A stretch of DNA of 32,807 nucleotides. Origin: Lysobacterales bacterium (GTDB lineage: Bacteria; Pseudomonadota; Gammaproteobacteria; Xanthomonadales; Marinicellaceae). This document shows, piece after piece, positions 1 through 32,807 of this stretch (its first letter is position 1; each line of letters begins with the position of its first letter). The stretch spans positions 1 to 32,807 of the forward strand of contig JALSLV010000114.1 in assembly GCA_026988115.1 (NCBI GenBank), written 5' to 3'. The notes below the pieces were generated by a model. The model saw only the letters and a program-made list of their open reading frames with translations. It was not told where the DNA came from and ran no database searches. A program made the position numbers and the translations under genes.

Positions 1-126
1 TGAAGTCCGCAAAATTTACAATTTTGCGTGTTAATTATTAAAGAAAAAATTGTAAATTTGGCTACGAGATAAACCGAAAGTTCAGTCCTTCGAAATCCCG
101 TACTAACCATAGCCTAAGCGTTAGGT
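1..126. other. Right part of an attC-like cassette recombination site
   Basis: This stretch has no gene. It ends with actaaccatagcctaagc followed by GTTAGGT (120-126), which fits the integron core consensus GTTRRRY. The same actaaccata...GTTAG layout recurs at 1542-1565, so it is probably the right half of a site whose left half lies outside the window. The string agtccgcaaaa near position 4 also occurs near 5107, behind the GNAT cassette. Identification as a site for site-specific recombination is inference; no integrase is in the window. Confidence 0.45.
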
Positions 127-145
127 GTAATCTGAGAAACTATAT

Positions 146-1150
146 ATGAAAATAGAGTTTAGAACATATAATAATTTCCAATCAACAATTTTTGATTTAA
201 TAAGTGGTAAAAGAGAAACAAAACAAACCCTAGCATTAGGATATTTATTATCAAATGACATATCTTTTTTGAATAAATTTCTTAAACTGAAAGCAATTAA
301 GGAAAAAATTAATTTTGGAAAACTGGAAAGATATTCGAAAATAATAATTAGCACAGAATTAAACTCAAACTTGAATAAAAGAATTGATATTGCAATTTCG
401 TTTTTACTTAATGATTTGCCATATAAAGCTCTGATTATTGAAGCGAAAAGTATCGGAGTGAATGTTTCTGTGAAAAATGTAAAAAATCAAATCGAGAAGT
501 ATATTAAAAATGAAACTTTTCCAGATTTAGAAGGCTTTGAGTTAACAGGATGTATTTTAACTAAAAACAAATTAATTATTAATTCAGATAATTTAATATC
601 AATTTCTTGGGATGAAATAATTGAACTTTTATCAAAACAAAATGGACTTGCAAAAGATTACCTTAAATTTTTATCAAATATTAATGGAACTATGAAATTT
701 TACGAAAAAGAAGTTTATTCAATACCAGCTGGTGATAGTAACAAATATCAATATAATTATCCTTTTATTTATGAATGTCCAAATACTTCAAGTTACATAC
801 CTAAAAAGAAACCTTTATATGTTACATTTAGAATGAAAGAAGGTATAATGGAAAAACTTTTTGGTATTGATGATATTATTGTTTTTAATCCATATAGAGA
901 TTTTAATACTTTTATAAAAAACCCTAAATATTCAGATAAAATAAAAAAAAGAATAAAAGATTATTGTGATGATTTTTGGGGAGAAGGAAAATATGATGAT
1001 AATGAAAAACAATTTTTTATACTTTCACTTGAAAATATAATAGAATTAAAACATAAACCAAGACCTAAAAAAAATAATGTAGCACGAATTTATTATACTC
1101 TTGCAGAAATTTTGAGTGGTAAAAAACATATAGAAAAAGATAAAAATTAA
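146..1150 (+). CDS. PD-(D/E)XK nuclease-like protein (cassette-borne)
   Basis: A 334-residue, very AT-rich, lysine- and isoleucine-rich protein. Residues about 79-102 read RIDIAISF...LIIEAKSIG, the spacing of Asp and Glu-x-Lys seen in PD-(D/E)XK nuclease folds such as HSDR_N-type domains. The remainder is not recognised. There is no signal peptide or membrane segment, so it is probably cytoplasmic. It begins 20 bases after the attC-like core GTTAGGT and is followed two bases after its stop by a small gene, so the two form one cassette. No Shine-Dalgarno sequence is evident, which is usual for Bacteroidetes genes. Its base composition differs clearly from the host genes further right, suggesting transfer. 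A nuclease activity is inferred only from the short motif; a defence or modification-dependent role is possible but unproven. Confidence 0.6.
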   Translation: MKIEFRTYNNFQSTIFDLISGKRETKQTLALGYLLSNDISFLNKFLKLKAIKEKINFGKLERYSKIIISTELNSNLNKRIDIAISFLLNDLPYKALIIEAKSIGVNVSVKNVKNQIEKYIKNETFPDLEGFELTGCILTKNKLIINSDNLISISWDEIIELLSKQNGLAKDYLKFLSNINGTMKFYEKEVYSIPAGDSNKYQYNYPFIYECPNTSSYIPKKKPLYVTFRMKEGIMEKLFGIDDIIVFNPYRDFNTFIKNPKYSDKIKKRIKDYCDDFWGEGKYDDNEKQFFILSLENIIELKHKPRPKKNNVARIYYTLAEILSGKKHIEKDKN

Positions 1151-1152
1151 AT

Positions 1153-1425
1153 ATGAAACGGACAATTGAAATTAATAATATTATAATTGATTTAGGAAAC
1201 ATTAAAAGTATAGAAAATGATTGTATTCCAATGGTAGACAAAGGAGGTTATATAATTATAACTTTACTAAAAGGAAAAGAATATGTTTTCAATGAAACTA
1301 TTGGAGATTATGAACTTATTGAACCAAAAATAAAAATATTTGCACCTGACTATGGGAAAGCTGCTACTTGGATTGATGAAATTGATAACGAATGGAATAA
1401 ATACTTATTAGAAAAAAGAATGTAA
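1153..1425 (+). CDS. Small hypothetical protein, partner of the upstream nuclease-like gene
   Basis: A 90-residue protein I do not recognise. It has alternating short hydrophobic strands (IIIDLGNIKSI, GGYIIITLLKGKEYVF) and an acidic helical C-terminus ending WNKYLLEKRM, which looks like a small beta-rich domain with one terminal helix. It starts two bases after the stop of the nuclease-like gene, so translation is probably coupled. The attC-like site begins 12 bases after its stop. The pairing in one cassette suggests a partner, regulator or immunity-type protein, but nothing in the sequence fixes this. Confidence 0.65.
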   Translation: MKRTIEINNIIIDLGNIKSIENDCIPMVDKGGYIIITLLKGKEYVFNETIGDYELIEPKIKIFAPDYGKAATWIDEIDNEWNKYLLEKRM

Positions 1426-1437
1426 AAAAGAAACTAC

Positions 1438-1568
1438 ACCTAACAATTTGTATAGTTAATGGCTACTAATTGCTAAACCTAAAGTTGAATTTTCAAACAA
1501 AGTTTGGTGCTTAACTGAAAAGTTAGTACTTTTAACACGCCACTAACCATACAAGTAGCCGTTAGCCA
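1438..1568. repeat. attC-like imperfect inverted repeat between cassettes
   Basis: The left arm contains ACCTAAC (1438-1444), TTGTAT, GTTA and GGC (to 1463). The right arm contains GCC (1539), TAAC, ATACAA and GTTAG (1561-1565). The paired blocks CTAAC/GTTAG, TTGTAT/ATACAA, GTTA/TAAC and GGC/GCC are separated by unpaired bases, which is the hallmark layout of integron attC sites with simple sites R''/L'' and L'/R'. ACCTAAC fits RYYYAAC; GTTAGCC differs from GTTRRRY at one base. It separates the nuclease-like cassette from the DUF4386 gene and contains no plausible ORF. Confidence 0.5.
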
Positions 1569-1593
1569 CAATATTAAAACCAGAAAATTGCGA

Positions 1594-2292
1594 ATGAATA
1601 CTTCAATGAATAAAACCGCCAGATTTGCAGGATTACTTTATTTAGCAATGATAATTGGAGGAATAATAAGTCTTGCATATATTCCTTCACAATTAATAGT
1701 TTCAGAAAGTGCATCAAAAACACTTGAAAACATTATAAACTCTGAATTTTTATTTAGAATAGGAATGGTTGTTGGTATTGTTACTTTTCTCATTCACATT
1801 TTATTGCCATTGGTTTTGTACAAACTTTTGCATAAAGTAAACAAGTTTCTCGCTAAGCTTATGGTAATCTTTTCATTGATAAGTGTGGCTATTTTTTTTG
1901 TAAATATCTTGAACAAGTTTTCAGTTCTAACACTAATAAAAAATACTGAATATACACAAAGTACTATCGAACTTCAAAATCAAGTAATGTTTTACATTGA
2001 CAATTATAACAATGGTCTTGAAATTTCACAGATATTTTGGGGTCTTTGGTTATTTCCATTTGGGTATTTAGTTTATAAGTCAGGTTTTCTACCAAAATTT
2101 TTAGGTCTACTTTTAATGGTTGGTTGCTTTGGATATTTAATAACATTTTTTGGAGGTTTCTTATTTTCAAATTATAATAATACAATTATTTCCGAAATTG
2201 CGGGGTATCCTGCTCCTCTTGGAGAATTCGGAATTTGTTTGTGGCTTTTAATAATGGGAACGAATAAAATAAGTTTTGGAAATAAATATTAA
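1594..2292 (+). CDS. DUF4386 family membrane protein
   Basis: A 232-residue hydrophobic protein beginning MNTSMNKTARFAGLLYL, the typical opening of DUF4386 proteins (KTARxAGLLYL then a first membrane helix). About six membrane segments are visible, including residues about 13-33, 54-78, 88-108, 146-166 and 172-193, and a C-terminal one near ICLWLLIMG. The upstream TTG at 1588 would add only two residues; the ATG at 1594 or 1606 is more likely. Function of the family is unknown. It starts about 25 bases after the attC-like site and its 3' end overlaps or abuts the DUF6326 remnant, a pairing of two small membrane proteins that fits a Bacteroidetes origin. Confidence 0.8.
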   Translation: MNTSMNKTARFAGLLYLAMIIGGIISLAYIPSQLIVSESASKTLENIINSEFLFRIGMVVGIVTFLIHILLPLVLYKLLHKVNKFLAKLMVIFSLISVAIFFVNILNKFSVLTLIKNTEYTQSTIELQNQVMFYIDNYNNGLEISQIFWGLWLFPFGYLVYKSGFLPKFLGLLLMVGCFGYLITFFGGFLFSNYNNTIISEIAGYPAPLGEFGICLWLLIMGTNKISFGNKY

Positions 2293-2995
2293 AATTAAAC
2301 TTGCTTTTTTATGGACAGCAACAACATTTTGCTATTTGTATGGCGACTATTTTGAATTATATACTCCAGGCAAAGTATTAACCTTGCCAGATATTACCAG
2401 ACACTCAGGATGACATATGGAGAATATATCAAGGCTTAATTTGTATTTAATAGTTATTCTATTGAGTGCAAATTGTAACGCAGAGATATTTTCCATATGT
2501 CATCCCTAACCATATGATTTTAAAATGAAAGGTCGCCATGTGTTCGCTCATCACTTCGTTATTTTTGCTTGATGTAGAATAACTATAACTTCACAAAAAA
2601 TAACTCGTGAGCGAACAAACACATGACGACTGAGTGAGCGGTAATATCTAGCAAGGTTAATAGATAGTTTAATAAGTGGAGAAAATGTATAGAATACTCC
2701 TATGGTATTATTTATCGCATCGCTAATTTTGACCATCCCACCTTTAATGATTATCTTTTCTCTTGTATTAAAATCCCGTATAAATAGAATACTAAATATA
2801 GTCTTCGGATTACTGTTTACAATTATGATGGTATTGATTGCTATTGGTTCACTAACTCCTTGGTAGTCATTTTATGTCTTTTTAGCAATTGTAGAAGCAT
2901 CATTAACCTTTATAATTGCATGGAAAGCATTTAAATGTCTAAACAAACTGATTAAAAGCCAGTTGCCAACAACGTGTATAAAATTCATTGAATAA
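2276..2995 (+). pseudogene. DUF6326 family membrane protein, disrupted by a miniature element and two stops
   Basis: The frame reads IKIKLAFLWTATTF, CYLYGDYFELYTPGKV up to 2377, matching the N-terminal half of DUF6326 proteins. It resumes after 2656 as LIDSLISGENV, then a TAG, NTPMVLFIASLILTIPPLM, FSLVLKSRINRILNIVFG, SLTPW, a second TAG (2864-2866), and FYVFLAIVEASLTFIIAW to a TAA at 2993-2995. Removing 2382-2660 (the element plus one TTAA) joins the two parts in one frame (GKV-LIDSLISGE), so the insertion interrupted an intact gene. The start is uncertain; a TTG at 2276, overlapping the DUF4386 gene by a few codons, is the only candidate in frame after the stop at 2270. The two TAG codons make it non-functional independently of the insertion. 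Confidence 0.78.
2382..2656. mobile_element. Miniature inverted-repeat element (275 bp) with TTAA target duplication
   Basis: Terminal inverted repeats CCTTGCCAGATATTACC (2382-2398) and GGTAATATCTAGCAAGG (2640-2656) match at 16 of 17 positions and are flanked by TTAA at 2378-2381 and 2657-2660. Inside lie two further hairpins: 2408-2427 pairs with 2486-2505 (19 of 20), and 2532-2550 pairs with 2608-2630 with a small insertion. No transposase is encoded, so it is non-autonomous. The short minus-strand ORF at 2551-2736 runs through the terminal repeat and is not credited as a gene. The parent transposon family is not identified. Confidence 0.8.
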
Positions 2996-3145
2996 AAAGG
3001 TATTTAAGCTCAATTGACAATTAAATATAGCTCAAAACTTAATGCATATAAGATCAACTTAATAGTGTGTTGACCTTAATTTGAATAATTCTAATACCAA
3101 AATCACTTTAATTCTCACTATTGTATTTAATTATTGTCCTTGCAA
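2996..3145. other. Gene-free spacer before the first ATPase
   Basis: An AT-rich stretch with no ORF. The sequence just before it (gttgccaacaacgtgtata, about 2961-2979) resembles the start of a Bacteroidetes cassette site, but the matching right half is not visible here, so this may be a truncated site at the end of the DUF4386/DUF6326 cassette. Confidence 0.3.
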
Positions 3146-3187
3146 ATAAGGATGATATAACATACAATCATCCTTATGAATAAGGAT
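3140..3187 (+). promoter_or_regulatory. Promoter with overlapping palindrome at the first ATPase start
   Basis: TTGCAA (3140-3145) and TACAAT (3163-3168) are spaced by 17 bases, and the ATG follows the -10 by seven bases, predicting a leaderless transcript. A perfect 11-bp inverted repeat, ataaggatgat (3146-3156) and atcatccttat (3167-3177), covers the spacer, part of the -10 and the start codon. Further TCCTT (3137-3141) and AAGGA (3182-3186) copies flank it. This geometry suits an operator for autoregulation; that role is inference. Confidence 0.5.
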
Positions 3188-4465
3188 AAACAAAAAAATA
3201 GAATTAAAACAGTAATTGTGAGTTTCCAAGAAAGATCATTTGCACATGTAATTAAACGTGATATTGATTTGCCAATCAATACTAAAAAAATCGTGTCTTT
3301 GATTGGTGTACGCCGTTCTGGCAAGACCTATATGCTGTTTCATTTAATTCAACAATTGCGAAATAGTGTTGATAAAAAAAATATTGTATACCTCAATTTT
3401 GAAGATGATAGGTTATATCCACTATCACTTGAAAATTTGGATATGTTGCTTGAGAGTTATTATGAGTTGTATCCTGAGAAAAGAGATCAAAAAGTTTATG
3501 TGTTTTTAGATGAGGTACAAAATATAGTTGGATGGGAACGTTATGTTCGCAGAATTTATGATACTGAAAATATTCAACTGTATATTACGGGTTCGTCTTC
3601 AAAACTTTTGTCCAGCGAAATTGCCACATCATTACGCGGCCGCACTATCACCTATGAGGTTTTTCCATTTTCATTTAAAGAATATTTGCACGCTAAAAAT
3701 ATTGAAGTCAATCTCTATTCAGCAAGGAGTGTTAGCTTTATAAAAAATGCTTTTAATCGTTATTTGGTCGATGGTGGTTTTGCTGAAACTTTTGACGAAA
3801 CTGAAGATATTCAACGCAGGATACTCAAAGATTATCTTGATTTAATCGTTTATAAAGATATTATTGAACGCTATTTAATAAAAAATCATAGCCTATTAAA
3901 GCATTTAATCAAACACTTGTTTGTCAATATGGGCACCTTAGTAAGCTTTAATAAATTATATAACGACTATAAATCACTAGGGTATAAGGTTGGAAAAGAT
4001 ACCTTATTTGATTATATTTCCTATTTACAAGAGGCGTATGCTTTGTTTACTGTGCCTATTTATCGGCATTCAGTAAAAGAAGAAATACGCAATCCAAAAA
4101 AATTATTTGCTATTGATAATGGCTTTAAAAAATTATTCAGTATAATTTCATCGCAGGATTATTCTATACTATATGAAAACATGGCATTTTTGCACTTGCG
4201 CAGGCAAACAAGCGAAGTTTATTATTTCAAAAAAAAACAGGAAGTTGATTTGTATATCAAAACTGATAAACAATACTTGGTAAATGTCAGTTATGATATT
4301 AGTAATCCTGACACCATGAAACGGGAAACAAAGGCATTGTGTGAAGCGATGGACTATTTTAATTTGAAAACTGCCTATTTAATAACATCAGAAGTAGAAG
4401 ATACAATTGTTGTTGAGGGCAAAACAATAGACGTTATTCCCATGTGGAAATGGTTATTGTCTTAA
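3176..4465 (+). CDS. AAA+ ATPase with DUF4143 domain (archaeal-ATPase-like family)
   Basis: A 429-residue protein of the AAA_14/DUF4143 family. Walker A is GVRRSGKTYML (about 44-54), Walker B is VFLDEVQN (about 109-116), and the sensor-like strand is ITGSSS (about 137-142). A winged-helix-like middle region follows, then a C-terminal part with YYFKKKQEVDLYI and LVNVSYD, the degenerate PD-(D/E)XK-like end of DUF4143 proteins; the usual lysine after the second acidic/polar pair is absent. The family's function is unknown; members are often multicopy and mobile. It is probably expressed from the palindromic leaderless promoter at its start. It shares only the family architecture with the second ATPase at 5180 and is clearly divergent from it in sequence. 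It sits between cassette remnants and the GNAT cassette. Confidence 0.85.
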   Translation: MNKDKQKNRIKTVIVSFQERSFAHVIKRDIDLPINTKKIVSLIGVRRSGKTYMLFHLIQQLRNSVDKKNIVYLNFEDDRLYPLSLENLDMLLESYYELYPEKRDQKVYVFLDEVQNIVGWERYVRRIYDTENIQLYITGSSSKLLSSEIATSLRGRTITYEVFPFSFKEYLHAKNIEVNLYSARSVSFIKNAFNRYLVDGGFAETFDETEDIQRRILKDYLDLIVYKDIIERYLIKNHSLLKHLIKHLFVNMGTLVSFNKLYNDYKSLGYKVGKDTLFDYISYLQEAYALFTVPIYRHSVKEEIRNPKKLFAIDNGFKKLFSIISSQDYSILYENMAFLHLRRQTSEVYYFKKKQEVDLYIKTDKQYLVNVSYDISNPDTMKRETKALCEAMDYFNLKTAYLITSEVEDTIVVEGKTIDVIPMWKWLLS

Positions 4466-4491
4466 AATAGCAAATTAAGTATATTTAAGAC

Positions 4492-4498
4492 GTTAGCG
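4492..4498. other. attC-like core site at the left edge of the GNAT cassette
   Basis: GTTAGCG lies 16 bases before the GNAT start codon, the position held by GTTAGGT before the nuclease-like gene and GTTAGCC before the DUF4386 gene. It is complementary to GCTAAC at 5054-5059 just after the GNAT gene, so both cassette boundaries may be present. Based on short matches only. Confidence 0.4.
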
Positions 4499-4513
4499 TT
4501 CAGGTAAAAACAA

Positions 4514-5068
4514 ATGGACATTCAAAAAAAAATGATAATAGAAACTGAAAACTTAAGATTAATTGTGTGTGATACTGAAATCTTAAAGGAAGCCATTTCC
4601 GGAAATGAGAACCTCTCGAAAAAATTAGGAGTTACAGTGCTTGACAATTGGACAGAATTTGGTGTTGGTGCATTAGAATTCTCACTTAAAAAACTCTCAG
4701 AAAATGAGAATGAGAGTGGTTGGTGGACATGTTTCCCAATTCATAAGAAAAACAACAGACTAATTGGAAGCGGTGGATACCAAGGTAAACCAACAATAGA
4801 AGGAACAGTAGAAATCGGATATGAAATTACTTCTGACTATCGGAGTTGCGGATTTGCTACTGAAATGGCAATGGGACTTGTTGAAAACGCTTTTAAATAT
4901 GATAGGGTAAATTCTATCATTGCTCACACACTTGGAAAAGAAAACTCATCAACCAAAGTTTTGACAAAATGCGGATTTGACAAAATAGAAGAAATAAATG
5001 ACCCTGACGAAGGAATTATTTGGAAATGGGAGTTAAAACGAAAAACCCGAACCGCTAACAAAGTATAA
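4514..5068 (+). CDS. GNAT family N-acetyltransferase (RimJ/RimL type)
   Basis: A 184-residue acetyltransferase. It opens with IIETENLRLIVCD, the RimJ/RimL-type first strand, has the GIG-like strand LIGSGGYQGKP and VEIGYEI, and the acetyl-CoA loop region SDYRSCGFATEMAMGLVENAF (the usual Q/R-x-x-G-x-G/A pattern as RSCGFA). It ends with SSTKVLTKCGF and a final strand WKWELKR. The substrate cannot be predicted. The last codons (RTANKV, stop) are encoded by the attC-like GCTAAC sequence, which is common for integron cassettes. Composition is Bacteroidetes-like and AT-rich, suggesting transfer. Confidence 0.85.
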   Translation: MDIQKKMIIETENLRLIVCDTEILKEAISGNENLSKKLGVTVLDNWTEFGVGALEFSLKKLSENENESGWWTCFPIHKKNNRLIGSGGYQGKPTIEGTVEIGYEITSDYRSCGFATEMAMGLVENAFKYDRVNSIIAHTLGKENSSTKVLTKCGFDKIEEINDPDEGIIWKWELKRKTRTANKV

Positions 5069-5135
5069 AAATAATAGCCGAAATAGTAGTAAATATGAAC
5101 ATTGTAGTCCGCAAAAATATTGGTAGTAAATTAAA
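5054..5135. repeat. Left part of an attC-like site after the GNAT gene, apparently truncated
   Basis: GCTAAC (5054-5059) begins the site inside the GNAT stop region. The following sequence includes agtccgcaaaa at about 5107-5117, shared with the start of the window. No right half (GTTRRRY) is seen before the promoter of the second ATPase at 5142, so the cassette block may have been cut here. Confidence 0.35.
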
Positions 5136-5141
5136 ACAAGC

Positions 5142-5176
5142 TTGACATACGGATATTTTAAAGTTAAACTTTAAAA
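5142..5176 (+). promoter_or_regulatory. Promoter with 21-bp palindrome before the second ATPase
   Basis: A consensus -35 TTGACA (5142-5147) is followed after 17 bases by a weak -10 TAAACT (5165-5170). A perfect palindrome, TTTTAAAGTT-A-AACTTTAAAA (5156-5176), covers the -10 and ends three bases before the ATG at 5180. No Shine-Dalgarno sequence is present, so the transcript would be leaderless or nearly so. Binding of a repressor, perhaps the product itself, is inferred from the overlap. Confidence 0.5.
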
Positions 5177-5179
5177 ATA

Positions 5180-6418
5180 ATGGGTAAAAAGCGTTATTTA
5201 TCACATAAAATCCTTAAATTACTGGAAATGTTTCCAGCTGTGGCAATTCTTGGTGCTCGTCAATGTGGTAAATCAACTTTAGTCAAACAACTGTTACCAG
5301 ACTGGAAATATTACGATTTAGAACGACCTGATGATTATGAACTTATCAGTAGTGACCCTTTGGGGTTTTTCTTACGCCATAAAAACAATATTATCATTGA
5401 TGAAGCACAGCAGTATCCAGAGATTTTTAGCGTTTTGCGCTCAGTAATTGATGGTGATAGAGACTCTACGGGTCGTTTTTTGCTAACAGGTTCAAGTTCA
5501 CCTGATATTGTTAAGGGTTTGTCGGAGTCATTAGCAGGGCGGATTGCAACGGTCGAATTGTCTCCGTTTAAAGTCGCTGAATTGAATGAGCTGGAGTTTC
5601 CTGAAATTTATTCACGATTAATTCAGCCGAAGACCACGCTTAATGACTTTGAAAACTTACAAACAAAGGTCACACCATCCATGCTTTATCAACATTGGAT
5701 GTATGGCGGTTATCCTGAACCTCGAATAAAATCAAAACAAAACAATGCATTTTACTGCTTGTGGATGGATGCCTATTTTACCGATTTTATCCATCGGGAT
5801 ATTCAGCGATTATTTCCAAGAATCAATACGCATAATTTCCGAAAAATGATTCGTACATTGGCTTTTCATTCGGGCAACATACTTAATCAATCCATTATTG
5901 CACGATCAATGGAATTGAGTTCGGTTACCATTAAAGAATATTTATCCATTTTGCATGATACTTTTATTTGGAGAAACCTAAGTAGTTATGAAAATAATCC
6001 CTTAAAAAAAGTGCAAAAAATGCCGAAAGGATTTTTTAGAGACTCTGGTATTTTACACTACATGCTTAAGCTGCACGATGTTGATGATTTATTGCTACAT
6101 CCAAGTGCTGGTGCATCATTTGAATCATTTATGATTGAAGAAATCATCAGAGGCCTGCATTGCACCTTACAAACCAATACTGATTTTAGTTTTTATCGAA
6201 GCCGAGACAAATCAGAAATTGATTTAATCATTGATGGTAGCTTTGGCGTAATACCAATAGAAATAAAATTGGGGTCTAAGGTAAAATCAAAAATGCTGAA
6301 ATCATTAAAGATATTTTTAGAAGACACCCAATCTCAATTTGGCATTCTTATTAATAACGCTTCAAAAATAGAAATGGTTGCTGATAAAATCATCCAAATT
6401 CCCGCCCATTATTTTTAA
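5180..6418 (+). CDS. AAA+ ATPase with DUF4143 domain and PD-(D/E)XK-like C-terminus
   Basis: A 412-residue AAA_14/DUF4143 protein. Walker A is GARQCGKSTLV (about 25-35), Walker B is IIIDEAQQYP (about 72-81), and LTGSSSPDI (about 103-111) forms the sensor strand. A helical middle domain (LYQHWMYGGYPEP, FTDFIHRDIQRLF) is typical of DUF4143. The C-terminus keeps the nuclease-like pattern SEIDLII then IPIEIKLGSK, with the EIK lysine intact, unlike the first ATPase in this window. The family role is unknown. Its stop overlaps the stop of the convergent TonB receptor by four bases. It is less AT-rich than the cassette genes and may be resident in the host lineage. Confidence 0.87.
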   Translation: MGKKRYLSHKILKLLEMFPAVAILGARQCGKSTLVKQLLPDWKYYDLERPDDYELISSDPLGFFLRHKNNIIIDEAQQYPEIFSVLRSVIDGDRDSTGRFLLTGSSSPDIVKGLSESLAGRIATVELSPFKVAELNELEFPEIYSRLIQPKTTLNDFENLQTKVTPSMLYQHWMYGGYPEPRIKSKQNNAFYCLWMDAYFTDFIHRDIQRLFPRINTHNFRKMIRTLAFHSGNILNQSIIARSMELSSVTIKEYLSILHDTFIWRNLSSYENNPLKKVQKMPKGFFRDSGILHYMLKLHDVDDLLLHPSAGASFESFMIEEIIRGLHCTLQTNTDFSFYRSRDKSEIDLIIDGSFGVIPIEIKLGSKVKSKMLKSLKIFLEDTQSQFGILINNASKIEMVADKIIQIPAHYF

Positions 6419-8451
6419 AATTCATAATCAAAACTCACGCCCAAATGCCTTGGTGAACCCAATTGCGTATACAATTTATTTTCGTAATTTGGTGGTTCTA
6501 GTCCGAAGTAAAATCCGCGGGTGGCGTAGTGTTTATTGAAGATGTTATTGCCCCATAAACTCACGCTCCAGTTGTCTTTTTCATAACCGATTTTCAAATT
6601 GTACAATTGATAAGATTTAGACTGTTGAGTGTGGGAATCAGAGAAGTAAAAGCTGTCTTTGCCATTGGTATCAAGGCGAGCAAAAAATCCATTAAGTGTG
6701 TGGTATTGCACACCTAAAGAAAAGTTATAACGTGGTGCATGCGCTTGGTCTCTGCCGTTAAAGCTGCCTTCGGTCGTTACAAAGTCATCAAACTGTGCTT
6801 TGAGCAAACCCAATGAACCATAAACATCAAAATTATCGTTTAGCTGATAATTGAAGTCGGTTTCGATGCCGTAATTGCTGCCTGTGGCGGCATTGCCAGT
6901 AAAAAACACGAAGGTCAGCGGGTCGTTGGGATCGGTTTGGCGTGAGGTGCTGATTTGCATGTCTTGACGTTTGGAATAAAAGGCGGATAAATTCCATTGC
7001 AGTTGATAATCCATAAAATAGCCTTTGAAACCTGATTCCAACGACCATAATGATTCGGGTTGGTATTCACGTAGTTCATCAGGTACGCTTGTCGAAAGAT
7101 TAAAACCACCGGCTTTATAACCACGAGCAAGTGTTACATAGGTGTTTAAATTTTTATTGATTTTATGGTTTAATGCCAATTGTCCTCCCCACATATTATC
7201 ACTGGGTGAAACATCTATTCCATTACTGTCAGCATAACTGGCATTGCGGCGTTCAAAACGAATACCTGAAGTTAAGCTGTTTGTATCAGAAATTTTAGTA
7301 TCGAGTTGGGCAAATAATGCAATCGATGTTGCATCAAATTGGCTGCTTAAATTTTTATACACTTCACCGTTGTAAAATTCGTTGATTTTATTGTCTTCGG
7401 ACATGTCCAAAATATAGACACCTGCCAACCATTGCTCGCCAATAAAACGAAACTCTTGGGAAATATGGGTACGCTCACGAAAACTTGCGGAGGTGAAATC
7501 ATAGGGTGCGAATTCGCCCCAATAATCGTTATTGCCCCAATCACCATCAAAAGAATAATCAATGTCGGCATTCATGTAACTGGTGATACTTGTCACATCA
7601 AAATTGTTGCCTTGCCAATTAGCTTTAACGGCAAGACCTGTGGAATCTTGTAAATCTTTACCTGGTAAATCGGTGTGGGTAGTAAATGTATTTTCAGGGT
7701 TGAATGTGTCAAAACCGTTGTCTATGTTGGCTTTTAGAAAAGTGAAGTTAAAATCCAAAGCATCATTGGCTTGCCAAAATATTTTACCACGTGCGACCAA
7801 TTCATCGCGTTTGTTGGTGTCATCACGATTAAAGTAATCGTTGTATCGAAAACCATCGGCATTGTATTGATGCACCGCAAGGCGATAAGCGGCTTTGTCG
7901 CTCAATGCGCCCGTGGCTCGAAAACCATAGCCTAAATCTCCATCATTGCCAACCAATCCTGTGATTTTGTAAGAGGCATCAAATTCTGGGTCTTTGCTTT
8001 TGACATAAACCAGTCCAGCCAAGCCATTGGCTCCATAACGCGTGCCTTGCGGGCCGCGAAGCACTTCGATTTGTTCGACATCAAACAAGGTCGCTACGCC
8101 ACCAAGAGCGGAAAAATCAATGTCATCCACCACAAAACCCACCGAAGGATTAGGTGCTCCTTCGTATTGAGAGCGTTCACCAATACCTCTGATTTGAAAA
8201 TAACGTGGACGATTGGTGGCAGATGACCAATTAAGATTAGGAACCATAGCCATCACATCTTCAAAATGTTGCGTGCCTGCTTTTTGCAAAGTTTCGGCAT
8301 CTAAGATACTCATACTTTCATTGGCTTCGATGGCGAATTTGTTGTCACGTAGGTCTGAGGCGACTACGATTTTATCGAGTTTTTCGACCGAATCTTGTGC
8401 ATACAAATTCAGATAAAAGAGAATGCTAGTAAATAGAATTGTTTTTTTCAT
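6415..8451 (-). CDS. TonB-dependent outer-membrane receptor, thiamine-regulated
   Basis: A 678-residue outer-membrane receptor. The signal peptide is residues 1-18 (cleavage after LYA), a TonB box lies near KLDKIVVASD (25-34), and the plug domain runs to about 150 with FQIRGIGERSQYEG, GFVVDDIDF and the conserved IEVLRGPQGTRYGANGLAG (128-146). The rest is a 22-strand-type barrel ending in phenylalanine (SFDYEF), as needed for BAM-dependent assembly. A TPP riboswitch lies in its leader, so the substrate is probably thiamine, a phosphorylated form or a pyrimidine/thiazole precursor; this is inference from regulation, known for TPP-riboswitch-linked receptors in Proteobacteria. AAGG before the ATG gives the ribosome site. 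No inner-membrane partner is adjacent. Confidence 0.9.
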   Translation of the reverse strand: MKKTILFTSILFYLNLYAQDSVEKLDKIVVASDLRDNKFAIEANESMSILDAETLQKAGTQHFEDVMAMVPNLNWSSATNRPRYFQIRGIGERSQYEGAPNPSVGFVVDDIDFSALGGVATLFDVEQIEVLRGPQGTRYGANGLAGLVYVKSKDPEFDASYKITGLVGNDGDLGYGFRATGALSDKAAYRLAVHQYNADGFRYNDYFNRDDTNKRDELVARGKIFWQANDALDFNFTFLKANIDNGFDTFNPENTFTTHTDLPGKDLQDSTGLAVKANWQGNNFDVTSITSYMNADIDYSFDGDWGNNDYWGEFAPYDFTSASFRERTHISQEFRFIGEQWLAGVYILDMSEDNKINEFYNGEVYKNLSSQFDATSIALFAQLDTKISDTNSLTSGIRFERRNASYADSNGIDVSPSDNMWGGQLALNHKINKNLNTYVTLARGYKAGGFNLSTSVPDELREYQPESLWSLESGFKGYFMDYQLQWNLSAFYSKRQDMQISTSRQTDPNDPLTFVFFTGNAATGSNYGIETDFNYQLNDNFDVYGSLGLLKAQFDDFVTTEGSFNGRDQAHAPRYNFSLGVQYHTLNGFFARLDTNGKDSFYFSDSHTQQSKSYQLYNLKIGYEKDNWSVSLWGNNIFNKHYATRGFYFGLEPPNYENKLYTQLGSPRHLGVSFDYEF

Positions 8452-8475
8452 GGATTTTTACCTTAAATAATTAAA

Positions 8476-8496
8476 AATAAAAATCCGGCTACGGAC
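8476..8496 (-). terminator. Candidate intrinsic terminator in the riboswitch leader
   Basis: Reading the minus strand, gTCCG-tagc-CGGAt forms a short 4-5 bp stem followed directly by tttttattttt, between the riboswitch and the receptor start codon. It is a plausible expression platform for transcription termination when TPP is bound. The stem is short, so a larger alternative fold involving the riboswitch CCGG segments is possible. Confidence 0.4.
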
Positions 8497-8521
8497 GTGT
8501 AATAGAGTTGTAAAATAAATT

Positions 8522-8616
8522 TTCCATTCCTACGCCGGTATTAACCGGATCAGGTTCAAAGGGTCCACAAATGTGTCTCAGAACAGCAGTAAAAACCTGT
8601 GTCCTCCCCTTGGAAT
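8522..8616 (-). ncRNA. TPP (THI-box) riboswitch
   Basis: On the minus strand the leader contains CAAGGGGAGGAC, CTGAGA, ACCCTTTGAACCTGATC, CGGTTAATACCGGCGTAGG and AATGG in the order of the thiamine pyrophosphate aptamer. ACCCTTTGAACCTGATC and the CTGAGA loop are its most conserved parts. The variable arm between them (acaggttt...) is short. It lies about 70 bases before the start codon of the TonB receptor and should repress it when TPP is plentiful. Confidence 0.95.
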
Positions 8617-8660
8617 GTGGGTATAATAGCAAAAGATAATCATATATCAAGGTAATAAAC

Positions 8661-9275
8661 ATGTTTCAACCCAGTTATTTTAAACAAACCGATATTAAAC
8701 AGATGTTGGCTTTTGTCCGTGAATACCCAATGGCGTCGATTGTCACTATGTCTTCTAATGGCTTGGTTGGCAACCATATTCCGATGTTGGTGATTGAACG
8801 CGATGGGCAATATTTTTTGCAAGGGCATGTGGCACGATTTAATTCGATTTGGCAAGATGTGGATGAGTCGGTTGCTGCACTTGCCCTATTTCATGGACCA
8901 AATGCTTATGTGTCTCCGAGTTGGTACCCGAGTAAAAAAGACGACCCCAAAACGGTACCAACATGGAATTATGTAGCGGTACACGTCACTGGTAAAATAA
9001 AATTCTTTGACGATAAAATTTGGTTAAAGAAGCATTTAGAAAACTTAAGTGACACGCACGAAAGGCGCGTCAATGAATCCTGGCAACTGTCTGATGCTCC
9101 AGTTGATTATATTGATAAAATGCTTAAAGCCATTGTCGGTGTTGAAATCAGCATTAATGATATCAAAGGCAACACCAAGATGAGTCAAAATCGAAACAGT
9201 GTTGATCAGCAAGGTGTGGTCAAGGGTTTAAAAAATCTAGGTTTGCATGAAGCTGCCATTTTAATAGGAAAATAA
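8661..9275 (+). CDS. PaiB family FMN-binding protein (putative transcriptional regulator)
   Basis: A 204-residue protein of the PaiB family, which has a split-barrel FMN-binding fold. Diagnostic stretches are FVREYPMASIVT, the loop LFHGPNAYVSPSWYPSKK, VPTWNYVAVHVTGKI, and the end KAIVGVEISINDIKGNTKM followed by SQNR. In Bacillus, PaiB acts as a negative regulator of sporulation and protease genes, but in Gammaproteobacteria the role is mostly untested. AAGG eight bases before the ATG sets the start. A TATAAT at 8622-8627 could be its -10; it shares the intergenic region with the divergent, riboswitch-controlled receptor. The GFA-family gene follows after one base, making a two-gene operon. 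Confidence 0.88.
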   Translation: MFQPSYFKQTDIKQMLAFVREYPMASIVTMSSNGLVGNHIPMLVIERDGQYFLQGHVARFNSIWQDVDESVAALALFHGPNAYVSPSWYPSKKDDPKTVPTWNYVAVHVTGKIKFFDDKIWLKKHLENLSDTHERRVNESWQLSDAPVDYIDKMLKAIVGVEISINDIKGNTKMSQNRNSVDQQGVVKGLKNLGLHEAAILIGK

Positions 9276-9276
9276 C

Positions 9277-9675
9277 ATGAAAAATATGCAAGGTTCATGC
9301 CATTGTGGCGCAATTGTTTATGAAATAAAAGGCAAGCATTTTGCCGCAGATTATTGTCATTGTCGAAGTTGTCAAAAAATTACTGGAGCACCAATATCCG
9401 CTTGGATGGATTTCAAGGTGGAACAAATTAAGTGGCTTGATGAGTTACCAAAAGAATATGCTTCATCAGAGTTTATTCGTCGTGGGTTTTGTGATAATTG
9501 TGGTTCAACACTTACCTATCGTCATATCAATCATCCAGAATATATAACGCTTTCTATTACCTCATTGGAAAACCCTGATTTGGCACATCCAAATTATCAT
9601 ATTTATACGGAATCATCGGTCACTTGGTTAGACATTAATGATGATTATCCACGTTTTCTACAAGGGAAAAAGTGA
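9277..9675 (+). CDS. GFA/CENP-V family zinc protein
   Basis: A 132-residue protein of the GFA (glutathione-dependent formaldehyde-activating enzyme) fold. Zinc ligands are visible: CHC at 8-10, CHCRSC at 27-32 and CDNC at 72-75, with the family's GSCHCGAIVYEI opening, GAPISAW and GFCDNCGSTLTYR. The true substrate of most family members is unknown; the formaldehyde-related name should not be taken as function. It begins one base after the PaiB stop and so is probably co-transcribed and coupled. Confidence 0.88.
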   Translation: MKNMQGSCHCGAIVYEIKGKHFAADYCHCRSCQKITGAPISAWMDFKVEQIKWLDELPKEYASSEFIRRGFCDNCGSTLTYRHINHPEYITLSITSLENPDLAHPNYHIYTESSVTWLDINDDYPRFLQGKK

Positions 9676-9734
9676 AAACCCAATACATTTTAAAATAGGT
9701 AAGATACAATCACTTTTTTTATTTGCCACCTTAA

Positions 9735-10283
9735 ATGTATAATTTAAACAGCGAACCCTTCAAACTCGAACGCGATGTCGATGCCATTATCGTGCCTTCT
9801 GGTCAATCCATGAATTTACCTGCAGGAACCGTTGGCTATATTACCCAATCATTGGGCGGTAGCTTTACCGTGTTTATTGATGGCAGCATGTTTATGATTT
9901 TGGGGCACAACGCCGATGCGCTGGGCAAAGAGCCCTCGCCCATGCCTGTGCTAAAAGAAAATGCCAATTTAGATGACATGAAACAAGCGGTATGGAATCA
10001 GTTAAAAAATGTCTTTGATCCAGAAATCCCTGTTAGCATTGTTGAGTTGGGTTTGGTTTACGAATGCGATGTCATAGAAACTAACGGTAAATACGATGTC
10101 AAAATTGACATGACCCTAACAGCTCCAGGCTGTGGAATGGGCGATGTTATCGTCACCGATGCCAAAACAAAAATCCAACTCATCCCCAATATTGGTGAAG
10201 TGCAATGCAATATGGTCTTTGATCCACCTTGGGACAAGTCCATGATGAGTGAAGCCGCACAGTTGGAAACGGGAATGTTTTAG
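9735..10283 (+). CDS. sufT: SufT, Fe-S cluster assembly/maturation protein (DUF59/MIP18 family)
   Basis: A 182-residue protein with an N-terminal SufT-specific region (VPSGQSMNLPAGTVGYITQS, GSFTVFI, DALGKEP) and a C-terminal DUF59 domain with FDPEIPVSIVELGLVY, MTLTAPGCGMGDVI carrying the conserved cysteine, and the end DPPWDKSMMSEAAQLETGMF. SufT proteins help load or mature Fe-S proteins alongside the SUF system. The usual suf genes are not adjacent here. No clear Shine-Dalgarno sequence is present; the start is set by the conserved N-terminus. Confidence 0.92.
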   Translation: MYNLNSEPFKLERDVDAIIVPSGQSMNLPAGTVGYITQSLGGSFTVFIDGSMFMILGHNADALGKEPSPMPVLKENANLDDMKQAVWNQLKNVFDPEIPVSIVELGLVYECDVIETNGKYDVKIDMTLTAPGCGMGDVIVTDAKTKIQLIPNIGEVQCNMVFDPPWDKSMMSEAAQLETGMF

Positions 10284-10289
10284 GTTAGC

Positions 10290-10793
10290 ATGAAAAAAAT
10301 AAAGTGGTTTTTTATAGAAACGATAATTTCATTACTGCAACTTATTGCCATTTTATTTATTTCAAACTATTTATCTCCTTACTTGATTACTGCTAAATAC
10401 TATGATGGAAAATTTGAAAGTGTTACCTCACTATTTCCAGTTGCTATTTATTTTGAAAATAAACCTAAAATCATACGCTGGGATGAATACATTAAATCTC
10501 CGAAAAAATACAATCAAAAACTCATCAAATCTGAAATACAACATTATAAGCTAGATGATTATAATTCTTTTGATCTGTATAAAAAACCTAACAATGTTTA
10601 TAATGTTAAATACAGTACAGATGAATACATATTTTGGTCTTCTTATTCCATTGAAGATGGGAAGTTGTTGCCTTTAAACTATAGATTAAATGGTCCGTTT
10701 GTCGCTTTTCCGCTTATAATTATATTGATAATTATTACCATTATTATAAATAAAAAAATTAAGAGGCATTTTTTTAAAAGCGCTACAAACTAA
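10290..10793 (+). CDS. Hypothetical membrane protein
   Basis: A 167-residue protein not recognised. It has an N-terminal membrane helix (about residues 9-30), a roughly 100-residue polar domain rich in tyrosine, lysine and asparagine, and a C-terminal helix (about 139-156, IIILIIITIIINKKIK) ending in a basic tail. This predicts two helices with a central domain on the periplasmic side. It starts six bases after sufT but is much more AT-rich, so it may be a recent arrival. Confidence 0.65.
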   Translation: MKKIKWFFIETIISLLQLIAILFISNYLSPYLITAKYYDGKFESVTSLFPVAIYFENKPKIIRWDEYIKSPKKYNQKLIKSEIQHYKLDDYNSFDLYKKPNNVYNVKYSTDEYIFWSSYSIEDGKLLPLNYRLNGPFVAFPLIIILIIITIIINKKIKRHFFKSATN

Positions 10794-10884
10794 GCTACTT
10801 GACTAAATCACTGCTTGGTGGGCGGGGCCACACCCTACGGATTGAGTTTTAAAATAAATTCTGGTTAGGTTAAAAAAGAAAATG

Positions 10885-10971
10885 GTCATTGCGAGGAGCG
10901 AAGCGACGTGGCAATCTTTATGGTTCACGACAAAGCCAAGAGATTGCCGCGTCGTACCTCCTCGCAATGAC
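10885..10971. repeat. Palindromic interspersed repeat (gtcattgcgagg family)
   Basis: The left arm 10885-10917 (gtcattgcgaggagcgaagc... ending ggcaatct) pairs with the right arm 10941-10971 (agattgccgcgtcg... ending ctcgcaatgac) around a 23-base loop, with a two-base deletion and a few mismatches. Closely similar palindromes are scattered in intergenic regions of many bacterial genomes. The GC-richer strings gggcggggccacaccctac (about 10822-10840) and ccacacgcaggtgacccac (about 10991-11009) flank it. The minus-strand ORF across this region is not a gene. Confidence 0.75.
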
Positions 10972-11022
10972 AAAATTGAAGCAAGGGTCCACACGCAGGT
11001 GACCCACTACGGGAAGATTTTT

Positions 11023-11883
11023 TTATCTTATCAATAAAAAATCGGTGTCGCTTTGTTGTATCATTTTAACGGTAAAACTACCGAAGAAAAAACCGTGCAG
11101 CTTGCCGTGGGAAAAAGCGCCCATAACCGTGAGGTCGATGCTGTTTTCTTTTTGGTAGGCAGTTAATTGTTCGAGCGCATCGCCTTTTAGAGTTTTGGTG
11201 ATTATTGTAGAGTTTGAAAGCTGTAAGGCTTCTTGGGCTTCTTCGACCAATTGTTTTGCCAGCTTCTCATCATCAGAGACACTAACAACATGCAACTCCA
11301 ATGGCTCTTTACACAAAGTGTCTTGCGCTATCATTACCAGTGCGCGTTTTGCTGTTGGGCTGCCGTTGTAGGCGAATAAGACTTTTTTAGTTTGATGGTA
11401 TTGTTTTTTGGCAATAAAAACAGGTTTGTCGGTGGCTTTTATGGCTTGTTCAAGGTGGTAGCCAAGCCCTTTATCGTCGTCTTTATGGTCTTTTCCTTTG
11501 GAGCCAAGCATGAGCAAAGCGGTTTCATTTGTTAAATCTTCCACAGCCTCTGGAAAGCTGCCATGACGCAGTTTTGCCACGACATTATCTAATCCTGCAT
11601 CAAGAACTATTTGTTTCGCTTTATTAATCAGTTCCTTGCCTTTTGCCAGTAATATTTTTGATTCTTCACGCTCTTCTTCAGATAATTCTTCAAGCAATTC
11701 ACGGCGAATATTGGGTGTTAGGTTGCCTTCGTGGTGTGGATTTTCAGTTTGGTGAGAATGCTCAATGGTGTGCAATAATTTTATTGGTAAATCGTTTGAT
11801 TTGGATAACCAAATAGCGTATTGAACCAAAGAGTCACTAATGGCAGAACCATCTACTCCAACTAAAATGTATTTGTCACTCAT
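11023..11883 (-). CDS. Tandem-domain universal stress protein UspA
   Basis: A 286-residue protein with two Usp domains: about 1-145, opening ILVGVDGSAISDSLVQYAI, and about 165-286, opening KKVLFAYNGSPTAKRAL. The second domain keeps the nucleotide-binding loop GAFSHGKLHGFFFGSFT (G-2x-G-9x-G-S); the first has a looser GSKGKDHKDDDKGLG. It starts two bases after the stop of the SulP transporter, so the pair is one operon with coupled translation. Transporter-Usp pairs suggest the Usp modulates the transporter in response to ATP or energy state; that is inference. Confidence 0.9.
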   Translation of the reverse strand: MSDKYILVGVDGSAISDSLVQYAIWLSKSNDLPIKLLHTIEHSHQTENPHHEGNLTPNIRRELLEELSEEEREESKILLAKGKELINKAKQIVLDAGLDNVVAKLRHGSFPEAVEDLTNETALLMLGSKGKDHKDDDKGLGYHLEQAIKATDKPVFIAKKQYHQTKKVLFAYNGSPTAKRALVMIAQDTLCKEPLELHVVSVSDDEKLAKQLVEEAQEALQLSNSTIITKTLKGDALEQLTAYQKENSIDLTVMGAFSHGKLHGFFFGSFTVKMIQQSDTDFLLIR

Positions 11884-11885
11884 AT

Positions 11886-13382
11886 TTAATGTCCACCCAT
11901 AAACTTTTCTATTTCTTCGGCATTGTCGTGCACTGCAAACTTATCCAGCATCGTTTCACTGGCACGATTTAATCCTATTATCTTCACATTGGCACCTTCT
12001 CGACGTAATTTAATCACCACCTTATCGAGAGCAGATACAGCGGTAATATCATAAAAATGCGCTCTCTTAACATTAATAACAATGTTTTCTAGGGCTTCTT
12101 TAAAGTCAAAATAACTAATAAATTTGTCTGAAGAATTAAAGAAAATTTGCCCAACCACATGATAGGTGCGTGTATCTGTTGCTTCGTCGTAATCGGATTT
12201 CACGTACATAAATTGTGAAAGCTTTTGTGCCAAGAATAACGAGCCAATCAAAATCCCAGTAAACACACCATATGCCAGATTGTGTGTCCAAACCACAACA
12301 ATAACAGTGGCTATCATCACGGCACTGGCACTCTTGGGATTGGTTTTCAATTCCTTCACCGATGCCCAACTAAATGTTCCAATCGATACCATTATCATAA
12401 CCGCAACCAAGGCTGCCATGGGTACAATTTTTAAAATATCACTCAAAAACACGACCAATATCAATAAAAATACTCCAGCAACCAAAGTGGATAATCGCCC
12501 ACGCCCACCTGATTTTACATTAATAATGGATTGACCAATCATTGCGCAACCTGCCATACCGCCGATTAATCCTGAACCAATATTAGCCAACCCTTGTCCC
12601 TTACATTCACGCTTTTTATCACTGGGTGTATCGGTGAGTTCATCAATGACATTGGCTGTCATCAAAGATTCTAGCAAACCGACAATAGCAATAGAAACAG
12701 AGTATGGAAAAATGATTTTTAGTGTTTCAAAATTTAAAAGCACATCAGGCCATAAGAAAATAGGTAAGGTATCAGGCAAATTACCCATATCACTGACGGT
12801 ATGAATATCAATACCCTGCCCAAAAAAGTAAACAATCAAAGTCAATGTAATAATGTTAACCAGTGGAGAAGGTAAAATTTTACCAACAATTGGAACGTAA
12901 GGAAACAAGTAAATAATGCCCAACCCTAGGGCAACAAGAGCATAAACCTGCCAAACCATATTTGTCAATTCAGGCAATTGCGCCATAAAAATCAATATCG
13001 CTAATGCATTTAAAAAACCAGTCATAACGGATTTTGAAACAAAGCTCATGAATTTATGTAAATTCAGGTAACCTGCGATTATTTGCAAAACCCCTGCCAA
13101 AACAGTTGCAGCAAGCAAATACTGCAAACCATAATCCTTTACAAGTGTCACCATTAATAGTGCCGTGGCAGCCGTGGCAGCCGAAATCATTCCTGCACGA
13201 CCCCCAACAAAAGCAATCATCACGGCGATTGCAAAAGAAGCATACAAACCCACTTTTGGATCAACCCCTGCAATAACAGAAAATGCAATTGCCTCAGGAA
13301 TAAGCGCCAATGCCACCACAATACCTGCTAGAATATCGCCTTTGATATTACCAAACCAGTCGCCTTTAGGAGAAAATAACAT
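11886..13382 (-). CDS. SulP (SLC26) family anion transporter with STAS domain
   Basis: A 498-residue transporter. The N-terminal SulP signature is GDILAGIVVALALIPEAIAF (about residues 16-35), with GLYASFAIAVMIAFVGGRAG next, 12-14 membrane segments in all, and a C-terminal STAS domain from about residue 395 (YHVVGQIFFNSSDKF to MGGH). Substrates in this family include sulfate and bicarbonate; the sequence alone does not choose, though SulP-Usp pairs are often proposed as bicarbonate uptake. The ATG at 13382 is preferred over the upstream GTG and TTG codons. It is transcribed away from glnA, whose long upstream region it shares. Confidence 0.92.
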   Translation of the reverse strand: MLFSPKGDWFGNIKGDILAGIVVALALIPEAIAFSVIAGVDPKVGLYASFAIAVMIAFVGGRAGMISAATAATALLMVTLVKDYGLQYLLAATVLAGVLQIIAGYLNLHKFMSFVSKSVMTGFLNALAILIFMAQLPELTNMVWQVYALVALGLGIIYLFPYVPIVGKILPSPLVNIITLTLIVYFFGQGIDIHTVSDMGNLPDTLPIFLWPDVLLNFETLKIIFPYSVSIAIVGLLESLMTANVIDELTDTPSDKKRECKGQGLANIGSGLIGGMAGCAMIGQSIINVKSGGRGRLSTLVAGVFLLILVVFLSDILKIVPMAALVAVMIMVSIGTFSWASVKELKTNPKSASAVMIATVIVVVWTHNLAYGVFTGILIGSLFLAQKLSQFMYVKSDYDEATDTRTYHVVGQIFFNSSDKFISYFDFKEALENIVINVKRAHFYDITAVSALDKVVIKLRREGANVKIIGLNRASETMLDKFAVHDNAEEIEKFMGGH

Positions 13383-13878
13383 CACCAATTTCCAATTTAT
13401 AAATAAAGGTGCGCTTTATAGCATAAATAACCAAAGCAGGATAGCTTAACACCTTTTAATCGGTTTAAAACCAACAATCGCGACCCAAATAGTTAATTGA
13501 CTCATAAAATATTCGGGGTAAGATTAAAAAAGCACTTGACATACGACACAATTCGTACTACTGTGTCCATAAACCCAATTAAAGCTCGCAACTATTGAGC
13601 TTGATTATTTTTCATCTCCCTTGGATGCTTAGATTTTGTTAAGTTAAGTCTAAAACCACTCACACTTAATCAGGCTCAATATTTTTAATAATTTAATCCT
13701 ATGTATGGTTTCTGCAATAATATTTTGCTAAATTAACTATTTTTTATTTTTTGTTCGACTTGTTATATTAACATCTGCTAATATTCATGAGTCCAAACCT
13801 TTAACTAGGACACTATCAAGTTTTGGTAGTTAGCACAATACCACAAGCTTTTAATTTAGATAACTTAAGAGAATTATT
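13383..13878. other. Long intergenic region between SulP and glnA
   Basis: About 496 bases with no credible gene. It holds a consensus-like TTGACA (13536-13541) followed by a GACACA/TGTGTC dyad (13545-13550 and 13562-13567), a stem-loop at 13594-13680 (listed separately), and the glnA leader. I saw no clear sigma-54 promoter (TGGCAC-N5-TTGC) or NtrC site. glnA probably starts from a promoter in the last 150 bases. Confidence 0.5.
13594..13680 (+). ncRNA. Candidate structured RNA or hairpin element upstream of glnA
   Basis: ATTGAGCTTGATTA (13594-13607) pairs with TAATCAGGCTCAAT (13667-13680) at 13 of 14 positions. Inside it, TTAGA (13629-13633) pairs with TCTAA (13648-13652). The right arm is followed by atttttaataattt, which could terminate transcription. 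A TTGACA lies 58 bases before the left arm. It could be a small RNA, an untranslated leader or the remains of a mobile hairpin; orientation is assumed from the promoter and T-run. Confidence 0.35.
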
Positions 13879-15285
13879 ATGAGTGCCCAAGACATATTAA
13901 ACTTAATTGAAGAAGAGAATATCGAATTTGTAGATTTGCGATTTTGTGATACCTTAGGAAAAGAACAACATGTTTCTATGCCTGTTAGTGCTGTTGATGA
14001 AGATTTATTCGAAGAAGGAAAAATGTTTGATGGCTCATCTATTGCTGGTTGGAAGACCATTAACGCATCGGACATGGTTTTGATGCCCGATACGGATACG
14101 GCATTTTTAGATCCATTTACATCCAGACCAACTTTGATTATTCGTTGTGACATTTTAGAGCCCAACACCATGCAAGGGTATAACCGTGATCCGCGTTCAT
14201 TAGCCAAAAGAGCAGAGGCCTTTATTAAAACAAGTGGATTGGCTGATACTGCATTTTTTGGTCCTGAGCCTGAATTTTTTGTCTTTGATGGAGTGCGTTG
14301 GAAAACCGACATGCAAAATATGTCCTATCAAATCGACTCACAAGAAGGTGCATGGGATTCTTATGCCAGCACCGACAATAACTCGGGTCATCGCCCAGGA
14401 ATCAAGGGTGGTTATTTTCCTGTTCCTCCCGTTGACTCATTAAATGAACTGCGTGCAACCATTTGTTCTGTTCTTGAGGGTATTGGTGTGCCTGTGGAAG
14501 TTCACCACCATGAAGTGGCAACAGCAGGGCAATGTGAAATTGGTGTAAAATTTAATACCTTGTTGAAAAAAGCCGATGAAACCTTAATGACTAAATACGT
14601 TATTCACAATGTAGCACACGAATACGGTCAAACTGCCACCTTCATGGCAAAACCTATTGTGGGAGATAACGGCAGTGGGCAACACGTTCATCAATCCTTA
14701 ATGAAAGACGGCATTAACCTGTTTTCGGGTGAAGGTTATGGTGGTTTGTCAGAAACCGCACTTTATTATATCGGTGGCATTATAAAACACGCCCGTGCAA
14801 TCAATGCTTTTTCCAATGCAGCAACCAACAGTTATAAACGACTTGTTCCTGGATTTGAAGCGCCAGTTATGTTGGCTTATTCTGCACGCAATCGTTCGGC
14901 ATCCATTCGCATACCTTTTGTTGCCAACCCCAAAGGTCGTCGTATCGAAGTGCGCTTTGGTGACTCTATGGGCAATCCTTACTTAATGTTTGCAGCCATG
15001 TTAATGGCAGGGCTTGATGGAATTAAAAATAAAATTCACCCAGGCGAAGCAATGGATAAAGATTTATATGATTTGCCACCAGAAGAAGAAAAGGGCATTC
15101 CTACCGTTTGTCATTCACTTGATCAAGCACTAGAAGCATTAGACCAAGACCGCGAATTTTTGAAAGATGGTGGTGTGTTTGATGACGATACCATTGATGC
15201 TTATATTGAACTTAAGATGCAAGAAGTCACGCGTTTACGCATGACAACTCATCCGATTGAATTTGATATGTATTATTCTTTATAG
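13879..15285 (+). CDS. glnA: Glutamine synthetase, type I-beta
   Basis: A 468-residue class I glutamine synthetase, catalysing ATP-dependent glutamate + ammonia to glutamine. The beta-grasp domain opens [19 protein letters not shown], followed by [10 protein letters not shown], then the catalytic [32 protein letters not shown], and [11 protein letters not shown]. The adenylylation loop [13 protein letters not shown] puts tyrosine exactly at residue 397, matching enterobacterial numbering, so control by GlnE adenylylation is expected. The length is standard. No glnL/glnG (ntrBC) lies nearby. Confidence 0.98.
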
Positions 15286-15287
15286 AT

Positions 15288-15450
15288 CCCAAGTCCCGAT
15301 ATAGAAATCACAATGAGAGCACAACCCATTAATGCACCTAAGAAATTGTCAAAAAGCTTAATCACCAATCAGGTGGATTTAGTTTTTGTCAATTCCTTAT
15401 GCACATCAACTGCTTGCACTCTTTATTGCGATTCTATATCGGGATTTGGG
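15288..15450. repeat. 163-bp hairpin element (MITE-like) after glnA
   Basis: The outer arms cccaagtcccgatatagaaa...(15288-15314) and ...ctatatcgggatttggg (15425-15450) pair with two mismatches and one bulge. The interior continues the fold: aattgtcaaaaa (about 15345-15356) pairs with tttttgtcaatt (about 15382-15393), and CACC pairs with GGTG around a five-base loop. Nearly the whole segment can form one long irregular hairpin. It starts three bases after the glnA stop codon. No ORF is present. A mobile miniature element or a structured 3' UTR are both possible. Confidence 0.6.
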
Positions 15451-15483
15451 TAAATTGAACGTAACGATTATTCACATTTGAAA

Positions 15484-15516
15484 AAAATGCCTGTTTGTAA
15501 AAACAGGCATTTTGGT
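15484..15516 (+). terminator. Strong intrinsic terminator between glnA and mscL
   Basis: A perfect 13-bp stem, aaaatgcctgttt / aaacaggcatttt (15484-15496 and 15501-15513), with a gtaa loop and A/T runs on both sides. It should end transcription from glnA and could work in both directions. It isolates mscL, which needs its own promoter in the 38 bases before its start. Confidence 0.85.
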
Positions 15517-15554
15517 TTAAAATCATAGCACTTATAAAAACTAGGAGAAATAAT

Positions 15555-15956
15555 ATGGGTATGATGTCAGAATTTAAAGATTTTGCCATGAAGGGCAATG
15601 TGATTGATATGGCAGTAGGTATTGTCATAGGCGGTGCATTTGGTAAAGTCGTTACGTCGTTTGTTAATGATATTATTATGCCACCAATTGGCATGATGAT
15701 TGGCGGTGTTGATTTTTCTAAGCTTGGCTTAGTTCTTCAAGAAGCCACCGCTGATTCAGATGCTGTGACTTTAAGTTGGGGTAACTGGGTACAAACTTTG
15801 GTTAACTTTTTAATTATTGCTTTTTCAATTTTTATGGTTGTTAAAGCGATGAATAGTGCCAAGAAAAAGGAAGAAGAAGCGCCTGCTGCTCCTCCAGAGC
15901 CATCAAAAGAAGAAGTTTTATTAACTGAAATTCGAGATGCTTTAAGAAATAAATAG
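15555..15956 (+). CDS. mscL: Large-conductance mechanosensitive channel MscL
   Basis: A 133-residue inner-membrane channel that opens under osmotic downshock. It has the cytoplasmic N-terminal helix [19 protein letters not shown], the pore-lining first helix [20 protein letters not shown] with MPPIG, a short periplasmic loop (about 52-75), and a second helix (about 80-99). The C-terminal bundle [15 protein letters not shown] follows a Pro/Ala/Glu linker. AGGAG eight bases before the ATG fixes the start. Confidence 0.97.
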
Positions 15957-15982
15957 TTTCTCACAGCATCAAGTAATAAAAT

Positions 15983-16009
15983 AAGCCTCATTATTAATGG
16001 GGCTTTTTT
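15983..16009 (+). terminator. Intrinsic terminator after mscL
   Basis: aagcctcat-tatta-atggggctt forms a nine-base-pair stem with one G-T pair, followed by a T-run at 16004-16009. The T-run ends exactly at the start codon of the next gene (16010), so the terminator occupies the place of that gene's ribosome site. Confidence 0.85.
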
Positions 16010-16504
16010 ATGTCATTTGAAATAACACAAATACCAACAAAGAATAAAGCTAAGTTTTATGCTCTGTTACAAAAACAAGCTCAGGCATTATTAAGCACTG
16101 AAACCAACCTTATGGCAAACGCTGCCAATCTATCAAGCTTGCTATTTAATTCCTTAACTCAGGTTAATTGGGTTGGGTTTTATTTCAAAAGCGATAATGA
16201 GTTGATTTTGGGGCCTTTTCAAGGACAAGTCGCTTGCACACGAATACCCATAGGACAAGGCGTATGTGGAACGGCCTTTAGTGAGAACAAAACCGTTCGC
16301 GTTGCCGATGTGAATGCTTTTGCTGGGCATATTGCCTGTGATGCTGCCAGTGTTTCAGAAATTGTTATGCCTTTAACAATTAACAACAAAACAGTTGGTG
16401 TTTTGGATATTGATAGCCCAATTCCGAGTCGGTTTGATGAACAAGACCAGCAGCAACTTGAAGCCATTGCTCAAATATTTTGCCAGTCGGTAGCATTAAG
16501 TTGA
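16010..16504 (+). CDS. msrC: Free methionine-R-sulfoxide reductase (GAF domain, fRMsr)
   Basis: A 164-residue single GAF-domain enzyme that reduces free methionine-(R)-sulfoxide. The three conserved cysteines are at 76 (VACTRIPIG), 86 (GQGVCGTAF) and 110 (GHIACDA), in the standard order for the catalytic/resolving set. The family opening LxxETNLMANAANLSSLL and NWVGFYF are present, as is the end GVLDIDSP..FDEQDQQQLE. Length is normal. The start codon lies directly against the T-run of the mscL terminator with no Shine-Dalgarno sequence; no other in-frame ATG occurs before the conserved core except Met35. Confidence 0.9.
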   Translation: MSFEITQIPTKNKAKFYALLQKQAQALLSTETNLMANAANLSSLLFNSLTQVNWVGFYFKSDNELILGPFQGQVACTRIPIGQGVCGTAFSENKTVRVADVNAFAGHIACDAASVSEIVMPLTINNKTVGVLDIDSPIPSRFDEQDQQQLEAIAQIFCQSVALS

Positions 16505-16589
16505 ACTTTTGGTCTTAAAATTTTAACCTTGTTTTATTATTAGTCGATTTTATTTTGCGTTAAGACTACACTTAAATCATCAAAACTAA

Positions 16590-16598
16590 TGGTACAAT
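16590..16598 (+). promoter_or_regulatory. Extended -10 promoter, predicted leaderless start
   Basis: TGGTACAAT (extended -10 TGn plus TACAAT) ends seven bases before the ATG of the DUF2157 gene at 16606. No Shine-Dalgarno sequence is visible, so the mRNA is expected to begin at the start codon. The -35 region is poor, as usual for extended -10 promoters. Confidence 0.5.
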
Positions 16599-16605
16599 AA
16601 AAAGC

Positions 16606-17559
16606 ATGAACAAAAGAACTCAATTGCTCACCTGGCAACAACAGGGTCGTATTAAGGATATAGATAAAAGTCTTGAAGTCACACAGGCTAATATTGAACC
16701 CAAGACATGGTTCGACTTTATCAGCAAAAGCTTAATTATTTTAGGGTTTGTTTCACTGGCACTCGGTATTATATTCTTCTTTGCCTACAACTGGGATGAA
16801 ATGACCAAAATGACAAAGTTCATATTGGTGCAAGCCTTATTAGGACTCAGTGCCGTGTTTTATACACAAACACAAAAACACTCACACACTTCAACCGGCA
16901 TCCTGTTGTTTATGGCTTTACTTATTGGTGCTTTGCTAGCTCTATTTGGTCAAACTTACCAATCAGGTAAAGATCCGTGGCAATTATTTTTACTGTGGAC
17001 TGTATTTGTTACTCCACTTGCGGTTGTTTCAAAAAACAGTGCTTTATGGATTTTGTGGTTGGCATTAATTAATTTAACTGTGTATTTATACATCGATATT
17101 TATCGTTGGTTTTCTGGTTTTTTGTTTTCTTTTAACGGCACTTCAGTGGTTTTTGCCCTTATCAATTCGCTGGCAGCCCTGTTGTTTTATTTTGCTCTCA
17201 AAACGCCTAAAAGCTTGTCTTTTTACGTTGCGATATTGAGTGCTTTCTTTGCTTTTACTTGGGTTGGCTTTTTTGCCATGTTTGATAGCAAATTTAGCCT
17301 TGCTTTTATTTTCTTATACCTGCTGTGGATGGCATTGAATTATTTTTTATTCAAAGTAAAAACGCTTGATGTTTTGGTTTTATCGGCTTGGTCATTATCA
17401 GCAATAGCTTTCATCATGTTTGCCCTCACGCGTTTATTTGCCGATGCCTTCAATGCCACTACCTTATTATTTTTCAGTATTGCATTAATTGCCATGACGG
17501 CATTTGCCAGTAAGTGGCTTATGCAATTGCTCAAGCAATCGCATGGAGAGTTGTCATGA
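16606..17559 (+). CDS. DUF2157 domain membrane protein
   Basis: A 317-residue protein with a short soluble N-terminus (LLTWQQQGRIKDID, then KTWFDFISKSLIILGFVSLAL) typical of DUF2157, followed by about nine or ten membrane helices. Function is unknown. Its stop overlaps the next gene (DUF4401-GDYXXLXY) by four bases, ATGA, so the two proteins are translationally coupled. The same pair is found in other Proteobacteria, either as separate genes or with the GDYXXLXY part on its own. Confidence 0.85.
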   Translation: MNKRTQLLTWQQQGRIKDIDKSLEVTQANIEPKTWFDFISKSLIILGFVSLALGIIFFFAYNWDEMTKMTKFILVQALLGLSAVFYTQTQKHSHTSTGILLFMALLIGALLALFGQTYQSGKDPWQLFLLWTVFVTPLAVVSKNSALWILWLALINLTVYLYIDIYRWFSGFLFSFNGTSVVFALINSLAALLFYFALKTPKSLSFYVAILSAFFAFTWVGFFAMFDSKFSLAFIFLYLLWMALNYFLFKVKTLDVLVLSAWSLSAIAFIMFALTRLFADAFNATTLLFFSIALIAMTAFASKWLMQLLKQSHGELS

Positions 17560-19148
17560 AAGAAATTAAAAAATTATGGCAACAATTGAGCCAAGCCAAT
17601 CTTGTTGACGGTGATTTTTCTGAAACTTTAGAACTTGAAAAACCTTGGTTCTTGCGTTTATTGCAAGGGGTAGCGGGTTGGTTTGCAGGTTTTTTGATGT
17701 TAGGCTTCTTTGCCCTCATGTTTTCGGAATTATTTAACAAAGACTCTCGATCAGCGTTAATGGTAGTAGGTGTTTTATGTTCGGTAGCTGCGTATTTAAT
17801 TTTTAAAAGTAAGAACAATGACTTTCTGAATCAACTGGCAATGGCATTAAGTTTAGCTGGACAAATAATGTTTGCTTTTGCTGTATTTGAGAGTATTTTT
17901 CGTATAAGCAGTTCTGGTCTTTTTATTTTGGCAACATACCAAATGGTCTTGGTGTTTTTATTACCAAACTACATGCATAGATTATTAACCGCTGGCTTTG
18001 CCTTAATCGCATTTGTCACTGGCTTGCACGAATTGGGATTGGCAGGAATAGGTTCTTCAGTGAGTGCTGTGGCTTTAAGCTTAATCTGGCTTAAAGATAC
18101 AAAATGGGGGAAATATCAGCAACTTTGGGAGCCAATTGGTTATGGAATTTCTATTTCTTTGGTATATAGCCAAGTTTTTTTACTGAGTCAACGTTACATG
18201 TTTAGTTATAAATACATTGAAGACGAAAGTTGGCTGCTGACTCATGCCACCTTAATCAGCAGTTTGCTGGTATCTTTGGTGTTTATTAACCTCGTTTGGG
18301 TCACGCTTAAAGAGTTTAAGGTGCCATTAAAGTCAAAAGAAACAGTATTAGCACTGGTGTTTTGCTGCGTTGTTGTTGCCATGAGCTTTTACATTATTGG
18401 CATGAGTACAGGGTTGCTGCTTATGCTATTGGGATTTATCCGTAACCGTAAAGTCTTGATAGCGATAGGTGTTTTTTCTGCCTTGGGTTTTATCTCCTGG
18501 TATTATTATAACCTGCAGGTGACTTTATTGGTAAAATCTGTGTTACTAATGGCTGTTGGTGTCGCCATGTTCGCCGCTTATGCGTTGTTTAATCACCTTT
18601 ATTCGCCCAAGAAAAGTACTAAAGAATCCTCTTTTAAATTTTCTCAACCAACAACAAGCCAATGGGTGGTTGTAGCAACAGTTGTGTTAATACTTGGTGC
18701 GGTCACAGTTAATATTAACAAAAAAGAAGACTTGATTGCACACGGAGATAAATTGTTGTTTCCATTAGCCCCTGTTGACCCACGTTCACTTATGCAAGGC
18801 GACTACATGCGGTTGCGTTTTGATTTAGCCAACAAAATTTCAACAAAACTAAGGCAAATCAATGAACAAAACACCATTGAACAGTCTACTGGGTTTGCTG
18901 TTATTGAAAAAAATGAAAACAATGTGGTTCAATTTATTGATTTATATCACAACCAAGGGATTAGCAAAAAACAAATCCTGATTCCCTATAAAAAGCGGAA
19001 CTTTCAGGTAGGCTTTACCACCGATGCTTTTTACTTCCAAGAAGGCAAGCGAAACCACTACCAACAAGCCCGCTTTGGTGAGTTTCGTTACAAAAATGGC
19101 GAAATGTTATTGGTTAATATGGTGGATAAAGACTTTAAAGTTTTATAG
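17556..19148 (+). CDS. DUF4401 membrane protein fused to a GDYXXLXY domain
   Basis: A 530-residue protein with two parts. The first, about residues 1-365, has an N-terminal soluble helix (KKLWQQLSQANLVDG), then about ten membrane helices opening WFLRLLQGVAGWFAGFLML, matching DUF4401. The second, from about residue 378, begins with a further membrane helix and contains LLFPLAPVDPRSLMQGDYMRLRFD, where GDYMRLRF fits the GDYXXLXY signature with the final tyrosine replaced by phenylalanine. In many genomes these are two genes. The ATG at 17556 with GGAGAG before it is preferred to the longer reading frame. Function is unknown. Confidence 0.85.
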   Translation: MKEIKKLWQQLSQANLVDGDFSETLELEKPWFLRLLQGVAGWFAGFLMLGFFALMFSELFNKDSRSALMVVGVLCSVAAYLIFKSKNNDFLNQLAMALSLAGQIMFAFAVFESIFRISSSGLFILATYQMVLVFLLPNYMHRLLTAGFALIAFVTGLHELGLAGIGSSVSAVALSLIWLKDTKWGKYQQLWEPIGYGISISLVYSQVFLLSQRYMFSYKYIEDESWLLTHATLISSLLVSLVFINLVWVTLKEFKVPLKSKETVLALVFCCVVVAMSFYIIGMSTGLLLMLLGFIRNRKVLIAIGVFSALGFISWYYYNLQVTLLVKSVLLMAVGVAMFAAYALFNHLYSPKKSTKESSFKFSQPTTSQWVVVATVVLILGAVTVNINKKEDLIAHGDKLLFPLAPVDPRSLMQGDYMRLRFDLANKISTKLRQINEQNTIEQSTGFAVIEKNENNVVQFIDLYHNQGISKKQILIPYKKRNFQVGFTTDAFYFQEGKRNHYQQARFGEFRYKNGEMLLVNMVDKDFKVL

Positions 19149-19159
19149 AGAACTGTCGC

Positions 19160-19462
19160 TTATTCTGGTTTAACATGCCGCCCAACCAACAGTGGTATGG
19201 CTTTATTTAACCAATATTCTGGACTGATTGCACCGCTTGACATACCGCCGTGTTTAAATCGATTCACAACAAAAGGCTTGTTGTCGTGAATCGAGTGCCC
19301 CGTTACTTCTTGGTAAGTGCTTTTTATTAACTTTTGTAAATCCTTAGCACTTGCAGGCATTTCAACCACCTCTAATTGATCCTTCATCTCACGCCAAAGA
19401 TAAGGATCGCCCCTAAGCCCCCATTGAACGGGTTCATCAATAAATATTTCAGACACTTTCAT
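19160..19462 (-). CDS. Small conserved hypothetical protein
   Basis: A 100-residue soluble protein I cannot name. Distinct stretches are WGLRGDPYLWREM (about 14-26), SIHDNKPFVVNRFKHGGMSS (about 57-76) and a C-terminal PLLVGRHVKPE. It follows hemF by 38 bases on the same strand and probably ends the haem operon. It converges with the DUF4401 gene with an 11-base gap. The composition matches the host. Confidence 0.75.
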   Translation of the reverse strand: MKVSEIFIDEPVQWGLRGDPYLWREMKDQLEVVEMPASAKDLQKLIKSTYQEVTGHSIHDNKPFVVNRFKHGGMSSGAISPEYWLNKAIPLLVGRHVKPE

Positions 19463-19500
19463 TTTTTATAACAGACCTTTTGTATTACTTGCTTTTAAAC

Positions 19501-20400
19501 TTAAACCCATTCTCGTGGTTTTAAATAGTCGTATAACTTTGCCTCTTGAGAGTCCTTTTCGGGTTGGTAGTTGTAGCGGAAAGAGACCTCTGGAGGCATG
19601 GACATTAAGATGGATTCGGTGCGTCCGCCGGATTGCAGACCGAACAATGTGCCGCGGTCATAGACTAAATTAAATTCCACATAGCGTCCACGGCGGTATT
19701 TTTGGAAGTCTTTATGTTTTTGTTGAAAAGGCGTGTTTAGGCGTTTTTGAACGATGGGAATATAGGCATCGACAAAGGCATTGCCGATGGCTTGAATAAA
19801 GGCAAAAGATTTTTCAAACCCCCACTGGTTTAAATCATCAAAAAACAAACCACCGACCCCACGCGTTTCTTTGCGGTGTTTGAGGTAAAAGTATTCGTCA
19901 CACCACGCCTTAAATTTTGGGTAAACTTCTTGCCCAAAGGGTTCGCACGTGGATTTGGCTGTTTTATGCCAATGAACAATGTCTTCATCAAACGGGTAGT
20001 AAGGGGTTAAATCAAAACCACCACCGAACCACCATTTGTTGTCCTTTTTCCCTGTGGTGCGAAACACGCGAACATTGGCGTGCGAGGTTGGAATAAAGGG
20101 ATTGTCAGGATGAATAACGAGTGAAACACCGCTGGCTTCAAAACCAGCACCCGCCAAATCAGGACGTTTAGCCGTTGCAGACCCGGGCATTTTATCACCC
20201 AAAACATGGGAAAAATTTACACCAGCAGATTCAAAAACCTCTCCGCGTAACACTCGCGTTCTTCCACCGCCGCCATTGGCGTGTTGCCAAGCATCTTGTT
20301 GGAATATTTGTTTTGGCTCTATGGTTTCTAAATGGGCACAAATGTCATTTTGCAAACCTTTTAAATAGGCAATGACTTGTTGAAACTGTTTATCATTCAT
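19501..20400 (-). CDS. hemF: Coproporphyrinogen III oxidase, aerobic
   Basis: A 299-residue oxygen-dependent enzyme that decarboxylates coproporphyrinogen III to protoporphyrinogen IX. Signatures are [32 protein letters not shown] with the catalytic histidines, [29 protein letters not shown], and [20 protein letters not shown]. The length equals the enterobacterial enzyme when the ATG at 20400 is used; this start overlaps the end of hemY by eight bases. A longer TTG start at 20424 would lie inside hemY and is less likely. It implies aerobic haem synthesis. Confidence 0.97.
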
Positions 20401-21586
20401 CTTGTTCAATTGTGTTGTTATCAATTAATGCTATTTGACTGCTTTGACCTGTGGCTTGTTTGTAAGCTTGCAGTGCATTGTCAGTTTCACCAACCGCTTC
20501 AAAATATTGTGCCATAAGTTTATAGGTCTCGGGTTCTGGATTCAGTTCTAAACTTTTTTGCAAGTAAGATTGTGCCTTGCCCCATAGCTTATGGTCAAGA
20601 CAAAGCTTGCCAAGTATTTTTAATAATTCAGCGTTCTCAGGGTTCTTTTTCAACCATTTTTCAGCTATTTTTATTTTGTTTTCATTGCTTATGTTGAGTT
20701 GCCCCCACACTTTGAGTAACGGTGTGGACAAATTTTTGGACAACAACTTTTCACTCATTGATGCCACTTCATCATACATGCCTAGTTTTAGACCATTTTC
20801 GGCATAAGCATGAATGTAGCTTAGGTCTTGCTTTTGTTGTTTGCTTAATGAATCCCATGTGGCTTGCAGTTGCTCTTGATTTTGGGCAAAATTCAGTTGC
20901 TGAGAAATGGAATGGTGGGTCAGTTGAATTGCTTTATCCTCAGGAAGAACAGCCAATTTTTGTACCTTGGGTAAAATATCGCGCAATTGCTGCCATTGCC
21001 CTGCATTTTGACTGGCTTGAGTCATTAGGTGCAATGCTCTTGGATTGTTTGGGTAGCTTTGCAGGATGCGTTGGAGCAAATTGATGGCTTTTTCATTTTC
21101 TCCTATTTTTACCCACAACTCACAACGCGTTAAGTCAACGGTTAATGGATTGTCCGTATTGAGCTCTGCTTCATCCAAATAGCTAAAGGCTTGATCTAAT
21201 TTATTTTGTGCCACCGCCGCACGTGCTGCTGCCATGTAACTCAGCTCGGGTGTTGGGCTGTTTTTTGCCGAACGAACCAGAAGTTTTTCTGCCACTTGCC
21301 ACTTGCCTTCTGATAATGCCAGCAAGCCTTTAGCAAAGGCTTTTCGTGAACGGTTTGAGGTGAATTTGCGCTTGGTTTTTTGTGGAAGGCGAATAATAAA
21401 AATCACCAACCAAAGAGCAATAATTAATGCCAGAATTAAAAAAGCAGCGGTTAATACTTTAAGCTCAATTTCATAGCCTGCAAATTCAATAGAAATAATC
21501 CCAGGGTGTTTCATTAACCAAGGCGTAACAAAAGCCGTTGCCAGTGCTAAAGAAAGGATAAAAACAATGTTGAGTATTTTTTTCAT
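20393..21586 (-). CDS. hemY: HemY family TPR membrane protein
   Basis: A 397-residue protein with two N-terminal membrane helices (about 3-21 and 41-68, separated by [16 protein letters not shown], the conserved HemY loop) and a TPR-rich region (about 85-390) with repeats such as [39 protein letters not shown] and [20 protein letters not shown]. This is the proteobacterial HemY of haem clusters, not protoporphyrinogen oxidase. Its precise role is unknown, perhaps as a scaffold. It starts three bases after the hemX-like stop and overlaps hemF by eight bases. Confidence 0.92.
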
Positions 21587-21589
21587 GGG

Positions 21590-22567
21590 TTATTTAATCC
21601 CGAATTTTCCATCAACTTCCGTTTTTTGCGTTGATTTTGGTGTTGATGGAGCAATATTTTGCGTCTTTAATGCGTTCAGTTGCTTAACAATGTTTTGCGC
21701 ATGGGTTGGGTATTGATTTAATAAGCGTGTTGTCAGTTTTTCAATTGTTGACTGCCATTGGTGTTGGTTGCCAGTTTCCAGTGCCAATTGCACTAAATCA
21801 AACTGCTTAAGCACGGCATACAAAGGAGTTACCGATTGTTTGTTTGCTTGTTTTTTTTCTATCTTTTTTACCACAATCAGTTTTTCATACCACGCGCCTT
21901 CTTTTTTTGGTTCTTGTTTCGTTTCTTTAACAGGCACAGCTTCTGGTTTTAGTTGTGAGGCTTGGATAGCCAACTGTATTAATTGCTCTTTGATTTTAGG
22001 GCGCTTATTGGTTTGTGCTTGAAGCGGTTGCTGGTTTTGCTTGGTGCTGCGTGTTTGTAATTCAGTAAATTTTGCAGAGAGTTGTTGGTTTTGTGCAGTC
22101 AAATCATCAACTCGTGTACTTAAGTGTTCAATCAGGCTTTGTTGATTACTTATTTTTTGTTCCAGTGTTTCAAGTTTAATCTTTTCCACAACAACAGCAG
22201 GTTTTGCCTCTTCAACATTAACTTCCGTTTGGTTTAAGGTTTGCTCTAATTTTTTTGCCGATTCTGCCGATGTGGTTTGTTCTTTTATTGAAGGCATGAC
22301 TTCTGATTTTGTTTCTACGGCTTCTTTTGCGTCATTTCCCTTCGTAACTGCTTGCGAAGTTTTCGATTCCAGCGTTTTATCAACAAGGCCTTGAGCGGAT
22401 GATTGGGTTTCTTCAAAATTGTCAGAAGCAATAAGGGCATCTTTTTGAGCTAAAAGTGTGCTGGAAAATACCAACAACAAACATAACAAAATGGTGTGGC
22501 GTTGCGATTTAAATGCAACAAAAGAATAAAAACTCTTTTGAATAACGGTCGTTTCTCTTATAGTCAT
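21590..22567 (-). CDS. HemX-like membrane-anchored coiled-coil protein
   Basis: A 325-residue protein with a cytoplasmic N-terminus of about 24 residues, one membrane helix (about 25-41, TILLCLLLVFSSTLLAQ), a Glu/Lys/Ser-rich linker, a coiled-coil region (about 125-172, KIKLETLEQKISNQQSLIEH onwards), a Gln-rich linker, and a small helical C-terminal domain (about 230-305, PLYAVLKQFDLVQLALETGN). Position before hemY in a haem cluster and this layout fit HemX, but direct sequence similarity is weak and the catalytic SUMT fold is absent. A TATAAT on the minus strand (22595-22600) is a plausible -10 for the whole operon. Confidence 0.6.
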   Translation of the reverse strand: MTIRETTVIQKSFYSFVAFKSQRHTILLCLLLVFSSTLLAQKDALIASDNFEETQSSAQGLVDKTLESKTSQAVTKGNDAKEAVETKSEVMPSIKEQTTSAESAKKLEQTLNQTEVNVEEAKPAVVVEKIKLETLEQKISNQQSLIEHLSTRVDDLTAQNQQLSAKFTELQTRSTKQNQQPLQAQTNKRPKIKEQLIQLAIQASQLKPEAVPVKETKQEPKKEGAWYEKLIVVKKIEKKQANKQSVTPLYAVLKQFDLVQLALETGNQHQWQSTIEKLTTRLLNQYPTHAQNIVKQLNALKTQNIAPSTPKSTQKTEVDGKFGIK

Positions 22568-22609
22568 AATACTAGATAAGTGATAAATAATTGTATTATA
22601 CCTTAAACC

Positions 22610-22714
22610 ATGAACAAGACCTTAGAAAAAGATAAAAATCAGATTGCTGATTTGTTAAAAAATGCAACAAACCAAGCACAAAGACATAGAAAAATTAAAC
22701 AACAAAGGCGTTGA
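22610..22714 (+). CDS. 34-codon ORF in frame with pgpA, ended by a single TGA
   Basis: This very short ORF begins ATGAACAAG and encodes a charged peptide (MNKTLEKDKNQIADLLKNAT, ending HRKIKQQRR) stopped by TGA at 22712-22714. The same frame continues open into the pgpA start at 22769 (VSLWANGKISSISQLEQQMS). A TATTAT (22594-22599) ends ten bases before its ATG. It may be an independent small protein or leader peptide, or the front of a gene broken by a nonsense mutation. No function can be given. Confidence 0.35.
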   Translation: MNKTLEKDKNQIADLLKNATNQAQRHRKIKQQRR

Positions 22715-22768
22715 GTTAGTCTTTGGGCAAATGGTAAAATTAGTTCAATTAGTCAACTAGAGCAGCAA

Positions 22769-23272
22769 ATGTCAGAACAAAAATTCATCACACCACCAAA
22801 AGAAGTGGCACTTAAAACAACGGCAGGATTTTTTGCTTTTGGTTTCGGCTCTGGCTTAGCGCCTTTTGCACCAGGTACATTTGGCACAATAGCAGCCATT
22901 CCATTCTATTTGGTTTTGAAAGAATTTTCATGGCCGATGTATGCGTGGCTAGTTTTTATCGCCTTTGTTGTTGGTGTAAAATTGTGTAATGTCACCGGTG
23001 GACGATTGGGTGTGCATGATTATGGCGGCATTGTTTGGGATGAGTTTGTTGGTTTGTGGATTACCCTATTCTTAATTCCTTTTTCATGGCAAAATCTGGT
23101 GCTCGGTTTTATAGCCTTTCGATTTTTTGATATTATTAAGCCCTTTCCTATTGGTTGGTTAGACAAGCGTGTCTCGGGTGGATTTGGCGTTATGATTGAT
23201 GATGTTTTAGCTGGCGTTTACGGCATGCTTGTTATGTTGCTTGCAGATAAATACCTGCCGCATTATTTTTAA
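22769..23272 (+). CDS. pgpA: Phosphatidylglycerophosphatase A
   Basis: A 167-residue inner-membrane enzyme that removes phosphate from phosphatidylglycerophosphate to give phosphatidylglycerol. Conserved parts are GSGLAPFAPGTFGT (27-40), GVHDYGGIVWDEFVG (81-95) with the acidic residues, FFDIIKPFPIGWLDK (119-133) and GGFGVMIDDVLAGVYG (137-152). Four membrane segments are likely. It is often found behind thiL in other bacteria, but thiL is absent here. Its 3' end overlaps the convergent AEC transporter stop by four bases. Confidence 0.95.
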   Translation: MSEQKFITPPKEVALKTTAGFFAFGFGSGLAPFAPGTFGTIAAIPFYLVLKEFSWPMYAWLVFIAFVVGVKLCNVTGGRLGVHDYGGIVWDEFVGLWITLFLIPFSWQNLVLGFIAFRFFDIIKPFPIGWLDKRVSGGFGVMIDDVLAGVYGMLVMLLADKYLPHYF

Positions 23273-24174
23273 AGCTTTAACACATAAACCCACAAAGGCA
23301 AGGTAATAAAAGAAAACAAAATGCCATAAGCAATCATCGCCGAAACCAAACGCGGTGAAAGGTTTGCCATAATGGCTAAAGCACCTGCTGAAATCATGGG
23401 TGGCATTGCCGCTTCAAAAACAGTCACCTTATAAATTTCTGCATCCCAGCCTAGGGACAAAAAGGCAAGAAAGGCAATCAATGGAGCAACAACCATTTTT
23501 ACCGACAAGCCAACGACAAAGGAACGAATTTTACTAAATTCAACACGCAACACCAATTGAAAGCCAACAGCTACCATAACAACTGGAATTAGTGTTTTGG
23601 CAATTGGTGATAAGACATTAAAATAGCTTTGGGGCAAATCAACTTTGTAAAGACATAAAGCGGCAACAAAACTAATAAAAGGAGGAAAAGAAATAATTTT
23701 TTTAATTATACCCGATGAAGTTATTTTTTCAGAATCTTCTGAGTAGATAGCCAACACAATAGAACCATAAATAGCCAGAGCAAAAAACGAACCAAACTGA
23801 TCGTACATAACGGCATAACCTACCGCCTGCTTGCCAAAAAATGCCTCAACCATGGGAATCCCTAAAAAAGAAGTGTTGCCAAGCGGCGCAATAAGCAATA
23901 AAGCCCCAATGGTTTCCCTATCCCATTTAAACAATTTGGCAAAGGCTAAAACAATAGCAACGGATACCAACAGCATAATCCAAGGAGTCACTGCAGTGAC
24001 TAATAAACGGGATGAAAATTCAAGTGAGGGAACATTAACCAAAACCAAAGCTGGCAATGAAACATAAATAACAAAAAGGTTAAGCACTTGAGCGGTATTT
24101 TCGGGGAATTTTTTAGTCGCCTTAAGCCCAAAGCCTAAAACAATTAAACACATAATAATAATAAAATTTTCCAC
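23269..24174 (-). CDS. AEC (auxin efflux carrier) family transporter
   Basis: A 301-residue permease with about ten membrane helices in two related halves. Family features include the opening FIIIMCLIVLGFGLKATKKF, PLGNTSFLGIPMVEAFFG (about 95-112) and EAAMPPMISAGALAIMANLS (about 254-273). Bacterial AEC proteins often carry malate, malonate or similar carboxylates, but the substrate is not evident. It starts with GTG at 24174; the next Met is codon 8, inside the first helix. It overlaps pgpA tail to tail. Confidence 0.88.
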   Translation of the reverse strand: MENFIIIMCLIVLGFGLKATKKFPENTAQVLNLFVIYVSLPALVLVNVPSLEFSSRLLVTAVTPWIMLLVSVAIVLAFAKLFKWDRETIGALLLIAPLGNTSFLGIPMVEAFFGKQAVGYAVMYDQFGSFFALAIYGSIVLAIYSEDSEKITSSGIIKKIISFPPFISFVAALCLYKVDLPQSYFNVLSPIAKTLIPVVMVAVGFQLVLRVEFSKIRSFVVGLSVKMVVAPLIAFLAFLSLGWDAEIYKVTVFEAAMPPMISAGALAIMANLSPRLVSAMIAYGILFSFITLPLWVYVLKL

Positions 24175-24253
24175 AAATACCCGTTAAATTAAAAGAAAGG
24201 GCATTTTACTGAATAATTACTGAATAAAGAACCTATAATCCCTTTGGAATTAA

Positions 24254-24269
24254 ACTTTGTTTACAAAGT
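24254..24269. promoter_or_regulatory. Short dyad before the DUF937 gene
   Basis: ACTTTG-TTTA-CAAAGT is a perfect six-base inverted repeat about 64 bases before the DUF937 start codon, in a region that must hold that gene's promoter. Operator function is a guess. Confidence 0.25.
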
Positions 24270-24332
24270 GGTCTTAAAAAGGGCTTAAAATTATGTTAGG
24301 ATAGTGTTTTTTAAACAAATGAGGAAAATCTT

Positions 24333-24947
24333 ATGAGCGGAATTATGGACATGATAACCCAACAATTGGGTGGCAGTATGATGCAACAAATGGCACAAAA
24401 AGTGGGCGGTAACAGCGAAGGCGTACAACGCGCAACAGCGGCAGCTATCCCAATGATTTTGGCGGCGATAAAACGCAATGCAGGATCAAGACAAGGGGCA
24501 GAGTCATTAGCTAACGCATTAAACAAACACTCAGATGGTGGCATGTTAGGTGGATTGGGAAGTTTGCTTGGTGGCGGAAGCGGCAGTGCTTCTATGATGC
24601 AAGAAGGAGGTAAAATTTTAGGTCATGTTTTTGGTGGAAAACAAAATAATATGGCACAACAACTCGGTCGTGCCACAGGTATTGGCGGAAAAGGCGCGGG
24701 CGACTTAATGTCAATGCTAGCTCCGATGGTTATGGGCGCACTTGGCAAAGCAAAAGCGCAAGGCAATATGGGCGTGAGTGGTTTACAAGACCTACTTAAT
24801 CAAGAACACCAAACCATTCAAAAACGTCAACCAAAACAGTTGGGAATGATTGAAGGTTTACTTGATGCTGACGGCGATGGCGATGTGGACTTAAGTGATA
24901 TTTTGAAAAAAGGCTCTGGTTTATTGGGTGGTTTTTTTAGGCGTTAA
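24333..24947 (+). CDS. DUF937 (YidB-like) protein with calcium-loop-like C-terminus
   Basis: A 204-residue soluble, Gly/Met/Gln-rich protein. The N-terminal half (MDMITQQLGGSMMQQMAQKV, ATAAAIPMILAAIKRNA) matches DUF937, with a glycine-rich middle (MLGGLGSLLGGGSGS). A second block (LGRATGIGGKGAGDLMSMLA) repeats the pattern. Near the end, LLDADGDGDVDLSDILKKG has the DxDxDxD spacing of an EF-hand or dockerin-type calcium loop. AGGAAA before the ATG sets the start. It is probably monocistronic, with a terminator at 24985. Function is unknown. Confidence 0.85.
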   Translation: MSGIMDMITQQLGGSMMQQMAQKVGGNSEGVQRATAAAIPMILAAIKRNAGSRQGAESLANALNKHSDGGMLGGLGSLLGGGSGSASMMQEGGKILGHVFGGKQNNMAQQLGRATGIGGKGAGDLMSMLAPMVMGALGKAKAQGNMGVSGLQDLLNQEHQTIQKRQPKQLGMIEGLLDADGDGDVDLSDILKKGSGLLGGFFRR

Positions 24948-24984
24948 AACTTTATAAAAGTAAACATTAAGTAAATATTTAGTC

Positions 24985-25014
24985 AAAAAGCCCGCTTTTT
25001 TGTGGGCTTTTTTT
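24985..25014 (+). terminator. Intrinsic terminator after the DUF937 gene
   Basis: aaaaagccc (24985-24993) pairs with gggcttttt (25004-25012), with a ten-base loop and a continuing T-run. It ends 65 bases before the next candidate start. Confidence 0.88.
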
Positions 25015-25094
25015 ATTCCCAAACAAGCCATTGCGCTCATTAATTCTTTCAATTTTATGGTAAACTTAGGGGCAATTTAAATGGCTAACAATTT

Positions 25095-25562
25095 TTGAAA
25101 ACTCTTTGCACTAAAACACTTTCTCAAATTCAAAAAAATCAACTACTCGACTTATGGCATGATCAATACCCTGAAACTTTAGCCTATAAAAACAGGCAAT
25201 CATTTGAAGATTATTTGATTAGTCTTAAGAGCCCACAACACACTTTGGTTGTAGATGAAAATGGCGGAATAAAAGGCTGGCTGCTAAAAATGATACGGGA
25301 TAAAAGTGACTGGATTGCAATTGTTTTAGATAAATCAATACAATTTCAAGGTTATGGCTCCAAATTGTTGGATAAGGTGAAAGCCGAAAGTGATGAAATT
25401 AATGCCTGGGTTGTTGATCATGATAATTATAAAAAAGCTGATGGCAGCACCTACCCATCACCTTTAAACTTTTATATTAAAAATGGATTTAGGGTAGTTC
25501 CTGAGGAGCGTTTAGATAAAACCAAAATAACAGCAGTAAAAATACAATGGCAAAAAAACTAA
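25095..25562 (+). CDS. GNAT family N-acetyltransferase
   Basis: A 155-residue acetyltransferase with the acetyl-CoA loop IQFQGYGSKLLDKVK (about 82-96; Q-x-x-G-x-G as QGYGSK), a central strand GGIKGWLLKMIRD, INAWVVDHDNYKKADGSTYP and SPLNFYIKNGFRV, the usual last part. The substrate is unknown. No ATG is available near the conserved N-terminus, so TTG at 25095 is taken as the start; the ATG at 25081 is in another frame and ends after five codons. Its end overlaps the following lipoprotein-like gene by 16 bases. Confidence 0.78.
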   Translation: MKTLCTKTLSQIQKNQLLDLWHDQYPETLAYKNRQSFEDYLISLKSPQHTLVVDENGGIKGWLLKMIRDKSDWIAIVLDKSIQFQGYGSKLLDKVKAESDEINAWVVDHDNYKKADGSTYPSPLNFYIKNGFRVVPEERLDKTKITAVKIQWQKN

Positions 25563-26398
25563 AAACAGCGGTATTTTTCATATTTGTGCTTTTGTTTTCG
25601 CTTTCATGCCACAACTCTATTCAAAAAAAACAGATTAATGCAATGGTTACTTTGAGTGGCAGGGTTCAACCACTTTCTGAGGTTTATCCTATTATTGATA
25701 AAGCCATTAAAGAAATCAACACCTCACAAAAGTACGATAATTTAATTCTATTTGTACATGGACGAGGCAAACACCCAGAAAAAGCCTTCAACAAACACCT
25801 TCTTGCCGATTTAGAAAAAGATTATTCGGCAAAAGTCATTATGTTTCATTGGCCTTCATGGGAGGGACGTTTTGCATTCCCCACACAAAAAGCACGAGAC
25901 TCAGCCACAGATTTTTTACGTGTTTTACAAGCATTGAATCAATATAAGCAAGGCAATAAAAACAAAATTAAGGGCATTAAATTTACTTTACTAACCAATA
26001 GTATGGGCAGTATCGTGTTAGAACAGTCGATGAAAAATTATGATAAACACTTTGGTTCTATTTTTGACACGCTAGTAATAAGCGCTCCAGCCTCTTCGGC
26101 GAAGAATCATAAAAAATGGGTTGAAAAAATTAATTTTTCAGACAGTATTTACATTACCATTAATCAACAGGATAAATTGCTTGGAAAACTTGGGATAAAA
26201 TTAATCGGTAAGAGGTTGGGCAAAGGGTTAAAGAGCTTTTTTGGCAATAATTTTAAAAAAGCAGACAATGCACAGTATATTGATTTAACTGATTCTCAAT
26301 TAGCACACCGTTATTATTTGCATCGGGATTTAATTAATAAGCCGGTGGCGTTGATGTTTTATAATAAAGTTCTCAATGGACTTACCTATAAAAAATAA
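25547..26398 (+). CDS. Secreted or lipoprotein alpha/beta hydrolase
   Basis: A 283-residue protein with an N-terminal signal (AVFFIFVLLFSLSCHNS); Cys21 could be a lipidation site, though the lipobox SLSC is not ideal. The hydrolase fold shows LILFVHGRGKHPEK (oxyanion region, about 65-78), VIMFHWPSWEGR, the nucleophile elbow LLTNSMGSIVLE (about 147-158, serine in NSMG instead of the usual GxSxG), and HRYYLHRD near the C-terminus for the catalytic histidine. It resembles DUF900-type serine esterases. The substrate is unknown. It begins inside the end of the GNAT gene with no ribosome site, suggesting coupling. Confidence 0.75.
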   Translation: MAKKLKTAVFFIFVLLFSLSCHNSIQKKQINAMVTLSGRVQPLSEVYPIIDKAIKEINTSQKYDNLILFVHGRGKHPEKAFNKHLLADLEKDYSAKVIMFHWPSWEGRFAFPTQKARDSATDFLRVLQALNQYKQGNKNKIKGIKFTLLTNSMGSIVLEQSMKNYDKHFGSIFDTLVISAPASSAKNHKKWVEKINFSDSIYITINQQDKLLGKLGIKLIGKRLGKGLKSFFGNNFKKADNAQYIDLTDSQLAHRYYLHRDLINKPVALMFYNKVLNGLTYKK

Positions 26399-26403
26399 AC
26401 TGC

Positions 26404-26409
26404 TATAAT
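26404..26409 (+). promoter_or_regulatory. -10 element of the rep promoter
   Basis: TATAAT preceded by TGC gives a full extended -10 (TGCTATAAT at 26401-26409), which would start a transcript about 22 bases before the rep ATG at 26438. It lies immediately after the hydrolase gene's stop codon. Confidence 0.6.
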
Positions 26410-26437
26410 CCACCGCTTTGATTTTAATAAAACACCT

Positions 26438-28426
26438 ATGCTCAACCCCCAACAACAATCTGCCGTAACCTATTGTGATGGTGCCCTATTGGTTCTGGCT
26501 GGCGCAGGTTGTGGTAAAACTCGCGTAATTACCGAAAAAATTGCTTATTTAATCAAAAGCCTAAAAGCCACACACCACGATATTTTTGCCATTACCTTTA
26601 CCAATAAAGCCGCCAAAGAAATGGCACAGCGCGCGGTTAAAATGGTTAGTTTGCCTGAAGTTGAAGGAAAACGTGAGCGCCTTAACATTTCAACTTTTCA
26701 CTCACTTGGTATGCGCATCATACGCGAAGAAATTAAACACACGCCTTACCGATTTGGTTTTAGTATTTTTGATTCGTCAGAAACACATAATATCGTTAAA
26801 GACTTATTGCCAAAAGGCTCAAACCGAGAGCAAATCAACCAAGTACAATGGCAAATATCGGCTTGGAAAAATGAAGGAAAAAGAGCGGATGAACTCGACA
26901 CTCAATTTCAACTGGCGCAAGTGGTTTATAATCAGTACCAACAACGGTTAGTAGATTTTAACGCGTTAGATTTTGATGATTTAATTCTGCAAACACTCAA
27001 TTTACTCGAAACCAACCATGAAGTATTGTTACGCTGGCAAGAAAAAATGAAGTTTGTTTTGGTGGACGAATACCAAGACACTAACGGTTCGCAATACCGT
27101 TTATTAAAAATGTTAGTGGGTAAACACCGCAATATAATTTGCGTAGGTGACGATGATCAATCCATTTACGGTTGGCGTGGTGCACAAGCTGAAAATTTAG
27201 CCATTTTAAAACACGATTTTCCTGAGCTTAAGGTAGTCAAACTGGAACAAAATTACCGCTCAACCCAAACCATTTTGGGTGCAGCGCATGATGTTATTAA
27301 ACACAACCCACACGAATTTGACAAAAAACTGTGGAGTGATTTAGGTGCAGGTGATTTAATCAAAATCATGAAGTTTGACTCACCCGAAGCCGAAGCACAG
27401 CAACTGTGTGCAGAAATCAGCTACCAACGTGTTTTGAAGAAAAAAAGCTACAGCGATTACGCTGTATTGTATCGCTCGAACCACCAAGCCAAATTGGTCG
27501 AGCAGGTTTTTCGCAGCAAAGACATACCTTATGTCATGAGTGGTGGGCGCTCCTTTTTTGACTTTAATGAAATCAAGGATTTAATGGCTTATATTCGTTT
27601 GTTGTGTAACCCCAAAGACAATTCTGCTTTTTTGCGCATCGTCAATGTACCGCGTCGAGGTATAGGTTCGAGCTCTCTGGCAAAACTGGCACAAGTGGCA
27701 GAATCTAAACACATCAGTTATTTTAAAGCCGCAGGTAATGATGAAGTTTTATCCCTATTGCCCAAAAGAACCGCACAAAAGCTTAAAGAATTTCAATTCA
27801 ATATAACCAAGTTACAACACCAAGTTTTGGCGGATTACAATGCCGATAAAATAGTAGACACTTTAGTTCATGACATTGATTATATTGCCTGGATAGCGCA
27901 AACTTCAAAAGATAAAATTAGCAAACATAACCGCACAAAGTTAGTTTATGATTTTCAAAAATGGATTCGCGGCTTTACCGAAAAAAAGAACATGGGCTTA
28001 ATTGATGTCGCGGCACAAATCACACTGCAAACCAACATGGAAGACAAAGCCAATGAAGATGCTGTGCAAATGATGACTTTGCATGCTGCCAAAGGCTTGG
28101 AGTTCACCCACGTGTATATGGTTGGCGTAGAAGAAGGCATCTTGCCGCATCGCAATTCTATCGAAGAAGAAACCATTGAAGAAGAAAGGCGTTTAATGTA
28201 CGTAGGCATGACCCGTGCGATGCGTAATTTAAACATCTCTTATGTAAAAAAACGCAAAAGTCGTTTTGGTCAAGAAGATGAATGCGAAACAGGCCCAAGT
28301 CGTTTCATAGATGAATTACCACAGAAGTATATCAGTGGCTATGGCATTGAACAAAAAGAATCAGAAGCCGATAAAAAGAAGAAAAAACTCAGCCATTTGG
28401 CGGCTTTAAAAGCGATGTTAGATTGA
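26438..28426 (+). CDS. rep: ATP-dependent DNA helicase Rep
   Basis: A 662-residue superfamily 1A helicase. Motifs in order: Q motif LNPQQQSAV (2-10), Walker A AGAGCGKTR (21-29), Ia FTNKAAKEM, II LVDEYQDTN (D210/E211), III GDDDQSIYGWRGA, IV LEQNYRSTQTIL, V MTLHAAKGLEF, and VI EEERRLMYVGMTRA. RRGIGSSSL and the absence of the long UvrD tail point to Rep rather than UvrD or PcrA. It moves 3' to 5' on single strands and clears proteins ahead of replication forks. Length is normal. Confidence 0.96.
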   Translation: MLNPQQQSAVTYCDGALLVLAGAGCGKTRVITEKIAYLIKSLKATHHDIFAITFTNKAAKEMAQRAVKMVSLPEVEGKRERLNISTFHSLGMRIIREEIKHTPYRFGFSIFDSSETHNIVKDLLPKGSNREQINQVQWQISAWKNEGKRADELDTQFQLAQVVYNQYQQRLVDFNALDFDDLILQTLNLLETNHEVLLRWQEKMKFVLVDEYQDTNGSQYRLLKMLVGKHRNIICVGDDDQSIYGWRGAQAENLAILKHDFPELKVVKLEQNYRSTQTILGAAHDVIKHNPHEFDKKLWSDLGAGDLIKIMKFDSPEAEAQQLCAEISYQRVLKKKSYSDYAVLYRSNHQAKLVEQVFRSKDIPYVMSGGRSFFDFNEIKDLMAYIRLLCNPKDNSAFLRIVNVPRRGIGSSSLAKLAQVAESKHISYFKAAGNDEVLSLLPKRTAQKLKEFQFNITKLQHQVLADYNADKIVDTLVHDIDYIAWIAQTSKDKISKHNRTKLVYDFQKWIRGFTEKKNMGLIDVAAQITLQTNMEDKANEDAVQMMTLHAAKGLEFTHVYMVGVEEGILPHRNSIEEETIEEERRLMYVGMTRAMRNLNISYVKKRKSRFGQEDECETGPSRFIDELPQKYISGYGIEQKESEADKKKKKLSHLAALKAMLD

Positions 28427-28562
28427 ATCTTATTAGAAGCATAGTCTTTGTTTTTTCAAACTTAAGAATTTAACCAAATAACTGTAGTAATCCGCATCCT
28501 TTGACATCCATCAACAACTCATCCATAAAGCACGATACTCCGCTCTTATTACATCAATAAAA

Positions 28563-28571
28563 TGTTATAAT
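28563..28571 (+). promoter_or_regulatory. Extended -10 promoter of the secreted-protein operon
   Basis: TGTTATAAT (TGn plus TATAAT) lies 46 bases before the start codon at 28618. A small stem (tcttt/aaaga, about 28590-28606) and the ribosome site AGAGGA follow in the leader. Confidence 0.55.
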
Positions 28572-28617
28572 AATGTAAGAAAAGAATTGTCTTTTCTAAA
28601 AGAAAGAGGATTGTTGA

Positions 28618-30768
28618 ATGAAAGAATGTAGAAAAAGTAAACCAAAGTCACTTTTATACTTATGTTTAATTGCCTTTATATTTAATTCGCAATTAATACT
28701 GGCTCAAGGGCTTCAATCGAAAGTTCTTTTTGAGGGTGAATTGGGCGATCAATGGCTCGAACTAGCAACCTCTGGAGGAGATTTTGCTAAATTTGTTCAG
28801 ATAAAAGAACAAAAAATGGTGGTAGATGTGCCTGCGGGAAATGCGAGAGGAAAAACTGGCATAAGATCTGCTAATGCCTTGTTTAAGATTCCTAACGAAA
28901 GTGAGAACACAGCAATAAAATTATCATTTACAGTTGATTCTGAACAATCAACAGACTTTGTTTTTGCTATTATTCCATCAAACTGGGATGGAAAATTAGA
29001 ATGGCGCTCTCATTTGATTCGCCTACAAGTCAATAAGAACGATGATAATACAGCCACTTTGTCTTTAAGAATAAAAACAACAGAATTAATGAAAACAGCT
29101 GTTGATTTAAAACAAATTCAACAGCTTAATCTCATCATTCGTTCTGATAAAATTGTAACAGTAACCGATAAAAATAATAATTTTTTGCTTCAAGCATTGA
29201 TGGGTGATAATGCCAGAATATATCCTGATGGCTACAAAATCAGTGTATTGACATATGCCAAAGAAAAAAACTTACCAGCTAAATTAACGCTAAAGAAAAT
29301 TAGCTTAGAAGAGGTTAAATATAATAAAGAAACAGAGACTTCACTGGTTTCCAATAAAGAAGGCAAGACGGTGTTATTCAATGGTCACTTACTTGGACAT
29401 CGCTGGAAAAAATACCAAGAAGCAGATGCCGATTATGATGAAGCAACTAAGTTTACTAGAGAAGCGATGTTTGTAGACGTGCCAAAGAATTCAAAACTTG
29501 CCAACATTGGCATTCAATCCAATGGACCTGTTATTTGGCTTGATCAGTTTGGAGAAGGCTCAAAAAGAGAAGTTGTTTTTGATTTTTTACCTGCGCAAAC
29601 AACAGGTTTTGCCATAGCCCTTTCAAACAGTGGCAATCACTTTATTGTTAAATGGGTGAAAGACTCATCCACTGACACGGGTTTGCTACAAATTTATTTA
29701 AGTCAAAACCTTGGCTTAATAGGCAATTGGCACTCTTCTTATAAACCTGTTTGGGAACAAAAAGTAACAGCACAACCACCCAGTCAACTAATTTTGACAT
29801 TAACTCCTAAAGGGGTATCAATTTCGGGAAACAATTTACCAGAGCACCTCCAAGTTTGGGAGTTTCTTAAAGCCAATGCAGGGTATGAGATATACGCCTA
29901 TAGCTTTCCACTTTCTCCAGATCAAGCCGTAAAATTGGCTTTAAAACAAATAAGTTTAAATACAATAAAACTTGTACCCTTACCAAAGTTACAAGCAAAT
30001 CAAACTATTGAACCGTTGCCTACCAAAATATTTTTTGATGGCTCAAAAGTACAAGATTGGACACTTACACCATGGGCCATTTACAAAAAACCGGTCGATT
30101 CCTGTCATTTAGATACAAAGGGTTTTTCTGTTTTTGATGTACCTCCAGACACCCCTTTAGATGGTTGTGATATACATACAACAGAACCTCTTTTTACCCT
30201 TGATGAAAGAATAGAAAAGACAAATTATACAGTAATTGCTGAGTTTGATGCCAAAACAACTAAAAATTTCCAAGTTGTCCTAACGCCCCACAGCAGAAAC
30301 AAATGGAATAAATATTACGAAGCCTGTTATATTCAATTATTTCAAAACAAGCAATCCAAAAATATATTTAGTCTCAATTGTGGCGGCAACAAAAGATATT
30401 GGCACCGCCAAGTGTCTGAGCAGTGGCTGAATTCACAATGGGACGGAAAGCTTTCTATAACTATTGAACAAGAGTGGTTAATCGCACAACTAGGCAATGG
30501 TCAGAGCATTCGTATTGCACATAAATCACCGTCTAATATATATACCTACATTGTTGCTCTTGATTACCACTATAAATACACCAACACAGCTTTTAGGCTA
30601 AAAAAATTAACAGGACAATGGCAAGCACCTGAAGGAATGAAGTCCGTAGAGCGTTGGTTCTTTATAGACAAGTCGGATTTTAATCCAGAGCAGTTTATTA
30701 AAGACTTGGCTAGTGATCTACCGTATCCGAGTGCGCCAGTGTTTGCAGGAGAAGAGAATGAACAATAA
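28618..30768 (+). CDS. Secreted protein of three tandem related domains, function unknown
   Basis: A 716-residue exported protein; the signal peptide is about residues 1-29 (LILAQ cleavage). Three tandem domains of about 195-200 residues are visible at about 35-232, 250-450 and 469-665. Each opens with a similar strand (VLFEGELGDQW, VLFNGHLLGHRW, IFFDGSKVQDW), has a VDVP motif about 30 residues later (VDVPAG, VDVPKN, FDVPPD), then GIRS/GIQS/CDIH, and closes with LKKISLEEV, LKQISLNTI or LKKLTGQ. This fits a beta-sandwich, lectin or concanavalin-like fold repeated three times. The third copy has four cysteines (496, 517, 570, 588). No catalytic motif is apparent. It overlaps the next gene by 11 bases and is the first of an operon. 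Confidence 0.75.
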   Translation: MKECRKSKPKSLLYLCLIAFIFNSQLILAQGLQSKVLFEGELGDQWLELATSGGDFAKFVQIKEQKMVVDVPAGNARGKTGIRSANALFKIPNESENTAIKLSFTVDSEQSTDFVFAIIPSNWDGKLEWRSHLIRLQVNKNDDNTATLSLRIKTTELMKTAVDLKQIQQLNLIIRSDKIVTVTDKNNNFLLQALMGDNARIYPDGYKISVLTYAKEKNLPAKLTLKKISLEEVKYNKETETSLVSNKEGKTVLFNGHLLGHRWKKYQEADADYDEATKFTREAMFVDVPKNSKLANIGIQSNGPVIWLDQFGEGSKREVVFDFLPAQTTGFAIALSNSGNHFIVKWVKDSSTDTGLLQIYLSQNLGLIGNWHSSYKPVWEQKVTAQPPSQLILTLTPKGVSISGNNLPEHLQVWEFLKANAGYEIYAYSFPLSPDQAVKLALKQISLNTIKLVPLPKLQANQTIEPLPTKIFFDGSKVQDWTLTPWAIYKKPVDSCHLDTKGFSVFDVPPDTPLDGCDIHTTEPLFTLDERIEKTNYTVIAEFDAKTTKNFQVVLTPHSRNKWNKYYEACYIQLFQNKQSKNIFSLNCGGNKRYWHRQVSEQWLNSQWDGKLSITIEQEWLIAQLGNGQSIRIAHKSPSNIYTYIVALDYHYKYTNTAFRLKKLTGQWQAPEGMKSVERWFFIDKSDFNPEQFIKDLASDLPYPSAPVFAGEENEQ

Positions 30769-32326
30769 AACAACAATGACAATCTGCTTGGGTTTAATTA
30801 TTTTAATCCAGCAGACATCTTTTGCCAGGAGTTGGACTGACTTTGTAAAAGATAAGGGCATGAAACCAGTAGATTCAGACAGAATTTCAGAAATTTTTGA
30901 TTCTAAAAAACAACCCTTTAAAGACCTTGTTAGCCATTGGCAACAAAAAGAGGTTCAGGAAAAACAAATTGAAGAATATGAAAAATATGGAATAAGTAAA
31001 TCTTTAGCGACTAGGGCTGTTAATGAAAGACTCAAACTAGCACAAGAAGTAATAAACAATAATTTTGATAATAGAAATATTTCACCAAGGATTGATAACT
31101 TAGATAATAGAGTGGCAACAATGAACCATATTGCTGCTTTAGGGTATGAGCGTTTTAAGAAGCTTGTTGATAAATATGAAATGGATATAAGCGATGATTT
31201 ATACCAATGCCTTTGTTCATCAAAAGGTATTATGGGCACAGGACTTAAGTATAGCCCCGTGCCAGATAAGAACTGTGATAACACTAACCCATGTAAGGGT
31301 GGTAACTGGGGTTGTGTTTCTACTGATATACCAAAGGAAGCAGACTCCTGGATTGCATGTGCCAAAAAATATAAGTTAGCAGATGGTGGAAATCTTTTTC
31401 AAAAGTTTGATGAGCATGTTAATACCAGCAAAAAATTTAACCAAGATGAATTAGCACGAAACTTATTTGAACGCACATTAAAATTTAAAAAGCTCTGCTT
31501 GCCTACAATGGATGCTCAAAACATTGATGATATTCAAAATATTTTTAAAAGCAGTATCACAAAGAAAGCCATAGATATTTCTGAATCTTCTGAAAACGTT
31601 TGTGACGAAGCTATAGCTGTTTCCTTATACCTTAATAGTGAAAAAAGAATGACTAATTCAGAAGCTGTCATTGAAGGGTTATTAATTTTCGCACTTCCTA
31701 ACACGGCTGACATATCTGATTTTGGCACTAAAAAATTACTTTTAGAAGGAAGTTTAAAAAAGATTCTAGGTAAAAATTTACCAATAATCAGCAATGTAAT
31801 GAACTTATCAAGCACATATGATTTGATAAAAAGGGGTTATGATGAAGAAAAAGCTGATTCACAATACAAAGAGGCCTTTAAGCTCTTTCAAGACAGCAAA
31901 ACAATGACTCGAGAAGACCTGATTAATTATGAACAAATTTTAAAGAAAAAAACAGACACGCTCAAGAATTTAATTGCCACAAGTGAAAGTAGATATATCG
32001 AACAATTTGAACTGGCCGCGGCCAGGGTTAAAGAAAAAATTGATATTCACATGTATATTCATAAAGTTAATTATGACCAAGAAACAATAAATGCGCTTTT
32101 GAGAAAATTTTCAAAAGAACAAGAAAAGATAAAACATGAATACGAAAACAAAAAAGCAGAAATGTTAGAGCAATACACTGAATTAAGTCTTTATAAAAAA
32201 ATAATCTCAGACTATAGAAAACCGCTTAAAGAAAAAGGTTGTGATGAATTCATTAAAGACAGAATAAAGCAATGCAAAGAAGAACTTATCCGCAAATCAA
32301 GAGAACTCAAACTGGAGCAAGGGTAA
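30758..32326 (+). CDS. Exported protein with a cysteine cluster and helical C-terminus, unknown
   Basis: A 522-residue protein with a signal peptide (about 1-23, cleaved after SFA). Residues about 41-145 are helical and charged. A cysteine cluster follows at 151, 153, 173, 179, 186 and 201 (YQCLCSSKG, NCDNTNPCKGGNWGC), with two more at 247 and 282, which could form disulfides in the periplasm. A hydrophobic patch (about 302-315) is followed by a long Lys/Glu-rich helical region from about 390 to the end, probably coiled coil. The ATG at 30758 with AGGAGAAG before it is chosen over the longer reading frame. No family was recognised. It is co-transcribed with the three-domain protein upstream. 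Confidence 0.7.
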   Translation: MNNKTTMTICLGLIILIQQTSFARSWTDFVKDKGMKPVDSDRISEIFDSKKQPFKDLVSHWQQKEVQEKQIEEYEKYGISKSLATRAVNERLKLAQEVINNNFDNRNISPRIDNLDNRVATMNHIAALGYERFKKLVDKYEMDISDDLYQCLCSSKGIMGTGLKYSPVPDKNCDNTNPCKGGNWGCVSTDIPKEADSWIACAKKYKLADGGNLFQKFDEHVNTSKKFNQDELARNLFERTLKFKKLCLPTMDAQNIDDIQNIFKSSITKKAIDISESSENVCDEAIAVSLYLNSEKRMTNSEAVIEGLLIFALPNTADISDFGTKKLLLEGSLKKILGKNLPIISNVMNLSSTYDLIKRGYDEEKADSQYKEAFKLFQDSKTMTREDLINYEQILKKKTDTLKNLIATSESRYIEQFELAAARVKEKIDIHMYIHKVNYDQETINALLRKFSKEQEKIKHEYENKKAEMLEQYTELSLYKKIISDYRKPLKEKGCDEFIKDRIKQCKEELIRKSRELKLEQG

Positions 32327-32327
32327 A

Positions 32328-32476
32328 ATGAAAAAATTGGATACACTACCTCTAGTTTGGAGTATAAATATCTCCATACTAAAAAACCCACTGCTCTGGT
32401 TTCAGCTTTCAATGGTGGCATTTGTTATCTTTTTACATACCGTCCATAAAAGTGTGTCCCAAGGTGTAAGCACCTA
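32328..32476 (+). pseudogene. Start of a membrane-protein gene cut by an IS256-family insertion
   Basis: An ATG one base after the previous stop opens a frame encoding MKKLDTLPLVWSINISILKN, then a membrane-like segment (LLWFQLSMVAFVIFLHT), and it stops at a TAA at 32474-32476. The last part (about 32437 onwards) appears to belong to the insertion sequence rather than the gene. It would be the third gene of the secreted-protein operon, encoding a membrane protein; its remaining part is beyond the element and outside the window. The exact junction cannot be placed without the other end. Confidence 0.5.
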
Positions 32477-32807
32477 ATTTGAGTTACAATGTTTTTGCCG
32501 AACATAAAACCAAAAAAAGGTACTCACATGAATGAATTTAAATTAAACAAGCCCCAATTACAAGCAGCATTAAACAATTTAGTAGAAGAAAAATCAGGAC
32601 TCAATACTTTGATGGAAATAACCCTCAATGCATTTATGAAAGCAGAGCGAGATCAATTTCTACCAGAATCAGTAAATAACAAAGTCAATGGTTTAGGCAT
32701 AAGTGAATCATTGGCATTGCGAATACCTCGCGATAGATTAAGCCAATTCAAGCCACTAATTCTTGAAATTATGCGTGAATCAAATGATCAATTGGAAGAG
32801 CTGTGTT
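32437..32807 (+). mobile_element. IS256-family insertion sequence, left part
   Basis: The region before the transposase (ccgtccataaaagtgtgtcc... at about 32440) probably holds the left terminal repeat, but its partner is outside the window, so the boundary is approximate. The transposase gene starts at 32528 and runs off the right edge. Confidence 0.7.
32528..32807 (+). CDS. IS256 family transposase (mutator type), N-terminal part
   Basis: The first 93 residues of a DDE transposase of the Transposase_mut family. ITLNAFMKAERDQFLPES and the later LALRIPRDRLSQFKPLILEI match the conserved N-terminal part (xLNAxMKAER..., LxxPRDRxGxFxP), followed by the typical acidic stretch. The catalytic domain lies beyond the window. 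AGGTACTC precedes the ATG. Confidence 0.88.
   Translation, partial: MNEFKLNKPQLQAALNNLVEEKSGLNTLMEITLNAFMKAERDQFLPESVNNKVNGLGISESLALRIPRDRLSQFKPLILEIMRESNDQLEELC

Follow-up and report, generated by a model that had tools for sequence, protein, structure and literature searches.

A probable IS630-type miniature element with two opposed hairpins, each apparently kept for one strand

In this study, we found that the DNA interrupting a DUF6326 gene in the window (the whole stretch of 32,807 nucleotides analysed here, from a Lysobacterales bacterium) is probably a non-autonomous miniature inverted-repeat element (MITE) of the IS630/Tc1-mariner type, with two opposed hairpins built on one module, each of them apparently kept folded for one strand. 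The assignment to the IS630 type follows from the TA target, the tips shared with a multicopy IS630-like element of the same genome, and the restoration of a TipAS gene upon excision. As a MITE, the element is of a known kind; its conserved, mirror-placed and strand-specific interior is the new part. MITEs are usually regarded as transposase leftovers with arbitrary interiors. Here, on the other hand, the interior is the conserved part and the tips differ, and the wobble pairs tell which strand of each hairpin is read.

The element is short, with no open reading frame of 80 or more amino acids and no transposase of its own (Table 1). Its inverted ends are CCTTGCCAGATATTACC (2382-2398) and the complement of that sequence with one mismatch (2640-2656; 16/17 positions), and two such matches were obtained where 0.07 were expected. 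The preliminary description of this DNA reported a segment of 275 bp with TTAA outside both 17-nt ends. The TTAA is present on both sides; however, it forms part of the terminal repeat, and the arms (2376-2408 and 2630-2662; 33 nt, 88% complementary) extend the repeat outward through TTAA to TA. Because the duplicated target is placed at TA, the element measures 283 bp and not 275 bp. Folded as single-stranded DNA, the element strand gives -57 kcal/mol, compared with an average of -22 kcal/mol for 200 shuffles (z -10). A second copy in the same genome, on contig C14 (12483-12765), is 99.6% identical across the 283 bases, with one difference, and the two near-identical copies sit in different genes. 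A search for other copies and for matching termini had also been proposed. It recovered the C14 copy as well as a full-size, multicopy partner whose termini match, and the view of a miniature inverted-repeat element inside a gene was supported.

Table 1. Coordinates of the element, its parts and the interrupted gene in the window.
Feature	Position	Strand	Basis or remark
DUF6326 pseudogene, part before the element	2288..2377	+	PF19851 on the joined frame
Target TA, left copy	2376..2377	.	inverted repeat reaches here; TA rule at 35/35 partner IS ends
Element, 283 bp	2378..2660	+	second copy at C14:12483-12765 of the same genome (G000)
Left tip TTAACCTTGCCAGATATTACC (conserved portion of the terminal repeat)	2378..2398	+	imperfect continuation to 2408
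Hairpin 1	2408..2505	+	arms 2408-2430 / 2483-2505, 91% complementary; RNA fold better on +
Module copy 1 (CTGCGTTA .. GCCTTG)	2425..2487	-	model R2, 61.8 bits; sequence in the training set
Linker between the hairpins	2506..2531	.	alignment
Hairpin 2	2532..2630	-	arms 2532-2549 / 2613-2630, 83% complementary; RNA fold better on -
Module copy 2	2550..2612	+	model R2, 50.7 bits; sequence in the training set
Right tip TTAACCTTGCTAGATATTACC	2640..2660	-	96% identity to the multicopy IS end over 26 bases
Target TA, right copy	2661..2662	.	same basis as the left copy
DUF6326 pseudogene, part following the element (approximate end)	2663..2990	+	PF19851 on the joined frame; TAG codons in frame at 2690-2692 and 2864-2866

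The multicopy partner breaks the assembly at 35 contig ends, with its right end (TTAACCCTGCTAGATATTACC..) at 19 of them and its left end (TTAACCTAGCTAGATAATATCGCTC..) at 16 further ones. The right end has 26 bp in common with the window element at 96% identity. The left end leads into a frame read as MKNIDLRTL.., which resembles the start of an intact transposase on contig C53. The C53 protein belongs to IS630 by NF033545 (215.7 bits), carries DDE_3 and is the sole DDE_3 match of the genome, in agreement with the earlier remark that the parent transposase lies outside the window. As far as seen, the assembly lacks the interior of this multicopy element, and the partner transposase is therefore known only as an N-terminal fragment. 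Thus, the full-length element with the same ends and a transposase, which the preliminary description had proposed to look for, was recovered in part: the left end opens an IS630-like frame, but the interior is missing. Two tip types occur in the family, and they match two IS630 lineages, namely the multicopy IS and the C53-like elements; the C53-like tip is matched by the element on contig C138 of genome G028 (23 bp at 96%) and by the C108 element (27 bp at 85-89%). From these shared tips we infer that the window element appears to move with an IS630-type transposase supplied in trans, which would bind the tips. No DDE_3 match was found in G030 and G032, which have more than 100 hairpin matches each and incomplete assemblies. 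As for a mobilising enzyme in these two genomes, it was observed that they have neither a DDE_3 nor a Y1_Tnp match. Contig C48 of the window's genome (87212-87289; L030 1501-1578) also carries a miniature of 78 bp that has similar tips and is flanked by TA at either end, but lacks the two hairpins.

The preliminary description held that the element targets TTAA, which means that a TTAA-duplicating transposase would have moved it. This agrees with the TTAA on both sides of the 275-bp segment and with the DUF6326 frame, which is open across the TTAA product as well, but it is contradicted by the partner ends. TA stands directly outside TTAACC at all 35 examined ends (19/19 right and 16/16 left), none of the six positions beyond TA is fixed, and TA makes up 7.3% of the dinucleotides in the window. 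These ends represent at least 19 independent sites, as left and right ends may come from the same insertions. In the C53 relative, one end reads TCAACC in place of TTAACC and TA still adjoins it, so TTAA is not constant; moreover, relatives exist whose tips do not start with TTAA, and they are bounded by TA in most cases. The C14 copy, which interrupts a MerR-TipAS gene, separates the two targets directly. Its excision with one TA gives a single frame to the natural stop, covering 117/117 positions of the TipAS profile at 121.5 bits, whereas in the product that retains one TTAA a stop codon persists at the junction and the TipAS match ends at position 89 (89/117; 78.7 bits). The DUF6326 profile (PF19851) also scored lower for the TTAA product (33.7 bits) than for the TA product (38.3 bits), although the frame argument cannot separate the two because the products differ by 6 bp. 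TTAA as the target was therefore rejected, and we regard a TTAA-duplicating transposase as extremely improbable.

Removal of the segment rejoins one DUF6326 frame, as had been claimed. The gene is decayed, since two more TAG codons interrupt the rejoined frame. Either the insertion or these stops could have come first. The proposed dating of the insertion after the acquisition of the gene adds little: an empty site was sought in the 32 remaining family genomes, and these gave one weak DUF6326 match only (24% identity, E 3.9e-4, internal stops), so no empty DUF6326 site is readable among them.

Both hairpins hold one conserved module of 62 positions, in opposite orientation. The module consists of CTGCGTTA, a stem, a loop region around GAATRACTA, a second stem and GCCTTG. 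Alignment of 8 and then of 24 full-length elements gave a common plan of terminal repeat, hairpin 1, linker, hairpin 2 and terminal repeat. The stem sequences vary greatly among lineages while their complementarity is kept; pairs changed on both sides numbered 60 of 96 predicted pairs in the 8 sequences and 58 of 63 in the 24 elements. In the latter, 89.8% of the cells were paired, against 63.4% after shuffling and 38-44% with the partners slid, and the covariation score was 0.684 against 0.198. For the two stems of 105 modules, 90.2% of the cells were paired against 55.5% in shuffles, and the covariation score was 0.907 against 0.228; module pairs with double changes were no more frequent than in shuffles (10, with 9.7 and 8.7 expected). 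Alignment A6 was fitted to the model, which the training sequences match by construction. The most conserved letters of the module are unpaired: among 104 distinct modules, the C was conserved at 100%, CGTT at 91-95% and GCCTTG at 88-100%, whereas the T and G that separate this C from CGTT stayed below 80%.

The covariance models of Rfam 15 gave no match at gathering level at the element, and those up to an E value of 5 were three microRNA-type matches far below their thresholds; in 16 related loci, no Rfam match was found at E 0.05. Some variants of the plan were observed. A longer relative in G030 (contig C32; L065 1210-1658) carries three modules (-, +, +), of which the middle one forms part of a separate hairpin. 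Three loci of G021 (L068, L072 and L074) have the loop motif TTAATAGTTATTCTATTGAGTG, exact in two and altered in the third, and the rest of the element is absent from them.

Two further genomes of the genus contain full-length relatives, at 88% and 80% identity, and interior parts are present in more. At E 0.001, the element is matched in 9 of the 33 family genomes, and the covariance model of hairpin 1 finds 27 of the 33 at E 0.01. The hairpin-model matches number 16 in the window's genome, 116 and 109 in G030 and G032 of a sister genus, and 0 in six genomes. The module model matched 36 of 229 sampled genomes of the class and 39 of 349 sampled genomes of the phylum (23 of them from the class, the other 16 from one additional family), with the window's genome included in both counts and with the two samples overlapping (e.g., G000 and G171); the copy numbers in these scans are lower bounds, because at most 23 and 15 candidates were scored per genome. 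Among 31 loci, of which the class scan supplied 29 and plasmids 2, two modules follow one another in minus-then-plus order in 16 at E ≤1 and in 13 at E ≤0.01, and the starts of the paired modules in those 16 loci are 104-124 bp apart. The plasmids are those of Azotobacter chroococcum and a Halomonas, the two records obtained from a plasmid BLAST with element sequences in which one of three queries matched. A phage BLAST with one element query, a scan of viral contigs with a gapped module pattern and an exact-tip scan of genome contigs, a set that may omit records close to the window's genome, returned no match.

The terminal repeats of the elements from the class scan and the plasmids are unlike those of the window element (GTACATCAACC.., GTGTACTGCGCC.., GTGGGCCAAG.. 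and GGGTCTGTTGACG..). A clear terminal repeat was seen in 21 of the 30 answering loci and, with tip boundaries set by eye, TA was found on both sides in 14 of these and on one side in 7. Across the class, the same interior arrangement is found with unrelated tips. The gene context of 35 elements, judged by crude gene calling, was divergent in 12, tandem in 10, convergent in 5 and undecided in 8, with no clear preference.

A folded RNA or single-stranded DNA (ssDNA) tolerates G.T (G.U) better than A.C. In double-stranded DNA, G.T and A.C represent the same mismatch viewed from opposite strands. The arm pairs were aligned under a scoring scheme that weights every mismatch equally and were read on the + strand of the element. 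In 37 elements, hairpin 1 had 47 G.T and 18 A.C pairs (p 4e-4), hairpin 2 had 5 and 58 (p 2e-12), and the terminal repeats had 34 and 33 (p 1); these p-values are optimistic because the elements are related. Counted per element, with the rest tied, G.T exceeded A.C in 25 elements and fell behind in 4 for hairpin 1, in 1 and 28 for hairpin 2, and in 11 and 14 for the terminal repeats. The 22 elements of the window's family gave 29 G.T and 12 A.C in hairpin 1 and 4 and 42 in hairpin 2, and the 15 elements outside the family gave 18 and 6, and 1 and 16, respectively. The terminal repeats of these 15 elements lean to A.C per element (2 against 8), with totals near even (12 G.T and 16 A.C).

The 37 elements were two-module elements picked by the author from the loci at hand; L188 (the stretch ends in a module), L065 (three modules) and several near-duplicates were omitted. 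Their second modules include weak ones in L183 (E 0.15) and L205 (E 0.56), and that of L206, for which no match was obtained, was placed by eye with the spacing in L205 as a guide. The pooled count covered 101 of the 105 modules (two modules of L149 were left out, together with L185 and L190), and 96 of these 101 modules had arms above the score limit. Read on the CTGCGTT strand, the pooled modules had 147 A.C and 34 G.T in the outer arms and 14 and 3 in the inner stem, and the terminal repeats of 24 elements, taken as control, had 23 G.T and 19 A.C.

The computed RNA energies gave the same signs. Among 36 elements (L206 was omitted here as well), hairpin 1 was stabler on the + strand in 28, and hairpin 2 was stabler on the - strand in 30. 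In the window, hairpin 1 (2405-2508) reached -48.1 kcal/mol on + and -33.5 kcal/mol on -, and hairpin 2 (2530-2632) reached -43.6 kcal/mol on - and -34.3 kcal/mol on +. A single RNA strand for the whole element was also considered and rejected. An early count over the whole alignment looked neutral (82 G.T and 69 A.C) because opposite signs cancelled: it contained 43 and 14 in hairpin 1, 20 and 29 in hairpin 2, and 19 and 26 in the terminal repeats, and the signs became clear once the hairpins were aligned arm to arm. Because the sign flips within a single element, from one hairpin to the other, a regional mutation bias is disfavoured, and the near neutrality of the terminal repeats speaks against a counting artefact.

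The wobble on opposite strands indicates that each hairpin seems constrained as one strand, RNA or ssDNA. Judged from these sequence patterns, each hairpin would be kept because the strand that reads CAAGGC .. AACGCAG must fold in one of these two forms. This suggests that the element functions in folded form, as RNA or ssDNA, rather than being mere debris. The layout is such that a transcript entering the element from either flank runs first into the hairpin constrained on its strand. We would guess, at somewhat less than even probability, that the RNA hairpin, present in either direction of transcription, is bound by a host factor or cut by a nuclease, and that insertions into transcribed DNA might thereby be buffered or processed. 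As a guess, the simplest reader would be a host factor or nuclease that recognises the internal loop formed by CAAGGC and AACGCAG, and the simplest benefit would be that transcripts are buffered or processed. Owing to the mirrored layout, such an RNA effect would be independent of the direction of insertion.

Recognition of the hairpins as ssDNA by a protein during replication, transformation or transposition, as in REPINs, ranks second after the RNA-hairpin mechanism, and we consider it rather unlikely. The strand-specific wobble fits ssDNA equally with RNA, and the inverted hairpin pair recalls the head-to-head dimers of REPs as presented in PMC3733652. Genes for Y1 transposases occur in 13 of 17 tested genomes; however, they are absent from G030 and G032, the two genomes with 116 and 109 hairpin matches, and present in G004, G008 and G018, all of which have no hairpin matches. 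Among the Y1-less genomes, two are incomplete (87% and 90%). A Y1/RAYT protein as the mover of the hairpins was likewise not supported, as the presence of Y1, linkage aside, does not follow the hairpins.

The complementarity of the arms could also be kept without selection if template switching during replication rewrote one arm from the other, which would make the interior passive. Long complementary arms are the kind of sequence where such template-switch copying is known. The arms here are indeed long and highly complementary, and whole arms differ among lineages. However, this process predicts neither the conserved unpaired feet (C, CGTT and GCCTTG) nor wobble on opposite strands together with neutral terminal repeats in the same elements, and we consider it improbable. 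Returning to selection on a folded single strand, chances seem evenly balanced that the element represents a mobile family of Gammaproteobacteria and one further family of the phylum, in which the lasting cargo would be the mirrored pair of hairpins, each working as a single strand, with RNA from either side presenting the working hairpin first. This cargo would swap its IS630-type tips, which would serve as a replaceable vehicle.

No description of the two-hairpin family was found in the open-licence papers searched. The closest likeness is to known folded repeats. RUP of pneumococcus, a repeat related to IS630 and found with IS630-Spn1, is 107 bp long and is described as simple in PMC3049150. 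According to the same source, RUP resembles the present element in being short and present in high copy number, in having terminal repeats like those of an IS630-family element of its own genome, and in being tightly folded with the terminal repeats paired. In contrast, the window element has 283 bp, two module hairpins and strand-specific wobble, and the same interior occurs behind unrelated tips. The TA rule has been described for the IS630 family with ISY100, which shares with our element, as part of the IS630/Tc1-mariner group, the insertion at TA, the duplication of TA and the terminal repeats bound by transposase (PMC2170065). ISY100 encodes a transposase, whereas the window element does not.

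REPs and REPINs similarly form inverted pairs of short hairpins in many dispersed copies, but REPs are 20-40 bp long with GTAG or CGTC tags as described in PMC3733652. Here, the modules are about 62 nt long and have CGTT and GCCTTG feet, long arms and IS630-type tips. BOX, ERIC, Correia/NEMIS and other bacterial MITEs are also folded mobile repeats thought to act in transcripts; however, no mirror arrangement with strand-specific folding is described for them in the accessible parts of PMC3049150 and PMC10969869. With the present family, the question whether bacterial MITEs have a function of their own gains a defined strand, fold and motif. The comparison of G.T with A.C, with the terminal repeats as control, is cheap and usable on other MITE families.

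Elsewhere in the window, a TPP riboswitch (8510-8620 on the - strand, 73.7 bits) lies just upstream of the open reading frame at 6415-8451 (-), which by eye encodes a TonB-dependent receptor and may be a receptor for thiamine compounds. Near the insertion, the open reading frames 3176-4465 and 5180-6418 appear ATPase-like, with P-loop motifs seen by eye.
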